In this document: piece after piece, positions 1 to 64,000 of the stretch | Layout of the letters: each line of letters starts with the position of its first letter | Numbering within the stretch: the stretch's first letter is position 1 | NCBI RefSeq assembly: GCF_022347685.1 | Contig: NZ_JAKRGF010000005.1 | Location: forward strand, 124,001 to 188,000 | Origin: Thalassobius sp. Cn5-15 | GTDB lineage: Bacteria; Pseudomonadota; Alphaproteobacteria; Rhodobacterales; Rhodobacteraceae | Reading direction: 5' to 3' | Length of the DNA: 64,000 bases | Notes under the pieces: generated by a model | Databases searched by the model: none | Told to the model about the DNA's origin: nothing | What the model saw: the letters and a program-made list of their open reading frames with translations, nothing else | Position numbers and translations under genes: made by a program

Positions 1-1
1 G

Positions 2-427
2 GCCACGGGCACCAATGACGTGGTTCTGACCGCGCTGGCCTCTGGTCAAGCGGAGCCGATCCTTTATGAGGATTTTCGCGCGATCGACTCTGACAGTTCC
101 CCCATCCGCTACCGCGCCTGTTTCACCACCCCTATGTCGCAGGCGATGATGACTGAGACCTATGAAATGTACGAAGGTGCTGCTCCTTTGGTGGCTCCCG
201 GCTGGTTTGACTGTTTTGATGCCAAAGAAGTGGGCGCTGCGCTGGAAAGCGGCAAGGCGCTGGCCTTCATGGGGCAGGAAAACCACCGCTATGGCATCGA
301 CCGCATTGTCGCCGTGATGGACGACGGACGCGGCTTTGTCTGGCACCAGATCAATCATTGCGGTGAGGTTGTCTTCGACGGTCAACCCACCCCCGCAGAC
401 TGCCCCACACCCCCGGAAGGTGAATGA
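2..427 (+). CDS. DUF6446 family protein (5' truncated by window edge)
   Basis: The reading frame is open from the first bases of the window and ends at TGA 425-427, so the N-terminus lies outside the window. About 141 residues are visible. The text resembles the small DUF6446 proteins that Rhodobacterales carry between glyQ and glyS; that family has an N-terminal membrane anchor, which would lie in the missing part. The sequence has a conserved-looking Cys (YRACFTT) and a second Cys in WFDCFDA. The stop codon is followed after one base by the glyS start, so the two genes are almost certainly cotranscribed and probably translationally coupled. The function is unknown. The family name rests on recall of this conserved neighbourhood. 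Confidence 0.7.
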   Translation, partial: ATGTNDVVLTALASGQAEPILYEDFRAIDSDSSPIRYRACFTTPMSQAMMTETYEMYEGAAPLVAPGWFDCFDAKEVGAALESGKALAFMGQENHRYGIDRIVAVMDDGRGFVWHQINHCGEVVFDGQPTPADCPTPPEGE

Positions 428-428
428 T

Positions 429-2489
429 ATGCCCGATTTGCTGATCGAACTCTTTTCCGAAGAAATCCCCGCCCGCATGCAAGGCAAAGCGGCTGAGGAT
501 CTGAAAAAACGCATCACCGACGGTCTGGTAGAGGCCGGATTGACCTACGCAGGCGCCGCCGCCTTTTCCACGCCGCGCCGTTTGACGCTGGCGCTGGAAG
601 GTTTGTTGGCCGAAAGCCCTACCGTGCGCGAAGAGCGCAAGGGGCCGAAAGTCGGCGCGCCCGAAAAAGCCATCGAAGGCTTCCTGCGCGGCGCAGGTCT
701 GACCATGGACCAGCTGGAGGAGCGCGAGACGCCGAAAGGCGCAGTCTACTTCGCCACCATCGAAAAGCCTGGTCGTCCTGCGGCCGAGATCGTCGCCGAG
801 GTGCTGGAAGCGACCATTCGTAATTTCCCCTGGCCGAAATCCATGCGTTGGGGCGCGGGGTCTTTGCGTTGGGTGCGTCCGCTGCATTCGATCCTGTGTA
901 TCCTGACGAATGACGCGGGCGATGCAGAGGTTGTCGATCTGGACATCGACGGCATCACATCCGGCAACACCACCGAAGGTCACCGTTTCATGGGATCGGG
1001 CCGTTTCGCTGTCACCTCGTTTGAGGATTATGCGGTGAAGCTGAAGCGCGATCATGTGGTTCTGGATCCGGCGGAACGTGCGGCTGCCATCTGGCAGGAC
1101 GCGACCAATCAGGCCTTTGCCTCTGGTCTGGAAGTGGTTGAGGATCAGGGCCTTCTGCGTGAGGTCGCGGGTCTGGTAGAATGGCCCGTCGTTCTGATGG
1201 GCGCCATTGATGAGGAGTTTCTGGAATTGCCCGCCGAGGTTTTGCAAACCTCTATGAAAGAGCACCAGAAGTTTTTCAGCGTGAAGAACCCCAAAACCGG
1301 CCGCATTGAAAAATTCATCACCGTCGCCAACCGTGAAACCAAGGATCAGGGCGCAACCATTCTGGCGGGCAACCAAAAGGTGCTGTCGGCCCGTCTGGCG
1401 GATGCCAAATTCTTCTGGACCAACGACCTGCGCGTTGCCAATTCCGGCATGGAGGTGTGGACCGATCAGCTGTCGAACGTGACCTTCCACAACAAACTGG
1501 GCTCGCAGGCCGCACGGATCGACCGTATCGCTGCCCTGTCGCGTGAAATTGCGCCTGTTCTGGGCGTGGACGCTGATCTGGCCGAACAGGCCGCACGGGT
1601 GGCCAAGGCGGATCTAAGCTCGGAAATGGTTTATGAATTCCCCGAACTGCAGGGCCTGATGGGCCGCTATTATGCCCATGCTGCTGGCCTGCCGTCTGAT
1701 GTAGCTGCGGCGTGTGAGGAACACTATTCCCCCCTCGGCCCGTCCGACGATGTGCCCACTGCGCCTGTCTCGGCCACTGTGGCGCTGGCGGATAAGATCG
1801 ACACGCTCACTGGTTTCTGGGCGATTGATGAAAAGCCTACGGGTTCCAAAGACCCCTACGCTCTGCGTCGTGCCGCATTGGGTGTGATCCGATTGGTGCT
1901 GGAAAATGGGGTGCGTGTCAGCCTGACGGAGGTGTTCGGTAAGGGCTATGAAGGTGCAAATGCCGTGGACCTTCTCTCCTTCTTCCATGACCGTCTGAAG
2001 GTCTATCTGAAAGACGAAGGCCTGCGTCATGACGTGATTGACGCCTGCTTGTCGATGCCGGGCAATGATGACCTGTCGCTCTTGGTCAAGCGTGCCCGTG
2101 CGTTGGGCGCCTTCCTGAAAACGGATGATGGCGAAAATCTGTTGCAGGGCTACAAACGCGCGAACAACATCCTCACGCAGGCTGAGGACAAGGATGGCGT
2201 TGAATACTCCTTCGGTGCGGATGTGAAATTTGCCGAAACCGATGAGGAAAAAGCGCTGTTTGCGGCCCTCGATCAAGCCGACGCTGCCATCGCCCCCGCC
2301 ATGCAAGGCGAGGATTTTGAGGCCGCGATGACTGCGATGGCCGGGTTGCGTGCGCCGATCGACGCCTTCTTTGAAGGGGTGCAGGTCAACAGCGACAACG
2401 AGATTGTGCGCCGTAATCGCCTCAACCTCCTCAGCCGTATCCGTCAGATCTGTGGCGGCGTTGCGGACCTGGCGCGGGTTGAGGGCTGA
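429..2489 (+). CDS. glyS: Glycine--tRNA ligase beta subunit
   Basis: This 686-residue protein is the beta chain of the bacterial alpha2-beta2 glycyl-tRNA synthetase, which charges tRNA-Gly in the cytoplasm. The N-terminus (MPDLLIELFSEEIPARM) and the C-terminal DALR-like anticodon-binding region (NRLNLLSRIRQICGGVADLA) are typical, and the length matches the family. The ATG at 429 was chosen over an in-frame start at 336 because translation from 429 begins with the family N-terminus and sits two bases after the upstream stop codon. The alpha subunit gene glyQ is expected just left of the window. A strong intrinsic terminator follows at 2515-2549. Confidence 0.96.
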   Translation: MPDLLIELFSEEIPARMQGKAAEDLKKRITDGLVEAGLTYAGAAAFSTPRRLTLALEGLLAESPTVREERKGPKVGAPEKAIEGFLRGAGLTMDQLEERETPKGAVYFATIEKPGRPAAEIVAEVLEATIRNFPWPKSMRWGAGSLRWVRPLHSILCILTNDAGDAEVVDLDIDGITSGNTTEGHRFMGSGRFAVTSFEDYAVKLKRDHVVLDPAERAAAIWQDATNQAFASGLEVVEDQGLLREVAGLVEWPVVLMGAIDEEFLELPAEVLQTSMKEHQKFFSVKNPKTGRIEKFITVANRETKDQGATILAGNQKVLSARLADAKFFWTNDLRVANSGMEVWTDQLSNVTFHNKLGSQAARIDRIAALSREIAPVLGVDADLAEQAARVAKADLSSEMVYEFPELQGLMGRYYAHAAGLPSDVAAACEEHYSPLGPSDDVPTAPVSATVALADKIDTLTGFWAIDEKPTGSKDPYALRRAALGVIRLVLENGVRVSLTEVFGKGYEGANAVDLLSFFHDRLKVYLKDEGLRHDVIDACLSMPGNDDLSLLVKRARALGAFLKTDDGENLLQGYKRANNILTQAEDKDGVEYSFGADVKFAETDEEKALFAALDQADAAIAPAMQGEDFEAAMTAMAGLRAPIDAFFEGVQVNSDNEIVRRNRLNLLSRIRQICGGVADLARVEG

Positions 2490-2514
2490 ACGCTTTCAGA
2501 TGACTGAATTGCAG

Positions 2515-2549
2515 AAGGCCGAGGGTTCATCCCCTCGGCCTTTCTGTTT
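2515..2549 (+). terminator. Intrinsic terminator after glyS
   Basis: A perfect 11-bp stem (AAGGCCGAGGG / CCCTCGGCCTT) with a 6-nt loop is followed by TCTGTTT. It lies 25 bases after the glyS stop and separates glyS from the next gene. Confidence 0.85.
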
Positions 2550-2668
2550 GTTGGGTGTTGTGTGAAATGACTTGAGTAACGGTTGCTTCCCTCACGTTTC
2601 CTATTGAACCCGCCCTTGCCTTGCGGCCCATCCCGTCTATGCTGCGGAGACGCAGAAAGGATGCGGCA

Positions 2669-5218
2669 GTGCAGCACGATCAAGAAATTACCGTCATCAC
2701 CCCCACCGCCAATCTGGCGACCGAAACCCATGGCGGGCGGGCGAAATGCCTGCAGCGTCTGGTGCGGCTGGATCTGCCGGTGCCGAAAACCGTGGCGCTC
2801 TCCTTTGATGAGGTGCATTCTATTGCGGCGGGGGACATGCCGGATATGGTGGCGATGCTGGCGCCCTTTGGCGAAGATGCGCTGCTGTGTGTGCGCCCAT
2901 CGTCTGAAGATCCCGATTGGGGCGGCCCTGGTGCAATCTTGAATATCGGTATGAATGACGCGCGGTTTGTGGATCTGTGCGAAACATTGGGGCGGGAAGC
3001 CGCCAGTTCGATCTACCTGCGTTTCGTGCAATCCTATGCGACCCACGTCGCCCGCCTTGACCCTGATATGTTCGACCACATCCTGCCGGATAGCGCCGAT
3101 GCCCTCAGCGAAGCGTTGCGTGCATACGAGGATGAAACCGAAGAAGAATTTCCCCAAGACCCTGCCGTGCAACTGGCCGAAGTACTCCGATCAATGGCGC
3201 GCGCGTGGGAGGGGACGACCGCACGTCTCTTGCGTCAGGCAAAGGGGGCGCCTGCGGATGCGGGCCTTGGCCTCGTGGTGCAGGAAATGGCGCATGGGCT
3301 TGGTCTGGGCGAATGCGGATCCGGTGTGATCCAACTGGTCAATTCCAAGACCGGTGAGACACAGATCACCGGGCGCTACATGTGCCAGTCGCAGGGGCGC
3401 GATGCGCTTCTGAACCGTTCCGAATCTATGTTCCTAGAGGAGGATGGCCGCGGCCCGTCACTGCAATCGGTGCTGCCGGAGCCGTTTGAACAGCTGCTGG
3501 AACACACCCGCCTGATGCGCGCCCGTCTGCGCGAGGAAATGCAGGCAGAATTCACTATCGAAAACGGTCGTGTGCATATCCTTGACGGGGTACGCGTGGC
3601 GCGGTCTGCCCGCGCTGCGGTGCGCATTGCCGTCAGTCTGGCCGAAGATGGAATCATTCCGCGCGAAGAGGCGCTGACCCGTATCGACCCCCGCGCGATT
3701 AACGAATTGCTGCACCGTCAGGTCGATCCCGCCGCCCCGCGCGACACGCTGGCGACGGGCATTGCCGCCAGCCCCGGTGCTGCCAGCGGGCGCATTGTGT
3801 TTTCCGCTGATGAGGCGCAGGCCAGTGCCGCCCGGGGCGAGGCCTGCATTCTGGTGCGCCGTGAAACCAACCCCGAAGACATCCGCGGCATGCACGCGGC
3901 CGCCGCCGTTCTGACTGAACGTGGTGGAATGACCAGCCACGCGGCGGTGATTGCCCGTGGCATTGGTCTGCCTTGTGTGGTGGGCGCGTCGGATATCAAG
4001 TTTCACCTCCGCAAAAAGCAGCTGATCGCGCCAGACGGACGTGAGTTGCACGCGGGCGATATGGTTACGATCGACGGCAGCAACGGCGAAGTTCTGTGGG
4101 GTGAACCTATGATGCTTGAGGCGGCGCAAGATGACGCTTTCCGCAGCCTGATGTCATGGGCTGATGCGGTGCGCGACATTGGCGTGCGCGCGAATGCCGA
4201 CACGCCAGCGGATGCGCAGACGGCCAAAAACTTTGCTGCCGAAGGGATTGGTCTGTGCCGAACAGAACACATGTTCTTTGAAGCGGACCGCCTGACTGTG
4301 ATGCGCGAGATGATCTTCGCCGATACCTCACAGGATCGGGAGGCGGCGCTGGACCGCTTGCTGCCGATGCAACGCGCTGACTTCGCTGAACTGTTTCGCA
4401 TCATGCAGGGCAAACCGGTGTGTATTCGCCTGTTTGACCCACCGTTGCATGAATTTTTGCCATCTGACCGCACCGGGCATCGTGAACTGGCCGAAGCATT
4501 GGACCTGCCCCTATCAGATGTGACCCGAAGGGTGGAGGCATTGGGCGAATATAACCCGATGCTGGGTATGCGTGGCGTGCGTTTGGGGATCACTGTGCCA
4601 GAGATTTACGACATGCAGGCCCGCGCCATTTTTGAGGCGACGATTGAGGCCAGTCAGGACGGCGATCCTGTGGTGCCGGAGATTATGATCCCGCTGGTTT
4701 CGGCCAAGCGTGAGGTGGAACTGGTCAAAACCCGGGTTGATGCGGTTGCTGTGGCGGTGCGCAATGAGAAGGGGCAGGATTTTGACTATCGCCTTGGTGT
4801 CATGGTGGAAACACCGCGGGCTGCACTGAAAGCGGGGGAGATTGCGCCGCATGCCGCCTTCCTGTCGTTCGGGACCAACGACCTCACTCAGATGACGTAC
4901 GGTTTGTCGCGCGATGACGCGGGGCGTTTCATGTCGGCCTATGTGCAGCAAGGTGTCTTCCCCGAAGATCCGTTCCACGAGCTGGACACGGAAGGTGTCG
5001 GCGAACTTTTGCAGATCGGGGCAGAAAGGGGTCGCGCCGCGCGCGAGGATCTGGTCTTGTCGATATGTGGCGAACACGGGGGCAGCCCCGAATCAATCGC
5101 CTTTTCACGTGCTGCAGGGTTCGATTATGTGTCCTGTTCGCCCTTTCGTGTACCTGTTGCACGGCTGGCGGCTGCTCAATTCGCTGTTCTGGATAGGCTA
5201 GGGTGCCGTGTGGAATAA
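2669..5218 (+). CDS. ppdK: Pyruvate, phosphate dikinase-like PEP-utilising enzyme
   Basis: The protein has 849 residues from the chosen GTG start. PPDK interconverts pyruvate, ATP and phosphate with PEP, AMP and pyrophosphate in the cytoplasm. The central phosphohistidine domain is clear (GGMTSHAAVIARG, His near residue 424), and the C-terminal PEP/pyruvate barrel carries CRTEHMFF and CGEHGGSP (Cys near residue 800). The His-Cys spacing of 376 equals that of characterised PPDK (His455/Cys831 in Clostridium symbiosum, recalled). The N-terminal ATP-grasp region is divergent: the usual GGKGANL and SMPGMMDT texts appear only as THGGRAKCL and DPDWGGPGAIL. The GTG at 2669 is preceded by AGAAAGGA at a spacing of 7; an ATG at 2621 is also in frame. 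The function is likely PPDK, but the nucleotide site may be altered. Confidence 0.85.
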   Translation: MQHDQEITVITPTANLATETHGGRAKCLQRLVRLDLPVPKTVALSFDEVHSIAAGDMPDMVAMLAPFGEDALLCVRPSSEDPDWGGPGAILNIGMNDARFVDLCETLGREAASSIYLRFVQSYATHVARLDPDMFDHILPDSADALSEALRAYEDETEEEFPQDPAVQLAEVLRSMARAWEGTTARLLRQAKGAPADAGLGLVVQEMAHGLGLGECGSGVIQLVNSKTGETQITGRYMCQSQGRDALLNRSESMFLEEDGRGPSLQSVLPEPFEQLLEHTRLMRARLREEMQAEFTIENGRVHILDGVRVARSARAAVRIAVSLAEDGIIPREEALTRIDPRAINELLHRQVDPAAPRDTLATGIAASPGAASGRIVFSADEAQASAARGEACILVRRETNPEDIRGMHAAAAVLTERGGMTSHAAVIARGIGLPCVVGASDIKFHLRKKQLIAPDGRELHAGDMVTIDGSNGEVLWGEPMMLEAAQDDAFRSLMSWADAVRDIGVRANADTPADAQTAKNFAAEGIGLCRTEHMFFEADRLTVMREMIFADTSQDREAALDRLLPMQRADFAELFRIMQGKPVCIRLFDPPLHEFLPSDRTGHRELAEALDLPLSDVTRRVEALGEYNPMLGMRGVRLGITVPEIYDMQARAIFEATIEASQDGDPVVPEIMIPLVSAKREVELVKTRVDAVAVAVRNEKGQDFDYRLGVMVETPRAALKAGEIAPHAAFLSFGTNDLTQMTYGLSRDDAGRFMSAYVQQGVFPEDPFHELDTEGVGELLQIGAERGRAAREDLVLSICGEHGGSPESIAFSRAAGFDYVSCSPFRVPVARLAAAQFAVLDRLGCRVE

Positions 5219-5246
5219 GTATCTGTGATTTATGTAGAATCTTTCT

Positions 5247-5261
5247 AAAATCGTCGATTTT
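5247..5261. promoter_or_regulatory. Palindrome upstream of cell wall hydrolase
   Basis: AAAATCG-T-CGATTTT is a perfect 7-bp dyad around one base in the AT-rich 185-base gap between ppdK and the wall hydrolase. The single-base centre makes an RNA hairpin unlikely, so an operator is the better guess. No protein is assigned. Confidence 0.3.
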
Positions 5262-5403
5262 TGTGTAACGATGTGTTGCGCGGAACGTCGCGCTCTTCTG
5301 CATTTGCTGGACTATTTGCGAGATTTTAGCTATTTCGCCGCCTGTTTATCTGAGTTTGTCCACCGGGGTGGGGACCATTCGGGAGCTTAAGCAGGAGATC
5401 GTA

Positions 5404-6051
5404 ATGGATCGCAAAGTTCAAAAAACAGGCCTCTGGGCAGCGCTGGCATGTGCCGCGTCCCTCATGGCTGCTGCCCCCGTTGCACAGGCCGAGGTGCAGG
5501 TTGAAACCGTGTTGAAGCAGGAAAATCGTGCGCTGGAAGCTGTTCCCGCCGGTCTGCTGGCCCAGCTTTTCAACCCCAAGGCAGCGCCGGCCAAGATCAG
5601 TTATAGCCGCGAATACCTCGACAGCCTGCCCAAGGCGCAGGGGGATGAGGAATGGGCCTGCTTGTCAGAGGCACTTTATTTTGAAGCCCGGGGTGAAAGT
5701 GTGAAAGGCCAGTTCGCTGTCGCTGAGGTGATCATGAATCGCGTCGACTCGGTCCGATTTCCCGACACCATCTGCGGTGTGGTTAACCAAGGCACAGGGC
5801 GCAAGTATCAGTGCCAGTTCACCTATACCTGCGATGGCCACGCCGAAGTGGTGCATGAACAACAGGCATATGATCGTGTGTCTAAAGTGGCGCAGCTGAT
5901 GATCAACGACGGCCCGCGCGCGCTGACAGACAATGCGACCTATTACCATACCAAGGCCGTACGTCCCAGTTGGTCGCGCAAGTTTGCCCGCACCGCTACC
6001 ATTGGCGTGCATCACTTCTATCGTCACCCGACCGAGGTTTCGCTGAACTGA
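5404..6051 (+). CDS. Secreted cell wall hydrolase, SleB (Hydrolase_2) family
   Basis: The 215-residue protein has a signal peptide (positive start, hydrophobic run ending in AAAPVAQAE near residue 30) and then a SleB-type domain at about residues 80-210. The domain shows the characteristic EALYFEARGES text with the expected catalytic Glu, MNRV, the cysteine-bearing CGVVNQG and QCQFTYTCDG segments, and YHTKAVRPSW. Family members cleave peptidoglycan as lytic transglycosylase-like or amidase-like enzymes in the periplasm. The start at 5404 is supported by AGGAG six bases upstream; an upstream in-frame start at 5356 would bury the signal peptide. A terminator follows at 6088-6116, so the gene is probably monocistronic. 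The role, in wall remodelling or cell separation, cannot be told from sequence. Confidence 0.88.
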   Translation: MDRKVQKTGLWAALACAASLMAAAPVAQAEVQVETVLKQENRALEAVPAGLLAQLFNPKAAPAKISYSREYLDSLPKAQGDEEWACLSEALYFEARGESVKGQFAVAEVIMNRVDSVRFPDTICGVVNQGTGRKYQCQFTYTCDGHAEVVHEQQAYDRVSKVAQLMINDGPRALTDNATYYHTKAVRPSWSRKFARTATIGVHHFYRHPTEVSLN

Positions 6052-6087
6052 GTCTCTTGTCGGGGCACAGCATTTAAGCTAGCTGGG

Positions 6088-6116
6088 AAAAGGGGGCGTG
6101 GCCCCCTTTTTGTTTG
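6088..6116 (+). terminator. Intrinsic terminator after cell wall hydrolase
   Basis: AAAAGGGGGC-GTG-GCCCCCTTTT forms a perfect 10-bp stem with a 3-nt loop and runs into TTTTTGTTTG. It lies 36 bases after the stop. Confidence 0.9.
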
Positions 6117-6136
6117 TATCTGCTGAGAGGCCGACC

Positions 6137-7033
6137 ATGTCTGACACCGCTTCTGAAATCACTCAGGCCTTCGCCCATCCCGAAGAGCGTGCTGCGGCGA
6201 TGGCCACCGCGCCGCTGGACCGTATTTCTGTACGTGACCATGTGGTTGCAGTCGAAATTGGCGCCTTTCAGGTGGAACGTGATCTGACGCAGCGCCTGTC
6301 GTTCGACGTCGCTGTTGAGGTGGCATCTGTTGAGGCCCCGTTAGAGGATGACGTGGATCGCATCCTGTCCTACGACAAGGTGACAGAGGCGATTGCAACC
6401 GAACTGGCAGCAGAACGTTTGAACCTATTGGAAACATTGGCCGATAACATCGCGGCCCGCATTCTGGCGGAACCGCAGGCGATGCGGGTGTTCTTGCGGA
6501 TCGAGAAATTGGACCGCGGCCCCTTCAAACTGGGGGTAGAGATTGTGCGCAGCCGTGCCGATGTGGCCGGGCGTAAGGATGAGCAGACCATACGCCCCCG
6601 TCTGGCATACCTCAGCCGCGTGGCGCAAACCTCGGATGCACTGGCGCAGTGGCTGGATGATCTGAGCGGCGCGGCGCCGTTGATCTTGTGTCTGGAACCG
6701 CCTGTTGCTGGCGACCATTCGGTAGCGAATGCACGCGCGCAATTGAACATTGATCTCTTGCATGCCGATCAGGCCGCATGGACCCTGATGGCACGGGATG
6801 AACGGTTGAACGTGGCGAACACGCGCACGGAACTGGACTGGGCGATGAAACAGGGCCATGTCAGTATCTGGGCCCCGGCCAAAATGGTGTTGGACGCCAC
6901 CACGCCGCCGGACACCGTTGATGGCAATGCGCTCCTGTCATGGTTCGCGGCAGAGATGGATGCGCAGGATCTGGTTGTGATCGGCACGGATGCGCCAGCG
7001 CTAGATTTGCCGTGCCAGACCATCGCGATCTGA
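6137..7033 (+). CDS. folB: Dihydroneopterin aldolase with C-terminal extension
   Basis: The protein has 298 residues. Residues about 25-140 are a FolB domain (VRDHVVAVEIGAFQVERDLTQRLSFDV, ILSYDKVTEAI, NLLETLADNIA), which converts dihydroneopterin to 6-hydroxymethyl-dihydropterin in folate synthesis. Bacterial FolB is usually about 120 residues; here about 150 more residues follow that I cannot assign. They look globular (AWTLMARDERLNVANTRTEL, LVVIGTDAPALDL). The ATG at 6137 has GAGAGG six bases upstream. folP follows 13 bases after the stop, so the two folate enzymes form an operon. The extension seems usual for this order, from memory, but its role is unknown. Confidence 0.87.
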   Translation: MSDTASEITQAFAHPEERAAAMATAPLDRISVRDHVVAVEIGAFQVERDLTQRLSFDVAVEVASVEAPLEDDVDRILSYDKVTEAIATELAAERLNLLETLADNIAARILAEPQAMRVFLRIEKLDRGPFKLGVEIVRSRADVAGRKDEQTIRPRLAYLSRVAQTSDALAQWLDDLSGAAPLILCLEPPVAGDHSVANARAQLNIDLLHADQAAWTLMARDERLNVANTRTELDWAMKQGHVSIWAPAKMVLDATTPPDTVDGNALLSWFAAEMDAQDLVVIGTDAPALDLPCQTIAI

Positions 7034-7046
7034 GGGAGGGGCAGAG

Positions 7047-8048
7047 ATGAAAGCCTACTATCGGCCTATCGTGCAAACCGACCCTTCTCGCCCCGATCAT
7101 GCGTTGACTCTGGCCGGTGGCTGGGCGTGGTTTTCTGAAGTGGAGGTGCTCAGCCGCCACGACGCTGCCCAACGGATCTCGGCGTTGGATCTGCCCGGTG
7201 AAATGCGCGACCGTCTGACCGCACCGCGCAGTGATATTGCCCGCCTCGATCTTAGCCAGCCGCAGATCATGGGGATCCTCAATGTGACTCCTGACAGTTT
7301 CAGCGATGGCGGTGAGCATCAGGGGCTGTCGGAGGCGGTGCGCCATGCCCATGCGATGCGTGATCAGGGGGCGGATATGATCGACGTGGGCGGCGAATCT
7401 ACGCGCCCCGGCGCCGAGGAAGTGGAGCGTCAGGCAGAAATCCAGCGCACAGCGCCAGTGATTAAGGCGCTGCGTGAAGAGATGCATGTGCCGATCTCTA
7501 TCGACACCCGTAAACAGGTGGTGGCAGAGGCAGCGATTGCTGCTGGTGCCGATCTGGTCAATGACGTGTCGGGCTTCACCTTCGACAGCGACTTGCTGGC
7601 TTACGTGGGCGAGCAGAAACTGCCGGTCTGCGTGATGCACAGCCTTGGTGATCCGACCACCATGCAGGACGATCCGAACTATGATGCGGTTCTTTTGGAC
7701 ATCTTCGATTTCCTTGAAGAGCAGGTAGAGGCGCTGGTCGTCGCTGGCGTTGCGCGAGATCAGATTATGGTCGATCCTGGTATTGGTTTCGGCAAGACGG
7801 TGGCCCATAATTTGGCGTTGTTGAAACGGATTTCACTATTTCATAGCCTCGGTTGCCCAATCCTCCTGGGTGTTTCGCGCAAGAAATTCATTGGTACGCT
7901 CGGCAATGCTGAGGAGCCGCGCGATCGCGTGGCGGGGTCCGTTGCCGTAGCCTTGGCCGCGGTGGCGCAGGGGATACAGGTGCTTAGGGTGCATGACGTG
8001 TTTGAAACGCGTTCGGCGCTGAACCTGTGGCAGGCGGTCAGCGGCTGA
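7047..8048 (+). CDS. folP: Dihydropteroate synthase
   Basis: This 333-residue cytoplasmic enzyme joins 6-hydroxymethyl-dihydropterin diphosphate and p-aminobenzoate to give dihydropteroate; the family is the sulfonamide target. The signature texts are present in order: IMGILNVTPDSFSDGG, IDVGGESTRPGAEEV, SIDTRKQVVAEAA with DLVNDVSG, and the C-terminal ILLGVSRKKFIG. About 70 residues precede the barrel, longer than in E. coli. The start has GGAGGG upstream. The gene is the second of the folB-folP pair, and its last 11 bases overlap the end of the convergent EamA gene. In related genomes glmM follows folP (recalled); here it does not. Confidence 0.94.
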   Translation: MKAYYRPIVQTDPSRPDHALTLAGGWAWFSEVEVLSRHDAAQRISALDLPGEMRDRLTAPRSDIARLDLSQPQIMGILNVTPDSFSDGGEHQGLSEAVRHAHAMRDQGADMIDVGGESTRPGAEEVERQAEIQRTAPVIKALREEMHVPISIDTRKQVVAEAAIAAGADLVNDVSGFTFDSDLLAYVGEQKLPVCVMHSLGDPTTMQDDPNYDAVLLDIFDFLEEQVEALVVAGVARDQIMVDPGIGFGKTVAHNLALLKRISLFHSLGCPILLGVSRKKFIGTLGNAEEPRDRVAGSVAVALAAVAQGIQVLRVHDVFETRSALNLWQAVSG

Positions 8049-8946
8049 ACATCCGCCTGAGCGCACCCAACTGCGACACCAGCACACCCCCAAGTATCAG
8101 CGCCAGCGAAGTGAGAATGCCGTCGGGCAGCGCCTCATCCAACAGCCATGCGCCTAGGAAAATCGACCAGACGGGCACCATGTAATTGGTCAGTGACATA
8201 AACGTTGATCCGGCAGATCGGATGACCAGGACCCGCAGCAGGTTCGCGGCCGCCGTGGGCACCAGCCCCAGTAACGCCAGATAGCCGAATGTTTCCAAAC
8301 TGATAGAGCTGGGAATGCCCTCTTTCCACAGGGCCAATGGCAGGAGGATCGCGCCACCGATCAGCATCAGGCTGGCCGACAGACCGACAGGATCAATCGG
8401 GGGCAGGCGACGGGTGATGATGGAATTGACGCCATAGCAAATGGCGGCGCTGACACAGGCGAGACGCCCCCATGTTTCCCCGTTCGCACCGCTGGCCTCA
8501 AACACCGCAGGGCCGCCGATCAGGATGAACACGCCCGCAAATCCGGTGACGAAACCGATGCTGCGGCGCAGGCTCATCCGCTCACCCACTAGGAAAAAAT
8601 GCGCCAGCGGCAGCACGATCAGCGGGATCGCCGCCATCGACACACCAGCGAAGCCAGAGGTCACAAATTGCAGCCCCCAGCTCAGCAGCATAAACGGCAG
8701 CGCTGCGCTGAGAAGCCCGGCGAGCAACAGCATGTGCCAGGGACGATCCTCACTCAACCACAGCTGTCCACCCCGCCATTGCCAGACCGTGGTCAGCAAA
8801 AGCGCGGCGAAACCTAGCCGGGCAAAGGCCAGCCAGATCGGCGAAATCCCTCGCAGGGCCAGCTCCATCACCATAAAGGTGCCGCCCCAGACCAGACCAA
8901 GGGCTACGATCATCGCCCAAGAGGCGCGGGTGATTGTCGGTTGCAT
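8038..8946 (-). CDS. DMT superfamily transporter, EamA family
   Basis: The 302-residue protein is an inner-membrane carrier with two EamA repeats and about ten predicted transmembrane segments. The repeats begin at about residues 10 (WAMIVALGLVWGGTFMVMELAL) and 155 (GRLACVSAAICYGVNSIITRR). Family members export amino acids or metabolites, or import nucleotide sugars; the substrate cannot be told. It overlaps folP tail to tail by 11 bases. It resembles the transporter at 9704-10624 in layout and in texts such as GFAGV and YGV/YAIGAIVTR, so the two may be paralogues. It appears to be transcribed alone. Confidence 0.88.
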   Translation of the reverse strand: MQPTITRASWAMIVALGLVWGGTFMVMELALRGISPIWLAFARLGFAALLLTTVWQWRGGQLWLSEDRPWHMLLLAGLLSAALPFMLLSWGLQFVTSGFAGVSMAAIPLIVLPLAHFFLVGERMSLRRSIGFVTGFAGVFILIGGPAVFEASGANGETWGRLACVSAAICYGVNSIITRRLPPIDPVGLSASLMLIGGAILLPLALWKEGIPSSISLETFGYLALLGLVPTAAANLLRVLVIRSAGSTFMSLTNYMVPVWSIFLGAWLLDEALPDGILTSLALILGGVLVSQLGALRRMFSR

Positions 8947-9060
8947 GAGGTGCCCTTTGTTTGTCTTCGCGCGACCTGATCGGTTTCAGTGCTCAAGGTC
9001 AAGAGGGCAGTGCGCTAGGCATACTAAAGGGGCCGGTTTCCAGGCCCCCACGCGGTTTCT

Positions 9061-9633
9061 TCAGCCGCGCAATTTGTGATGCAGTAGGATCGGCACGGTC
9101 AGATCCTCTTCATCCGTCAGATGACGGATCAGGAAGGTTTGAATGCCCTCTGCCTGTTTCAAAACCTCGGGCAGTTCCGATGGGGCGTCCTGCGGTGACA
9201 GATCCATCAGTTTGATGAAGCGGTTTGATGATTGCACCAGCCCATCCAGCAGGCCGTCCATTGCGTCATGGTCTGCCTCCAGCATCTCTAGCCCGGCGGT
9301 AAACCGGTCATCCGCTGCCATCAACTCGGGGAAGAATTTACGGTCTTCCCATGTGTGATGGCCATGCAGATTGCGCACCAGCGCGTTGCCAAAGTGGCCC
9401 AGCCGCATGGCGTACCAGTCGGGATCGATCTGCTTGTCCAGCATTTCTTCGGTGTCGGTGGCCACAATTGCGGCGATCTGCCGGAACATTGTGTGTGCCC
9501 CCATCCAACGTTCGATAGAGGCGGCGAAGTTCGGGTGATCCGGCCACGCATCGCGCGGATAATCCCGAAGCAGGGTCTGCATTTCCTCGGGCAGACCCTG
9601 TCTGACGGTGATGTCATATTGGGACATGACCAT
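9061..9633 (-). CDS. Hemerythrin HHE cation-binding domain protein
   Basis: This 190-residue protein looks like a four-helix HHE bundle that binds a di-iron centre. Candidate ligands are seen in HTMFRQ, HFGNALVRNLHGHHTWEDRKFFPEL, LEADHDAMD and IRHLTDEEDL. The family includes oxygen or nitric oxide sensors and iron-sulfur repair proteins; no partner domain is present, so the role is open. The protein is cytoplasmic, with no signal peptide. Two starts (9633 and 9627) lie two codons apart, and neither has a strong ribosome binding site. The gene lies between two EamA transporters on the same strand. Confidence 0.8.
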   Translation of the reverse strand: MVMSQYDITVRQGLPEEMQTLLRDYPRDAWPDHPNFAASIERWMGAHTMFRQIAAIVATDTEEMLDKQIDPDWYAMRLGHFGNALVRNLHGHHTWEDRKFFPELMAADDRFTAGLEMLEADHDAMDGLLDGLVQSSNRFIKLMDLSPQDAPSELPEVLKQAEGIQTFLIRHLTDEEDLTVPILLHHKLRG

Positions 9634-9703
9634 CAGGTGGGTACGCGTGGCGTGCGGCGCAACTGGGGTGGTTGTGCAAGGATGAACTGGTTCTGTGCAG
9701 ATC

Positions 9704-10624
9704 TTAGGCGGCGTTGCGACGGTTCGGCTGGCGTGACAGCATCAACCCGCCAAGGATCAGTGCGAGCGCGGCGAACAGTTGGGGCGGCACCGCCTCGGAC
9801 AGCAAAGCTGCGCCGAAGATCACCGACCAGACCGGCACCTGATAGTTCACCGTAGATAGAAACGCCGGTCCGGCGGAGCGGGCGACCTGCACCAGCAGGA
9901 TCTGAGCTACCGCCGTGGGGAACAGGCCAAGGTAGAGGATCGCGAGGAGGGGTTTGGTGTCTGGCATCGCAGGCACGCCCTCTTGCCACAGGGCAACCGG
10001 CAGGATGATCCCGGCGCCGCAGATCAGCGCAGCGGCGGAGAGGGATAGCATATTCACCTGCGGGCACAGGCGGGTGACAATCGCCCCGATCGCATAACAC
10101 AGCGACGCCGTCAGACAGGCGAGGCGCGCCAGCGATTCATAATCGCTGCCCGCGCTGGTGAAGGCATCAAGGCCGATCAGTACCACAACGCCGACGAAGC
10201 CCACCGAGAATCCCAAGCTGCGGCGCAATGTCATTCGTTCACCGGGCACCAAGAGGTGAGAAAGAGGCAGCACAAACAGCGGTACAATCGCCATGCAGAC
10301 GCCAGCAAACCCGCTGGCCACATAGGTCTGCCCCCAGCTGAGCAGGGTGAAGGGCAGGGCGTTAGAAAAGACGCCCATTCCCAGCGCGCAGGCCCAGATG
10401 ATGCGGCCCTGACGGGTCGCAAAGGAGGGCAGCGAAATACCCATGACGGTGATCAGCGCCACAAGGCTAAGCGCGCCGATGGCGATGCGGGTGGCAGCTA
10501 TAGTCATCGGGCCAAGGCCGTCCAGCGCTACCGTGACCGCCATAAACGACGCGCCCCAGATAATGCCAAGGGTGATCAGCTTGATCCAGTTGGTGAGGCC
10601 GGGAGAGGTAGGCGTATCGGTCAT
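9704..10624 (-). CDS. DMT superfamily transporter, EamA family
   Basis: The 306-residue membrane protein has two EamA domains: residues about 12-145, starting NWIKLITLGIIWGASFMAVTVAL, and about 160-295, starting ARLACLTASLCYAIGAIVTR. About ten hydrophobic segments are expected. It is probably a metabolite exporter of the inner membrane, with unknown substrate. It resembles the 8038-8946 protein and is probably a duplicate. It lies downstream of ilvC on the same strand but behind the ilvC terminator at 10640-10677, so it may depend on read-through or on its own promoter. Confidence 0.88.
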   Translation of the reverse strand: MTDTPTSPGLTNWIKLITLGIIWGASFMAVTVALDGLGPMTIAATRIAIGALSLVALITVMGISLPSFATRQGRIIWACALGMGVFSNALPFTLLSWGQTYVASGFAGVCMAIVPLFVLPLSHLLVPGERMTLRRSLGFSVGFVGVVVLIGLDAFTSAGSDYESLARLACLTASLCYAIGAIVTRLCPQVNMLSLSAAALICGAGIILPVALWQEGVPAMPDTKPLLAILYLGLFPTAVAQILLVQVARSAGPAFLSTVNYQVPVWSVIFGAALLSEAVPPQLFAALALILGGLMLSRQPNRRNAA

Positions 10625-10639
10625 GACGAAGTCTTTGTA

Positions 10640-10677
10640 TTCAAATGAAAAGGGCGCGCCAGATCATCGGCGCGCCC
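10640..10677 (-). terminator. Intrinsic terminator after ilvC (minus strand)
   Basis: Read on the minus strand, GGGCGCGCC-GATGATCT-GGCGCGCCC forms a 9-bp stem followed by TTTTCATTTG. It lies about 40 bases after the ilvC stop. Confidence 0.8.
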
Positions 10678-10714
10678 CAAATCTTTAGGTTAGCGGGATC
10701 TGCCCGCCAAGACC

Positions 10715-11749
<1,035 letters not shown>

Positions 11750-11819
11750 TCACTGTGTTGTGTGTTAAACTGTCTGCGATCAGCATAGGGATTGGCACGA
11801 CGAGTGCGAGAGAGAAATG

Positions 11820-11835
11820 CATAGAATTGACTATG
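11820..11835. promoter_or_regulatory. Candidate Lrp/AsnC operator between ilvC and the Lrp genes
   Basis: CATAG-AATTGA-CTATG is a perfect 5-bp dyad in the AT-rich 143-base gap between divergent ilvC and the first Lrp gene. Lrp-type proteins favour short dyads around an AT-rich centre. Assignment is by position and shape only. Confidence 0.4.
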
Positions 11836-11880
11836 ATACTGTGATATCTATTTGCAATATTGGCTATTAACGTTAAAATC

Positions 11881-12336
11881 ATGCTTGATGATCTGGACCG
11901 GCGCATATTGCGATACATGCAGGGTGACCCTGATACATCCATCCCCGATCTGGCGGATCGCATCGGGATGACCGCATCACGTCTGTCGCGGCGGCTGGAC
12001 AAGTTGCGCGAAACCGGCGTCATGCTTGGCACCCGGGCTGTGATCAACTGGCAAGCGTTGGGATATGCGGTGGAGGTGTCGCTGCGCATAACGCTTGATA
12101 AGACCCAGCCCCGTGCCTTTGACGAATTTATTGAAGCTGCCCGTCTGATCCCCGAGGTGGTGGAAATTCAGACCTTCCTTGGTCAAGTGGATGTGCGCCT
12201 TTCGGTGATTGCCCGCGATATGGCCCATTATCAGGACATCTACCGCGAACAGATCCTGACACTGCCCCATATCAACGATATTGAGGCCTTGATGCAGGTG
12301 GCGCGGATCAAGTCAGACGAAAGCCTGCCGATATGA
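11881..12336 (+). CDS. Lrp/AsnC family transcriptional regulator
   Basis: The 151-residue protein has an N-terminal winged helix (LDDLDRRILRYMQ, LADRIGMTASRLSRRLDKLRETGVM, about residues 2-60) and a C-terminal RAM ligand-binding domain (VVEIQTFLGQVDVRLSVIARD). Family members sense amino acids as octamers and control their metabolism. The ATG at 11881 is preferred to a TTG at 11860 because the Lrp fold starts right there. Its stop overlaps the start of a second Lrp gene by four bases (ATGA), so the two are translationally coupled. Divergent ilvC is the obvious target. Confidence 0.9.
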   Translation: MLDDLDRRILRYMQGDPDTSIPDLADRIGMTASRLSRRLDKLRETGVMLGTRAVINWQALGYAVEVSLRITLDKTQPRAFDEFIEAARLIPEVVEIQTFLGQVDVRLSVIARDMAHYQDIYREQILTLPHINDIEALMQVARIKSDESLPI

Positions 12337-12818
12337 TTGATCTTGATGACATCGACCGCCAGATCCTCTTGGCGCTGTCACGTGACGCAACGCAAAGCGC
12401 GTCTGCCCTTGGGCGGCGCTTCGGCCTTAGCCAACCTGCCACATGGCGGAGGATCAAGCGGTTGCAGGACGCAGGTATCATTGCGGGCCGCAAGCTGGAT
12501 CTGGATAAAGAGAAGTTGGGATTTGGGGTGACCGTCTTCCTCGGCGTCAAACTGGCTACCAAGGGGCGCGTGAGCCTAGAAGATTTTGAACGCGCCGTTG
12601 CCGCGATCCCAGAGGTGCAGACGGTCGAGCACGTCTTGGGCATGTATGACTACCGCTTGCGGGTGACGGCACGAGACATTTCGGATTTTGAACGGGTGCT
12701 GCGGCGCCGGATTATGACTCTGCCTGGGGCGGGTAATGTGGAGGCAAACGTGCTGCTGAGCGAGGAGCGCCGTCCAGGACCGTTGGCCGGATCCTTTGCT
12801 GAAAACCGCAAGGGGTAG
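12333..12818 (+). CDS. Lrp/AsnC family transcriptional regulator (second of tandem pair)
   Basis: The 161-residue protein has the same layout as its upstream neighbour: helix-turn-helix at about residues 2-60 (IDLDDIDRQILLALSRD, LGRRFGLSQPATWRRIKRLQDAGII) and a RAM domain (VQTVEHVLGMYDYRLRVTARD). The start codon overlaps the preceding stop (ATGA). The two proteins are clearly homologous but not near-identical. Coupled pairs may form mixed oligomers, which is an inference. The gene converges on the UbiH-type gene, six bases away. Confidence 0.9.
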   Translation: MIDLDDIDRQILLALSRDATQSASALGRRFGLSQPATWRRIKRLQDAGIIAGRKLDLDKEKLGFGVTVFLGVKLATKGRVSLEDFERAVAAIPEVQTVEHVLGMYDYRLRVTARDISDFERVLRRRIMTLPGAGNVEANVLLSEERRPGPLAGSFAENRKG

Positions 12819-12824
12819 GGCGCT

Positions 12825-14027
12825 TTATCCGCGCGCACCCAGCCCCATTTGCATCATCAGCTTACGGACCGGTGCTAGCGAATAGATCGCGTTAAGGCCT
12901 GTTGCTCGCAGATTGCGCATCGTTTGCGATGACATCATCGAGGCGCGGTTTAACACATCAATCCCTGCGGCGCGCACTTGCACTTCACGGTGGCGTTGGC
13001 GGTTAAACTCAGCCAGCATTTTGGCATCGCCCAAGCCTTCGGGCCGCGCCACAGCCAGATCGCGCAGCACCCGCATATCGCCCAGCGACATGTTCAGACC
13101 CTGTGCGCCAATGGGGGGGACCACATGCGCGGCCTCTGCCACCAAGGCGATACGTTCCCCGTCCATACGCTCGGCCACTTGATTGATGATGGGCCAAACC
13201 GTGCGGCGCGATGCTAATTTCAGTGGGCCGAACAGCTGACAGGAGCGTTCGTTCATCGCCGCCTCAAACTCCGCTTCTGGCAAGTCAGCCAAGCGCTGCA
13301 CCTCCGGCCCCTGTTCCATCCACACGATCGCGGAGGAGGGCAGGCCATTGTAATCGGGCAATGGCACCAGGGTGAACGGCCCGCCGGACCGGTGTACCTC
13401 GGTCGAAACATTTTCATGCGGAATCGGATGGGTCACGGCAAAAGCCAGTGCCTTTTGGCCGTAGCGGGTTGTCTTGACCTTGATTCCAGCCGCCTCGCGC
13501 ATGGGCGAATTGCGCCCGTCTGCGGCGACCACCAGTTTGCAGGTGACGGTGCTGCCATCGCTTAGACCGACCTTTGCCATCGAGGTGCGGGTGAACAGTG
13601 TCGTTGTGCCAGTGCCGGGTCGGAAGGTAACGTTTTCCATCGCCTTCAGATGTGCGGTCAGCTCGCGGCGCAATAGCCAGTTGGGCAGGTTCCAGCCAAA
13701 CGGTTTGTCTGAAATGTCGGAGGCGTTGAAGTCCTTGACGATGCGCGGCTCTGCCTCGACCCCACCGGCGTCCACGATGCGCATGATCTGCAGCGGCGCT
13801 GCTTCATCCGCCAGACGGGCCCAAACACCAGCCTCGTCCAGCAGGGCTTGCGAGGGTTGCAAAAACGCGGTGGTGCGCATGTCCGATCCCTGCACGTCCC
13901 GTTCCGTCACGGGCGGCGTAGGATCAACGCAGAGAACCGAAAAACCCGCCTGACCGAACATTGCGGCGGCGGTCAGACCGGCGACCCCGCCGCCGGACAC
14001 TAGGATATCTACGTCATAAGTTTGCAT
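12825..14027 (-). CDS. UbiH/UbiF-type FAD-dependent monooxygenase
   Basis: The 400-residue flavoprotein hydroxylates the aromatic ring in ubiquinone synthesis by family inference. The FAD dinucleotide motif is SGGGVAGLTAA at residues 11-21, the second flavin motif is VVAADGRNSPMREAAGI, and the third is a GAQGLNMSLGDMRVL segment. Alphaproteobacteria use UbiL-like enzymes of this class, so the exact ring position is uncertain. The start ATG lies five bases after AGGAGG on the minus strand. That ribosome binding site and start lie inside an 11-bp inverted repeat described separately. The gene is last in a minus-strand series with a small membrane protein gene. Confidence 0.86.
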   Translation of the reverse strand: MQTYDVDILVSGGGVAGLTAAAMFGQAGFSVLCVDPTPPVTERDVQGSDMRTTAFLQPSQALLDEAGVWARLADEAAPLQIMRIVDAGGVEAEPRIVKDFNASDISDKPFGWNLPNWLLRRELTAHLKAMENVTFRPGTGTTTLFTRTSMAKVGLSDGSTVTCKLVVAADGRNSPMREAAGIKVKTTRYGQKALAFAVTHPIPHENVSTEVHRSGGPFTLVPLPDYNGLPSSAIVWMEQGPEVQRLADLPEAEFEAAMNERSCQLFGPLKLASRRTVWPIINQVAERMDGERIALVAEAAHVVPPIGAQGLNMSLGDMRVLRDLAVARPEGLGDAKMLAEFNRQRHREVQVRAAGIDVLNRASMMSSQTMRNLRATGLNAIYSLAPVRKLMMQMGLGARG

Positions 14028-14079
14028 TGGACTGCCTCCTGTTGAGCGGCAATTTAGCTCTATCTGTCAGGCAGTCCAA
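14025..14079 (-). promoter_or_regulatory. Leader hairpin covering the ubiH ribosome binding site
   Basis: On the minus strand TTGGACTGCCT (14079-14069) pairs perfectly with AGGCAGTCCAA (14037-14027), with 31 bases between the arms. The 3' arm contains most of the AGGAGG ribosome binding site and the A of the ATG start. If the mRNA starts upstream of 14079, the paired form would hide the translation start. Confidence 0.55.
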
Positions 14080-14090
14080 GCGGCATCCTG

Positions 14091-14315
14091 TCACCCGCGG
14101 CTGATGATAATCAGCATGATGTAGACGACTGGAACAGCTGCCAGCGCGGGGATGTAGAGGCCGGGCACACCAAAGGTGTAGATCGACAGGCCCCACAGGA
14201 CCGCAGCCACCAACGCAAACAGGAAGCCGATCATTTCGCCCTGGTTCTTGTTGGACGGTTTTTCAACAACTGCGGCGGTGTTTTCTGCTTCGATGGTGGT
14301 GTCCATGGTGGTCAT
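14091..14315 (-). CDS. Small membrane protein, function unknown
   Basis: The 74-residue protein has a hydrophilic N-terminus (about 28 residues, rich in Glu, Thr and Asn) followed by two hydrophobic segments (GFLFALVAAVLWGLSIY and YIPALAAVPVVYIMLIIIS), so a two-pass inner-membrane protein is likely. The ATG at 14315 has GGAG eight bases upstream. I do not recognise the family. It lies between the HAD nucleotidase and the UbiH-type gene on the same strand, 11 bases before the inverted repeat that overlaps the UbiH start. A membrane role linked to quinone metabolism is possible but unsupported. Confidence 0.65.
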   Translation of the reverse strand: MTTMDTTIEAENTAAVVEKPSNKNQGEMIGFLFALVAAVLWGLSIYTFGVPGLYIPALAAVPVVYIMLIIISRG

Positions 14316-14377
14316 GACGTATCTCCGTTTGCGCGAATTTTTGTGCAGTGATCTGCTCAGACCCCTGCGGTTGCCCG

Positions 14378-14478
14378 TCACATAATCGCCGCGCCGAAGA
14401 AACCCCAGTGGACAAAGTCGCGCTGCGGCAACGCGCCGCGCAGCCATCCTTTGGCCTGTTTGGGTTTAAGCGTTGATC
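14378..14478 (-). other. Short open frame without a normal start codon
   Basis: Between the nucleotidase and the small membrane protein a minus-strand frame reads AKGWLRGALPQRDFVHWGFF and then GAAIM before TGA at 14380-14378. The text looks protein-like (aromatic, balanced), but no ATG or GTG lies in the open stretch, only TTG. It may be a remnant of a gene end or chance. I do not recognise it. Confidence 0.2.
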
Positions 14479-15116
14479 AGTTGCGCCAGAAAGGCGGTCA
14501 GGTCATCAGTGTGGTGATGAATATGCTCCGCATGATGCGGATCCGGTGCCACATGCACGGTTTTCATGCCCAATTGATGCGGAACTGCCAGATTGCGCGG
14601 ATCATCCTCGAACATTGCCCCGCGTTCTGTTGCGATCCCATCTTTGGCAAAGATCGTTTGGAACGCTTCCAGTTCGGGTTTGGGGCAAAAATCGGCGTGT
14701 TCAACCCCGTAGATCGCATCGAAAAGGCCGCTCAGTCCGCGCGCGGCCAGCACCCGTTCCGCATAAGGCGCGGAGCCGTTGGTGTAGACAATCCGCCGCC
14801 CCGGCAGATTGCGAATATGAGCGGCCAGATCATGGTCCTGTTCCAGATGATCCAGCGAAATATCGTGCACGGCGGTCAGGTAGGGGGCAGGATCTACGTC
14901 GTGTTCGCGCATCAGGCCAGCCAGCGTGGTGCCATAGGTGGCCCAATAATGATTGCGCAGGTAATCGGCGCGGGCCTGATCGACGCCAAGAGTCTGCATG
15001 ACGTAAGTGGTCATCTTCACCTCAATCTGGTCAAAGAGGCGGGCGCGGGGTGGGTAAAGCGTGTTATCAAGGTCAAAGACCCATTGATCCACGTGGGAAA
15101 AATCTTGTTTGGGCAT
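14466..15116 (-). CDS. Pyrimidine 5'-nucleotidase family HAD hydrolase
   Basis: The 216-residue cytoplasmic HAD enzyme has motif I FDLDNTLYP (Asp15 as nucleophile and Asp17 as acid/base), motif II YTNGS, motif III CPKPELEAF with the Lys, and motif IV FEDDPRNL. The inserted helical cap between motifs I and II (VKMTTYVMQTLGVDQARADYLR) is typical of the pyrimidine 5'-nucleotidase branch related to yeast SDT1/PHM8. These enzymes dephosphorylate pyrimidine nucleotides or sugar phosphates. It is probably the first gene of the minus-strand group with the small membrane protein and UbiH genes. The divergent GntR gene starts 145 bases away. Confidence 0.86.
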   Translation of the reverse strand: MPKQDFSHVDQWVFDLDNTLYPPRARLFDQIEVKMTTYVMQTLGVDQARADYLRNHYWATYGTTLAGLMREHDVDPAPYLTAVHDISLDHLEQDHDLAAHIRNLPGRRIVYTNGSAPYAERVLAARGLSGLFDAIYGVEHADFCPKPELEAFQTIFAKDGIATERGAMFEDDPRNLAVPHQLGMKTVHVAPDPHHAEHIHHHTDDLTAFLAQLINA

Positions 15117-15260
15117 GCGTGGAACTTAGGCCGTTGCCCGTGTTAGGACAAGCTGAACAGAAGGTGTGCGATAAGGCGGCGGTATGCGCGGTTTGCCTTG
15201 ATCCTGCGCAGTGGCGCGTTACTGTGCCCCGATCACATCTGCCCACCCCGGAGAGGCGCC

Positions 15261-15911
15261 ATGTCCGAACCCAAACCCCAAAAAGATGCCTATCGCCTGA
15301 TACTTGAGGCGATAGATACTGGCGTTTACCGCCCCGGTGATCGTTTGGTGGAAAGCGAACTTGCAGACCGGTTCGGCGTATCGCGTACCCCGATTCGCGA
15401 AGCTTTGCAGCGGTTGGAGACACAGTCACTCTTGTCGCGCGACGGGCGCAGTCTGATTGTCGCTTCGCTGGATCATAACCAGCTGAGCGAACTTTATGCT
15501 GTGCGCGCGGAACTGGAAGGGCTGGCGGCCCGTCTGGCGGCTCGCCATGCCTCTAAAGAAGAGGTCAGCCTGCTGCGCGAAATGGTCGAAGAGGATCGCG
15601 CCTTGGTCGATGATCCCGCCGCCCTCAGCCGCGCCAATCGCCGGTTCCACAAACAGATCCATCTGGCGTCCCATAACCGTTATCTGGTCCAGCAGCTGGA
15701 AATGGTGCATCGCACCATGGCGCTGATGGCCACCACATCGCTGGCCGCCGAAGGGCGCGGTGTGGACGCACTGGCGGAACATGATGCAATCGTTTCGGCT
15801 ATCGCTGCGGGGGATGAGCAGCGCGCTGGGGATGCGCTGAAACAACATATTTCCAAGGCGTTCACCACCCGTCTGAAACTGGATTCGCGCAACATCAACC
15901 GTCTGGGATAG
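15261..15911 (+). CDS. GntR family transcriptional regulator, FadR/FCD subfamily
   Basis: The 216-residue protein has an N-terminal winged helix-turn-helix (DAYRLILEAIDTGVYRPGDR, ESELADRFGVSRTPIREALQRLE, about residues 10-75) and an all-helical FCD ligand domain with the metal-site residues Asp, His, His in HKQIHLASHNRYLV and EHDAIVSAI. FCD members usually sense organic acids. The ATG at 15261 has GGAGAGG four bases upstream. The gene overlaps the convergent glycosyltransferase gene by 17 bases at the 3' end. The target genes are unknown. Confidence 0.9.
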   Translation: MSEPKPQKDAYRLILEAIDTGVYRPGDRLVESELADRFGVSRTPIREALQRLETQSLLSRDGRSLIVASLDHNQLSELYAVRAELEGLAARLAARHASKEEVSLLREMVEEDRALVDDPAALSRANRRFHKQIHLASHNRYLVQQLEMVHRTMALMATTSLAAEGRGVDALAEHDAIVSAIAAGDEQRAGDALKQHISKAFTTRLKLDSRNINRLG

Positions 15912-17874
15912 GCGCGGGCATTGATGTGGCCTCTGCTTCCTCTGGGGCAAGGCCATGTTGCGTTTTGTCCCAGTAGAAGGGGGCAAAGATCAGTTCTGCC
16001 AGCGCCTTATAGGCCGCCAGTGCGGCCATCGGGAAATAGAGGTGCAGGGTTGGCACCCATGTCAGCAGATCCAGACTGCGCCGTGCGGTGCAGGCGGTCA
16101 GCGCGATCAGCAAGCTCATGCATTCAACAGTGATGAACCCGACGGCCATCGCCTGCAGCACAGGCCAAGGCACAAAGCCATGCAACGGATGGGCGCCGCC
16201 AAAAGGCAGCAACCAGAAGCTCCACAATATCGGCGCAAGAAAGAACTGCGACAGTGCGGTGACGAAATGCAACTGCACGCCGCAGAACTGCCACGGCCCC
16301 AACTGTCGTAGCAATTGCCACGGCTGGCGCATATGGACCAGATAGGTGGCCATGTATCCCTTCAGCCAACGCGACCGCTGACGCACCCACGGCCAAGGGC
16401 GGCAGTTCGCCTCTTCATAGGTGGTGCTGTCGAGCATTTCGACTCGGTAGCCGTGGCGTGCCAGCCGGATGCCCAGATCCGCATCCTCTGTCACATTGTG
16501 GGCATCCCAGCCGCCAACGCGCCGCAGCACATCGTGGCGACAGAACACGGTGGTGCCGCCCAAAGGGATGGCAAAGCCCAGGCGCCTCATACCTGGCAGA
16601 ACCACACGGAACCAGCCTGCGTATTCGATGGTGAAACAGCGCGCGATCCAGTTCTGGCACGGGTTGTAGTAATCCAGCACCCCCTGCACACCGGCCAAAT
16701 CCTCTGGTGCGTCCTGCATCGCAGCAGCCACCTTCAGCAGTTGGTCGTGTTCTGGCGCATCCTCGGCGTCGTAGATGCCAATGATGTCGCCGCGGCAAAA
16801 GTCCAGCGCGTAGTTCATCGCCCGCGGTTTGGTGCGCGGGGTGCCGTCAGGAACAACCAGTGTGCGCAGATAGTCCGGCAGTCGTAATTGACTGAGGGCG
16901 GATTGTGTGAGCTGGTCTTCCTCCTCCAGCAAAATCAGCACTTCCAGCAGCCCACTGGGATAGTCAAGTGCGCCGAGGCGTTTCAGCAACGCGGGCAGCA
17001 CCTCTGGTTCTTTGTACAGCGGGACAAGAACGCTGATGCGGGGCAGCGGTGGGCCGCGTTGTGATGGTCCTTGGGTGGTGAGCAGATTGGATGCGGGCGG
17101 ATGTCTTTGAAGTTGGCCGGTGACATAGGACAGCAGTGCCAGAATTTTCATAGATGAGGCCAGAACCAGTGTCAGACACGCCCAAAGTGCGAGGCACAGA
17201 AAGGTGATCTGTGGCCAGATGACAAAGGCTAATGCGAGGACGACAGGGATCAGTGTGAGCATTACAGTGCGGCGCAGCGGACGCAGGCCCCAATTGCGGC
17301 AGCTTTCACTGATGTCAACGCGGGTGCTGGCCGCGAGGGAAAGACGTGGGGCCTGCATTCTTTGCAGTGCCTTATGGATCGCGGCGCGCGGCGCATAGTG
17401 CAGGCGACAGCGATCGATGGCCAGATCTGCACGCAATAGAGCAGGATCAAATCGCGCAGGGTCTGCCGCGACGATATGCAGTTTCCCGTCCCGCTGATAA
17501 AGCGGCAGCAATCCTAGTTGCACGCAGCGCTGGGGATCAAATCGTGGCAGTAGCGAAACATCTGCCTGCGCCTCGGGGGCGGGGCAATAGGGCAGGCCCA
17601 GCCAATCTGCGTGGTGTTGGGCCAGCGTGGTGGCCTGCGCGGGGTGCAGGTGCACGAGGCAGTCAAACAGATCGTGACTGCGCAGCAACGCCAGATGTTG
17701 TGCGCGTAACAGATCGGTCGCCGTGAGTGCGCCATTGTCCAGCAGGTACTGACCGAACTGAACCTGCGCTGGTCTGCGGGATGGCCGCGCACCGGACTGC
17801 AGGCTGCCAAGGCGATCCGCGACAGCCTGCTGTGCTGTTCTATCAAGTGCATTATAAAAGGGCTTTGAGGCCAA
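15895..17874 (-). CDS. Family 2 glycosyltransferase with N-terminal MshEN/GspE-N-like domain
   Basis: The protein has about 659 residues. Residues about 40-180 resemble the GspE/MshEN N-terminal fold (FGQYLLDNGALTATDLL, LGLPYCPAPEAQADVSLLPR, LLPLYQRDGKLHIVAADPA). Two hydrophobic segments follow (about 200-250), then a GT2 core with VPLYKEPEVLPALL, YDAEDAPE (DxD-like), TEDADLGIRLARHGY and RQRSRWLKGY (QxxRW). Three or four C-terminal transmembrane segments end the protein. It resembles processive synthases such as cellulose or NrfB-like enzymes; the sugar is unknown. No ATG lies near the N-terminus. TTG at 17874 follows a GGGGGGA tract; another TTG lies at 17913. A CtrA-type site lies upstream. 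Confidence 0.82.
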   Translation of the reverse strand: MASKPFYNALDRTAQQAVADRLGSLQSGARPSRRPAQVQFGQYLLDNGALTATDLLRAQHLALLRSHDLFDCLVHLHPAQATTLAQHHADWLGLPYCPAPEAQADVSLLPRFDPQRCVQLGLLPLYQRDGKLHIVAADPARFDPALLRADLAIDRCRLHYAPRAAIHKALQRMQAPRLSLAASTRVDISESCRNWGLRPLRRTVMLTLIPVVLALAFVIWPQITFLCLALWACLTLVLASSMKILALLSYVTGQLQRHPPASNLLTTQGPSQRGPPLPRISVLVPLYKEPEVLPALLKRLGALDYPSGLLEVLILLEEEDQLTQSALSQLRLPDYLRTLVVPDGTPRTKPRAMNYALDFCRGDIIGIYDAEDAPEHDQLLKVAAAMQDAPEDLAGVQGVLDYYNPCQNWIARCFTIEYAGWFRVVLPGMRRLGFAIPLGGTTVFCRHDVLRRVGGWDAHNVTEDADLGIRLARHGYRVEMLDSTTYEEANCRPWPWVRQRSRWLKGYMATYLVHMRQPWQLLRQLGPWQFCGVQLHFVTALSQFFLAPILWSFWLLPFGGAHPLHGFVPWPVLQAMAVGFITVECMSLLIALTACTARRSLDLLTWVPTLHLYFPMAALAAYKALAELIFAPFYWDKTQHGLAPEEAEATSMPAPIPDG

Positions 17875-17903
17875 AGAAAATCCCCCCGTGCAGGACACGG
17901 GGG
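17870..17903 (-). terminator. Intrinsic terminator after carA (minus strand), overlapping glycosyltransferase start
   Basis: On the minus strand CCCCCGTG-TCCTG-CACGGGGG forms an 8-bp stem followed by GATTTTCTTT. It lies about 65 bases after the carA stop. Its 3' arm also supplies the only purine-rich tract before the TTG at 17874. Confidence 0.7.
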
Positions 17904-17920
17904 AGGATCTCAAAGCTTGG

Positions 17921-17935
17921 TTAAGACGGGGTTAA
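17921..17935 (-). promoter_or_regulatory. CtrA-type binding site upstream of the glycosyltransferase
   Basis: On the minus strand TTAACCCCGTCTTAACC fits the alphaproteobacterial CtrA consensus TTAA-N7-TTAA with the favoured C after the second half-site. It lies about 47 bases before the TTG chosen as the start of the glycosyltransferase. Binding is inferred from consensus only. Confidence 0.5.
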
Positions 17936-17965
17936 GGCGCCTTTTCCGGTTATATCAGGGTGCTA

Positions 17966-19120
17966 TCAACTGCGCGCCGCCATGTTTTCGGCAAAGCGTT
18001 CAAACAGGTAGTAGCTGTCCTGCGGACCGGGGCTGGCCTCGGGGTGGTGCTGCACAGAGAAGACAGGCTTGTCTGTCAGGCGGATACCACAGTTCGATCC
18101 GTCAAACAGTGACACATGGCTTTCCTCAACACCTTCGGGCAGGGATTGCGCATCAACCGCAAAGCCGTGGTTCATCGAGGTGATCTCGACCTTGCCAGTT
18201 GCGTGTTCCTTGACCGGGTGGTTAGCGCCGTGGTGGCCGTGACTCATTTTGATGGTTGTGGCCCCCAGCGCCAGTGCCAACATCTGGTGCCCCAAACAGA
18301 TGCCGAAAACGGGCAGGTCTGCAGCCAGAACACCCTTGATCATCGGCACGGCGTAGTTGCCAGTGGCGGCCGGATCGCCCGGGCCGTTCGACAGGAACAC
18401 ACCATCGGGTTTGTGCGATAGCACTTCCTCCGCGGTTGCGGTGGCAGGCAATACTGTCACGTCACAGCCAGCAGATGCCAGGCAGCGCAGGATGTTACGT
18501 TTGGCGCCAAAATCAACGGCGACAACCTTGTGTTTGGGGGCCTCTTGACGCGGGTAGCCATCGGGCCATGCCCAACGCATTTCGTCCCATTTGTAAGATT
18601 GCGCGCAGGTCACATCCTTGGCCAGATCCATGCCCTCCAGACCGGCAAAGTCACGCGCTTGTGCAACCAGCGCTTCTACGTCGAAGTTGCCTTCTGGATC
18701 GTGGGCGAGTGCCACATGCGGTGCGCCTTGCTGACGGATCGCGCGGGTCAGACGGCGGGTGTCGATGCCGCCGATGGCGATGCGGCCACGCTTGGCCATC
18801 CAGTCGTCCAGCACTTCAACGTTGCGCCAGTTGCTGGGATCGGTGGGATCCCATTTCACCACCATTCCCGCTGCAACCGGATCGCCGGTTTCGTCATCTT
18901 CAGGGTTGGTGCCGGTGTTGCCGATATGCGGGAAAGTAAAGGTCACGATCTGGCCCGCATAGGAGGGGTCCGTCATGATTTCCTGATAGCCGGTCATCGC
19001 GGTGTTGAAGCACAGTTCCGCCTGCGTCACACCGGTTGCGCCAAATCCGCGACCGTAGAAAACGGTGCCGTCGGCAAGGGCAAGACATGCGGTGGGGCGG
19101 GTGTCGGGCTCGTGGGCCAT
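17966..19120 (-). CDS. carA: Carbamoyl-phosphate synthase small subunit
   Basis: The 384-residue protein is the glutaminase chain that feeds ammonia to CarB for arginine and pyrimidine synthesis. The N-terminal domain carries GRGFGATGVTQAELCFNTAMTGYQEI in two runs, and the class I glutaminase domain carries the nucleophile in GICLGHQML and the His-Glu pair in QHHPEASPGPQD. The ATG at 19120 is favoured because GGAG lies nine bases upstream; an ATG three codons earlier directly abuts that site. carB is not adjacent. The divergent yqeY gene starts about 210 bases away, an arrangement I recall from related genomes. Confidence 0.95.
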   Translation of the reverse strand: MAHEPDTRPTACLALADGTVFYGRGFGATGVTQAELCFNTAMTGYQEIMTDPSYAGQIVTFTFPHIGNTGTNPEDDETGDPVAAGMVVKWDPTDPSNWRNVEVLDDWMAKRGRIAIGGIDTRRLTRAIRQQGAPHVALAHDPEGNFDVEALVAQARDFAGLEGMDLAKDVTCAQSYKWDEMRWAWPDGYPRQEAPKHKVVAVDFGAKRNILRCLASAGCDVTVLPATATAEEVLSHKPDGVFLSNGPGDPAATGNYAVPMIKGVLAADLPVFGICLGHQMLALALGATTIKMSHGHHGANHPVKEHATGKVEITSMNHGFAVDAQSLPEGVEESHVSLFDGSNCGIRLTDKPVFSVQHHPEASPGPQDSYYLFERFAENMAARS

Positions 19121-19329
19121 GTGTCTCATCTCCGGTGTAGGCAAATTGCGCGGGTAATACGGGGGCACGGGGCGGGGGTCAAGGCTGTTTGGCCCAAGCA
19201 GCGCAGGTTTTGCGTGCGACTTCGCTAAAGCGTGCCATCCGGCGATGGCTGACGCAAGGCGGTGGTTGTCACTGGGGGGACTTCGGGCTAGGGTCGGCGG
19301 CTATCGGAAACCCTTGGGGATGGGACCAA

Positions 19330-19791
19330 ATGGAATTGCGTGACCGCGTCATGGCCGAAATGAAACAGGCTATGAAAGATAAAAACACCACCCGTGTATC
19401 GACCCTGCGTCTGATCAATGCTGCGATCAAGGATCGCGATATCGCCGCCCGTGGCGAAGGCCGCGACGAAGGCGTCAGCGATGCGGATGTGCTGGCAATC
19501 CTTGGCAAAATGGTCAAGCAGCGTCAGGAAAGTGCCCGCCAGTACGAAGAGGCCAGCCGGTTCGATCTGGCAGAGCGGGAGCAGGTTGAGATCACCGTGA
19601 TCGAAGACTTCCTGCCACGCCAGTTGAACGAGGATGAGGTCGCCAATGCGGTGGAAGCAGCGATTGCCGAAGTGGGCGGTAGCTCGATTCGGGATATGGG
19701 AAAAGTGATGGGCGTGCTGAAAGGCCAGTACACCGGCCAGATGGACTTCGGCGCGGTTGGCCCGATGATCAAACAACGTCTAAGCGCCTGA
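19330..19791 (+). CDS. GatB/YqeY domain protein
   Basis: The 153-residue cytoplasmic helical protein starts MELRDRVMAEMKQAMKDKN and has the YqeY texts RVSTLRLINAAIKDRDI, QRQESARQYEEASR, IEDFLPRQL and MGKVMGVLKGQYTGQMDFG. The fold matches the tail domain of GatB, the tRNA-dependent amidotransferase subunit, so a tRNA-linked role is often suspected but unproven. The ATG at 19330 was chosen over an earlier in-frame start at 19189 because the family begins there. A terminator follows at 19814-19838. Confidence 0.9.
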   Translation: MELRDRVMAEMKQAMKDKNTTRVSTLRLINAAIKDRDIAARGEGRDEGVSDADVLAILGKMVKQRQESARQYEEASRFDLAEREQVEITVIEDFLPRQLNEDEVANAVEAAIAEVGGSSIRDMGKVMGVLKGQYTGQMDFGAVGPMIKQRLSA

Positions 19792-19813
19792 TCGTCTGAT
19801 CATCGCCAACAGG

Positions 19814-19838
19814 GAGGGGCCACGCGGCCCCTTTTCTG
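19814..19838 (+). terminator. Intrinsic terminator after yqeY
   Basis: GGGGCC-ACGC-GGCCCC forms a 6-bp GC stem followed by TTTTCTGTG, 25 bases after the stop. Confidence 0.75.
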
Positions 19839-19865
19839 TGTCTGGGGATGTATCTGCTGACGGCA

Positions 19866-20771
19866 TTAGCCGCCCTGTCGCCCGCCGCTGCGCAAGAGTG
19901 CCCATGCAGCCCACAGCAAAAGCAGCGGCAAGACGACCATCCGCAGTGCAAACACCCCGATCACCGTGAGAGAGGCGTTGAGAATTGTGTCCGCCGCGCT
20001 GATGAACACGCTGGCGGCGTCTAGATATTGACGGCTGCGCTGAAACACCTCGCGCACCCCGTCGGCAGCATTATTCCAGGTGCTGCTGATGGCGGAGAAC
20101 CAGCCGTCATCCTCGTCATCTGCGGCCACAGTAGGCGAGAGCCTGTCAGTGTCGTTGCCAAGCAACAGGTTGGCCTGCTGGGCCACGCGGTCGATCTCGC
20201 CCTGCGCCGTGGTGAGCTGTGCTTCTGTGGCCCAAGTGCCGAGTGTGCTGCCAAAGCTAAAGACCAATGGCAGCGCTACGCCGATTATCAGACCAAAGCG
20301 CACTGCCGTGTTCCCAAGGACGCGCAGCTGATCCGGTAACGCAGGGAACAAGCGTAGCATCAGGCCAAGCCCCAGCAGGATCAACCCTAGTGAGGTGACC
20401 GGTCCCAGACCCACCGTTGCCAGCGCTGCCGCAGCTGCCACAAAGAATAGCACATTCGCGACCCGTTCTACGGTGTCATCGACAGGTTCCAGCACCTTAA
20501 GCGGTTGCAGACTGGCTTGGCCAACCGCAGAGGCGCCGACCTCGATCTCTTGCGCGGTAGACAGGGCCGCGTTGATCGCGCGTAACGAGATGTAGACGGC
20601 CACCGTCGCTGTTGCGACCTCTTGTACACGGTGTTCTGCCGAGGTGATCAACGGGTTCGTCGCAGAACGACCGTTCAGACCGGCAAGGCCAAGGGCCAGA
20701 CAGGTCAATGCCACCAGCATAAACAGCATCGGTTTCAGGCGTGAAAATGCAGGTGGTGTCGGTGGCGCCAT
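19866..20771 (-). CDS. Membrane protein, function unknown
   Basis: The 301-residue protein has an N-terminal membrane segment (MLFMLVALTCLALGLAGL), a middle pair of hydrophobic segments (ANVLFFVAAAAALATVGLGPVTSLGLIL and RFGLIIGVALPLVFSFGS), an acidic stretch (VAADDEDDGW) and a C-terminal segment (FALRMVVLPLLLLWAAWALL) ending in a basic tail. Between them are helical, probably periplasmic, stretches. The family is not recognised. It lies downstream of the DUF2244 and ctaD genes on the same strand, with an 80-base gap from the former. It may be transcribed with them; a respiratory role is only a guess. Confidence 0.65.
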   Translation of the reverse strand: MAPPTPPAFSRLKPMLFMLVALTCLALGLAGLNGRSATNPLITSAEHRVQEVATATVAVYISLRAINAALSTAQEIEVGASAVGQASLQPLKVLEPVDDTVERVANVLFFVAAAAALATVGLGPVTSLGLILLGLGLMLRLFPALPDQLRVLGNTAVRFGLIIGVALPLVFSFGSTLGTWATEAQLTTAQGEIDRVAQQANLLLGNDTDRLSPTVAADDEDDGWFSAISSTWNNAADGVREVFQRSRQYLDAASVFISAADTILNASLTVIGVFALRMVVLPLLLLWAAWALLRSGGRQGG

Positions 20772-20851
20772 TGTCCAAATCTCTCCCTCAACTAGCGCGG
20801 GCAGGATCGTCTAAACAGCGCGCGATGTCGCGGAGAAAATGCCGATGCCCC

Positions 20852-21364
20852 TCAGGTGGGTTGAGGCTGTTGAAGAGACGTCAGGTAGTCCTTCAGTTCT
20901 CCAAACAACGCCTTGCGCTCATCCTCGGAGAGGAAGCTGCCGATTTCGACCTGTCGCCCGTTGCCCGAAAGTGTCACATAAAACGGCACCCTGCCGCCGG
21001 AAACATGCATTTCCACCCGCGCCCAGTAACCATTGCAGCGCCATTCCTGTGCGGCGCCTTTGACGGGGCTGTGGGTCAGGCACAGGTCTTCGCCCTCCAG
21101 ACGCAGTTCCTCCAGAATCTCGCCGGATTTGTAGGAGTGTTCCAGCCCCCACCACAGGCCTGCCACCATCAGTAAGACAAATGGCAGTACCCCCCAAAGT
21201 GCCAGTGTGCCCAATACACCGATAAGCGGGATCATACTGAGCCCGAAAGCCATCAGGATTATCAATGCAAATCCGCGTCGCGGCAGCGACCGGTAAGGCC
21301 AAAGTGTTAGCACGGGCTGATCGCTGTCTGGTGTGGCGGGGGTGGGGGACCATTGATGGGGCAT
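20852..21364 (-). CDS. DUF2244 family membrane protein
   Basis: The 170-residue protein has two close transmembrane segments (GFALIILMAFGLSMIPLIGVL and LWGVLPFVLLMVAGLWWGL, about residues 32-75) and a soluble beta-rich C-terminal part (EELRLEGEDLCLTHSP, WARVEMHVSGG, VEIGSFLSEDERKALFGEL). This is the DUF2244 layout. In alphaproteobacteria the gene is often near cytochrome oxidase genes, and here ctaD ends 98 bases upstream on the same strand, with a terminator between. The function is unknown. Confidence 0.8.
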   Translation of the reverse strand: MPHQWSPTPATPDSDQPVLTLWPYRSLPRRGFALIILMAFGLSMIPLIGVLGTLALWGVLPFVLLMVAGLWWGLEHSYKSGEILEELRLEGEDLCLTHSPVKGAAQEWRCNGYWARVEMHVSGGRVPFYVTLSGNGRQVEIGSFLSEDERKALFGELKDYLTSLQQPQPT

Positions 21365-21404
21365 GGATCAGTTCTAGGGCGCTATGAGCATAGGGAAAGA
21401 GGCA

Positions 21405-21438
21405 AAGAAAAGGCCCCGGAGCAGTACTCCGGGGCCTT
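21405..21438 (-). terminator. Intrinsic terminator after ctaD (minus strand)
   Basis: AAGGCCCCGGAG-TACTG-CTCCGGGGCCTT is a perfect 12-bp stem, followed on the minus strand by TTCTTTGCC. It lies about 25 bases after the ctaD stop. Confidence 0.85.
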
Positions 21439-21461
21439 CACAATTCAGGGGCAGGCAGCGC

Positions 21462-23120
21462 TTAGTGCGCGGGCGCCTTGTCCCAGTCTTCTTGTTTTGG
21501 GAGCGTCTCAAAGGTGTGCTCCGGCGGCGGGCAGGGCAGGGTCCACTCCAGCGTGTCTGCGTATTCGTTCCAGTAGTTGTTCTCTTCAACCTTGCGGCCA
21601 CGCAGCAGGGCGTGAACCACGATGCCGAAGAACAGGATGAACGATGCAAACGAGATCAAGGCACCCATGGAGCTGATCTTGTTGAAGTAGGCGAATGCCT
21701 CTGGGTAGTCGATGTAACGACGCGGCATGCCCTGACGACCCAGGAAGTGCTGTGGGAAGAAGGTCACGTTCACACCGATGAAGAACAGCCAGAAGTGAAT
21801 CTTGGCGGCAAATTCATTGTAGTGACGGCCTGTCATTTTGCCGAAGTAGAAGTAGATACCGGCAAAGATGGTGAAGGCAGCACCCATCGACATGGTGTAG
21901 TGGAAGTGCGCCACAACATAGTAGGTGTCGTGATAGGCGCGGTCTACGCCAGCCTGCGACAGCACGATGCCGGTGACACCACCGATGGTGAACAGCACAA
22001 GGAAGCCCAGTCCGAACAGCATAGGCGCTTTGAACTCCAGCGAACCGCCCCACATGGTCGCGATCCACGAGAAGATCTTAACACCAGTTGGAACCGCGAT
22101 GACCATGGTGGCCAGCATGAAGTAGGACTGCTGGGTCAGGGACATGCCAACGGTGTACATGTGGTGCGCCCAAACCACGAAGCCCAGACCACCAATGGCG
22201 ATCAGCGCCCAGACCATCGGCAGGTAGCCGAAGACGGGTTTGCGGGCGAAGGTTGCGAACACGTGCGATACCAGACCAAAGCCGGGCAGGATCACGATGT
22301 ACACTTCGGGGTGACCGAAGAACCACAGAATGTGCTGGTACAGGATCGGGTCGCCGCCGCCAGCGGGGTCAAAGAAGGTGGTGCCGAAGTTACGGTCGGT
22401 CAGCAGCATGGTGATTGCGCCGGCCAGAACTGGCAGGGACAGAAGAATCAGCCACGAGGTGACAAAGATCGACCAAGCAAACAGCGGAACCTTGAACAAG
22501 GTCATGCCGGGGGCACGCATGTTCAGGAAGGTGGTGATCATGTTGATCGCGCCCAGGATCGAGGACGCACCGGAAACGTGCACCGCGAAGATCGCCAGAT
22601 CCATCGACATGCCGCCCTCATTGGTCGACAGCGGCGGGTAAAGAACCCAGCCAACACCGGAACCCAGCTGGCCGTTGCCGCCGGGGCTGAGCATCGACGC
22701 CACACCCAGAGCGGTACCAGCGAAGTACATCCAGTAAGACAGGTTGTTCATACGCGGGAAGGCCATATCCGGCGCGCCGATCTGCAAAGGCATGAAATAG
22801 TTGCCAAAACCGCCGAAGAGGGCAGGAATCACAACAAAGAACATCATCAGTACACCGTGATAGGTGATCAAGACGTTCCACAGGTGGCCGTTGGGGGTGC
22901 AGGGTTCAGCCATGAAGCCTTCGAGGCACATGTATTGAACGCCCGGCTCCATCAGTTCCAGTCGCATGTAAACGGTGAAACAGACCGAAATCAGACCAAC
23001 AATGGCCGAAGTGATCAGGTACAGGATGCCGATATCTTTGTGGTTGGTGGACATGAACCAGCGCGTGAAAAAGCTGCGCTCGTCCTCATGTGCGTGGCCG
23101 TCAATGGCTGCGTCTGCCAT
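21462..23120 (-). CDS. ctaD: Cytochrome c oxidase subunit I (aa3-type)
   Basis: The 552-residue integral membrane protein is the catalytic subunit of the aa3 heme-copper oxidase. It reduces oxygen to water at heme a3-CuB and pumps protons. Visible landmarks are the heme a His in [10 protein letters not shown], the CuB His-Tyr region [10 protein letters not shown], the His pair in WAHHMYTVG, the proton-channel texts, and [10 protein letters not shown] near the C-terminal heme ligands. About twelve transmembrane segments are expected. The other subunit genes (ctaC, ctaE) are not here, as is usual for this order. The gene appears monocistronic, with a strong terminator behind it and an FNR-type box about 106 bases before its start. 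The cytochrome c-550 gene lies upstream. Confidence 0.96.
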
Positions 23121-23225
23121 TCTTACCTCCTCATTAGCGGGTAAAAAACGCAGGAGGGCAGCCTCCCTGCGCCTGTGATTGATACTCGTTTTAGTTTGAC
23201 GTTACGGATCGGGCAATTGGTGAAT

Positions 23226-23239
23226 TTGATTTAGATCAA
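23226..23239. promoter_or_regulatory. FNR-type box upstream of ctaD
   Basis: TTGAT-TTAG-ATCAA is a perfect match to the FNR/FnrL consensus TTGAT-N4-ATCAA. It lies 106 bases before the ctaD start, in AT-rich DNA. FnrL controls oxidase choice in Rhodobacter and Paracoccus; control here is inferred. Confidence 0.7.
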
Positions 23240-23317
23240 ATTAAATTGTCGCACCCTCTTGTTGTGGCGGATTTTGTGCCCAACGACGGCCGCCGCAGAG
23301 TGCGTAAGAGAAGGGGG

Positions 23318-23354
23318 GTGGAAACGGAAACAGGCGTCCAACGGGACGCCTGTT
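23318..23354 (-). terminator. Hairpin terminator after cytochrome c gene (minus strand)
   Basis: AACAGGCGTCC and GGACGCCTGTT pair perfectly over 11 bp with a 4-nt loop, 48 bases after the cytochrome c stop. The minus-strand continuation TCCGTTTCC is only weakly T-rich. Confidence 0.6.
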
Positions 23355-23401
23355 GAATGTGATACGGGTGCCTTGTGGCATGCGCTGGGCGAGCGGCCTG
23401 C

Positions 23402-23866
23402 TTATTCGGTTGCAGGTGCTTCTTCAGCGGCGGCGTCTTCGGTCGCGGCAGGCGCCGGCGCAACAGATGCCAGATAGGCTGCGACGTCTTCGCCGCCTTT
23501 CTTCAGTTTGAAGGTCATTTTGGATTTCGCTTTGGCGTCACCAGTGGCCTCTTTCAGGTAGGCTTTTGGGTCTTTGACATATTCCGTCAGGCTTGCTTCG
23601 TCCCAAATCAGACCTGCTTCACCAGCGGCAACGATGGATTTTCCGTATTTGAAACCTTCGACGCTGCCGGCCTGCTTGCCGATGATGCCATAGAGGTTGG
23701 GACCGGTTTTACCGCCTTTGACGATCACTTCGCCTTCGTCAGATTTCAGGATGTGGCAGGATTTGCACTTGTTAAAGGCTTTCTTGCCTTTGTCCGCATC
23801 GCCTTCTGCGAAAGCGGGGGCGGCCAGTGCGGCCAGTGCTGCGGTTGCGATCAGCAGTTTCTTCAT
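23402..23866 (-). CDS. cycA: Cytochrome c-550 family periplasmic electron carrier
   Basis: The 154-residue protein begins with a signal peptide (MKKLLIATAALAALAAPAFA, cleavage near residue 20). It carries one heme site CKSCH at residues 34-38, and the distal Met ligand is in KSKMTFKL. The texts KGGKTGPNLYG, EGFKYG and YVKDPKAYL follow Paracoccus cytochrome c-550. It ferries electrons from the bc1 complex to the aa3 oxidase in the periplasm. Residues 135-154 form an Ala/Pro/Glu-rich tail. As in Paracoccus denitrificans (recalled), the gene neighbours ctaD. The ATG at 23866 was chosen because the signal peptide starts there. Confidence 0.92.
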   Translation of the reverse strand: MKKLLIATAALAALAAPAFAEGDADKGKKAFNKCKSCHILKSDEGEVIVKGGKTGPNLYGIIGKQAGSVEGFKYGKSIVAAGEAGLIWDEASLTEYVKDPKAYLKEATGDAKAKSKMTFKLKKGGEDVAAYLASVAPAPAATEDAAAEEAPATE

Positions 23867-23963
23867 GTTTGCGTGCCTCGTGTTTGCTTGGGTTCGCGTC
23901 GACGCCACTAAATAATGGTGGTGAAAGAATAACAACCGTCATCGCGACTTTGTGTGCGCAACG

Positions 23964-24002
23964 CATTGTCGCAGGCGAATATATGCCTGCGATCCGACAA
24001 TG
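23964..24002. repeat. Imperfect inverted repeat upstream of cytochrome c gene
   Basis: CATTGTC-GCAGGC pairs with GCCTGC-(GATCC)-GACAATG: two perfect arms of 7 and 6 bp with a 5-base bulge on one side and an 8-base AT loop. It lies in the 331-base gap between the divergent cytochrome c and argC genes. Nothing else is recognised in that gap. It could be a binding site or a structured leader. Confidence 0.4.
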
Positions 24003-24197
24003 ACGGCTGGTTTTGTTAATCGCGTGCGCTGCGTTGACTTTATAGAAACCTCTGTGCGGGCAGGGTGGCGCCAGAGTGCAATGGCCTCTTCTGTTTTTGC
24101 GTGATTTCCTGTAAGGCAGGCGCGGCTGCGCCGATTGCGCGGCTGGTAACTGAACAACACACACGATTAAGACACGATCAACGAAAGGGTTAGATCC

Positions 24198-25106
24198 ATG
24201 ACCACCAAGGTTTTCATCGACGGCGAAGCAGGCACGACGGGGCTACAGATCCGCGACCGCCTGATCCGTCGCGATGACATCGAATTGGTGCAGATCGACC
24301 CGGCTCTGCGCAAGGATGCTGAGGCGCGTAAAGCGGCCTTTGCTGCTGCGGATGTGGCCATCCTGTGCCTGCCCGATCAGGCGGCGATTGAGGCGGTTGA
24401 ACTGTCCAAAGATCTGGACGTGCGCATCATCGACGCTTCTACTGCGCATCGGGTGAACTCTGACTGGGCCTATGGCCTGCCGGAACTGTCCGCGGATCAA
24501 GAGGCGCAGATCCAATCGGCGCGCTATGTGGCCAACTGCGGCTGCTATGCGACCGGTGCTATCATTCTATTGGCTCCGCTGGTCAAGGCAGGCCTGCTGC
24601 CGGCAGATGCCTCTGTTAGCATCAACGCGATTTCCGGTTACACTGGCGGCGGCAAGGGGCTGATTTCTGAATATGAAGAAGGCAGCGCACCTGACGCCTT
24701 TCTCTATGCAACCGGCATGGCGCATAAACATTTGCCAGAGATCATGACCTTCACTGGTTTGACGGCCAAGCCGATTTTCGTGCCCTCGGTTGGCAACTTC
24801 GCCCAAGGCATGGCAGTGTCGATCCCGCTGCATCTGGCGGACCTGCCGGGAGATGTCAGTATGGGTGATCTGCATGCGGCATTGGCTGCGGCCTATGCGG
24901 GGGCGACGCATGTGAAGGTTGCGGATCTTGCCGATCAGGACAGCCGGATTGATCCGACCGCAAACAACGACACCAACGATCTAACCGTGCATGTGCGCGG
25001 GGATGCGGAAGACGGGCGCGTGGTGCTGGTTGCGGTTCTGGATAACCTCGGCAAAGGCGCATCCGGCGCGGCGGTGCAGAACCTTGACCTGATGATCAGC
25101 GCGTAA
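24198..25106 (+). CDS. argC: N-acetyl-gamma-glutamyl-phosphate reductase, type 2
   Basis: The 302-residue enzyme makes N-acetylglutamate semialdehyde in arginine synthesis using NADPH. The N-terminus KVFIDGEAGTTGLQIRDRL is the type 2 Rossmann motif, the catalytic Cys is in ANCGCYATGA, and GYTGGGKGLI marks the substrate loop. At about 300 residues it fits the shorter type 2 group rather than the 340-residue type 1 group. The ATG is preceded by GAAAGGG. A bona fide intrinsic terminator follows at 25132-25161. Confidence 0.95.
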   Translation: MTTKVFIDGEAGTTGLQIRDRLIRRDDIELVQIDPALRKDAEARKAAFAAADVAILCLPDQAAIEAVELSKDLDVRIIDASTAHRVNSDWAYGLPELSADQEAQIQSARYVANCGCYATGAIILLAPLVKAGLLPADASVSINAISGYTGGGKGLISEYEEGSAPDAFLYATGMAHKHLPEIMTFTGLTAKPIFVPSVGNFAQGMAVSIPLHLADLPGDVSMGDLHAALAAAYAGATHVKVADLADQDSRIDPTANNDTNDLTVHVRGDAEDGRVVLVAVLDNLGKGASGAAVQNLDLMISA

Positions 25107-25131
25107 CGCTCAGATCCTTTTCACAGAGCAG

Positions 25132-25161
25132 ACGCCCCGATGGTAGCATCGGGGCGTTTTG
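25132..25161 (+). terminator. Intrinsic terminator after argC
   Basis: ACGCCCCGATG-GTAG-CATCGGGGCGT is a perfect 11-bp stem followed by TTTGCGG, 25 bases after the argC stop. Confidence 0.85.
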
Positions 25162-25181
25162 CGGTTAGGGCGCGCTCTGGG

Positions 25182-26090
25182 TCAGATTGCGTGGCGCGCC
25201 CGAGGCGTGAAGCGGCGCATCATTTTGGCAGGCGCAAACATCACAAGGTTGCCGCATAGCGCCAGCGCCAGACCGGCGGTGTTCATCAGGCCCCAGCTGT
25301 ACCCTTCGACCGCTGTGGAGATTGCTAGCGCCACAATCGGGAACATTACTGTGGCGTAGGCAGCTTTGGCCGATCCGATGCGGGCGACCATGATGAGGTA
25401 GGTTGTGAACCCGATGACGGACCCGATCACCGATAGATACGCCAAAGCGCCCAGATAGACCGGATCGTTCGGCAGGGTAATGGTTGTGCCGCTGAGGCCG
25501 ATAAGCGCCAGCAGGATTAATGCGCCATAACACATCCCCCAGGCATTGGCGGTCACCGGACTGATCCCATGCGCCGAGTTGCGTCGCGACACCATGTTGC
25601 CCAGCGAAAAACACACGGTCCCGACGCCGGCAAACACCATCCCGATCCACGCATCCGTCCCAACCCGCGCATCCGCAATGTCACCAGCAAAGATCAGCGC
25701 CAACCCGCCCAAACCAAGCCCCGCCGCCATCAACGTCTGCCCGTTGATCCGGTCGCCAAAGAACAGCCGTGCGTTCAACGCGTTAAACACCGTCGCCAGA
25801 GAGAAGATGAGAGAGACAACGCCAGACGGCAAATACCCCGCCGCGATGTAAAAACAGATGAAGTTGACGCTGAACAGGCACATCGCCTGCGCCCAGATCC
25901 AGCGCTGTTGGCGCCACGCAGGCCATTCCAGCCGCCGCATCAGCGCTAGCGTCAGCACAAACACCACCCCCGCAAGGGCAAAGCGGTAAAACACCGATAC
26001 CAACACCGGCACATCGCCCAACTGTAGCGCGATGGCGATCCATGTGGTGCCCCAGATCAGGACAGTGGTGATAAAGAGAAACATCGTCAT
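25182..26090 (-). CDS. DMT superfamily transporter, EamA family
   Basis: The 302-residue membrane protein has two EamA repeats, starting MFLFITTVLIWGTTWIAIA and DAWIGMVFAGVGTVCFSLGNM, with about ten hydrophobic segments. The ATG at 26090 is preceded by GGAGG at a spacing of eight, while the upstream in-frame start at 26150 adds a hydrophilic tail not expected in the family. The ribosome binding site lies inside a small hairpin listed separately. An AraC regulator is divergent, 156 bases away, and is the likely controller. The substrate is unknown. It is less like the two EamA proteins at 8-10.6 kb than they are to each other. Confidence 0.87.
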   Translation of the reverse strand: MTMFLFITTVLIWGTTWIAIALQLGDVPVLVSVFYRFALAGVVFVLTLALMRRLEWPAWRQQRWIWAQAMCLFSVNFICFYIAAGYLPSGVVSLIFSLATVFNALNARLFFGDRINGQTLMAAGLGLGGLALIFAGDIADARVGTDAWIGMVFAGVGTVCFSLGNMVSRRNSAHGISPVTANAWGMCYGALILLALIGLSGTTITLPNDPVYLGALAYLSVIGSVIGFTTYLIMVARIGSAKAAYATVMFPIVALAISTAVEGYSWGLMNTAGLALALCGNLVMFAPAKMMRRFTPRARHAI

Positions 26091-26096
26091 TCTTCG

Positions 26097-26114
26097 GCCT
26101 CCGATTACGGAGGC
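26097..26114 (-). promoter_or_regulatory. Small hairpin containing the EamA ribosome binding site
   Basis: On the minus strand GCCTCCG-TAAT-CGGAGGC forms a 7-bp stem with a 4-nt loop. The GGAGG in the 3' arm is the ribosome binding site of the EamA gene starting at 26090. Confidence 0.5.
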
Positions 26115-26246
26115 GGGGTAGCGTCTGCTGTGGTCTGCTGTATTGCACAATCTTGCGGTAATCGCGCGGACGGCGTGATTTGATCATTTCATCGCGGCCA
26201 TTGCGGGCTTAGAACGGAACAACCTGATAACGAGAAGTCTTCACTG

Positions 26247-27107
26247 ATGCCTGATATCCCACCTTCTGTTGCCGGATTTCTGGCGGCCTCGCCTCAGGCG
26301 CGGCAGGAGGGGTATATTGACCTTGGCTTTCAGCGGCAGGCCTCGCTTTGGCGCAATTGCCATGACCGGATCAGCTATGTGGCCCCAGAAGGGCATTGTT
26401 TCAGCTTCTACGCTCAAGGGGGACGTGGCACGCGCCGCGTCGATGGCGCGCCGATCAATGGCTGGGCTGGGGCGGTCTGTATCCTGCCTCATGGCATGGA
26501 TTCGGAGTGGGAGATCACTGATCCTTTCTCCTTCGTCCACCTCTACCTCACCGATGTCGAATTGCGCCGCGCCTTTGCCGAGACGTTTGATTGCGATAGC
26601 CGACTGATGGAGCTGAGCGATGAAACCTATTTCGACGCGCCGTGGCTGGCGGGCCATTTCCTGACCATCCAACAGGCCACCACCAGCGGCAATCCGGTGC
26701 AGGCCGAAGAGGCGGTGAGCGAACTGATCCACGCTATATTCGCTGCGGGCATCGGGGTGACCCAGCAGCGGCGGCAATTGGCGGGCGGTCTGTCACCTTA
26801 TCGGATGCGGCAGATCCGTGATCATGTGCGTGCGGATCTGTCGCGTAAGGTCACGCTGGAGGATCTGGCGCGGCTTTGCGATCTGTCGGCGTTTCATCTA
26901 CAACGCAGTTTCCGCGCCACAATGGGGATCAGTCCGAGCGACTGGCTTTTGCGCCTGAGGATCGAGGCGGCGAAAGGCATGATTGCGCACGGTGACGAAT
27001 TGGCCGAGGTCGCCAGCGCCACAGGCTTTTCCAGTCAAAGCCACCTGAGTCGCAGCTTCAAGGCGCAGATGGGGCTGACGCCCGGTGCGTATCGGCGTTG
27101 TCTGTAG
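26247..27107 (+). CDS. AraC family transcriptional regulator
   Basis: The 286-residue protein has an N-terminal sensing part of about 180 residues (cupin-like: RISYVAPEGHCFSFYAQGG, AVCILPHGMDSEW) and a C-terminal double helix-turn-helix of the AraC type (RKVTLEDLARLCDLSAFHL, then LAEVASATGFSSQSHLSRSF and the closing GLTPGAYR). Such proteins activate nearby genes on binding a small ligand. The start is the ATG at 26247. The gene is divergent from the EamA transporter at 25182-26090, which suggests that the transporter exports the ligand or a related toxic compound. It converges on the LytTR gene, 24 bases away. Confidence 0.9.
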   Translation: MPDIPPSVAGFLAASPQARQEGYIDLGFQRQASLWRNCHDRISYVAPEGHCFSFYAQGGRGTRRVDGAPINGWAGAVCILPHGMDSEWEITDPFSFVHLYLTDVELRRAFAETFDCDSRLMELSDETYFDAPWLAGHFLTIQQATTSGNPVQAEEAVSELIHAIFAAGIGVTQQRRQLAGGLSPYRMRQIRDHVRADLSRKVTLEDLARLCDLSAFHLQRSFRATMGISPSDWLLRLRIEAAKGMIAHGDELAEVASATGFSSQSHLSRSFKAQMGLTPGAYRRCL

Positions 27108-27131
27108 GGCGTTTGCGCGTTTTGCATTGCT

Positions 27132-27935
27132 CTAGCGGGGCAGTAGGCCCGCGTCCCGGACCTTAGGCAGGTTGGCGCGGCTGACGGGAATCTCTTCCCC
27201 AGTGGTCATGGTGAGGATGGCGCGGTCCCCTTCCTTGCGCGCCGCGTTCACCTGATCAAAGGCGGCCCAATAGGACCTGTGCACCTGCGCGCCAGAGGTT
27301 TCGCCAACCTCGCGGATGGCGTCGGAAAGGCGCATCAACAGCATTTCTTCGCCCTTCAGGGTTTTGACGCGCACATAGTGGTCCTCAACGCAAAGCGCGA
27401 CGAGGGGCGCGCGTTTGTCCAGTGGCAGGCGGTCCAGCAACGGGATTTGCGGCAGCTGGGATATGGGGGTGTCTTGGGGGGCTGCAGGTTGAACGGCTGG
27501 CGTGAGCGTGTGTTTTTGGCTGAGGTAGGTGACAGAACCGGTTACAATCAGGCAGATTGCAAACAACACCGGCACCAGTTGCGCCAAGGCCGCGCGATCT
27601 GGCAGCCAGTGAAAGACCAGCGCATTGAGGCCTAGAACCAACGCGGTGATCCCAAGCGTGGTGCAGAGTGTGCTGATCAGAACCCGTGCCAGTTGCCCGC
27701 GCCCGGCAAAACGCAGCTGCACTAGAGCGGACGCCAGACTGCCCCAAGCATAGCCCAGCCCGCACATTCCGCCCCAATAGGCCAGACGCTCTACCAGGTT
27801 CAGCCGTTCGGCGGTGCCAAAGGGCCCCGCGAGCCCTAGCACCGCGGCAACAGCGCTCAGCACGATCAGCGTTTCTGCGCGGGACATATGGGTCCGCCAT
27901 TCACGAAGCGCGGAATGCGCGTACGGGTCAGTCAC
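27132..27935 (-). CDS. Membrane-bound LytTR DNA-binding regulator
   Basis: The 267-residue protein has four predicted transmembrane segments at about residues 20-150 (LIVLSAVAAVLGLAGPFG, YWGGMCGLGYAWGSLASALV, VLISTLCTTLGITALVLGL, LVPVLFAICLIVTGSVTYL). A linker and a C-terminal LytTR domain follow (APLVALCVEDHYVRVKTLKG, EMLLMRLSDAIREV, QVHRSYWAAFDQV, RAILTMTTGEEIPVSR). It would bind DNA from the membrane without a phosphorylation domain. The GTG at 27935 has GAGGA at a spacing of six; the frame stays open further upstream to 28133 but without a comparable site. The DUF2306 gene is divergent. Confidence 0.85.
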   Translation of the reverse strand: MTDPYAHSALREWRTHMSRAETLIVLSAVAAVLGLAGPFGTAERLNLVERLAYWGGMCGLGYAWGSLASALVQLRFAGRGQLARVLISTLCTTLGITALVLGLNALVFHWLPDRAALAQLVPVLFAICLIVTGSVTYLSQKHTLTPAVQPAAPQDTPISQLPQIPLLDRLPLDKRAPLVALCVEDHYVRVKTLKGEEMLLMRLSDAIREVGETSGAQVHRSYWAAFDQVNAARKEGDRAILTMTTGEEIPVSRANLPKVRDAGLLPR

Positions 27936-28095
27936 GAATGTTTCCTCATCCTTTGCGTAGGCGCGATAGCAGGGGCCCCGTGCCTGTTTTATCGATTTTG
28001 TTAACATGCCCAGCCTCGCCCCGCATGTCCAATTCAGATAGATGGCGCGGCGGTTGTTGGGGACAACAATTACCCGTGTTTTCAGAAGGTCCGCC

Positions 28096-28617
28096 ATGTC
28101 CCTTGCCCCGTTTCTCACCGCGCCGCTGATCATTCAAATCCATGCGTTTGCTGCCTTGATGGCCCTGCTAGCGGGGCCTGTGGCCCTTTATGGGCGCAAA
28201 GGGCACGCAGCGGCGGGGCGCTGGCATCGGCGGGTGGGATACCTGTGGTTTGTGATGATGGCCCTGACGGCGCTGTCGTCGTTTGGAATCGGGGGCTTTG
28301 GCTGGATCGGTCCCTTTAGTCCGATCCACCTTTTGTCCATTTCGACGCTGACGACGTTGTGGCTGTCGTTTCACTATGCCAGATCAGGCCGGGTCATCGC
28401 GCATCAGAGGTCGATGCGTAGCCTGTATTGGTATGGGCTGGTGATTGCGGGGATCTTGAACTTCCTCCCCGGTCGCACGACCAACCGCGCCCTGTTAGGC
28501 GAGGCGGGGCAGGCGGGGATATATGTGATCGCACTGGCGTTCTTGGCGCTGGGCGCGCGCGCGATCTGGCTTCGGCGCTTTGGCGATAAAGCGCGAGGGC
28601 CGCTGCAATTCAATTAG
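28096..28617 (+). CDS. DUF2306-like membrane protein
   Basis: The 173-residue protein has four or five hydrophobic segments ([94 protein letters not shown]). The histidines after segment one ([11 protein letters not shown]) and in LSFHYARS are like the heme-type DUF2306 proteins; heme binding is not shown. The ATG at 28096 has AGAAGGT before it. The gene lies divergent from the LytTR regulator and overlaps the end of lipB by four bases tail to tail. A LytTR regulator next to its membrane target is a common layout; its role here is inferred. Confidence 0.75.
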
Positions 28618-29273
28618 GCGGGCAGCTCGCCAAAGACCTGATCGAACTGGCGGCGCAGGGCCACATCCACGTCTTCCATCGTGACGGGCAGACCCAGATC
28701 GACGAGGCTGGTCACGCCGTATTCGGTGATGCCGCAGGGCACAATGCCGCTAAAGTGGTCCAGGTCCGGTTCCACATTGATGGAGATGCCGTGAAAACTA
28801 ACCCATTTGCGCAGACGGATTCCGATTGCAGCCACCTTGTCCTCGGCAATGCCGCCGGTGATGGTTTTTGGCTTCTCCGGGCGCTGGATCCAGACGCCAA
28901 CGCGGCCATCGCGGATTTCGCCGGTCAGGTTAAACTCGGCCAGTGTGTCGATGACCCATTGTTCCAGCTGTTTGACGAACTTGTGCACATCGCGGCCGCG
29001 TTTGCCGACGTTCAGCATCACATAAACCACGCGCTGGCCGGGACCGTGGTAGGTGTATTCGCCGCCGCGCCGCGTCACATGCACGGGGAACCGGTCGGGA
29101 TCGGTTAGGTCCGGGGCCTTGGCTGAGGTGCCAGCGGTATAAAGAGGTGCATGCTCCAATAGCCACACGCATTCCTCGGCCTCACCGGCTGCGATGGCGT
29201 TGGCGCGTGCCTCCATGAAATCGACGGCCTCCTGATAGGGGACGAGGTCTTTGCTGACGATCCATTCGACCAT
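28614..29273 (-). CDS. lipB: Octanoyl-[acyl-carrier-protein]:protein N-octanoyltransferase
   Basis: The 219-residue cytoplasmic enzyme moves octanoyl groups from acyl-carrier protein to lipoyl domains of 2-oxoacid dehydrogenases and the glycine cleavage H protein. The landmarks [16 protein letters not shown], the catalytic Lys in [23 protein letters not shown] and the catalytic Cys in GIVPCGI are present. The ATG at 29273 fits the family N-terminus ([10 protein letters not shown]). A GTG at 29294 is also in frame, and no strong ribosome binding site decides. It overlaps the end of the DUF2306 gene by four bases. Confidence 0.94.
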
Positions 29274-29388
29274 GAGGGAACCTGCTGATTTCACACCGCT
29301 TTACGTGTGTGCGTTGGTTTTGTTTCGCGCCAGGATGAAAGTGCGCTAAAATGATTCCATTACTCTATCTTTATATGGAGGAAAGCAG

Positions 29389-31032
29389 ATGTTTTCCAAG
29401 TCGATTAAGACAGCAGTGATGGCCAGTTTTCTTATGACGTCAGGTGCCGCGCCCGTGTTGGCGGACAATGTCGGCGCTGCACTCATTGGGGGGATAATCG
29501 GTGGCGCGCTGGTCAACGAAGCCAACAAAAATAAACGCAAGATCTACAGCCCTCGAAAAAGCTCCAGCAATAGTGTTGCCCGCCAGCAAAATCGAGAGAC
29601 CCAGAGCGCACTCAATTATTTCGGGTTCCCCGCAGGCACGCCCGATGGCGTGATGGGCAAACGTTCGCGGTCGGCAGTGGCGCAGTATCAGGTATTCATG
29701 GGCTACCCAAGCACCGGTCAATTGACCCAATACGAGCGGGATTTCCTTGTGTCCTCGTACAGTCGGGCCCAGATTGGTGGCCCACAGGTGATTAAGGCGA
29801 TGCAGGGCCCGACGGGCGTGCGCGCCTTGTTGCAGACTTGGCGCGATGAGGCGATGGGCACGACCCGCTCGATGGCCAGCCTTGGCACCGGATATGGTGG
29901 GTTGCCGATTGAAGTGAGCCAAGCGATCGATGAAATTGCCGCCAGTTCTGATCCCAGCGCGGAACAGTTGATGCAGCGTTCTGGTTTCATGCAACTGTCT
30001 GACCTGAATGGCGATGGGCGCAACGACTATATTCTGGACACGTCGGTTTCGGGTAGCAGCTTCTGGTGTGGGGCGGCGAATTGTACTGTTATGGTCTTCG
30101 CCTCCAGTGCACAGGGATATCAGCGCTCGGACTTTCTGGCCCGTGGTGGCCTGACCCCAGCCAATTTTCAATGTCAGCAGTCGGCGTGTCAGGTGGTCGA
30201 TCCCCAGGCCGCCCTCACGGCGGCCCCTGTCACGACAACGGCGGGGGGCGTTGTTCCGCAATCCGTGCAGCCTACACCACAGCAGCCTGTAACGCAGATG
30301 GCAGCGGCCACAGCGCCCACCGTGGGCATTCAGCCGTTTGCTTTTGCTGCGGATGCGCCAGCGGAGGTGTCACTGGCTAGCCACTGCAGCAAAGTGGGGC
30401 TGATGACCAATTCCAACGGCGGTTTCATGACGCTTGCGACTCTGCGTGATCCTGATCTGGCGCTGGGCGAACAGTTCTGCCTGACGCGCAGCTATGCCAT
30501 CGGTAACGGCGAGGCGCTGGTTGCTAAGGTGCAAGGCGCCACCGCCGCGCAGATTGATGGTCAGTGTGATGCGTTTGGTCCGGCGGCCGCGCCTTATATC
30601 GCAGCCCTCGGCGTGAAGCCCGCAACAGAGGTGATCAGCGATGTGCAGAAGTTTGTTCTGTCAGCCAGTATGTCGATTGAACAACTGTCCAGTACTGCGC
30701 AGATCTGCCTCTATTCTGGTTATCGACGTGACAACATGCCAGTGGCACTTGGTTCAGCGCTGTTGATGGTGGGCGTCGGTCAGTTGCCTTATGCGGAACT
30801 GGTGGGCCACCACCTGTCGCAGGGCTTTGGCACCGCCGCCAATACTGATCATGCCCGCGACTGGTATGCGCTGGCCGTCACTGCGCTGGAAGGCGGCGCG
30901 GCACCAGTATTTGCCCCGGCGCAGCCCGAGCGGATCGCGCTGATCAAAGCGGCTGCGAAAGGTCTGAGTGAGGTTGCAGCAATGCCCGCAACAGACACCG
31001 GTGCATTGCCCAATTTTAACCTTGGTGAATAA
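29389..31032 (+). CDS. Secreted peptidoglycan-binding-domain protein
   Basis: The 547-residue protein has a signal peptide (MFSKSIKTAVMASFLMTSGAA, mature part from about ADN near residue 26) and a glycine-zipper-like segment (VGAALIGGIIGGALV). A peptidoglycan-binding_1 type domain lies at about residues 65-125 (ETQSALNYFGFPAGTPDGVMGKR in two runs, SAVAQYQVFMGYPSTGQLT). A Ca-binding-like stretch DLNGDGRND occurs at about 205. The rest, about 250 residues, is unassigned, with a Pro/Thr/Gln-rich linker near 290-310. The start has GGAGGAAAGCAG before it. It is likely periplasmic or outer-membrane associated. A terminator follows before tRNA-Leu. Confidence 0.75.
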   Translation: MFSKSIKTAVMASFLMTSGAAPVLADNVGAALIGGIIGGALVNEANKNKRKIYSPRKSSSNSVARQQNRETQSALNYFGFPAGTPDGVMGKRSRSAVAQYQVFMGYPSTGQLTQYERDFLVSSYSRAQIGGPQVIKAMQGPTGVRALLQTWRDEAMGTTRSMASLGTGYGGLPIEVSQAIDEIAASSDPSAEQLMQRSGFMQLSDLNGDGRNDYILDTSVSGSSFWCGAANCTVMVFASSAQGYQRSDFLARGGLTPANFQCQQSACQVVDPQAALTAAPVTTTAGGVVPQSVQPTPQQPVTQMAAATAPTVGIQPFAFAADAPAEVSLASHCSKVGLMTNSNGGFMTLATLRDPDLALGEQFCLTRSYAIGNGEALVAKVQGATAAQIDGQCDAFGPAAAPYIAALGVKPATEVISDVQKFVLSASMSIEQLSSTAQICLYSGYRRDNMPVALGSALLMVGVGQLPYAELVGHHLSQGFGTAANTDHARDWYALAVTALEGGAAPVFAPAQPERIALIKAAAKGLSEVAAMPATDTGALPNFNLGE

Positions 31033-31080
31033 GAACCTGCGCCCTCATCGGGCGGAAATCCCGACGGTATGAAAGCCAAG

Positions 31081-31118
31081 AAGGCCCGCCCGTATTCGGT
31101 GGGCTTTCTCTTTCTCTT
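31081..31118 (+). terminator. Intrinsic terminator after peptidoglycan-binding protein
   Basis: A 10-bp stem with two G-U pairs (AAGGCCCGCC / GGTGGGCTTT) and a 7-nt loop runs into TCTCTTTCTCTT, about 50 bases after the stop. Confidence 0.75.
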
Positions 31119-31194
31119 GCATGGATAAGAAAATTTTGAGAAAGCCGTTTTTGCCTCTTCACATCCCTGTAAGCCTGTTCTACACACCCCTCAC

Positions 31195-31728
31195 TCATCT
31201 GAGCACGTGCGGTCGTGGCGGAATTGGTAGACGCGCAGCGTTGAGGTCGCTGTTCCTTAACCGGAGTGGAAGTTCGAGTCTTCTCGACCGCACCATTTCA
31301 CATTTTGATGTGAAATCCGCTAAAAACTCAAAAACTACAGGCGTATGTGGAATTTGATAACCGTTTTGGCGGTCGTATGCCAATGGTGCTTTGAAAGCTG
31401 TTTTTAGGATGGTTTTGCGCACTTCTAGTGATCCCTTTTCGTATATATTCCAAGGATTTGAGAGGAATTCTCTCAATAGTTCGATAATTTCGCCGAGTGT
31501 ACTCTTCGGTTTGGTGTTTTGGGATAGCTTGTCTGTCAGCAAAAACCTGTCCTCTCCCAGCTTCGCGATCTTGCTTTCGAGCGCAGCCATGACCTTTGGA
31601 TTCAAGGTCTCGACCATGCGTTCGACAAGCGCATCCTGCTGCTTATCCAGCTCTTTGTACTGGCGTCTAATTTCAGCCTTTGCTTGCTTGGCCTGATCAC
31701 CTGCTCTGAAATCTGGAAATCGGGCCAT
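31195..31728 (-). pseudogene. C-terminal remnant of a large serine recombinase abutting tRNA-Leu
   Basis: A 177-codon frame encodes a coiled-coil and C-terminal segment like those of large serine recombinases (integrases): RRQYKELDKQQDALVERMVE, LNPKVMAALESKIAKL, LREFLSNPWNIYEKGSLEVR, ILKTAFKAPLAYDRQNGYQ. The N-terminal catalytic resolvase domain (with the Ser nucleophile) and the zinc-ribbon region are missing; the frame is closed by a TAA just before the ATG at 31728. From about 31311 downward the frame is antisense to the start of the flanking DNA and the tRNA (RSRRLELPLRLRNSDL). Such run-through is what I recall for roseobacter recombinases integrated at tRNA genes. It is most likely the stump of the integrase of an element inserted at tRNA-Leu. 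Confidence 0.75.
31209..31295 (+). tRNA. tRNA-Leu (anticodon GAG)
   Basis: The 87-base gene has an acceptor stem GCGGTCG / CGACCGC, a D arm with TGGCGGAATTGGTAGACGC, the anticodon loop TTGAGGT giving GAG (reads CUC/CUU), a long variable arm (TGTTCCTTAACCGGAGT) typical of class II tRNA-Leu, a T arm GTTCGAGTC, discriminator A at 31292 and an encoded CCA at 31293-31295. The next gene, the serine recombinase remnant, reads antisense through it. Confidence 0.97.
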
Positions 31729-32494
31729 TTGTGATTAGAGTGTTTCGTCGTCATTTTCCCCAGGCTGCGAGGAGTAAAATGATGATCGATCCAAGAACGA
31801 AGGCATGGTTAGATGACATGTTCATTTATGCCGGAGGCAACGTTTATGGGCCAATCGTTTTCGAGTGAATTTTGAGCATGTTCTCGCGGAAAGAAACGTG
31901 ACCGCCGTAGACGACGAGAACCAAACAGATGTCAGTTTCGATTCTGATGCAGACCTGCACGCCTACCTGCTTAGACTGTATGACTATCTTTATAGATCAG
32001 GCCCGTTCCCCGACTTGATTTGATCTCTCCTTGTAGGCAAGTTGCGCCGGCGTGTTCTGCACGGAGCCGAGATCAATGTGTCATGGTGGGCTTTGCGATA
32101 TCAATCGCGACCTAAACAGGACCGTGCTGTGGGATAGTGGTCTTAGCCATAGTCGATCTCCCTTGCAGTGTGGTTGTGCAAAACCACTGTCAGGGCCTGA
32201 GACCCGGCTATGATTGCCTTGCGCTATTTGAGGGCTGCGCAGGCAATCATAGCCTCTAAATCAACGTCAGTGTGAAGGTGTTGCGGAGCAGAGCCTGCAG
32301 CCACGTGCGATGCAGGACTGACTGGTTTGGCAACACACCTTTACCCCTTCACATCAGGCGCTCAATTTACCCCCACCAGTTTCGGCAACCATATGAGAAA
32401 ACCGCAATCAGTGGCCCAGCAAAAGAGAAAGAGACAGCGGGCCGCTGCCCAACGTCGTCCCGAAATCATGAAAAACTAAGGGAGTGGCAAGCGA
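31729..32494. other. Gene-poor integration scar with fragments and hairpins
   Basis: No convincing gene is present. On the plus strand a 29-codon frame (31779-31868, start MMIDPRTKAWLDDMF, with GAGGAG before it) is followed in another frame by 52 open codons (31865-32023, ending LYRSGPFPDLI), as if one gene had been frameshifted. On the minus strand 27 codons ending NTPAQLAYKERSNQVGERA (32081-32001) look like the tail of a transposase. This is not confirmed. Several inverted repeats cluster at 32170-32365. I read the stretch as decayed mobile DNA. Confidence 0.5.
32206..32254. repeat. Long inverted repeat in the scar region
   Basis: GGCTATGATTGCC (32206-32218) and GGCAATCATAGCC (32242-32254) are perfect 13-bp complements. 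The pairing extends inward through TTGCGC / GCGCA with one bulged T, giving about 18 paired bases around a loop of about 12 bases. There is no T-tract, so it is not a plain terminator. It could be the foldback end of an IS200/IS605-like or other single-strand mobile element, or part of a structured RNA. Confidence 0.6.
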
Positions 32495-33685
32495 TCAACG
32501 GGTCTCAGCAGCGACAAGACCACTCAAGAAATCCAAGCAGATTTCTATTTGAGAAACCTCGACAAATTCGTTCGGCTTGTGAGCTTGCTTGATAGACCCA
32601 GGGCCCACAATGACAGAGGGTATGCCGCCGATTTTCTCAAAAACGCCACCTTCGGAGCCGAACGAGACTTTCCCGCCATAGTCCGGCATCAGATCTGAAA
32701 ACCTGCGGAAACCATGGGAATTGCGGGCGTCATTCATCGCGGGATATGAGAAAATCGGTTGCCATTCAAAACCCGCATCCGATGCTTTGGCCTGCATCTC
32801 GGCCTCTATTTGCTTTGCGTCTTCCATGAATTGGGCCATTTCCCGTTCGGGATCGTTTTCACCGATTGAACGCAGCTCGTAGGTGAGTTCGCACCGATCC
32901 GGCGTGATGTTCGTTGCGACGCCACCCGCAATCGTTGTTGTCATGAAAGTCGCATGGGGCACGGTAAATTCAGGATCAAACGGGCCTTCGGTGGCGTAGC
33001 GCTCCGCTTGTGCCGTAATCAGGTTCAGAAGCCGTCCTGCATATTCGACCGCATTCACGTGGCACGGGGCCAGGGATGAGTGGCCAGATGTGCCTTTGAC
33101 AATCGCGCGCATTGCGATTTTACCCTTTTGGCCGGTGATGAGCTGCATGTCAGACGGTTCACCAATGATGGCAAAATCGGGGGGCACATCCAGACCTGCC
33201 AGATAGCGTGCAATATCGGGCGCGCCCAAACACCCGACCTCTTCATCATAAGAAAAGCACAGGTAGAACGGGCGCTCAAGCTGGGCTGCGGCCATGTCCG
33301 GGGCGATCGCCATGACACAGGCGATAAAGCCCTTCATGTCGCAGCTGCCCCGCCCATAGAGCCGACCATCGCGTTCGTGCATTTCAAATGGAGGGGTTGT
33401 CCATTCCCCCTCGTTCACAGGCACGACATCAGTATGGCCGGACAGGACGATCCCAGGTTTGTCAGATGGGCCGAAACGCGCGACAAGGTTTGCTTTTTCC
33501 CCACTTGCGTCAGGCAATATAGTCAGTTCGGCGCCCAGTTCTTTGAGGTGACTTGCCAAGTAGTCAATACTTGGCAAGTTCGATTTGTCAGACACCGTAT
33601 CAAAGCTGATCAGGTTCTGCAGATGCGCCTTGGCGCGCTCCAATGGGGACTGAATTGTGTCAACAGTCATTGCAGTCATACTCAT
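32495..33685 (-). CDS. argE: ArgE-like M20 metallo-deacetylase in a Tct transporter operon
   Basis: The 396-residue M20 family enzyme has the metal-binding texts LSGHTDVVPV, GRGSCDMKGFIA and SYDEEVGCLGA, a lid domain with GTSGHSSLAP, and the C-terminal HKPNEFVE with the last His ligand. The closest function is acetylornithine deacetylase (removal of acetate from N-acetylornithine), but M20 enzymes also act on other N-acyl amino acids. Its ATG overlaps the tctA stop (ATGA), so it is translated with the transporter and probably hydrolyses the imported substrate. It ends beside the integration scar. Confidence 0.85.
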   Translation of the reverse strand: MSMTAMTVDTIQSPLERAKAHLQNLISFDTVSDKSNLPSIDYLASHLKELGAELTILPDASGEKANLVARFGPSDKPGIVLSGHTDVVPVNEGEWTTPPFEMHERDGRLYGRGSCDMKGFIACVMAIAPDMAAAQLERPFYLCFSYDEEVGCLGAPDIARYLAGLDVPPDFAIIGEPSDMQLITGQKGKIAMRAIVKGTSGHSSLAPCHVNAVEYAGRLLNLITAQAERYATEGPFDPEFTVPHATFMTTTIAGGVATNITPDRCELTYELRSIGENDPEREMAQFMEDAKQIEAEMQAKASDAGFEWQPIFSYPAMNDARNSHGFRRFSDLMPDYGGKVSFGSEGGVFEKIGGIPSVIVGPGSIKQAHKPNEFVEVSQIEICLDFLSGLVAAETR

Positions 33686-35172
33686 GCTACTTCACCTTTA
33701 CGTTCTTTGGCTTTGTGAATTTCTCTTCGAACGGTCAGGGTGACAACGAAGATGATCAGAGCTGCGAATACCCATGTTATCGGTGAAGACAACAGGATAC
33801 CAGGTTCGCCCCGCGAAATGGCAAGTGCACGGCGCAGGTTGTCTTCGATCATCGGGCCGAGGATGAAGGCGATCAGGAACGGCGCGGCTGGGATGTTCAG
33901 CAGGAACATGCCAAAGCCGACGCAGCCCATGATCAAGAGCACCGTGACGTCAAACATGCTGGACGAAATCGAATAGATCCCGAACAGGCACAACAGCAAC
34001 ACGGTCGGTGTCAGCAATGTCTGGGGAATATGCGCGACATAGGAGAACATACGCATGGTCAGTTTTCCTGCGCCGAACAAAAGTACGGACGAGAACAGCA
34101 TCCCGATGAACAGCATGTAGATTTCATGAATGTTCGTCTGGAATAACAGCGGCCCCGGCGTCAGTCCCTGGATCATGAAAGCCCCTAGCATGACCCCTGT
34201 GATAACGTCACCGGGCACGCCCAAGGCCAACAGAGGGATCATAGTCGCCCCGCAGGCACCGTTGTTTGCCGATTCCGAGGCTGCAATGCCTTCCAACTCG
34301 CCCTTGCCAAAATTCTTCCCGTTCTTGGACGAGCGCTGTGCCTCGCCATAGGAGAAGAAGGCTGCTGCCGAAGGTCCGATCCCGGGGATGGCCCCCATGA
34401 TCACGCCGATTGAACTGCCACGCAGGATCGACTTGAACGAGCGCATGAACTCCGCCCGGCTGACCTTCTGGTCCCCGAGTTTGGCGGTTTCATTGTCAGG
34501 AGCCGCGCGCATGACGATCATCTTGATCAGCTCGGGCAGCGCAAACAGACCGATCAGAACCGGTGCCACTGACAGCCCCGCCTGCATGTCTTCGGTGAAA
34601 GCAAAGCGGAAGGAACCGTAGATGTCCTCACCAGCGGTGGCCAGCAAAAGACCCATGGCTGCGGACACCAAGCCCAGAAGCAGGGAGTTTCCGGATACGC
34701 CCGCCACAGTTGTCAGAGCGAACAGCATCAACATGAAATATTCCGGAGGCCCGACGCGCAGCGCCAAAATGGCCAGTGGGGCCGCCAGAAAGATCAGTGA
34801 CAAGTTCGAGATAAAGTCCCCGGTCACGGAGGAATAAAGCGCCATATTGAGCGCCTTGCCCGCCTTGCCCTGTTGCGCCAGCGGATATCCATCAAGCGCA
34901 GTACAGGCGGCCGACGCGGTTCCCGGCGTTTTGATCAGAATGGCCGAGACCGATCCGCCATAGGTTGACCCTTTGTAGAGGGCAACCAACATCAGGATTG
35001 AAGGCACCGGATCCATATAAAACGTGAACGGCAGGGCCAGGGTGACTGCCATCGTGCCGGTCATGCCCGGAATGGCGCCGATGATGACGCCCCCCCAGAT
35101 CCCGGCGATCATGATGAGAAGGTTTTCAAGAGTGGCAACTGCTTGCAGCGCCATTAGGATGTCATTGAGCAT
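33682..35172 (-). CDS. tctA: Tripartite tricarboxylate transporter, large permease TctA
   Basis: The 496-residue integral membrane protein has about twelve hydrophobic segments and the two family signatures (GAIPGMTGTMAVTLALPFTF and GAIPGIGPSAAAFFSYGEA). It forms the secondary-active channel that takes a solute from the periplasmic TctC protein. The family moves citrate, other carboxylates and terephthalate-like acids; the ligand here is unknown. It follows tctB with 12 bases between and overlaps the argE-like start by four bases. The whole tctC-tctB-tctA-argE set is one minus-strand operon. Confidence 0.93.
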   Translation of the reverse strand: MLNDILMALQAVATLENLLIMIAGIWGGVIIGAIPGMTGTMAVTLALPFTFYMDPVPSILMLVALYKGSTYGGSVSAILIKTPGTASAACTALDGYPLAQQGKAGKALNMALYSSVTGDFISNLSLIFLAAPLAILALRVGPPEYFMLMLFALTTVAGVSGNSLLLGLVSAAMGLLLATAGEDIYGSFRFAFTEDMQAGLSVAPVLIGLFALPELIKMIVMRAAPDNETAKLGDQKVSRAEFMRSFKSILRGSSIGVIMGAIPGIGPSAAAFFSYGEAQRSSKNGKNFGKGELEGIAASESANNGACGATMIPLLALGVPGDVITGVMLGAFMIQGLTPGPLLFQTNIHEIYMLFIGMLFSSVLLFGAGKLTMRMFSYVAHIPQTLLTPTVLLLCLFGIYSISSSMFDVTVLLIMGCVGFGMFLLNIPAAPFLIAFILGPMIEDNLRRALAISRGEPGILLSSPITWVFAALIIFVVTLTVRREIHKAKERKGEVA

Positions 35173-35184
35173 TTCTGTGTCTCC

Positions 35185-35682
35185 TCACAGTCCGATAACC
35201 GGACCGAGCACCCCTTGCGGGAACTGCGTGCCGAGCGCTTTTTGAAAAAAGAATGTCAGCGCCAGTGGACCGAGCACCGAGATGGCAACCGCCCAGATCA
35301 CATGCCCGCGCTCGCCCGTCAGCAGGATGCAGACGCCGGTCAACAGCATCGCCCCGATCGCGAACCCCACAATCGGCAGGATCACGATAAATCCGGCAAA
35401 TGCAGCGGCGGCTCCGAAGGCTCTGAGAATAAGGGTTTTGGTGGGGGCGCCGTCCGATTTCGGCGCGGGGTCTTCGGCCTCGCCTTTGCCCAGCAGGGTC
35501 AGGCAAAACGCTACAAGTCCGAGTCCCATACCGATGATTGAGATCACCCGGGGCCACATGTCAGGGGGGGGCGCAAATCCCGGGATGAAGGCTGGTCGCG
35601 GAACATAGATCGGGATCAGGACGAAAGCGACGAAAGCAAACAGCACGGTGATTAAAATACCGCGAAAAAGAGATTTAGTCAT
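35185..35682 (-). CDS. tctB: Tripartite tricarboxylate transporter, small permease TctB
   Basis: The 165-residue membrane protein has four predicted transmembrane segments (GILITVLFAFVAFVLIPIYV, VISIIGMGLGLVAFCLTLL, AAAAFAGFIVILPIVGFAI, WAVAISVLGPLALTFFF), as expected for the small Tct subunit that pairs with TctA. The ATG at 35682 has AAGGAG at a spacing of six. It lies between tctC (75 bases upstream) and tctA (12 bases downstream). Confidence 0.9.
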   Translation of the reverse strand: MTKSLFRGILITVLFAFVAFVLIPIYVPRPAFIPGFAPPPDMWPRVISIIGMGLGLVAFCLTLLGKGEAEDPAPKSDGAPTKTLILRAFGAAAAFAGFIVILPIVGFAIGAMLLTGVCILLTGERGHVIWAVAISVLGPLALTFFFQKALGTQFPQGVLGPVIGL

Positions 35683-35757
35683 AGCTGGACTCCTTTGCCA
35701 ATTGTAAAGCGGCGCGCAAGCTATGATCGAGCGCCGCTTTTGTCGTTTCAAAGGAGT

Positions 35758-36729
35758 TTATTCAGGGATGTAGCCGAATTTTTTGGCCAGTCCATTGAAC
35801 AGTTCGTATTGCGCCTTGGCATAGGCCGGCATGTCGATGGACCCGACAGTCGAGATCGACCCGCGGCGTTCAGCAAGCGTCAGCCAGGTTTCATCGGTGG
35901 CGACCTGCTCCAGAACACCCTGCCATTTGGCAACGACGTCTGCGGGCAGGTCTTTGGGGGCGTAGAGCGCGCTCCAGCCTGTGACCTGACCTGCTTGCTC
36001 ATAGCCCAGTTCCGACGCGGTCGGGACATCCGGCAGGTTGTCCATGCGCGAAGGTGCAAAAACCATCAGCGCCTTCATGTCTCCGCTTTCGATATGGGGC
36101 ATCAAAGACCCGGCCGAGATGGCAAGAAAGTCGACATGACCGCCCAGCAGAGCAGTCGCAAGGGCGCCGCCGCCTTTGTAGGGCACCAGCGTCGCGGCCG
36201 TCAGCGGGTCAAGCCCTGCATCGGAGAGCAAAGTCTGAACCGTAAACCCATCAATCGAGGTCGCACCGGAGGCGGCATAAGCCATACGCCCACCCGATTC
36301 GGTCACTGCGTCAGTCAGATCCTTAACTGTTTCATAAGGCGCATCCGACTTGACCGCGAGGATCATTGGCGTTGCTTCAAGAGCGCCAACAAAGGTGTAG
36401 GCGTCCCAATCGACGGATGCCTGCGGGTTGACCGCCGGTGTCAGTGCCATGCCGACACGGGCCAGCAACAGCGTGTAACCGTCGGCATCGGATTCAGTTA
36501 CAAACCGCGCGCCATTCATTCCCCCTGCGCCCGGTTTGTTCACGACCGTCACAGGTTGACCCAGATAGGGTTTGGCGCTTTCCGACAAGGCACGACCCGC
36601 CAGATCCGAGGCGCCGCCAGGCCCGTATGGGATCACCAATGTGACCGCTTTTTCTGGATAGTCGGCCGCAAACGCCGCGCCAGCAGCCATCGTTGCCGCC
36701 AATGTCAATCCGGTGATGAGTTTCTTCAT
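35758..36729 (-). CDS. tctC: Tripartite tricarboxylate transporter substrate-binding protein TctC/Bug
   Basis: The 323-residue periplasmic binding protein starts with a signal peptide (MKKLITGLTLAATMAAGAAFA) and has the Bug-family mature start DYPEKAVTLVIPYGPGGASD and the texts VTVVNKPGAGGMNG and LPDVPTASELGYE. It captures a carboxylate-like solute for TctAB. The ATG at 36729 follows GGGAGGAA. It is the first gene of the operon, and the divergent LysR regulator starts 121 bases away across a LysR-type operator. Confidence 0.93.
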   Translation of the reverse strand: MKKLITGLTLAATMAAGAAFAADYPEKAVTLVIPYGPGGASDLAGRALSESAKPYLGQPVTVVNKPGAGGMNGARFVTESDADGYTLLLARVGMALTPAVNPQASVDWDAYTFVGALEATPMILAVKSDAPYETVKDLTDAVTESGGRMAYAASGATSIDGFTVQTLLSDAGLDPLTAATLVPYKGGGALATALLGGHVDFLAISAGSLMPHIESGDMKALMVFAPSRMDNLPDVPTASELGYEQAGQVTGWSALYAPKDLPADVVAKWQGVLEQVATDETWLTLAERRGSISTVGSIDMPAYAKAQYELFNGLAKKFGYIPE

Positions 36730-36816
36730 GGTTTCCTCCCAAGATGAGGCCGGATGTCCGGCCCGTAATAACGAAACAAGTATCTGTAGTATAATTTTTT
36801 TTGACAATAGTATCGT

Positions 36817-36841
36817 TCAGTATAATATTTCCTCATACTGA
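36817..36841. promoter_or_regulatory. LysR-type operator between tctC and lysR
   Basis: TCAGTAT-N11-ATACTGA is a perfect 7-bp dyad with the T-N11-A core expected of LysR-type regulators. It lies nine bases before the LysR start and about 88 bases before tctC, the usual place for autoregulation and divergent activation. Confidence 0.75.
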
Positions 36842-36850
36842 GAGGGCGCG

Positions 36851-37762
36851 ATGATTAAACAGCGAGAGTTAGAGGCTTTTGACGCTTTCATGCGTCTTGG
36901 AAACATGAAGGGGGCCGGGGAATTGCTTGGCCTCAGTCAGCCTGCGATCAGCCGCCTGTTGGTCACTTTTGAAGCACAGATCGGGTTCGCTCTTTTTGTA
37001 AGGAAACGCAACAGGTTAACGCCTACTCCAGAGGCGCTTCAATACCACCAGACTGTGCAGCGTACCCTTGCAGCACTTCGCGACGCCGAAGAAGAAGCTG
37101 TGGCCATTGCCAACAAGAAAACCGGGCATTTGGTCATTGCCGCGCAACCGGTGTTTTGCGACACGTTCCTGCTGGATGCTGTTGCCATTTTCCGTGAGAA
37201 ACACCCGGGCGTCAGCGTAAAACTGGTCGATGTAGGGCTCGAGGAAATGACCCGGATGCTGGCAGAACGGACTTGCGACATGGCGCTGGGAATCACGCTT
37301 GACGCCGAAGCCTTCGGCGCGACCGCGACAACGCTGGCCAGATGCGAAGCCTGCTGTATTCTCCCCATAGATCACCCCCTTAACGAAACTGACGTCTTGC
37401 CCCTTCCAAGGCTGCGTCAGGAAACCTTCATTGATCTGTCTCTCGGGAGCCCTTTGCGAACACGTGTTGATTTCCTGATGCAGACCATCGACGTAAAACG
37501 TGAGATCGCCGCAGAAATGCGCAATTTGCGCGGTGTGGTAAAGCTTGTGGAAATGGGTATGGGACTGGCGATTGTGGACCCGGTTGCCTGCCGGTTGCTG
37601 GATCCTGACAAGGCGGTTACGCGACCTCTTTTACCTTCGATAAGCTGGGAAATTGCACAGTTTGTCCCGCGCGACCGTCAGATCAGCGCAGTCGGGCAGG
37701 CCTTTCTTGAGGTGATCAGGACTGAGATTGATCTGCTGAAAGAGCAGAAACTCGTGGTTTGA
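36851..37762 (+). CDS. LysR family transcriptional regulator
   Basis: The 303-residue protein has an N-terminal winged helix-turn-helix (about residues 3-62: REL EAFDAFMRLGNMKGAGELL, LSQPAISRLLVTFEAQIG) and a LysR substrate domain (about 90-300). The lone ATG start lies nine bases after a perfect LysR operator. It is divergent from the tctCBA-argE-like operon, so it most likely activates that operon when the transported acyl compound or its product is present. The tail ends EQKLVV. Confidence 0.92.
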   Translation: MIKQRELEAFDAFMRLGNMKGAGELLGLSQPAISRLLVTFEAQIGFALFVRKRNRLTPTPEALQYHQTVQRTLAALRDAEEEAVAIANKKTGHLVIAAQPVFCDTFLLDAVAIFREKHPGVSVKLVDVGLEEMTRMLAERTCDMALGITLDAEAFGATATTLARCEACCILPIDHPLNETDVLPLPRLRQETFIDLSLGSPLRTRVDFLMQTIDVKREIAAEMRNLRGVVKLVEMGMGLAIVDPVACRLLDPDKAVTRPLLPSISWEIAQFVPRDRQISAVGQAFLEVIRTEIDLLKEQKLVV

Positions 37763-37790
37763 TCGCTCTGAAAATTATCGCTCTGAAAAT
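37762..37790. repeat. Tandem duplication after the LysR gene
   Basis: ATCGCTCTGAAAAT occurs twice with a period of 15 bases (37762-37775 and 37777-37790), the first copy overlapping the LysR stop. This looks like a recent slippage duplication. Confidence 0.5.
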
Positions 37791-38002
37791 CAAGGTCATA
37801 AACCAATAGAAGCTTAAGTCTGTTTGGGGTGAAATGATACGATACCATGAGTCATTAGGGGGTATCTTTCCCGCAAGACCCTGCAAAGGAGGCGGACGGC
37901 ATGTTCTCTGCGATGGCATCAAGAAACGCGTACCTCACTTTGCATCTCTGGCGCAGCACGCGGTCGACATTGTCTAGGGGCTAATGGCGGAAAAGCCTCG
38001 CC

Positions 38003-38230
38003 CTATTTTAGGATGTCACGTTCTTCCGTGACCCGAGCCAGCTCTTTCTTAAGGCGGTGAACGTCCGCTTCTTGGTCCGTCTGCCTTTGAGGTGCCGAAA
38101 ATCTGGCCACTCATGTATAGCGAGATTGGGTGCTGATACCCAGCCGTTCGGCGATTTCCCGGACCGAATACCCGCGCGCTGTCACCTGCGCTTTGAATTC
38201 TGAACCACATAGATTGACCGCTGCGTCAAC
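38003..38230 (-). pseudogene. IS3 family transposase OrfA remnant with nonsense codon
   Basis: Read on the minus strand, the frame gives GSEFKAQVTARGYSVREIAE, RLGISTQSRYT, stop, VARFSAPQRQTDQEADVHRL, KKELARVTEERDILK, stop. This is the OrfA helix-turn-helix and leucine-zipper layout of IS3 elements; the Trp codon expected after Tyr-Thr is TGA, a single-base nonsense change. The downstream region to about 37850 may hold traces of OrfB (VRYAFLDAIAENMP). No terminal repeats were found. It fills most of the 569-base gap between LysR and the lipoprotein gene. Confidence 0.75.
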
Positions 38231-38331
38231 CTACAACTTCTCGCAGATTGTGCCAGTGGCGCGTTTCCTCACATTCAGGTTTGTCAGCTTTGGCATCAGT
38301 CAAAGCGCGGAACAAAATTTGAGGGGAAATC

Positions 38332-38919
38332 ATGAAGTCTTTCCAAATTCTAGCATCGGCCGCTGTCGCGGTCTCTCTGGCGGCCTGCAGCTCCTCTGGT
38401 GGTGATTCCGATGGTGATATTGATCTGCCGGCGGAATTTTCCAATCTGGAGGATCTGTTGACGCGGGCTGATGCGGGGTCGCTGAATGCCGCTGACGCAT
38501 CCCTGATGTCAGGTACCGTTGATATGACCGGTGCCATTGGCGTTGGCGACGTAGGTGACAGTGGCAACGATGAGGTGATTGGCAACCTGTCACTTTCAGT
38601 CGATTTCAACGATGGATCGGTGTCTGGGTCTGCCACCGGTTTTGATGTTTATGATAGCAACGGCAATCAAGGCGATGCAATCAGCGGTACGCTGACCATC
38701 GCGGGCGCTGCCGGATCGGTTTCTGGTGCCACATTTGACGCTGATGTCGACGGCATGCTGGTGGATGGGCCGGACAACATCACAGTAGACGGTGTCATCG
38801 CCGGTGACTTCTTCGACTACAATGGCGATTTGGCCACCACGGGCGATTTCGACGCAACCCTGACGACATCCGGCGGTACGGAAAATGTGTCCGGCGGTTT
38901 TGCAGCCATTGAGAACTAA
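38332..38919 (+). CDS. Surface-lipoprotein candidate, TbpB-like beta-barrel type
   Basis: The 195-residue protein has a type II signal peptide with lipobox LAAC (Cys19), and the next residue is Ser, which favours outer-membrane sorting. After a short acidic linker, the mature part is rich in Gly, Asp, Ser and Val with repeated short beta texts (GSVSGSATGFDVYD, ISGTLTIAGAAGSVSGATFD, ATLTTSGGTENVSGGFAAIEN). The closing G-G-F-A-A pattern is like the C-lobe barrel of TbpB/HphA-type lipoproteins. The start has GAGGGGAAATC upstream. The next gene encodes a Slam-like translocator, so this is its probable client. The ligand is unknown. Confidence 0.72.
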   Translation: MKSFQILASAAVAVSLAACSSSGGDSDGDIDLPAEFSNLEDLLTRADAGSLNAADASLMSGTVDMTGAIGVGDVGDSGNDEVIGNLSLSVDFNDGSVSGSATGFDVYDSNGNQGDAISGTLTIAGAAGSVSGATFDADVDGMLVDGPDNITVDGVIAGDFFDYNGDLATTGDFDATLTTSGGTENVSGGFAAIEN

Positions 38920-38931
38920 TTCAACCATCCA

Positions 38932-38971
38932 GCGCCCCTGCAGGCTTGATGCTGCAGGGGCGCGTCTTTTT
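38932..38971 (+). terminator. Strong terminator/attenuator between lipoprotein and Slam-like genes
   Basis: GCGCCCCTGCAG-GCTTGATG-CTGCAGGGGCGC is a perfect 12-bp stem followed by GTCTTTTT. It lies 12 bases after the lipoprotein stop and 28 bases before the chosen start of the Slam-like gene. Confidence 0.9.
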
Positions 38972-38998
38972 ACGATACGGTTTCTGTGCGGCGGTTTG

Positions 38999-40198
38999 AT
39001 GGCTGTCGCCTTGTTGCTTGGAGTTGGTCAACCCGTTTCGGCAGGCGCGGAAAAAAGGGGGGATCGGGCAGAGCTCTATCACAGGCTGGTGCGGATCGGC
39101 AGAGAGGCCGAAGATCCACGCCAAGCGGCGCAAGCCCTTGCCACTGCGGCCCGAATAGACCCGAAAAACGCGCAAGCGCATCTGCTGCTGGCAGAGCTTT
39201 TTTTTCAGGCAGGTCAGACTCGCCGCGCCGAAACATACCTGCGCGGACTGATCAAACAGCCGGGGCAGCGTGAGAATGCAGATGTCTACCTGCAGGCGCT
39301 TGATCGTCTTGCGCTTAGGCAGCCTGTCTTGCTCTCGGGATCCTTTGTTCTGCGGCCAACGAGTAACGTTAATAATGTCTCCTCGGAACGTCATTTTGAT
39401 ACGCTTTTGGGGCGCTTCAATATCAGTGAAGGCGGGGCAGAGGAATTCGGTATCGGTGCCGAAGTGGGGGGCAATCTGTCCTATCGGTTGCCATTAGGTA
39501 CAGGGCGCAGCCTTGTCTTTGGGGGGGGGCTGTCGCGTGGGCTGTATAAGCACGACCGATTGCGTTTCTGGCGCGCGCGCCTGTCGGCCGATTTGAAACA
39601 AATCGGGCCTTCCCAAGACTGGCGGCTGGGCATTTTTGCCAGCCGCAAGCGCTATAGCGATATCCCTGACAGCAGCGCCGAAGTGTTGCGTTATGGCGTG
39701 CGCGCCAACTTCAGCACCGATCTGACGGCGGGCCGCCGTTTCAATCTCGGCGCCGTGGTTGAACAGCGCGATTATTTGAACACCCCGACGTTTAGCGGTC
39801 CTGTGCTCAGCCTTAACGGGTCTTTCAGGACCATCCATTCCAAAGGAAGGGTGAGCACCCTTGGCCTGCGGTTGGAACGGCGCAATACAGAATTGGACTA
39901 TCACCGTTACTGGGGCGTGGGGGTGCAGCTGGGCGGCGAAACCAAGGTGACCGACCATCTGCGCATGGGGCTGAACGCCGGTCTTACCATTCGGCAGTAT
40001 GATGCCCACTTTGCCGCATTGGATTACGCACGCCGTGACAGGGTCTGGACAGTTGGTCTCTCGGCCATCCATCGCAAGATCAGTGTTTTCGGCGCCACGC
40101 CCAAGGTCAGCTGTAGCTATGAACGTCAGCGGTCCAATGTGGCACTGTATTCCCGTGAAACGACGGCCTGTGAACTGGGTTGGTTTTATCAGTTCTAG
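38999..40198 (+). CDS. Slam-like outer-membrane translocator (TPR plus DUF560 barrel)
   Basis: The protein has about 399 residues from the chosen ATG. After a hydrophobic export signal, helical TPR-like repeats cover about residues 30-120 (RQAAQALATAARIDPKNAQAH, AELFFQAGQTRRAETYLRGL). The rest is a beta barrel with alternating aromatic strands, opening at FVLRPTSNVNNVSSERHFDTL and ending CELGWFYQF with a terminal Phe. This is the surface lipoprotein assembly modifier (Slam, DUF560) layout. Slam proteins move specific lipoproteins to the cell surface. Frame is open up to 38885, inside the preceding gene, but a 12-bp terminator lies between, so a start at or near 38999 is likelier. No good ribosome binding site is seen. 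Confidence 0.75.
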   Translation: MAVALLLGVGQPVSAGAEKRGDRAELYHRLVRIGREAEDPRQAAQALATAARIDPKNAQAHLLLAELFFQAGQTRRAETYLRGLIKQPGQRENADVYLQALDRLALRQPVLLSGSFVLRPTSNVNNVSSERHFDTLLGRFNISEGGAEEFGIGAEVGGNLSYRLPLGTGRSLVFGGGLSRGLYKHDRLRFWRARLSADLKQIGPSQDWRLGIFASRKRYSDIPDSSAEVLRYGVRANFSTDLTAGRRFNLGAVVEQRDYLNTPTFSGPVLSLNGSFRTIHSKGRVSTLGLRLERRNTELDYHRYWGVGVQLGGETKVTDHLRMGLNAGLTIRQYDAHFAALDYARRDRVWTVGLSAIHRKISVFGATPKVSCSYERQRSNVALYSRETTACELGWFYQF

Positions 40199-40206
40199 GG
40201 CAGAGA

Positions 40207-41802
40207 TCAGGCGGTGCTGGCCGTGCTGTCATGGGGGATGCGGGCCAGATGCGCGACAATTTTGGGGAACTCCGCCCCCATCGCCAGATGGCCTGCCTCT
40301 TCCAACAGTTCAAACGAGGCACCGGGCAGGGATCGCGCCATTTCTGCGATCTCGTCGGGCGGAAAAAACGGATCCTGCGCGCCTTGTAGAAAGCTGATAC
40401 CGCAGGACACATGCTTCAGATCCGCTGCCCAGTTGCGATTGATGTTTTGAAACTCATCCATAGAACTCATCGCAGCTTCGTTGGCGATCAGTTGCAGCCA
40501 GTCAGCGAAAGTGTCCTGGGTGAACAGGCGTTCTACTTCGGCCAGATCGGCGGGGGCGTTGCGGTAGAGGTGATTCAGGCCCTTCTGCGCAAATCTGTTT
40601 GATCGGGCCAGCGCATTATAGACCCGCGCCAAACCGGTGATTACCTGCGGGTTCCGTTTGAGGCGCAGTGACAGTTCCGCATAGATCGAGGTGGTGCGGG
40701 CGGTTTCCCACGCATAGGCAGGCTGCGGGGTAGAGACCAGCATAAGGTGGTTTACAATATCAGCGTTGTGACGACTGAAGTGCAGTGCCCAAGAGACGCC
40801 CGCACTTTCGCCCAGGCAGATGACCGGCTGGTCGCACAGATAGTCCAGCGTCGCACGGATCGCAGCGGATACATGCGCCATCCGCTGCGCTGCACTTTGC
40901 GTGCCGCCAAAGCCGAGGAAGTGACGCGGTACCACCAGCCAGCGCAGCCCGTTTTGTTTCAAGCTCTCTGAGAAATCATCGCGATAGATTGTCGGGCAGA
41001 GCATGCTGTGAAAATATAGGACCGGCTGGCCCTGCCGATCGCCGAAATCCCAGATCGGCACCTCGATGCCTTCGCCGACGCTGATGCGATTCACCACCAC
41101 ATCACGCCCGAACTGTCGCCGGACGAGGGCGGTTTCCTTGTTGCGTTCAGGATGCAGCAGCAGTTCATCCAGCAGGCGCGAGGTGATTTCAATCGACAGT
41201 CGCCGCAGCAGGGCGTTTTGTGACCGGCTGCCCAGCTTGCTGAGCAATACCTGAACCTGCTTACGCTTGGTGTCGTATGAGGCGCCCAGCACTTCGGCCG
41301 CTGTTTTCAGGTCCAGACCGCTAAGGAGGTGGGCCAGAAGTTCATATTCGCTTTTGGTTAGATCGCTATCGGGTACTTCATCTCCCAGAAATCCCGGTAT
41401 CCGGTCGCGTGCCACTTCAATCGCGACGAAGGCCACATCAGCCGGCGCGTCGGGCCATCGGTCCAGCCGGTCAAAAAGGAAGAACAGCTGCGCGTCCACG
41501 ACGACAAAATGGCTGCCGGCCGCATTGGGTGCGGGCATCACTATGTGGTCAGGAAGGATATTCTCGGATCCCTCCAACAGCCCCTCGACCAGACGCTGCC
41601 CGTCGCGATCATAAAGGTTCAGCGGGTAGCTGACGCGGGCGAAATGCCAATGCAGAAACCGTTCGTAACTGGCCTGTTGTTCTGATCGTTTCAGCAGCGC
41701 TGCCTCTGATCCCAGAGTGACCGCGCGGGTCTGCGGCAACACATCATCAAGGGTTGCCATAAACTGGGTTCTGCCAGTCTGTACTGGTTTCTGATCGGTC
41801 AT
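40207..41802 (-). CDS. HTH regulator fused to alpha/beta hydrolase
   Basis: The 531-residue protein combines two parts. Residues about 50-140 look like a sensory PAS-like part (YPLNLYDRDGQRLVEGLLEG, HFVVVDAQLFFLFDRLDRW). Residues about 148-203 are a LuxR-like helix-turn-helix (LTKSEYELLAHLLSGLDLKT, AAEVLGASYDTKRKQVQVLL). Residues about 235-530 are an alpha/beta hydrolase with all three catalytic residues: Ser333 in CLGESAGV, Asp477 in QGAQDPFF and His505 in EEAGHLAMG. ATG 41802 was preferred to TTG 41817. It is divergent from a second LuxR-type gene, 164 bases away. The substrate is unknown; such a protein could destroy the ligand it senses. Confidence 0.8.
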   Translation of the reverse strand: MTDQKPVQTGRTQFMATLDDVLPQTRAVTLGSEAALLKRSEQQASYERFLHWHFARVSYPLNLYDRDGQRLVEGLLEGSENILPDHIVMPAPNAAGSHFVVVDAQLFFLFDRLDRWPDAPADVAFVAIEVARDRIPGFLGDEVPDSDLTKSEYELLAHLLSGLDLKTAAEVLGASYDTKRKQVQVLLSKLGSRSQNALLRRLSIEITSRLLDELLLHPERNKETALVRRQFGRDVVVNRISVGEGIEVPIWDFGDRQGQPVLYFHSMLCPTIYRDDFSESLKQNGLRWLVVPRHFLGFGGTQSAAQRMAHVSAAIRATLDYLCDQPVICLGESAGVSWALHFSRHNADIVNHLMLVSTPQPAYAWETARTTSIYAELSLRLKRNPQVITGLARVYNALARSNRFAQKGLNHLYRNAPADLAEVERLFTQDTFADWLQLIANEAAMSSMDEFQNINRNWAADLKHVSCGISFLQGAQDPFFPPDEIAEMARSLPGASFELLEEAGHLAMGAEFPKIVAHLARIPHDSTASTA

Positions 41803-41966
41803 CGGTGAAGGGTCCAATAGGGGTATTTGGCCTGCTCAATGATCTTAAGGGGCAATAATCGAACTGCATACCCCCCATTTGGGGGGCGCGGCAGGCGGGT
41901 GTTTGGCCTGAGATAGGTCCAGCCATTCACAGCCAGGACAGCGGTGCCAAACCGTTGAGTGCCAAG

Positions 41967-42542
41967 ATGCCCCTACAGCAGCCCCTGCCTTTGCCCTCAG
42001 CGCCGCCACCGGCTGATGCTCTGGAAATTGCCTGTTTCGAGGTGTCGCCATCTGGCCGTATTCTTGCGGCCTGTGAGCGGGCGCGGGCCTATCTCGGTCA
42101 GTATGGTACAGGTGTCGGGATGCGGTTCCGGCCGGTCCCTTGGTCCGCATTTGCTGCGGCACTTGCCCGGGCCACCCGTCCGACTGCCCCACAGGCATCA
42201 GTGATGCGCTGCCGAACAGTCGATCTGCGGGGCGAGGTCCAATTGAATGTGCTGCCCTTCCAGCAGGATCGGCTGCGCGTGGTTTTATTTCTGCCGCATC
42301 TACAGCAGCGATCGGTTGCTGCTATTGCTGTTCGGCTTACCGCGCGGGAAAAATCGGTTCTGGATCTTGCCGCGGCGGGGTTGCGACGGGACAGAATTGC
42401 TCATGCGCTGGGAATTGCCCTGCCAACCGTGGACATGCACTGCCGTAACATCCGCAAGAAACTGGGGGCAGGCACGATGTCCGCGGCAGTCGCAGTCGCC
42501 GCGCGTCAGGGACTGCTGGAACCGGAGGGGCAGGGCGTCTAG
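41967..42542 (+). CDS. LuxR-type helix-turn-helix regulator
   Basis: The 191-residue protein has an N-terminal part of about 120 residues that resembles a PAS-like sensor (CFEVSPSGRILAACERARAYL, LNVLPFQQDRLRVVLFLP). A C-terminal LuxR helix-turn-helix spans about residues 125-185 (LTAREKSVLDLAAAGLRRDR, IAHALGIALPTVDMHCRNIRKKLG). No autoinducer domain or receiver domain is visible. The ATG at 41967 is the first in the frame, although a TTG at 41955 is open. It is divergent from the HTH-hydrolase fusion, so the two probably regulate each other. It converges on surf1, 22 bases away. Confidence 0.82.
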   Translation: MPLQQPLPLPSAPPPADALEIACFEVSPSGRILAACERARAYLGQYGTGVGMRFRPVPWSAFAAALARATRPTAPQASVMRCRTVDLRGEVQLNVLPFQQDRLRVVLFLPHLQQRSVAAIAVRLTAREKSVLDLAAAGLRRDRIAHALGIALPTVDMHCRNIRKKLGAGTMSAAVAVAARQGLLEPEGQGV

Positions 42543-42564
42543 CCGAATGCGCCCCGCTCTGACC

Positions 42565-43338
42565 TCAGTCGGGGGGGCTGCGCCAGCACATCAAGGGCAC
42601 ATCCAACACCCGCACCACCATTACCGCGACAGTCAACGCAAAGAGCAGCGCCATCGCATACCAAGTCAGTGCATAGGACAGATGGTTGTTCGGAAACGCG
42701 ATCACCGTCATACCGCCGCGCGGCCACGTGTCAGGGGCGGCGTCATGGTCAGCGTCCAGAAAGTAGGTCCGCGTGCGGCCCAGACCAAGGCGTGAAGACA
42801 TCGCGGCCGTGTCGCGCGACACCCAGCGGTCAATATCGGGCCGGTTGGGTTCCAGTAATGTGCCGTCCGGCGCAGTAGGGCGCAACAGGCCGGTTAGCTG
42901 GGGTTTCGGAGCGGTCCAATTGGCGGGATCCTTGCGGTCATTGGGCACAAAGCCGCGATTGATCCAGAGGATATCAGCGCCGACTTGGTAGGGGGTCATC
43001 ACCCAGTAACCCGGCCCCAGCTCTGTCACCGCTTTGACCAGTAGCGCGTGCTCTAGTGGTGTGCCGCTTACCCTGACACGCAGGTATTCGTGGGTTTCGG
43101 GGCGAAAAATGGGGGGCAGCGTGGTGGGAACGCCAAAGGCACGGGTATCCACTGTAGCGATCAAGTCGTTCTTCCACGTCAGGCGTTTGACCTGCCAGTT
43201 GCCCAGAAGGACAAAGACCACCACCAGCCCAGCGGACACGACCAGCAGCCCCCATGTCATCCAGCGTGGGCGATGGGGTGGAACCAAATCTGCCGGAACG
43301 GCGTCCGGCAGATCCGTGTTTTCAGGTCGCTTGGTCAC
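42565..43338 (-). CDS. SURF1 family oxidase assembly protein
   Basis: The 257-residue membrane protein has two transmembrane segments: GLLVVSAGLVVVFVLLGNWQ near residue 30 and LSYALTWYAMALLFALTVAV near 225. A periplasmic SURF1 domain lies between (NRGFVPNDRKDPANW, LTGLLRPTAP). SURF1 proteins help insert heme into the catalytic subunit of heme-copper oxidases. The GTG start and 12-base gap to cyoD show that it is the last gene of the cyoABCD operon, so it most likely serves the quinol oxidase. Confidence 0.9.
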   Translation of the reverse strand: MTKRPENTDLPDAVPADLVPPHRPRWMTWGLLVVSAGLVVVFVLLGNWQVKRLTWKNDLIATVDTRAFGVPTTLPPIFRPETHEYLRVRVSGTPLEHALLVKAVTELGPGYWVMTPYQVGADILWINRGFVPNDRKDPANWTAPKPQLTGLLRPTAPDGTLLEPNRPDIDRWVSRDTAAMSSRLGLGRTRTYFLDADHDAAPDTWPRGGMTVIAFPNNHLSYALTWYAMALLFALTVAVMVVRVLDVPLMCWRSPPD

Positions 43339-43350
43339 GTCTGTGATCCC

Positions 43351-43710
43351 TTACGGCAGGTTGCGTACCCGCTCGATCTGTTCGTGGGCCGGCATCATGT
43401 TTTCTTCGAGGTTGAACATAACCCAGATAGAGCCGGACAGGACGATGACCAAGAGCAGGATGGTCAGACCCATAGACATAACCTGCCAGCCTGCTTCGGC
43501 CTTGATAGTAACATGCAGGAAGTAGTGGATATGCACCAGCATCTGCATACCGCCGAGGACGAAGATCAGGACCACGGCCAGAGTTTTGTTGTCCATCACG
43601 TCGCCCATCACGATCCAGAACGGAACCGCGGTCAGCACAACCGAAAGGACAAAACCGATGAGATAGGATTTCAGCGACCCGTGGCCGCCTTCATGGGTGT
43701 CTGCGCTCAC
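43351..43710 (-). CDS. cyoD: Cytochrome bo3 ubiquinol oxidase subunit IV
   Basis: The 119-residue protein has three transmembrane segments (YLIGFVLSVVLTAVPFWIVMG, LAVVLIFVLGGMQMLVHIHYF, VMSMGLTILLLVIVLSGSIWV), as in CyoD. The N-terminus is rich in Gly, His and charged residues (HEGGHGSLKSYL). It stabilises the bo3 complex in the inner membrane. Its ATG overlaps the cyoC stop by four bases. Confidence 0.95.
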   Translation of the reverse strand: MSADTHEGGHGSLKSYLIGFVLSVVLTAVPFWIVMGDVMDNKTLAVVLIFVLGGMQMLVHIHYFLHVTIKAEAGWQVMSMGLTILLLVIVLSGSIWVMFNLEENMMPAHEQIERVRNLP

Positions 43711-44363
43711 AATAGGACTCCTGTCAGATAAACCAGGGTAAAGACGCCGATCCAGATCAGGTCAAGGAAGTGCCAGAACAAGCTGAGGCACATCACGCGT
43801 CGCTTGTTGGCGTGGGTCAGGCCATGCATCCGCAACTGCACCAGCAGCACGATCAGCCACAAGGTGCCAGAGGCAACGTGCAGACCGTGGGTGCCGACCA
43901 GAAAGAAGAAAGACGACAGAAACGCGCTGGCCATCGGCGTGGCGCCGAGGTGCCACAGGTGGTTGAATTCATAGATTTCCAACCCCAGAAAGCAGGCGCC
44001 GAAAACGCCTGTGACGATCAGCCAGATCGTGGTGCCATTCAGATCACCCTTGTCCATGCGCAAAACCGCAAAGCCATAGGTGATCGACGAAAACAGCAGC
44101 ATCGAAGTGCTGATCAGGATCAGATCCAGATCAAACAGATCAACAGGTGCGGGACCAGCAGCGTAGTTGCCGCCCAGAACGGCGTATGTTGCGAACAGAA
44201 TACCAAAGATCAGGCAGTCGCTCATCAGGTAGATCCAGAAACCCAGCATGGTGCCAGTTTCGTGGTGGTGCTCTGCGTGATCGCCGCCATGGTCCCCATG
44301 CGCTGCATGGGGATCTTCGGTGACAAAAAACTCAAGCGGTTGGTTTGCGGTGGTTGCGCTCAT
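43707..44363 (-). CDS. cyoC: Cytochrome bo3 ubiquinol oxidase subunit III
   Basis: The 218-residue protein has a His-rich N-terminus (HAAHGDHGGDHAEHHHETG) and five transmembrane segments starting at about residue 40 (MLGFWIYLMSDCLIFGILFA). It is the non-catalytic subunit III of the heme-copper quinol oxidase. It overlaps cyoD by four bases, and its first base is shared with the cyoB stop region. The texts FFLVGTHGLHVASGTLW and LFWHFLDLIWIGVFTLVYL are typical. Confidence 0.96.
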   Translation of the reverse strand: MSATTANQPLEFFVTEDPHAAHGDHGGDHAEHHHETGTMLGFWIYLMSDCLIFGILFATYAVLGGNYAAGPAPVDLFDLDLILISTSMLLFSSITYGFAVLRMDKGDLNGTTIWLIVTGVFGACFLGLEIYEFNHLWHLGATPMASAFLSSFFFLVGTHGLHVASGTLWLIVLLVQLRMHGLTHANKRRVMCLSLFWHFLDLIWIGVFTLVYLTGVLL

Positions 44364-46402
44364 TATTCCGCGGGCTCCGCCAATTTGCTGAGGAACTTGT
44401 GCTCAGTCTCGCGCACTTCGTCTGCAGGGACGTAGTAGTCGCGGTTGTAGTTGAAGGTGTGCAGGATGCCGTAGGCCACCGCTGCGATGAAGGTCATCGC
44501 AGCGATGAACCACATGTGCCAGATCATCGCAAAGCCCAGCACAGTCAGCAGGCCAGAGATGATCACGCCTGTCGCAGTGTAACGCGGCATATGGATCGGC
44601 ATGTAGCCTTCGGACGGGCGGGTGAAGCCCACGCGCTTCATATGAGTGAAGGCGTCGATTTCGTGCACACGCGGCGTAAAGGCAAAGTTGTAGTAGGGTG
44701 GCGGCGACGAGGTCGACCATTCCAGCGTACGGCCAGTTCCCCATGCATCACCTGTGTGATCCCGCAGCTCTTCGCGACGCAAGATCGACACAACGATCTG
44801 GATGATAAAGGCCGCAATGCCGATGGCGACAAACACAGCGCCTACAAGCGCGATGATGAAGTAGACGGCATAGAAGGTGTCTTCGAACTGGCTCAGACGA
44901 CGGGTGACGCCCATCAGACCCAGAATGTAGAGTGGCATGAACGCCAGATAGAAGCCGATCAGCCAGCACCAGAAACTTACCTTGCCCCAGAACGGATCCA
45001 GCGAGAATCCGAAGGCCTTGGGCCACCAGAACACGATGCCGGCAAAGATACCGAACACCACGCCGCCGATGATAACGTTATGGAAGTGCGCAATCAGGAA
45101 CAGCGAGTTGTGCAGCACATAGTCCGCCGGCGGAACCGCCAGCAGCACGCCGGTCATGCCTCCGATCACAAAGGTGATCATGAAGCCCATAACCCACAGC
45201 ATCGGGGTTTCGAACCGGATGCGGCCTTTGTACATGGTGAAAAGCCAGTTGAAGATCTTGGCCCCTGTCGGGATCGAGATGATCATCGTGGTGATGCCAA
45301 AGAAGGCGTTCACATTGGCACCCGCCCCCATGGTAAAGAAGTGGTGCAGCCACACGATATAGCTGAGAACCATGATCACACAGGTGGCGTACACCATCGA
45401 GGTATAGCCAAACAGACGTTTGCTGCTGAAGGTCGGCACAATCTCTGAGAAGATGCCAAAGACCGGCAGGATCAGGATATAGACCTCAGGGTGGCCCCAG
45501 ATCCAGATCAGGTTCACATACATCATCGGGCTACCACCCAATTCGTTGGTGAAGAACGCGGTGCCGATGTAGCGGTCAGCGGTCAGCAGCGCCAGCGTGG
45601 CGGTCAGCACCGGGAAGGTGGCGACGATCAGCACGTTGGTACACAGCGTGGTCCAGGTGAACACCGGCATTTTCATGTAGGTCATGCCGGGGGCACGCAT
45701 CTTGACGATGGTGACCACCAGGTTGATGCCCGACAATGTCGTCCCGATACCGGCGATGTTCAGCGCCCACAGGTAGTAGTCCATGCCCACACTCGGGCTG
45801 TACTCCAGCCCAGAGAATGGCGCATAGGCCAGCCAGCCTGCAGTCGAAAACTCGCCCACAAACAGCGAAATCATCACCAATACCGCACCCGACACCGTCA
45901 GCCACAGACTGAAGTTGTTGAGGAACGGGAAAGCAACGTCGCGCGCACCGATCTGTAGTGGCATCACATAGTTCATGAAGCCGGTCACAAACGGCATCGC
46001 CACAAAGAAAATCATGATCACACCATGTGCGGTGAAAATCTGGTCATAGTGGTGCGGTGGCAGGTAGCCTTCATAGCCCGCGGCAGCCAGCGCCTGATGA
46101 CCCCGCATCAGCAGCGCATCGGCAAAGCCACGCAGCAGCATGATCAGGCCAAGGATCATGTACATGATCCCGACCTTCTTGTGGTCGATCGAAGTCAGCC
46201 AACCGCGCCACAGCGGCCCCCAAAGGCGGTAGTAGGTCATCGCAGCCAGCGTTGCGATGCCGCCCAGAACCACCCCAATAAAGGTAATGAGGATAATGGG
46301 ATCGTGCAAAAACGCCAGCGCGTCCCAGTTAAGTTTCCCCCAGAAGGGGTGGACATCGGTGTGCAGGGTTGCGCCGCCATGTCCGTGAGATGAAGAAGCC
46401 AT
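44363..46402 (-). CDS. cyoB: Cytochrome bo3 ubiquinol oxidase subunit I
   Basis: The 679-residue protein is the catalytic subunit with about fifteen transmembrane segments. It holds heme b, heme o3 and CuB and passes electrons from ubiquinol to oxygen. Landmarks are the heme His in [10 protein letters not shown], the CuB His-Tyr [12 protein letters not shown], the His pair [10 protein letters not shown], and the heme-binding [15 protein letters not shown]. The ATG at 46402 was chosen because [10 protein letters not shown] starts the family region; an upstream open frame lies inside cyoA. cyoA ends three bases upstream. Confidence 0.97.
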
Positions 46403-46404
46403 AG

Positions 46405-47487
46405 TCAGTTTCCGTTTGGAAGGGGGTCGCTTGCCACAATGGCGGGGGTCAGGGTCATCGCTGCCAGAATCTCTTCGGCGCTGTGCTCTACGTCTGGACG
46501 CAGCAGCGCCAGCAGTGCTTCGGGATCGTCCGCGGAACACAGACCGCGGAACAGTTCCCGGTTAAACAGACCTTCCAGACCGCCGCCGCCAAGGGCGTCA
46601 ACCATCATCATGTCGTTCATGCACAGATCATCGTCCGAGGTGCACTGGTTCAGGATCCTGTCCCAAAGCCCATCCTCGACCGCGCTGTAATAGGTGACGG
46701 GGTGTGCAATGCTCTTATTATCCAGAACGGCAATCTCATCACGATCCAGCCCTTGCGGATCTGCGCGCACGGTTTCTACCCACGCGTCGAAATCCTGTTC
46801 GCTGAGGCCGTGAAACTTGAACCGCATCTGCGAAAACCCTGCGCCGCTGTAGTTTGCGGAGAAGCCTTTATAGACGCCCGGTTCGTTGATCACCGCGTTC
46901 AACTCTGTTTGCATGCCATTCATGGTATAGATCATGCCGGCCAGTGCAGGCACATAGAACGAGTTCATAACCGTGGTCGAGGTCAGCTGAAATTCGATCG
47001 GGCGGTCCACAACTGCGGCCAGTTCGTTCACTGTGGCAATGCCCTGTTCGGGGTAGATGAACAACCATTTCCAATCCATCGCGGCCACTTGCACCACCAG
47101 CGGCTGCACCTCTGGATCGATCGCCTGATCGGCAGAGATCCGCGATAGTGGCTTGTAGGGGTCCAGACGGTGCGTCGCCACCCAGGTCAGACCGGCCAGA
47201 CAGATGATGATTGCAAGCGGGACCGACCAGATGATGATTTCCAGCGTGGTCGAGTGGTGCCAATCCGGCTCATAGGGCGCATCTTGGTTAGAGGCACGGT
47301 ATTTGATGGCAAAGAAAATCGTGAGCACGATCACCGGCACAATCACAATCAGCATCAAAACCGTAGAGTAAATGATGAGGTTTGCCTGTTGTTCTGCAAT
47401 ATCCCCAGAGGGGGACATGACAACAAGATTACACCCGCTCAGGGCAAATATGAGCGGCAGAAAAGCCGCAATCTTAGCGCGTTTCAT
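46405..47487 (-). CDS. cyoA: Cytochrome bo3 ubiquinol oxidase subunit II
   Basis: The 360-residue protein has a lipoprotein-type N-terminus ([10 protein letters not shown], Cys19) and two transmembrane segments (residues about 35-110). A periplasmic cupredoxin domain follows ([40 protein letters not shown]). The copper A ligands of cytochrome c oxidases are missing, which marks it as a quinol oxidase. It is the first gene of the operon. The divergent MFS gene starts 183 bases away across a shared promoter region. The C-terminus is longer than in E. coli CyoA. Confidence 0.95.
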
Positions 47488-47669
47488 GTCTTCTTTCACA
47501 GGATGTGAGGAGTGGGAGGAGAGCTGGACGATTCTGGTGACCACCTAGCAAAGGCACTTGTGTGGCAAATTCGTTCATGCTGCAATGCGACAAATGGTGA
47601 CTCGGATTGGCATCTTTCATAAGAGGCCTGGGGCAGTCTGGGTATCCGTTGAAATTAAGGGAGAATTTC

Positions 47670-48929
47670 ATGTCCACAGCAGAATATTCGCATCAACATG
47701 ACGCTACGCTGGATGAGGTTGTTATAACCGTCATTATGGCGCGGGTGACCGACTTTTTTGGCTTTTTTGTTTATGCTGTTGCATCGGCACTGGTGTTTCC
47801 GAAGCTGTTTTTTCCGATGTATGATCCGCTGACGGCGACGTTGCTGTCGTTTGCGATCTTCGCGCTGGCGTTTTTGGTGCGGCCGCTGGCCAACCCGATG
47901 AGTCGCATGTTGCAGGCGCGGATCGGCAAGCCGGGGAAGGTGGTCTTTGCGCTTATGCTGTTGGGAACCTCAACGGTCGCCATCGGCCTGCTGCCCGGAT
48001 ATGAGAAAATCGGCTGGGCCGCGCCGGTCCTGTTGGCCGTCTTGCGTATTCTGCAAGGTCTGGGGCTGGGGGGATCATGGGATGGCCTGACCCTGCAATT
48101 GCAACATGTGGCGCCTGCAAACCGTCAGGGGCTTTACGCGATGGTGCCGCAGCTGGGCGGGCCGATTGGGTTTGTGGTGGCAGTGTCGCTGTTCTATGTG
48201 CTGACTGGTTTCCTGACCGAAGAAGAGTTCCTGACCTTCGGCTGGCGTTTCACCTTCTTTGCGGTGATGGCGGTGAATGTTGTGTCGTTGTTTGCCCGTC
48301 TGCGCCTGCTGAACGCCGATCTGGGTGTCGAGGAAGAACTGGTCACCTCCGCACCGCTGAAAGAGGTGATTTCTACGCAGTGGCGCACCATTATGCTGTC
48401 GGCGTTTCTGCCGCTGGCCAGCTATGCTCTGTTCCATATGGTGACGGTGTTCCCGCTGGGGTATACCACGCTGTTCACTGACCGGTCCGTGACCGATATC
48501 CTGCTGATCCAGATGGCGGGCGGGACGCTGGCGATCTTTACGGTAATTTTGTCTGGCATTTTGGTTGACCGCTTCAGCCGTCGACTGGTGTTGAGTGCCA
48601 GTACCGCGCTCATCGTGGCGCTGGCGCTGATGATCGGCCTGTTGGACAGCCATCCGGCCCTGTTCCTGATGTTCGGCTTTGCCATCTTTGGTCTGGCTTA
48701 TGGTCAGGCCAGTGCGATCGCGCCGCGGCGATTTGCACTGGCGTATCGTTATTCCGGCACCGCACTAGCGACGAACCTCAGCTGGATCTTTGGCGCGGCC
48801 TTTGCGCCCTTGGTGGGTCTTGGTCTGGTGGCGATGTTCGGGCTTTCGGCAGCGGCGCTCTATTTGTTGTCCGGCGCGGTTGTCACGTTTGCGGCCATTC
48901 GTATTCTGAATCGGCGTGAAGCCAGTTAA
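47670..48929 (+). CDS. MFS transporter (metabolite:H+ symporter type)
   Basis: The 419-residue inner-membrane protein has twelve predicted hydrophobic segments. MHS-type texts include DFFGFFVYAVASALVFPKLFF, FLVRPLANPMSRMLQARIGK and ILQGLGLGGSWDGLTLQ. The ATG at 47670 has AAGGGAG eight bases upstream. It is divergent from the cyo operon and probably shares its control region. The substrate is unknown. A bidirectional terminator follows at 48951-48980. Confidence 0.88.
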   Translation: MSTAEYSHQHDATLDEVVITVIMARVTDFFGFFVYAVASALVFPKLFFPMYDPLTATLLSFAIFALAFLVRPLANPMSRMLQARIGKPGKVVFALMLLGTSTVAIGLLPGYEKIGWAAPVLLAVLRILQGLGLGGSWDGLTLQLQHVAPANRQGLYAMVPQLGGPIGFVVAVSLFYVLTGFLTEEEFLTFGWRFTFFAVMAVNVVSLFARLRLLNADLGVEEELVTSAPLKEVISTQWRTIMLSAFLPLASYALFHMVTVFPLGYTTLFTDRSVTDILLIQMAGGTLAIFTVILSGILVDRFSRRLVLSASTALIVALALMIGLLDSHPALFLMFGFAIFGLAYGQASAIAPRRFALAYRYSGTALATNLSWIFGAAFAPLVGLGLVAMFGLSAAALYLLSGAVVTFAAIRILNRREAS

Positions 48930-48950
48930 GGCGCAGGTTTATAAGCACGA

Positions 48951-48980
48951 AAAGGCGGGCCAGACGGCCCGCCTTTTTTG
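48951..48980. terminator. Bidirectional terminator between MFS and mvd genes
   Basis: AAAGGCGGGCC-AGAC-GGCCCGCCTTT is an 11-bp stem with TTTTTTG on the plus side and TTTTCGTGC on the minus side, so it can serve both convergent genes. Confidence 0.9.
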
Positions 48981-48997
48981 TTGCACTTTGAGTGCGA

Positions 48998-50011
48998 TCA
49001 AAGGGTTTTGAATGGCTCGATCACCTGTGCCTGCGGAAACAGGTGAGTGATGTCATCGGTGCTGCGACCCAGGAAGATCAGTTTCACATTCGCACCCGCA
49101 TCCATCGTGGCATAGGCCTGCAATCCTTCCTTACGGGCCTGCCAAAGCTGATCCAGTAAGGCCCAGCTTTCAGTCGTCAAATAGCTGAGTGCAGGGCGCG
49201 CGGCCTGCATGGTTGCGTGCATCGCCAGCGCGTTTGCCTCTGCCAGCGCGCCCAGCGTGTCAAAGTCCTGCGCCCGCACGGCGGTCTCAATCGCCTGACA
49301 GTCTGCTTCGGCCTGATCGGGCCAGCTGGCAAACAGCGGGCTGGTTGCCACCGTATGGTTCATACCGTCACGTGAGGAATGGGATTTCGGCCCCACATCC
49401 ACAGGCAGGATCGCGATGCGAAATTCGGGCCACTGCAGGTTCAGCGGCTGTGCGAAACTGTCGCTGCCATCCTCTTGCGTGCCTTTGTCCCAGCGCACAA
49501 ATCCATGCCACAGCGACCGCGTGGCGCTGCCGCTGCCCAGGCGGGCAATCAGGCTCATCTGTGCCTCTGACAGGTGATCTGACAGCCCAAAAGCACCACA
49601 AAGCGCCTGTGTCAGTGCGGCAAAACCCGACGCGGAAGAGGCCAGTCCAGCGGCCGTCGGGATGGTGTTGCTCGTCTCAATCCACAGCGGCGTTTTCGCG
49701 CTGCCATCTTCCCCACGGAAGAGGTCGGCAAACTTCAGCGCTTTGGCGGCAAAGGGCGTGTCGAGCGACAGGTCTTCCCCGCCAAGTGTGACGCGATCCC
49801 GGCCATCCTTTGACGGGACGACCTGCGTGTGCGATCCCCACTCTGCCAGTGAAATGGACAGTGAACTGTTCAGTGGCAGGTTTCGTGCACGGTCCCGCTT
49901 GCCCCAGTATTTCGACAGCGCGATGTTGCTGGGCGCATAGGCGCTGGCTGTTTGCGACGCAGATGCCTTGGCCATGGCATCGCGGATCAACTGTTTGGCA
50001 GCGTCATTCAT
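48998..50011 (-). CDS. mvd: Diphosphomevalonate decarboxylase
   Basis: The 337-residue GHMP-family enzyme converts mevalonate diphosphate to isopentenyl diphosphate with ATP. It has SNIALSKYWGKRDRARNLPL and NSSLSISLAEWGSHTQV at the N-terminus, the phosphate loop GLASSASGFAALTQALCGAF, and the GSGSATRSLWHGF segment with catalytic residues. It is the last gene of the mevalonate operon and overlaps the upstream kinase gene by eight bases. It ends next to the bidirectional terminator. Confidence 0.94.
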   Translation of the reverse strand: MNDAAKQLIRDAMAKASASQTASAYAPSNIALSKYWGKRDRARNLPLNSSLSISLAEWGSHTQVVPSKDGRDRVTLGGEDLSLDTPFAAKALKFADLFRGEDGSAKTPLWIETSNTIPTAAGLASSASGFAALTQALCGAFGLSDHLSEAQMSLIARLGSGSATRSLWHGFVRWDKGTQEDGSDSFAQPLNLQWPEFRIAILPVDVGPKSHSSRDGMNHTVATSPLFASWPDQAEADCQAIETAVRAQDFDTLGALAEANALAMHATMQAARPALSYLTTESWALLDQLWQARKEGLQAYATMDAGANVKLIFLGRSTDDITHLFPQAQVIEPFKTL

Positions 50012-50921
50012 TGATGGTCAATCCTTTTGCGGCCAGTTTGGCGCTGGTAAATCCTTCGGGCACCGCGCCTATAGCGACCACACAATCACCAAGGCCAGAG
50101 CCGGAAATTTTCACCGCCTGTACATGCGTATCCGCCTGTGCCTCGGCGATAATGCGATCAAGGGTGTCGTCGCTGACGCCCAGCTGTTCCAGCAACTGCT
50201 GATACTGTGTCAGACTGGTGGCGAAGGCGGTCCAGTCTTTGGATTGGGCGCTGTTGATTGCGGCCTCTGCCTCCGCGCCCATCGCGGCGTAGAGGTCGGC
50301 GAAGGCCTGTTCATTGCCCGCCATCCGCTCGGCAATCAGTCGCAGCACCTCGGCGGTTGGGGTTTTGTAACCTGCGTACTTTAGCGCCAGTTCTGTCGGG
50401 GCGGGTAGCTTGGCAATTTCGGTTGCCGTGGTGTCCGTCGGGGCGCGGTAGCTAATCATGCCGCCGGACAGGCTGGCGGCCAGATCGGCGCCGCTCCCAC
50501 GGCCCTGAATGTCCCGGATGATTGACACCGCCGTTTGGTGGATGCCCGACGTGTCGGCACATGTCAGCGCAGTGAGCGCGCCCAATGTAGCGATTGTGAC
50601 CGCGGCAGAGGAACCGAGGCCAAGCGTCGGGTCTACCTCTGATGTGATCGTCAGGTCAAAGCCATAATCGAGTGCGTCCAGATGGGCGCGAATGCAGGCA
50701 ACCACAAAGCGATAGTCATGCGACGGCGCTAGATTATCCAGCGTGGTTTCAAACCGCTCGGCAATTTGTGAAGTGATGGAGATGCGACGATCCATACGCT
50801 GGCGTAGGGCAACGGTAATTCGCTGGTCCACAGCGGCAACAATGGCGCGGTGGCCGTAGACAACCGCGTGCTCGCCAGTGATCATGATGGATCCGGGCGC
50901 ACTGGTGGTGATCTGCCTCAT
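50004..50921 (-). CDS. pmk: GHMP kinase of the mevalonate operon, phosphomevalonate kinase by synteny
   Basis: The 305-residue kinase starts with the GHMP texts SAPGSIMITGEHAVVYG and has the phosphate loop LGLGSSAAVTIATLGALTAL, IQGRGSGADLAASLSGG and the closing KISGSGLGDCVVAIG. Text and position match the gene annotated as phosphomevalonate kinase in the Paracoccus zeaxanthinifaciens operon, from memory. Sequence alone would also allow mevalonate kinase, so the labels of this and the next kinase could be swapped. The ATG overlaps the upstream stop by four bases. Confidence 0.8.
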   Translation of the reverse strand: MRQITTSAPGSIMITGEHAVVYGHRAIVAAVDQRITVALRQRMDRRISITSQIAERFETTLDNLAPSHDYRFVVACIRAHLDALDYGFDLTITSEVDPTLGLGSSAAVTIATLGALTALTCADTSGIHQTAVSIIRDIQGRGSGADLAASLSGGMISYRAPTDTTATEIAKLPAPTELALKYAGYKTPTAEVLRLIAERMAGNEQAFADLYAAMGAEAEAAINSAQSKDWTAFATSLTQYQQLLEQLGVSDDTLDRIIAEAQADTHVQAVKISGSGLGDCVVAIGAVPEGFTSAKLAAKGLTINE

Positions 50922-52045
50922 ACAGTTTGCCCTTTAATTGTCGCGCTCATCTGAGGGGCAGGACCCGCGCTGGCGCCGGTGGTGGCCATGCGCAGTTTCG
51001 ACCATGCCTTGTCGGGGTGATCCTGCATCAGGCTTTCCATCGCCTCTGAGTCGCTGAGGCGAACCAGAATAGCGCCACCGCCTGAGCCCTGAACCGATCC
51101 GGCGCCGCAAACCTTGGCCGCACCGCCAAGTGCGCTGACCGCGCGGGTAAAATCCTGCGCAGGTTCTGGCACCACGCCAATGTGTTCCAGCAGACTATGA
51201 TTTTCGCGCAGCAGATCCCGCACATCTGACCCATCCGACAGCGCCTGTGCCAAGCCATCCGTGCAGGTGCCAAAGGCGCGCCACAATGCAGTATCGCTGC
51301 CGTGATGGGCACGCACATGCGCCACGCATTCGCCGGTGGAACTGTCGGGCCGTCCATGCAGGACCCAGTACCAGCCGTCGCCTTCCGCCAGACCGTGCGA
51401 CGGATCAACGGTTGGCACACTCAGCCCTGCGCCGCCCACATGCACCAACCCGCCGCGCACGACGGCAGCAGCGTCAATTGGGCCGGCTTTACCATGTTTC
51501 AACCGCTCACAAAAACGGACCCGCTCATAGCGGTCTTCCAGCGTCTTGTGGCGGTTGAGAAGGGTTTCAAACAGCACCGTGACCGCCGCCACCACCGCGG
51601 CAGAGGAACCAAGTCCTGCGCCAATCGGAATAGAGGACCGGCTGGACAGTTGACCCGGGTGCGGCAGGTGCCCCACCGCGCCGATCCCTGCAACAGAGGT
51701 GCCGGTGCTGCCGTCTTGATCCTGCAGCAGGGACGCCAGCGTGTAGACCGCCAGATCATCGGGGTGGGTGAGGATTTCCTGCACCTTCAACTCACCCCGT
51801 TTGAACTGATCAAAGCGATCATCCAGCGAGGATTTCAGTTTGTGGAGCAGTTGCAGCGGGTAGTTGACGCCAGACGAGAGGTTTTCAAACGCGGTGCGCA
51901 GGCCTGCGCCCGGTCCTTGGGGGACAAAGCGCACCTCTGTATATTGGGCCAACGCCATTGCCAGCGCAGGCGCCCCGTATAATACGGAATGCTCCCCCGA
52001 CAGGATCAGCTTACCGGGGGAGTGCGCGACCGACGCGCCGCCCAT
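50918..52045 (-). CDS. mvk: GHMP kinase of the mevalonate operon, mevalonate kinase by synteny
   Basis: The 375-residue kinase has SPGKLILSGEHSVLYGAPAL at residues about 8-27, the phosphate loop PIGAGLGSSAAVVAAVTVLF, HGKAGPIDAAAVVRGG, and the C-terminal GAGSVQGSGGGAIL. It matches the gene called mevalonate kinase in the Paracoccus zeaxanthinifaciens operon (recalled). ATG 52045 lies one base after the hcs stop; the frame stays open upstream inside hcs, but without need. It overlaps the following kinase by four bases. Confidence 0.82.
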   Translation of the reverse strand: MGGASVAHSPGKLILSGEHSVLYGAPALAMALAQYTEVRFVPQGPGAGLRTAFENLSSGVNYPLQLLHKLKSSLDDRFDQFKRGELKVQEILTHPDDLAVYTLASLLQDQDGSTGTSVAGIGAVGHLPHPGQLSSRSSIPIGAGLGSSAAVVAAVTVLFETLLNRHKTLEDRYERVRFCERLKHGKAGPIDAAAVVRGGLVHVGGAGLSVPTVDPSHGLAEGDGWYWVLHGRPDSSTGECVAHVRAHHGSDTALWRAFGTCTDGLAQALSDGSDVRDLLRENHSLLEHIGVVPEPAQDFTRAVSALGGAAKVCGAGSVQGSGGGAILVRLSDSEAMESLMQDHPDKAWSKLRMATTGASAGPAPQMSATIKGQTV

Positions 52046-52046
52046 A

Positions 52047-53210
52047 TCAGGCGTTTTTGTCGATGTAGATGCGCTTGTTGTCATTGATGCTTGCCAATCT
52101 GTAGCGGCCTTGGGCCTCATCCGGCAGGGTCAGTTCAGCGCCATCCTGCGCCGCAGGGGCGTCCCACAGGGAGACATAATCGTCGTACTCAACTGCGACG
52201 CGGTCTTTCAGCAGGGCTTTGTGGCGGTCGGTGAACAGGTGATCGCGGTATCCGGGCACCACGGTGGCATCAAAAAACTCGCCCGTGGCGCCAGAGCCGT
52301 AGGAGAACAGGCCGATGGATTTACCCGCCAGATCCTCCGCGCTGTTTTCCAGAGTCGAGGTTAAGGCCAGATAGATCGACGCGGTATAGGCGTTCCCAAC
52401 CACGCGGTTATATTCCATCCCCGCAAGCGCCTGATCCATGTCGAGCGGCGCCTTGGCGGATTTGGCCAGATGGCGGTGCGCCTTTTCGCCCATGCGTGAA
52501 AATGGCAGGTGGTAGCAGAAGCGGGAGAAGTCCTCGTAGGCTTTGCCGCCGTTGGCCTGATAATCGCGCCATGCCTCTACGAGCGCGTTCAAATAGCGCA
52601 GGGTCGAGTATTTGCCGTCAAACAGCGGTGTGCGGCGATGGTTGGGACGCCAGAAGTCCATGATGTCTTCGCAGAAGAGGCCCGAGATCGCGCCGATTTC
52701 CAGCACCTTGGGCTCCGCACTGATCAGCATGGCCACGGCCCCCGCACCCTGCGTTGCCTCGCCCGAACTGTCGCGGTCATAACGTGCCACGTCAGAGGCG
52801 ATGACCAGTACCTTGCGGTCAGGGCGACGGGCGACATAGCTGCAGGCCAGTTGCAGAGCAGGGGTTGCCGAATAGCAGGCTTGTTTCAGTTCCACATTGC
52901 GGCAGTTGGGCGACAGGCCCAGCAGTTGATGCACATAGATGCCAGCGGCCTTGGATTGGTCGATGCCGGTTTCGGTGGCAAACAGAACGGTGTCGATACC
53001 GTCTGCACCATAGCGATCAATCAGCGGGCGGGCCGCTTCGGCGGCCATGGTAACGATATCTTCGTCATGGCCGGGCAGGGCGATCTTGTCCTGCCCGATG
53101 CCACGGGAAAACTTCTCAGGGTCGATGCCCTGACGTTCGGCCAATGTCGCCAGTTTCAAGTATCGGTGAGGCGTGTAAAAGCTCAGCGCCTCGATGCCAG
53201 TTTTGATCAT
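52047..53210 (-). CDS. hcs: Hydroxymethylglutaryl-CoA synthase
   Basis: The 387-residue thiolase-fold enzyme condenses acetoacetyl-CoA with acetyl-CoA to HMG-CoA. The catalytic Cys is in LKQACYSATPALQLA, an Asp/Glu pair lies in DTVLFATETGIDQSKA, and the His region is YHLPFSRMGEKAHRH. It is about the length of bacterial MvaS. The start is ATG 53210. idi ends 11 bases upstream. An acetoacetyl-CoA thiolase gene is not in the window. Confidence 0.95.
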   Translation of the reverse strand: MIKTGIEALSFYTPHRYLKLATLAERQGIDPEKFSRGIGQDKIALPGHDEDIVTMAAEAARPLIDRYGADGIDTVLFATETGIDQSKAAGIYVHQLLGLSPNCRNVELKQACYSATPALQLACSYVARRPDRKVLVIASDVARYDRDSSGEATQGAGAVAMLISAEPKVLEIGAISGLFCEDIMDFWRPNHRRTPLFDGKYSTLRYLNALVEAWRDYQANGGKAYEDFSRFCYHLPFSRMGEKAHRHLAKSAKAPLDMDQALAGMEYNRVVGNAYTASIYLALTSTLENSAEDLAGKSIGLFSYGSGATGEFFDATVVPGYRDHLFTDRHKALLKDRVAVEYDDYVSLWDAPAAQDGAELTLPDEAQGRYRLASINDNKRIYIDKNA

Positions 53211-53221
53211 GTGTCCGTCTT

Positions 53222-54271
53222 CTACCGAATGAGAGAGGTGTTTCCCTGAAGAGTGTGCACATCTGCTGCGCCCAAAAGGAACATCGCAGTGGTAAACTCT
53301 TTTTGAAACTTCCTTATTTTACTAACTACCGCGTCGCTGGAAACCTGCGCTGCCGCCAGAAACGGGGCTGCCACCCCGCAGAGATCCGCGCCGAGAATCA
53401 CAGCTTTGGCCATGTCTACACCATTGCGAATGCCGCCGCTGGCAATCAGGGTGGTTTTCGTTTCGCACTGCGACAATATTTCCTGCGCTGCGATCAGGCT
53501 GTCGACCGTGGTCAGGCCCCAGTCCTGAAACACCAGCCCCAAATCGTCATCGTCATCTGACCGGCGGTGGTATTCAATGCGGCTCCAGGAGGTGCCGCCG
53601 CGGCCCGCGACGTCAAAGTGACAGATGCCTGAGGCAAGGCCCAGGTTCACGTCCGTCTGACTCAGGCCTGATCCCACCTCTTTCAGGATCACCGGCACAT
53701 CAAGGTGCTGCGCGACGTCAGCGATTTTCGCGGCGAGGCCGGAAAAATCACGGTCGCCTTCGGGCTGCACCGCCTCTTGTAGCGGATTAAGGTGCAGGTA
53801 AAGCGCATCTGCTGCCAGAACCTCCACCGCCGCGCGGCAATGATCCAGTGTGAAGCCTTTGTTCAATTGTACCGCGCCGACATTTGCCAACAGGGGCACG
53901 TCAGGGGCAAATGCGCGTAGATCAAAGCTGGCCCGGGCCTCTGTGTTTGTGAACATCACCCGTTGCGATCCTACCGCCATCGCTACGCCGGTTTCCTGTG
54001 CGGCGATGGCCAGATTGCGGTTCAGTTCAAGGCATTCATCGCCTGCGCCACCGGTCATCGACGAAATCAACAGGGGAAAGCGCAAGCCCTTGCCAAGGAA
54101 GTCACAATGGGTGTCGATCGCATCCATATCCAGTTCAGGCAGGGCGCGATGGGTCAGGGCGACGCGGTCGAAACCGCTGGCGCCCCGCTCGACCTCAGGG
54201 TCGGCATGGATGGCACGGATGTGTTCCAGTTTGCGTCCGGCGACGCTGCGATCCACTTTGTCTTGGCTCAC
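53222..54271 (-). CDS. fni: Isopentenyl-diphosphate delta-isomerase, type 2 (FMN)
   Basis: The 349-residue TIM-barrel flavoprotein interconverts IPP and DMAPP. The texts ISSMTGGAGDECLELNRN, VGSQRVMFTN, ILKEVGSGLSQTD and ASGGIRNGVDMAKAVILGAD are those of type 2 isomerase, which needs FMN and NADPH. It is unrelated to the type 1 enzyme. The ATG overlaps the mvaA stop by four bases, so it is coupled to that gene. The gene is called idi in the similar Paracoccus operon. Confidence 0.94.
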   Translation of the reverse strand: MSQDKVDRSVAGRKLEHIRAIHADPEVERGASGFDRVALTHRALPELDMDAIDTHCDFLGKGLRFPLLISSMTGGAGDECLELNRNLAIAAQETGVAMAVGSQRVMFTNTEARASFDLRAFAPDVPLLANVGAVQLNKGFTLDHCRAAVEVLAADALYLHLNPLQEAVQPEGDRDFSGLAAKIADVAQHLDVPVILKEVGSGLSQTDVNLGLASGICHFDVAGRGGTSWSRIEYHRRSDDDDDLGLVFQDWGLTTVDSLIAAQEILSQCETKTTLIASGGIRNGVDMAKAVILGADLCGVAAPFLAAAQVSSDAVVSKIRKFQKEFTTAMFLLGAADVHTLQGNTSLIR

Positions 54272-55302
54272 CGTTCCATTTCCATATGTGTGCGCACGAG
54301 TTCACCCGGGTTGGTCTGTGCCGCCAAGAGCGACAACTCCCCACATAGCACGGTTGCGGCACAAATCCCCGCCAGACGGCGGGCATTTTCGCCGGGTTCC
54401 CGCTCTGCCTTGCAGCCCATACGTTCCAGATTGTCCTCGACCGCACTGTTGCCTTTGCCCGCGCCGACAGATCCCATGATCAGGTTTGGCAGGGTGCAGG
54501 CGAAATACAGATCTTCGCCGCGTTTTTCGCAGGTCACGGTGCCTTGGGATCCCTCAATGATGTTGGCCGCGTCCTGACCCGTCGCCAGATAGAAGGCCAG
54601 TAGCATATTGGCGAAATGCGCGTTTGCGCTGCGCAGTGATCCTGCCAGATTGCTGCCCACGTAGTTCTTTTCGTGGTTCAGCAGAACCATCTTCTCTGCA
54701 TCGGTGCGCAGCATCCGGCGCAGGATTTTGCGCGGTATCTCCACCTCGGCGATCATGTATTTGCCGCGTCCCAACAGACCGTTCACAGCGGATGCCTTTT
54801 TGTCGATGCACAGGTTGCCGGAGATGGAAGAATAGCTCAGCTCTGGTTGGTCGGTCAAAATCCATTCCAGAACGGCCTCCGCCGCCTTGGTCACCATATT
54901 GTGGCCAGACGCATCGCCAGTGGCGCATTCAACGCGCACAAACAGCAGGTTGCCCGCGATCTGGCGGTTCAGTTTGACCAGACGGGCAAAACGGCTGGTG
55001 GTGGCGATGATTTCGCCGACCTTATCAAACTGCGCCTCGATGCGCTGCCATGCGGCATAGGCGGCGGCTGCCGAAGGCGCGCGTACGGCGATCGACCGGG
55101 TCATGCGTTCATCGACCATCGTGACCTGAATGCCGCCACTGTAGCGCGACACGCCAGCACCGCGATCGGTCGAGGGCCAGAGCGGCGTTTCAAAGGTGGC
55201 CAGTGGCACGCTGATCTCTCCCTCGACCACATTGCCTTTCAGCAAGAGCGGGCCAACCCATTGGGTCGGGATCGGAGTGGAAAAAGTCTGCTTATCGCGC
55301 AC
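54268..55302 (-). CDS. mvaA: Hydroxymethylglutaryl-CoA reductase
   Basis: The 344-residue enzyme reduces HMG-CoA to mevalonate. The text PLATFETPLWPSTDRG holds the expected catalytic Glu region. The NAD(P)-binding region CATGDASGHNMVTKAAEA and the Lys region NLCIDKKASAVNGLLGRG follow. The C-terminal LPNLIMGSVGAGKGN is typical. At about 340 residues it is shorter than the Pseudomonas enzyme and like that of Paracoccus zeaxanthinifaciens and Streptomyces. The start is GTG 55302, with AAGGGA before it. It is the first gene of the operon. Confidence 0.93.
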   Translation of the reverse strand: MRDKQTFSTPIPTQWVGPLLLKGNVVEGEISVPLATFETPLWPSTDRGAGVSRYSGGIQVTMVDERMTRSIAVRAPSAAAAYAAWQRIEAQFDKVGEIIATTSRFARLVKLNRQIAGNLLFVRVECATGDASGHNMVTKAAEAVLEWILTDQPELSYSSISGNLCIDKKASAVNGLLGRGKYMIAEVEIPRKILRRMLRTDAEKMVLLNHEKNYVGSNLAGSLRSANAHFANMLLAFYLATGQDAANIIEGSQGTVTCEKRGEDLYFACTLPNLIMGSVGAGKGNSAVEDNLERMGCKAEREPGENARRLAGICAATVLCGELSLLAAQTNPGELVRTHMEMER

Positions 55303-55328
55303 CTTCAGTCCCTTTTCATTTCTTGTGA

Positions 55329-55360
55329 CCTGAAGGGCCTGCTGCAGGCCACCATTCAGG
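55329..55360 (-). promoter_or_regulatory. Nested dyad in the mvaA leader/promoter
   Basis: On the minus strand CCTGAA-(TGGT)-GGCCTGC-A-GCAGGCC-(C)-TTCAGG gives two nested perfect dyads of 6 and 7 bp, 27 bases before the mvaA GTG. It could be an operator or a leader hairpin. Confidence 0.5.
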
Positions 55361-55525
55361 TCAATGTTCTGCGCTTACCGGGGTGTAAGCCTGTTGCCTT
55401 GGCAATGCGCAATATACTGTCAGCACAGCCCCGGCTAGATCTGCGCTTCACTACATGCACTTTCCGCTGCGTGCCAGTCATTTTCCCGCGAAGGGATGTG
55501 ACATTCACGTTTTGAGCGCTGCTGT

Positions 55526-56371
55526 TCAACGCTGTGCAAAGCTGATGGTCAGGTTGAAACTATGGCTGCTTGCGCCAAGACCTGCGGGCGCTTTGGGGTA
55601 GCGTTTCGTCTGACGTATAGCCTTTAGGGCGGCGCGGTCCAAGGGACGCACCCCTGAAGATCGCACGACAGATGCGCCTTTCAGACGGCCATTGGCCGCG
55701 ACTGTGATCCGCACCCGCACACGGCCGGTCTGACCTTTGGCGCTGGAAGGGTAGCGTTTGTTACGTTCGATCATGGCACGGATCTGCGCGCCCCAGACCT
55801 TTTGGGCACTGGCTTTGTGGCCTGCGTCGTTGGCGGCTGCGACCTGCTTGCCACTCTTCCCCGCGTTTTTGCCTTTGGCATTGCCTTTCGCTTGCTGTTG
55901 CTGGCGACCGTTGGAGGCGGCGGTTTTGGGCTGCGCTGCGCTGGCGGGGCGGGGTTTCTGGGCCTTTGGCTGTTTCTTTTCCTGTTTCTGTTCAGGTTTC
56001 GGGGCAAGGGGCGGTGGAGAGACTTGGGGATCCACCATCGGCTGATCTGCGGGTTCCTCCGGCGGGGCCATATCCGCACGTTCTGGTGTGAACAGCTTCA
56101 GCGCTTGGTCGTGCGCGCTGGGGGGCAGCGTCAGGGCCAATGGGGCGGTTGCTTCTGTCACATCGGGCGCTTCAGGGGGTGGTGCCACTGTTGGCGGTGC
56201 ACTCCATATCTCGACCAGCGCTTGCGCGCTGGGAGATGCGGCGGCCAGCGTGATGGTGGCGCGCCCGGTGCTGCCCGATGCCTCTGGTCCAGTGTCGGCA
56301 GCGGTCCAAAAGATCGCCAGATTGAGCAAGATAGAAAGGGCGATGAACAGGAGGAATTCAAATAACCGCAA
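55526..56371 (-). CDS. TonB family energy-transducing protein
   Basis: The 281-residue protein has one N-terminal transmembrane segment (FLLFIALSILLNLAIFWTAAD). A Pro/Glu/Lys-rich periplasmic stretch covers about residues 60-170 (PSAHDQALKL, PPEEPADQPMVDPQVSPPPL, Ala/Lys/Gln-rich run). A C-terminal TonB domain follows (GRVRVRITVAANGRLKGASV, RPLDRAALKAIRQTKRYPKA). It links inner-membrane proton force to outer-membrane receptors. The start is TTG 56371. exbB and exbD are not adjacent. The divergent receptor gene starts 350 bases away. Confidence 0.85.
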   Translation of the reverse strand: MRLFEFLLFIALSILLNLAIFWTAADTGPEASGSTGRATITLAAASPSAQALVEIWSAPPTVAPPPEAPDVTEATAPLALTLPPSAHDQALKLFTPERADMAPPEEPADQPMVDPQVSPPPLAPKPEQKQEKKQPKAQKPRPASAAQPKTAASNGRQQQQAKGNAKGKNAGKSGKQVAAANDAGHKASAQKVWGAQIRAMIERNKRYPSSAKGQTGRVRVRITVAANGRLKGASVVRSSGVRPLDRAALKAIRQTKRYPKAPAGLGASSHSFNLTISFAQR

Positions 56372-56721
56372 TGCTCTGGACGTCCCTGTCTGTACAAGCT
56401 CAACCGCTGGGTCAGACGGCTGCGGTGCGGGCGTGCGGCACAGGGCAAACGGCCCTTACGCGCGGATCCCGTGACCCGGTCATCTGCGATGGATAGAAAG
56501 GCTGGCGTGCCGTGCGCGGGGCGGCATGTGCGGGCGAGGGCACCGTGTGCGTGAAAGCCAGAAAGCTGTCAAGTACCGGAAATGCAACGCAGGTTTGCGG
56601 AAAATGCTGGATTGCGCTGCACTTCGCACTCTGACATGACGCGATTAGCTACAGACGCTCACCACGAGAGATGAGTCGCAGCCAACATCCCAACATCATT
56701 AGACCGAAGGCTTGGCCAGAA
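56372..56721. other. Divergent gap between tonB and the receptor gene
   Basis: This 350-base stretch holds no gene that I can support. It should carry the promoters for the divergent tonB-like gene and the TonB-dependent receptor. I see no clear Fur, Zur or Irr box by eye. Confidence 0.6.
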
Positions 56722-59313
56722 ATGCGGCACACTTCCGTTCGGGCGATCCTGTTCACGAGCACTATCCTCGTGGCGGCGCCCCTCCTTTCGACTTTTGCGT
56801 ACGCGCAAGAGACCACAGATCTAGATGATATCGTTGTCGGTGTTCCAGCTGAAGATGCCAAAGCATCCGAAGCGGACGTGCTGACCGATATCGATGCAAC
56901 CGGCACCACGCTGGATCAGGACAATCCTGCCAATTCTGGTCAGACCACGCTGGGCGACGGCGCCCTGCGTCTGCGCGGCAGTGGTGTGGACGCAAACAGC
57001 GCCCTTGTCGGCCTGCCCAATGTGCACGCACGTTCCGATGTAAACGAAGACGGCCGACCCGCAGATGACATCGGCGAAGACGCAAACGACATTCTGGACC
57101 TGCAACCGACTGAGTTCTCCATTTCGGGCGCACGGATCAATGAAAACAACATCATGGTTGACGGTGTTGGCGTAAACTCGATTGTGCATCCGACGGGTAC
57201 GTTGGAGCCGGACGATGTGTCCAACGTGCCCACCGTCAGCGGTCTGTATGGCGCGCATTCGCAGACCCAATATATCCCCTCCACTCTGGTGGATGAGGTT
57301 GAGGTGCTGGATTCTAACGTTTCGGCGGAATTTGGTGGCTTTCTTGGCGGCGCGGTAAACTACAAATTGCGCAAACCCGATCTGGATGAGGCTGGCGGTT
57401 CGGTCAGCTATTCTTTCCAGAACGAGGATTTTACCAAATACTCCCTCGGCACCGAGGATGGCGAAAATCCGCAAAACCGCAACAAGCCGAAGTGGACCAA
57501 ACAGAACTTCGCCATCGATTATTCGATGCCAGTGTCTGAAAATACAGCGCTGCTGTTTGGCTACACCACCCAGCGCGCGACGGCGGAAAAACAACGTCTG
57601 CAGCAATACGGTGGTGCGACCGTCGATTCCGAAAGCCAGAGCGATTTCTACCGCTTTGCCGTCACGCATGAGACGGACAATGGCGATCGTCTGACCGGCG
57701 CGCTGAACTACACCAACTATGAACAGCAATGGGATCTGCCCAACACGGCAAACACCCGTCTGGACATTGAAAACAAAGCGCTGCTGGGTGAATTTACCTA
57801 TGAACGTGATCTGGACGATCTGGCGTTCCTGACCAACACCAAACTGGATCTGGGCCTGTCGTTCCAACGCAACGAGGTGGCCAACGTTTCGGGTCAGAAC
57901 ACCATGTTCTCTTGGTGGGGTATGGACTTTGGCGGCAACGATCTGTCGGCCAATATTGATGGCTGTGATCCGGTTGCCGGTGGCGGCTTCCAGAACTGTT
58001 TCATCGGCGGTGTGGGTGATCGTCATTTTGAGGATGACCGCATTGGCCTTAGTGCCAAGCTGACCGGTGACCTGGGCAATGGTGTTTTCAAAGCGGGTAT
58101 TGCGGCGGAAAGCTATGACGTGAACCGTCGTGGCACTGGCTACACCCTCTACACGGCGCCGCTGACCTTCGGGGCAGGCACGTGTACCGCTGGTGATCCC
58201 AGCTGTGTGCCAGAGCAGTACTTCTTCATCAGTACCTCGCAGGAAGCTTATGACGCTGACGTCGTCGCAAGTCAGCTGAGTACATTTGTCGAGGCAGATC
58301 AGACCTTTGGAAGCGTTTACCTGCGTGGTGGTCTGCGTGCGGACTACAACGACGTGCTGGAAAACACCGACATCGCGCCGCGTCTGACCGCCAGTTGGCA
58401 GGCCACTGATGATCTGTCGATCACCGTGGGGGCCAACCGTTATTATGACGACAACTATCTGGCCTATGCGGTTCAGGACGCGATTCCCGGCTCTGCTTCT
58501 GCGTTGCGAACCTTTGGTGATCCGACCTCGACCTTCGGCAATGCAACTGCGTCTACCACGCGCTATTCCGACAGCGGTCTGGATACGCCCTACAATGACG
58601 AACTGTCGCTGGCTGTGGCCTATCAGGATGATTTCACAGGTGGGTTCTGGCGTCTGCGTGCGCTGCACCGTGACGGCAAGGATCTGTTTGACAACGAAGG
58701 CTCCTCTAGCAATCCGGTCCTGACCAACGGTGGCTCCAGCGAGTTTGACTCGGTCACCTTGGAATATCAGAAAACCTGGACGCCTCAGAACTCTCTGAAC
58801 CTTGATGGCGTTGGTCTTTACACCTCGCTGACATGGTCTGACAGTTCGCGCGTAGGCGGTACCTACTTCTCAGGCCCCGGTTTTGGCGACAACCCCGTGC
58901 GGTATAACGGTCGCGATTATGAGCGATCGGAATGGGATGAGGTACAGGGTAATCTGGACCAGCCTCTGAAGGCATTGGTCGAACTGCGTTCGCAATGGTT
59001 TGACGGCGGCATGTCGCTGGGCGTCGCGGCGGATCTGACCGCAGCTTATGACGGTGTTGTGTTCGATGGTGTCGAGCGTGATGCGGCCACCAACCAGCTG
59101 TTCTCCAAATATGTTGATCACGATTTCGACGAGTTGGTTCTGATCAACCTCAACGCCTCGTTCCGCGTGCTGGAATTGCAGAACGGTAAGGATCTGATGC
59201 TGGATGTGAAGGTTGACAACCTGTTTGACAAGCGCCGGTCGGGCACCTCGTCTGACAGCAGTCCTTGGGTTGCTGGTCGTACCCTCTGGGTTGGTAGCAC
59301 GCTGACCTTCTGA
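56722..59313 (+). CDS. TonB-dependent outer-membrane receptor
   Basis: The 863-residue protein has a signal peptide (MRHTSVRAILFTSTILVAAP, mature near residue 30) and an N-terminal plug with TonB-box-like DLDDIVV (about residue 35) and LRLRGSGVDANSALVGLPNV. A long beta barrel ends FDKRRSGTSSDSSPWVAGRT and LWVGSTLTF with terminal Phe. About 22 strands are expected. No heme-receptor motif is seen; the ligand is unknown. The ATG at 56722 was chosen for the signal peptide; an ATG at 56671 is also open. It pairs with the divergent tonB gene and the downstream metallopeptidase, 66 bases after its stop. Confidence 0.9.
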   Translation: MRHTSVRAILFTSTILVAAPLLSTFAYAQETTDLDDIVVGVPAEDAKASEADVLTDIDATGTTLDQDNPANSGQTTLGDGALRLRGSGVDANSALVGLPNVHARSDVNEDGRPADDIGEDANDILDLQPTEFSISGARINENNIMVDGVGVNSIVHPTGTLEPDDVSNVPTVSGLYGAHSQTQYIPSTLVDEVEVLDSNVSAEFGGFLGGAVNYKLRKPDLDEAGGSVSYSFQNEDFTKYSLGTEDGENPQNRNKPKWTKQNFAIDYSMPVSENTALLFGYTTQRATAEKQRLQQYGGATVDSESQSDFYRFAVTHETDNGDRLTGALNYTNYEQQWDLPNTANTRLDIENKALLGEFTYERDLDDLAFLTNTKLDLGLSFQRNEVANVSGQNTMFSWWGMDFGGNDLSANIDGCDPVAGGGFQNCFIGGVGDRHFEDDRIGLSAKLTGDLGNGVFKAGIAAESYDVNRRGTGYTLYTAPLTFGAGTCTAGDPSCVPEQYFFISTSQEAYDADVVASQLSTFVEADQTFGSVYLRGGLRADYNDVLENTDIAPRLTASWQATDDLSITVGANRYYDDNYLAYAVQDAIPGSASALRTFGDPTSTFGNATASTTRYSDSGLDTPYNDELSLAVAYQDDFTGGFWRLRALHRDGKDLFDNEGSSSNPVLTNGGSSEFDSVTLEYQKTWTPQNSLNLDGVGLYTSLTWSDSSRVGGTYFSGPGFGDNPVRYNGRDYERSEWDEVQGNLDQPLKALVELRSQWFDGGMSLGVAADLTAAYDGVVFDGVERDAATNQLFSKYVDHDFDELVLINLNASFRVLELQNGKDLMLDVKVDNLFDKRRSGTSSDSSPWVAGRTLWVGSTLTF

Positions 59314-59334
59314 TCGGCTGAATGAAACAAAGGT

Positions 59335-59354
59335 GAGGCGCCTTAGGGCGCCTC
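59335..59354 (+). repeat. Hairpin after the TonB-dependent receptor gene
   Basis: GAGGCGCC-TTAG-GGCGCCTC is a perfect 8-bp stem with a 4-nt loop and no T-tract, 22 bases after the receptor stop and 26 bases before the peptidase start. It may be a processing or partial terminator hairpin between cotranscribed genes. Confidence 0.6.
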
Positions 59355-59379
59355 GCATAGTATAGATAAAAGGCCCCTG

Positions 59380-61233
59380 ATGATGCGTACCCTGTCCTTG
59401 ATCGTTGTGCTGTCCCTGACTTCTGCCCTGATCCCGCACGCCCATGCTGAAACGTTGACAGCGCATATCACGCTGGACACAGCGAGCCGTGCGATCATGG
59501 TGGAAAGCGATTCCCCGGGCGTACCAACCGTTGAGTGGTTAGCAGCTGAGGGTGCCGGATTTTCCGGTCTGGTGCCGGAACTGCAATCCCCAACCCGCAT
59601 CAACGGCTGGTCTGAAACCGCCAGCTACCTGACCGGTGGTGGCTGGTTGCCAAAGGCCTCTGACGCAGACGCCGCTGACGCTGACCAGATCCACCAGCAC
59701 GACATCACCGTCACCGTACCCGCCAGCGACCGGGTCGCGGTGACCGGCCATATTCTGCACGACCGTGTCACCGGCGATCAACGTGAGGTGCGCTTTGCCT
59801 TCGAAGGGCCGTCTTCGGATCTGGGTATTTTTGTCGGCAGCTACGAGGTGGGGCAGGGGGACCATGCCCTTGTGGCTCTGCGCACCTACCTGCAACCCGA
59901 GGATCACGCGTTGTCGGCGCAATACCTCGAGGCTTCTGCCCGCTACATCGACCGTTTCAGCGCCGAGATCGGTGATTTTCCCTATTCCGAGTTTTCGGTT
60001 GTTTCTGCGCCTATCCCCGTGGGCCTTGGCTTTGCGGGGGCGACCTACATTGGGCAAAGCATCCTGCCCCGCTCCTATATGACTGGTCGCTCGTTGGCCC
60101 ATGAGGTGCTGCACAACTGGTGGGGCAATGCGGTACGGGTGGATTATGCCAGCGGTAACTGGTCCGAGGGGCTGACTACCTTTATGGCCGACTATGGTTT
60201 GGCTGAAGATGACGGCGCACTGGCAGGACAACAAATGCGCATGGACTGGCTGCGCAAACTGGCGCTGATTGAGGCGGATCAGATGAAGCCGTTGGCGTCT
60301 TTCATTTCCGCCAGTCATGACCGTGGGGAACAGGGCGAAGGGTACGGCAAGGCCGCGATGGTGTTCCACATGCTGCGGTCAGAATTGGGCCACACCCAGT
60401 TCTATGACGGCCTGCGCCAGTTCTACCGCAGCAACAACGGACGGGAGGCCGGATGGGCGGACCTGCAACAGGCGTTTGAACAGGTGAGCGAACGGGACTT
60501 GTCACAGTTTTTTGCGCAATGGATCAACCGCGCGGGCCTGCCCCGGCTGCAACTTCTGGCCGCTGCCCCAACAGGTGCAGATCAACTTACATTGACGTTG
60601 GCGCAAGATGCAGACGCAGCGCCTTATGATCTGTTGGTGCCGGTATTGGTGGAAACCAGCGACGGCCCGGAACACCACAGCCTGCGCCTGACCAAGGCAG
60701 AGCAACAGTATGACCTGACACTGAACGCGCCCGCTTTGTCGGTCCATGTTGATCCCGCCTTTGATCTGGCCCGCTGGCCCGCAACGCAGGAATTGAGCCC
60801 GACATTGGACAATGCCTTTGCCGCCAGTGGTTTCAACGCCGCCCTTGCCGCGCCAGAGGCAGCAGACGCCGCCAAAGCGCGCGCCTTGTTGGAGGAGATG
60901 CTGAATGTCGATCTGGTCTGGGGGGCTGAAGCGCCGCATCCCGTAGACCTGATTTTTGGCACCACACAGGATGTGGCTGACCACTACGTTGTAGAGACCG
61001 GACACGCCTTCCCCTATGCCACCGACGGTGCAGCCCGCGCATGGTTGGAGAGGGGAGAGGGCGAGCAGCTGCGCCTCTACATCTCAGCCGATGATCTGGA
61101 AGACGCTGCCGCCCAAATGCGGTTTCTGGGGTATTATGGCAGCAAAAGCTACGTCAGCTTTGAAAACGCCAGCGGTCACACCTTCGGCGTGCTGCCCAGC
61201 GACAAAAGCGCATTGCGGGTGGTGTTTGAGTGA
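59380..61233 (+). CDS. Secreted M1-like zinc metallopeptidase with C-terminal extension
   Basis: The 617-residue protein has a signal peptide (MMRTLSLIVVLSLTSALIPH, mature near 24). An M1-type catalytic domain holds H241-E-V-L-H245 followed by Glu263 in NWSEGLTTF; the gap between His245 and Glu263 is 17 residues instead of the usual 18. The GAMEN exopeptidase motif is replaced by PVGLGFAGATYIG. A C-terminal part of about 100 residues (FGTTQDVADHYVVETGHAFP, GEQLRLYISADDLEDAAAQM) is unassigned. It is likely periplasmic. The preceding gene is a TonB-dependent receptor, so the two may handle one substrate, perhaps a peptide; this is inferred. Confidence 0.82.
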   Translation: MMRTLSLIVVLSLTSALIPHAHAETLTAHITLDTASRAIMVESDSPGVPTVEWLAAEGAGFSGLVPELQSPTRINGWSETASYLTGGGWLPKASDADAADADQIHQHDITVTVPASDRVAVTGHILHDRVTGDQREVRFAFEGPSSDLGIFVGSYEVGQGDHALVALRTYLQPEDHALSAQYLEASARYIDRFSAEIGDFPYSEFSVVSAPIPVGLGFAGATYIGQSILPRSYMTGRSLAHEVLHNWWGNAVRVDYASGNWSEGLTTFMADYGLAEDDGALAGQQMRMDWLRKLALIEADQMKPLASFISASHDRGEQGEGYGKAAMVFHMLRSELGHTQFYDGLRQFYRSNNGREAGWADLQQAFEQVSERDLSQFFAQWINRAGLPRLQLLAAAPTGADQLTLTLAQDADAAPYDLLVPVLVETSDGPEHHSLRLTKAEQQYDLTLNAPALSVHVDPAFDLARWPATQELSPTLDNAFAASGFNAALAAPEAADAAKARALLEEMLNVDLVWGAEAPHPVDLIFGTTQDVADHYVVETGHAFPYATDGAARAWLERGEGEQLRLYISADDLEDAAAQMRFLGYYGSKSYVSFENASGHTFGVLPSDKSALRVVFE

Positions 61234-61314
61234 GGGGGGCGGCTCTGGAACGTGACTAAACGACGTAATCACGGAAACGAGGCATCCACTTGGGGCAGCT
61301 TTCGGAATTAGACT

Positions 61315-61341
61315 GCAGCCCAACATATATTGTTGGGCTGC
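61315..61341. repeat. Perfect hairpin between peptidase and parE genes
   Basis: GCAGCCCAACA-TATAT-TGTTGGGCTGC is a perfect 11-bp stem with a 5-nt loop in the 124-base gap between convergent genes. Neither side has a T-tract, but the position fits a bidirectional transcript end. Confidence 0.6.
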
Positions 61342-61357
61342 GAACGCCCACCCTCAC

Positions 61358-63313
61358 TCAAACATCCAGCTCCTCAACGAACCGCGCGTTTTCCTGAATG
61401 TACTGGAACCGCAGTTCCGGCTTTTTGCCCATCAGGCGTTCTACCAGATCGCCGGTTTCGCCCGGTTCATCCTCGTCAATCGTCACGCGGATCAGGGTGC
61501 GGGATGCGGGGTCCATGGTGGTTTCTTTCAGGTCCTTGGCGTCCATTTCACCCAAACCCTTAAAGCGGCTGACGTCGATTTTGCCTTTGCCGCCCAGACC
61601 TTTCTTCAGCCACTCGTCCCGTTCTGCCTCATCGACGCAATAGACGCGTTTGGCGCCCTGTGACAGGCGGTAAAGCGGCGGGCAGGCCAGATAGAGGTGG
61701 CCTGCATCAATCATCGGTCGCATCTGGGTGAAGAAAAACGTCATCAACAGCGCCGCAATGTGGGCGCCATCGACGTCCGCATCGGTCATGATGATGATCT
61801 TGTCATAGCGTAGGTCATCAACGTTGAACTTGGTGCCCAGACCTACACCCAGCGCTTGGGTCAGGTCGTTGATCTCTTGGTTCGAGCCGAGTTTCGAGGA
61901 CGCTGCCCCCAGCACGTTCAGAATCTTACCGCGCAGCGGCAACAACGCCTGCGTTTTACGGTTCCGCGCCATTTTGGCCGACCCACCGGCCGAGTCGCCT
62001 TCGACGATGAACAACTCAGTGCCTTCGCGGTTGGTGGCGGAACAATCGGTCAGTTTGCCCGGCAGGCGCAGGCGTTTGGTGGCTGATTTCCGCTGTGTCT
62101 CTTTCTCTTGACGGCGGCGCAGGCGCTCTTCGGCCCGCAGGACAAGGAAATCAAGGATCGCGCCCGCGGATTTGGTATCCGCCGCCAGCCAGTTGTCGAA
62201 GTGGTCGCGCACGGCGTTTTCGACCAGACGCTGCGCCTCGACGGTGGCCAGCCGGTCCTTGGTCTGGCCGACAAACTCCGGCTCGCTGATGAAACAGCTG
62301 ACCAGTGCACAGCCGCCAGTGATCAGGTCATCGCGGGTGATCGACGCGGCCTTCTTGTTGTTGACCAACTCGCCATAGGCTTTGATACCTTTCAGCACGG
62401 CGGCCCAGAAACCGGCCACATGCGTGCCGCCTTCGGGCGTGGGGACAGTGTTACAGTAGGACTGGATGAAGCCGTCGCGCGACGGCGTCCAGTTGATCGC
62501 CCATTCCACCTTGCCCGGCACATTGAAGCGTTCCTGAAAATCCACGGTGCCTGCGAATGGCTGATCCGCGTAGGTGGAGGCAGAGGCCATCGTTTCCTTC
62601 AGATAATCCGCCAAACCGCCGGGGAAGTGGAATGTCGCCTCTTTCGGGGTTTCGCCATCATCTATGTGGGTTTTCCAACGGATTTCGACGCCGGAGAACA
62701 GATAAGCCTTAGAGCGGATGGATTTGAACAGGCGGGCCGGTTTGAATCGGTGCTTGCCAAAGATCTGTTCATCCGCATGGAAGGTCACGGTGGTGCCGCG
62801 CCGATTGGGGGCTGCACCGACTTTCTCCACCCCGCCCAGCGGGATTCCACGGGAAAAGCGTTGTTCGAACAGTTCCTTGTTGCGCGCAACCTGCACCACC
62901 ATCGAATCCGACAGCGCGTTCACGACCGACGCACCAACCCCATGCAGACCGCCGGAGGTCTGATAGGCCTTGCCTGAAAACTTGCCGCCCGCGTGCAGGG
63001 TACACAGGATGACTTCCAGTGCGGATTTGCCCGGAAATTTGGGGTGGGGATCAATCGGAATGCCGCGCCCGTTGTCGCGCACGGTCAGCGAATAATCTGC
63101 GTTCAGTTCCACCTCGATCCGGTTGGCGTGGCCTGCCACCGCTTCGTCCATCGAGTTGTCGAGGATTTCCGCAACCATATGGTGCAGCGCGCGTTCATCG
63201 GTGCCGCCGATATACATGCCGGGGCGCTTGCGCACTGGCTCGAGGCCTTCCAACACTTCAATGGAGGAGGCATCATAGGTCTCTGGCTGTAGGCCATCAA
63301 TGAGATCGGTCAT
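61358..63313 (-). CDS. parE: DNA topoisomerase IV subunit B
   Basis: The 651-residue GHKL ATPase with a TOPRIM domain is the ATPase subunit of topoisomerase IV, which unlinks daughter chromosomes. ATPase texts are AEILDNSMDEAVAG, VRDNGRGIPIDPHP and GLHGVGASVVNALSD; the Mg-binding TOPRIM texts are LFIVEGDSAGGSAKMARNRK and IIMTDADVDGAHIAALL. The length and the MYIGGTDERALHHMVAEI text separate it from GyrB. ATG 63313 was chosen over an upstream ATG at 63349 because it has AAGAAGAG before it. parC is not in the window. dddL is divergent. Confidence 0.95.
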   Translation of the reverse strand: MTDLIDGLQPETYDASSIEVLEGLEPVRKRPGMYIGGTDERALHHMVAEILDNSMDEAVAGHANRIEVELNADYSLTVRDNGRGIPIDPHPKFPGKSALEVILCTLHAGGKFSGKAYQTSGGLHGVGASVVNALSDSMVVQVARNKELFEQRFSRGIPLGGVEKVGAAPNRRGTTVTFHADEQIFGKHRFKPARLFKSIRSKAYLFSGVEIRWKTHIDDGETPKEATFHFPGGLADYLKETMASASTYADQPFAGTVDFQERFNVPGKVEWAINWTPSRDGFIQSYCNTVPTPEGGTHVAGFWAAVLKGIKAYGELVNNKKAASITRDDLITGGCALVSCFISEPEFVGQTKDRLATVEAQRLVENAVRDHFDNWLAADTKSAGAILDFLVLRAEERLRRRQEKETQRKSATKRLRLPGKLTDCSATNREGTELFIVEGDSAGGSAKMARNRKTQALLPLRGKILNVLGAASSKLGSNQEINDLTQALGVGLGTKFNVDDLRYDKIIIMTDADVDGAHIAALLMTFFFTQMRPMIDAGHLYLACPPLYRLSQGAKRVYCVDEAERDEWLKKGLGGKGKIDVSRFKGLGEMDAKDLKETTMDPASRTLIRVTIDEDEPGETGDLVERLMGKKPELRFQYIQENARFVEELDV

Positions 63314-63461
63314 CGGCTGCTCTTCTTGGTTCTGATTGGGGATGATCATAGGCAATGCCCGCGGCCACGAAAAGCCCATTCCGTGGGGCCGATGTCGCAT
63401 TTGGGTCAGATCCTGCAAAAGCGGTGCACCAAGCTACAGGTGAGTGGGAAGGAGGAAGGCG

Positions 63462-64000
63462 ATGGGTGATCGGGTGAAGGACCAACCGGACTGGCTGTAT
63501 CTGCTACGTGAATATTATGAAATGTACCGGTTTTTGCCGGCAGGCGGCAGCAGGGTGATCCGCAGCCATCAAAAACAGGTGCGGGAGGCGATCAACCGTC
63601 TAGTGAAAGCAAATCCGGTGCTGCGCGAAACAACGTCGGCTGAATTGCCAGTGACCGCACATTTGCGTCGTGCGCTGGATGAGGGGCGCACAGCGGCGCT
63701 GGCACCGGTGGCGCGGGCGTTGGATGCGGTGCGGGGCAGCTTGCATTGGGAATATGGCTATGATCGTGTGCCCAAGGGGCTGGCGCAGTCCTATGGCTAT
63801 GCGGAAATTGCTGGGCCCAACGGGCCGGTGCCGTCGTCCGAGGTGATCTTGGGGCTTGTGCTGTTTGCGCCGGGCTGCATCTATCCTGCCCATGCGCATA
63901 CGGGCATCACCGAAAGCTATATTTGCCTCTCTGGTTCGGTGTCCGAAAACGACTATGGGGTCTATGCGCCGGGATCGTCGATCTACAATCCGCCCGGGCA
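63462..64000 (+). CDS. dddL: Dimethylsulfoniopropionate lyase DddL (3' truncated by window edge)
   Basis: The frame runs open from ATG 63462 to the window end, giving 179 visible residues. AAGGAGG lies six bases upstream, an excellent site. The N-terminal PDWLYLLREYYEMYRFLPAG and the cupin texts EVILGLVLFAPGCIYPAHAH and TGITESYICLSGSVSEN match DddL-type DMSP lyases from memory. The metal ligands HxH-x4-E (HAHTGITES) are present. DddL cleaves DMSP to dimethyl sulfide and acrylate. It is divergent from parE, about 148 bases away. The C-terminal residues, including the last His ligand, lie beyond the window. Confidence 0.9.
   Translation, partial: MGDRVKDQPDWLYLLREYYEMYRFLPAGGSRVIRSHQKQVREAINRLVKANPVLRETTSAELPVTAHLRRALDEGRTAALAPVARALDAVRGSLHWEYGYDRVPKGLAQSYGYAEIAGPNGPVPSSEVILGLVLFAPGCIYPAHAHTGITESYICLSGSVSENDYGVYAPGSSIYNPPG

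Follow-up and report, generated by a model that had tools for sequence, protein, structure and literature searches.

Slam proteins, the outer-membrane proteins of type 11 secretion systems (T11SS), have been described with the lipoproteins TbpB, HpuA and fHbp in Neisseria and PmSLP-1 in Pasteurella, where a PF04575 protein with a TPR domain and a 14-strand barrel stands beside a lipoprotein with an eight-strand barrel. Slam1 is the translocon and Skp the holdase (PMC9090332). In Neisseria and Pasteurella the cargo has a handle before the barrel (PMC5449769, PMC12080921), and most predicted Slam-adjacent lipoproteins have an N-terminal region able to form one, followed by a barrel that is predicted to hold the translocation motif (PMC5449769). 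That source says "most" and not all, so handle-less exceptions may be known. The T11SS of the Roseobacteraceae and Rhodobacteraceae have already been analysed as well, and effector, pedestal and barrel are described as ubiquitous to the cargo examined, with some effector regions that barely exceed the pedestal and a barrel that is called a putative targeting domain (PMC12282271). NCBIfam also has a lipoprotein model, NF041636 (slam_lipo), whose short length of 154 positions suggests that NCBI has already recognised small lipoproteins of Slam systems.

We analysed a stretch of 64 kb, referred to here as the window, in which a lipoprotein (the client) is encoded directly before a Slam (Table 1). 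The pair resembles the Neisseria and Pasteurella systems in its two barrels, but the client has one helix in place of the handle. It resembles the marine cluster 3 T11SS in the bacterial families, the translocator family and the adjoining lipoprotein. However, the published cluster 3 loci contain DUF1194, thymidylate synthase and glyoxalase genes, unlike the window, and their cargo of 282-375 aa comprises effector, pedestal and barrel, whereas the window client has 195 aa and the barrel only (PMC12282271). A Slam pair in a roseobacter, which the sequence-only reading of this DNA had offered as a novelty, is not new: such systems are published (PMC12282271), and among 394 sampled genomes of the family, 145 have a PF04575 match at E <= 0.001 (134 over the cut-off). 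We found no report of a barrel-only cargo or of a LuxR-linked Slam locus in the parts of the literature examined. A LuxR link is not mentioned for the Neisseria and Pasteurella Slams in the available text of PMC5449769 and PMC12080921, the word LuxR is absent from the main text of PMC12282271, and a search of openly licensed papers gave no report of a link between type 11 secretion and LuxR. We regard this as a transport system of a known kind whose handle-less cargo and regulatory cassette look unusual.

Table 1. Features of the Slam locus and its surroundings (window positions).
Feature	Position	Strand	Basis or remark
IS3-type OrfA remnant (IS3 label by eye)	38003..38230	-	broken reading-frame pieces; just 5' of the client promoter
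Lux-box-like inverted repeat	38228..38250	+	104 bp 5' of the client start; candidate site
Client lipoprotein, 195 aa, one helix and eight-strand barrel, no handle	38332..38919	+	ORF, lipobox, model
Slam / T11SS outer-membrane protein, TPR domain and 14-strand barrel	38885..40198	+	PF04575, 68.2 bits; model
GC-rich hairpin between client and Slam, terminator-like	38932..38963	+	T tract next in the window
Fusion: N-terminal part of unknown fold, LuxR-like HTH (by eye), alpha/beta-hydrolase	40207..41817	-	Abhydrolase_1, 32.8 bits
Palindrome CCCCCC-N4-GGGGGG-CG between the divergent fusion and luxR genes	41871..41888	+	one place per genome
LuxR-family (GerE) regulator, 195 aa	41955..42542	+	GerE, 45.9 bits

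The sequence-only reading had placed a lipoprotein gene directly before a gene for a TPR and barrel protein at 38332-40198, and its coordinates and terminal Phe were confirmed. The identification of the barrel protein as Slam was borne out by the profile search: the 437-aa protein, which ends in Phe, matches PF04575 (SlipAM, DUF560) at E 1.1e-18, far over the cut-off of 22 bits, and it also matches TPR models, with TPR_19 over its cut-off at 36.4 bits. The AlphaFold2 model (mean pLDDT 82.7) has TPR-like helices and then 14 long strands that end beside the terminal Phe, a count that leaves out two further strands of 3 residues; the alignments used for the Slam and client models are shallow (7 sequences). 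Foldseek ranked OmpG first for the Slam model and also listed BcsC, a TPR-plus-barrel protein. A sequence search of the PDB with Slam returned mainly TPR proteins, none of them named Slam among the best 60 of 91 matches.

The true start of the Slam gene is uncertain. The candidates are ATG 38885, which overlaps the client, ATG 38999 and TTG 38996; by eye, either of the latter two would suit a signal peptide, and one of them is perhaps the start. The window gene has no ordinary ATG where the relatives begin. A start at ATG 38885 would place the hairpin within the coding region. The window's own genome has three PF04575 genes. The second (L133 10197-12522) lies 10 kb to the right of the window end, with a gene for a 310-aa lipoprotein directly upstream and a protein nearby that by eye resembles aspartate aminotransferase, as in published marine cluster 3; this locus looks closer to the marine cluster 3 type than the window pair does. 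The third (L132 6673-8834) has a gene for a lipoprotein of ~225 aa directly upstream.

The client has a lipobox, LAAC by eye, with the cysteine at position 19 and a mature chain of 177 residues, of which 32 are acidic and 1 is basic. Its AlphaFold2 model (mean pLDDT 82.7, below 50 in residues 1-28) has one helix (34-48) and eight strands (62-194), with no handle or pedestal, and the helix alone precedes the barrel. Both models thus have the barrels of 8 and 14 strands that had been expected, and profile and structure predictions agree with the earlier view of the client as a single handle-less barrel of 177 mature residues. The likeness to a TbpB-type barrel that was proposed with it found no such agreement in family searches: the client has no match at E <= 1 in Pfam, including TbpB_B_D and FHBP_C, a sequence search of the PDB gave no match, and slam_lipo scores 15.3 bits, below its cut-off of 80. 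A weak barrel match to slam_lipo is found in the window client and in three of four relatives' clients scanned, at 15.3 to 18.3 bits against the same cut-off. In a Foldseek comparison with the PDB, the client model comes closest to the NHBA C-terminal domain (E 0.013), with avidins scoring almost the same, and no match passes 0.001. With a profile of 15 client-like proteins, a match to the LbpB C-lobe reaches E 0.024. The fold evidence for the predicted client as Slam cargo is weak, yet it points in the right direction. The strongest link of the client to Slam cargo is a profile-profile match: hhalign of seven clients against three lipoproteins encoded beside Slams of a neighbouring clade gave a probability of 98% and E 2.4e-13, with both profiles shallow and signal peptides included.

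When genome contigs were scanned with the Slam alignment, 115 candidate stretches emerged and six loci were confirmed, in Celeribacter halophilus, Pacificibacter marinus (two strains), P. maritimus, Aquimixticola soesokkakensis and Thioclava marina. The client is directly upstream of Slam in all six, and therefore in 7/7 loci with the window, and a GerE regulator gene is near Slam in the window and in each of the six relatives. The order client, Slam, convergent fusion gene, divergent luxR is found in the window and in four of the six relatives (Celeribacter, both P. marinus and Aquimixticola). P. maritimus has kept luxR, its fusion gene is reduced to a remnant of 84 aa, and a 363-aa LuxR is encoded close by; Thioclava has a 363-aa LuxR after Slam and neither the fusion nor the 195-aa luxR. 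In a Slam tree of 50 rows, drawn from 93 hits in the loci collected with near-copies dropped, the eight cassette-clade rows form one group (support 98/94), and the neighbouring Slam clade is placed beside it with weak support (86/67). A further genome, G156, has Slam (L130 6981-8111), the fusion gene with luxR (L129 319-2595) and a lux-box-like site (L153 1501-1603) on three contigs; Slam and the site are both at contig ends, and the cassette may have been split by assembly.

The open reading frames 5' of the client vary between loci in the ORF listing, and a relative of the window Slam (P0002) occurs in one of nine genomes of the genus, the window's own. The set therefore behaves as an accessory cassette, as the sequence-only reading had supposed. 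Its mobile remnant held up in part: the pieces look like IS3 OrfA by eye, and window 38006-38180 (175 bp) is matched at 75% DNA identity by a comparable fragment of the congener G076 (L187), but Pfam support is weak, with HTH_Tnp_1 at E 0.023 for one piece and no Pfam match for a second. DNA matches of congeners to the 13-kb region are short and scattered and do not show an empty site. Plasmid records gave zero DNA matches and one protein match of 24.5%, in Nitratireductor thuwali. The nearest neighbours of the Slam pair are the LuxR-hydrolase fusion and LuxR, and cytochrome oxidase genes (SURF1, COX3, COX1) border the cassette at 42565-46540. No TonB receptor is present among the 10 neighbouring window genes searched against Pfam, and a nutrient-binding role, which had been raised by analogy with TbpB, is not indicated.

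Each of the six relatives has AACCTATA-N6-TATAGGTTG or a variant of it upstream of the client, at -107 or -108 relative to a start codon chosen by alignment. The window has the site at -104, so that this lux-box-like site is found at -104 to -108 in 7/7 loci. When the sites of the six relatives (4 distinct versions) were turned into a matrix, window 38228-38250 ranked first among all positions on both strands of the 64 kb, at 23.9 bits with the next place at 9.2; the test is not fully independent because the relatives were fetched for their shared Slam, and two strains in the set bear the same species name. In the upstream alignment, 14 of the 26 invariant columns fall inside the site. The consensus of this 20-bp inverted repeat has 15/20 bases in common with the V. 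fischeri lux box, and the right half-site of the window repeat is a poor palindrome. Each of the seven cassette genomes contains a single exact match to a pattern that was fitted to the seven sites, so that the presence of the match is by construction and its singleness is not; the reversed control gave 0, and G076 and G230 have no exact match. G156 was not used for the pattern and has one exact match, 83 bp before the locus end, which we take for the contig end. Allowing one mismatch adds a single place in each of four genomes: the window's own, G156, P. marinus F2R14 and P. maritimus. In the two Pacificibacter genomes this second lux-box-like site (L156 1478-1883, L157 1117-1522) precedes a protein of 102-107 aa whose N-terminus is signal-like, and the 363-aa LuxR gene is close to it. 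A search for a motif common to the client and regulator promoters within each genome gave none above 15 shuffles each.

Two other DNA elements recur in the cassette. Among 10 genomes searched, six have CCCCCC-N4-GGGGGG-CG, at one place each and always between the divergent luxR and fusion genes; the reversed control gave 0. A hairpin between client and Slam is found in 7/7 loci at -18.2 to -27.6 kcal/mol, with 0, 0, 0, 0, 0, 2 and 9 of 300 shuffles as good across the seven; the Celeribacter and Pacificibacter hairpins resemble each other and are not independent cases, and the folding of the whole fragment stands out only weakly in some of the relatives (z -1.0 to -4.0). The window hairpin is the one at -27.6 kcal/mol. 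A T tract follows in the window copy only, so the hairpins of the other loci may stabilise the client mRNA and not end it.

The GerE domain and the lux-box-like repeat recall LuxR-type regulators and their targets. Unlike the AHL-type LuxR quorum regulators, the 195-aa LuxR and three relatives' LuxR proteins scanned have no autoinducer-binding domain by Pfam, and one weak PAS match was found among the relatives' proteins. The 195-aa and 363-aa LuxR types have a similar DNA-binding end. A search of 10 genomes found the 363-aa type in 6; the four that lack it are the window's own genome, Aquimixticola, G076 and G230. Since Thioclava has no 195-aa LuxR and the window genome no 363-aa LuxR, no single regulator accompanies the lux-box-like site everywhere. 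In the fusion, the HTH seen by eye was not found by Pfam at E <= 1. The Ser, Asp and His that a hydrolase triad should comprise are invariant in seven aligned sequences of the fusion. Proteins related to the fusion over its full length occur in three other genomes of the 394 (G042, G230 and G156; 39-45% identity in the alignment), and weaker matches, mostly from about residue 145 on, raise the tally to 157/394, with at most three candidates scored per genome. The G230 relative (L128 8376-10019) is without Slam and lies beside what by eye is a cytochrome oxidase-like gene set; that such neighbours are common to it and to the window cassette may be chance.

Client-like proteins are present in 25 of the 394 family genomes, at 29 places, and 25 of these places have no Slam in the fetched flanks of ~1.5 kb; one of the 25, in G254, is ~3 kb from a PF04575 match. 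Eight of the 25 genomes have no PF04575 match, and two of the eight (G018 and G180) have weak matches to the window Slam (P0002). PF04575 is found in 17/25 genomes with a client-like match (17 hand-counted) and in 128/369 others (Fisher p 0.002), and the same enrichment is seen without the four linked genomes (13/21, 13 hand-counted, p 0.018). Client-like barrel lipoproteins are encoded two or three in a row at L038, L042, L044, L045, L049 and L052, with no Slam in the fetched flanks. A scan of 1.0 Mb of loci for lux-box-like sites placed none at the 25 Slam-less client-like loci (L037-L061) among the best 45 of 61 matches above 11 bits, and weaker sites could be hidden there because the lowest match listed scored 15.1 bits.

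From the computed Slam family, predicted folds, gene order and conserved DNA sites, our best reading, which we consider probable, is LuxR-controlled surface display of a minimal client by a type 11 (Slam) secretion system. The client would be exported by Sec, lipidated and carried to the outer membrane, and its own Slam would then move it to the surface by recognising the C-terminal eight-strand barrel, which in this client would be nearly the whole cargo; the display step follows the published model (PMC9090332). That a LuxR-type protein is in control we infer from the order of the genes and the conservation of the site. The GerE/LuxR-type regulator next door (195-aa here, the related 363-aa protein in Thioclava) would bind the operator ~100 bp 5' of the client and switch display on a signal, probably not an acyl-homoserine lactone. 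The LuxR-hydrolase fusion would act as a second sensor and might bind an ester-type signal or cleave it, and the hairpin 3' of the client may hold Slam expression below client expression and so set the proportion of the two. As for what the barrel would do at the surface, adhesion or signalling is our guess.

It is also conceivable, although we think it unlikely, that the Slam pair is real and the LuxR and fusion genes are mere fellow travellers, with the conserved site serving another regulator. Binding of the regulator to the site is a prediction from sequence, the fusion has an orthologue in G230 without the Slam cassette and is a remnant in P. maritimus, and Thioclava retains the site without the 195-aa LuxR or the fusion. 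Yet a GerE gene accompanies Slam in the window and all six relatives, the site resembles the target of LuxR-type proteins, and in two Pacificibacter genomes the 363-aa LuxR gene has a site of this kind next to it, all of which argues for LuxR-type control.

The constant position of the client directly upstream of Slam, the match of the client profile to cargos of other Slams, and an eight-strand barrel, which is described as the common feature of Slam cargo (PMC5449769, PMC12282271), make it improbable that the client is periplasmic or surfaced otherwise and that Slam serves another protein. Such an arrangement would fit a client without effector or handle domain, and it would fit the related barrel lipoproteins that have no Slam nearby, some of them in the eight genomes without a PF04575 match. 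The strong hairpin with its T tract in the window copy only, and the missing ATG where the relatives begin, could mean instead that the Slam of the window strain is poorly expressed or non-functional; but the frame is intact to the terminal Phe, conserved residues are retained, and all relatives with intact Slams have a hairpin at the same place, and we give this explanation very little credence.

In its fullest form, the preferred reading of LuxR-controlled display would be a signal-gated T11SS, with a near-bare barrel cargo in excess over Slam, LuxR-type control via a lux-box-like operator, the fusion as second sensor, and a four-gene cassette that is spreading among marine roseobacters; taken as a whole, we put this forward tentatively, as something that may well prove wrong in one part or another. 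The client consists almost entirely of the kind of barrel that forms the C-terminal part of published cargo, and a natural near-barrel-only cargo would directly test whether the barrel suffices for Slam recognition. The cassette, as its gene content and DNA sites suggest, would tie type 11 secretion to LuxR-type regulation.
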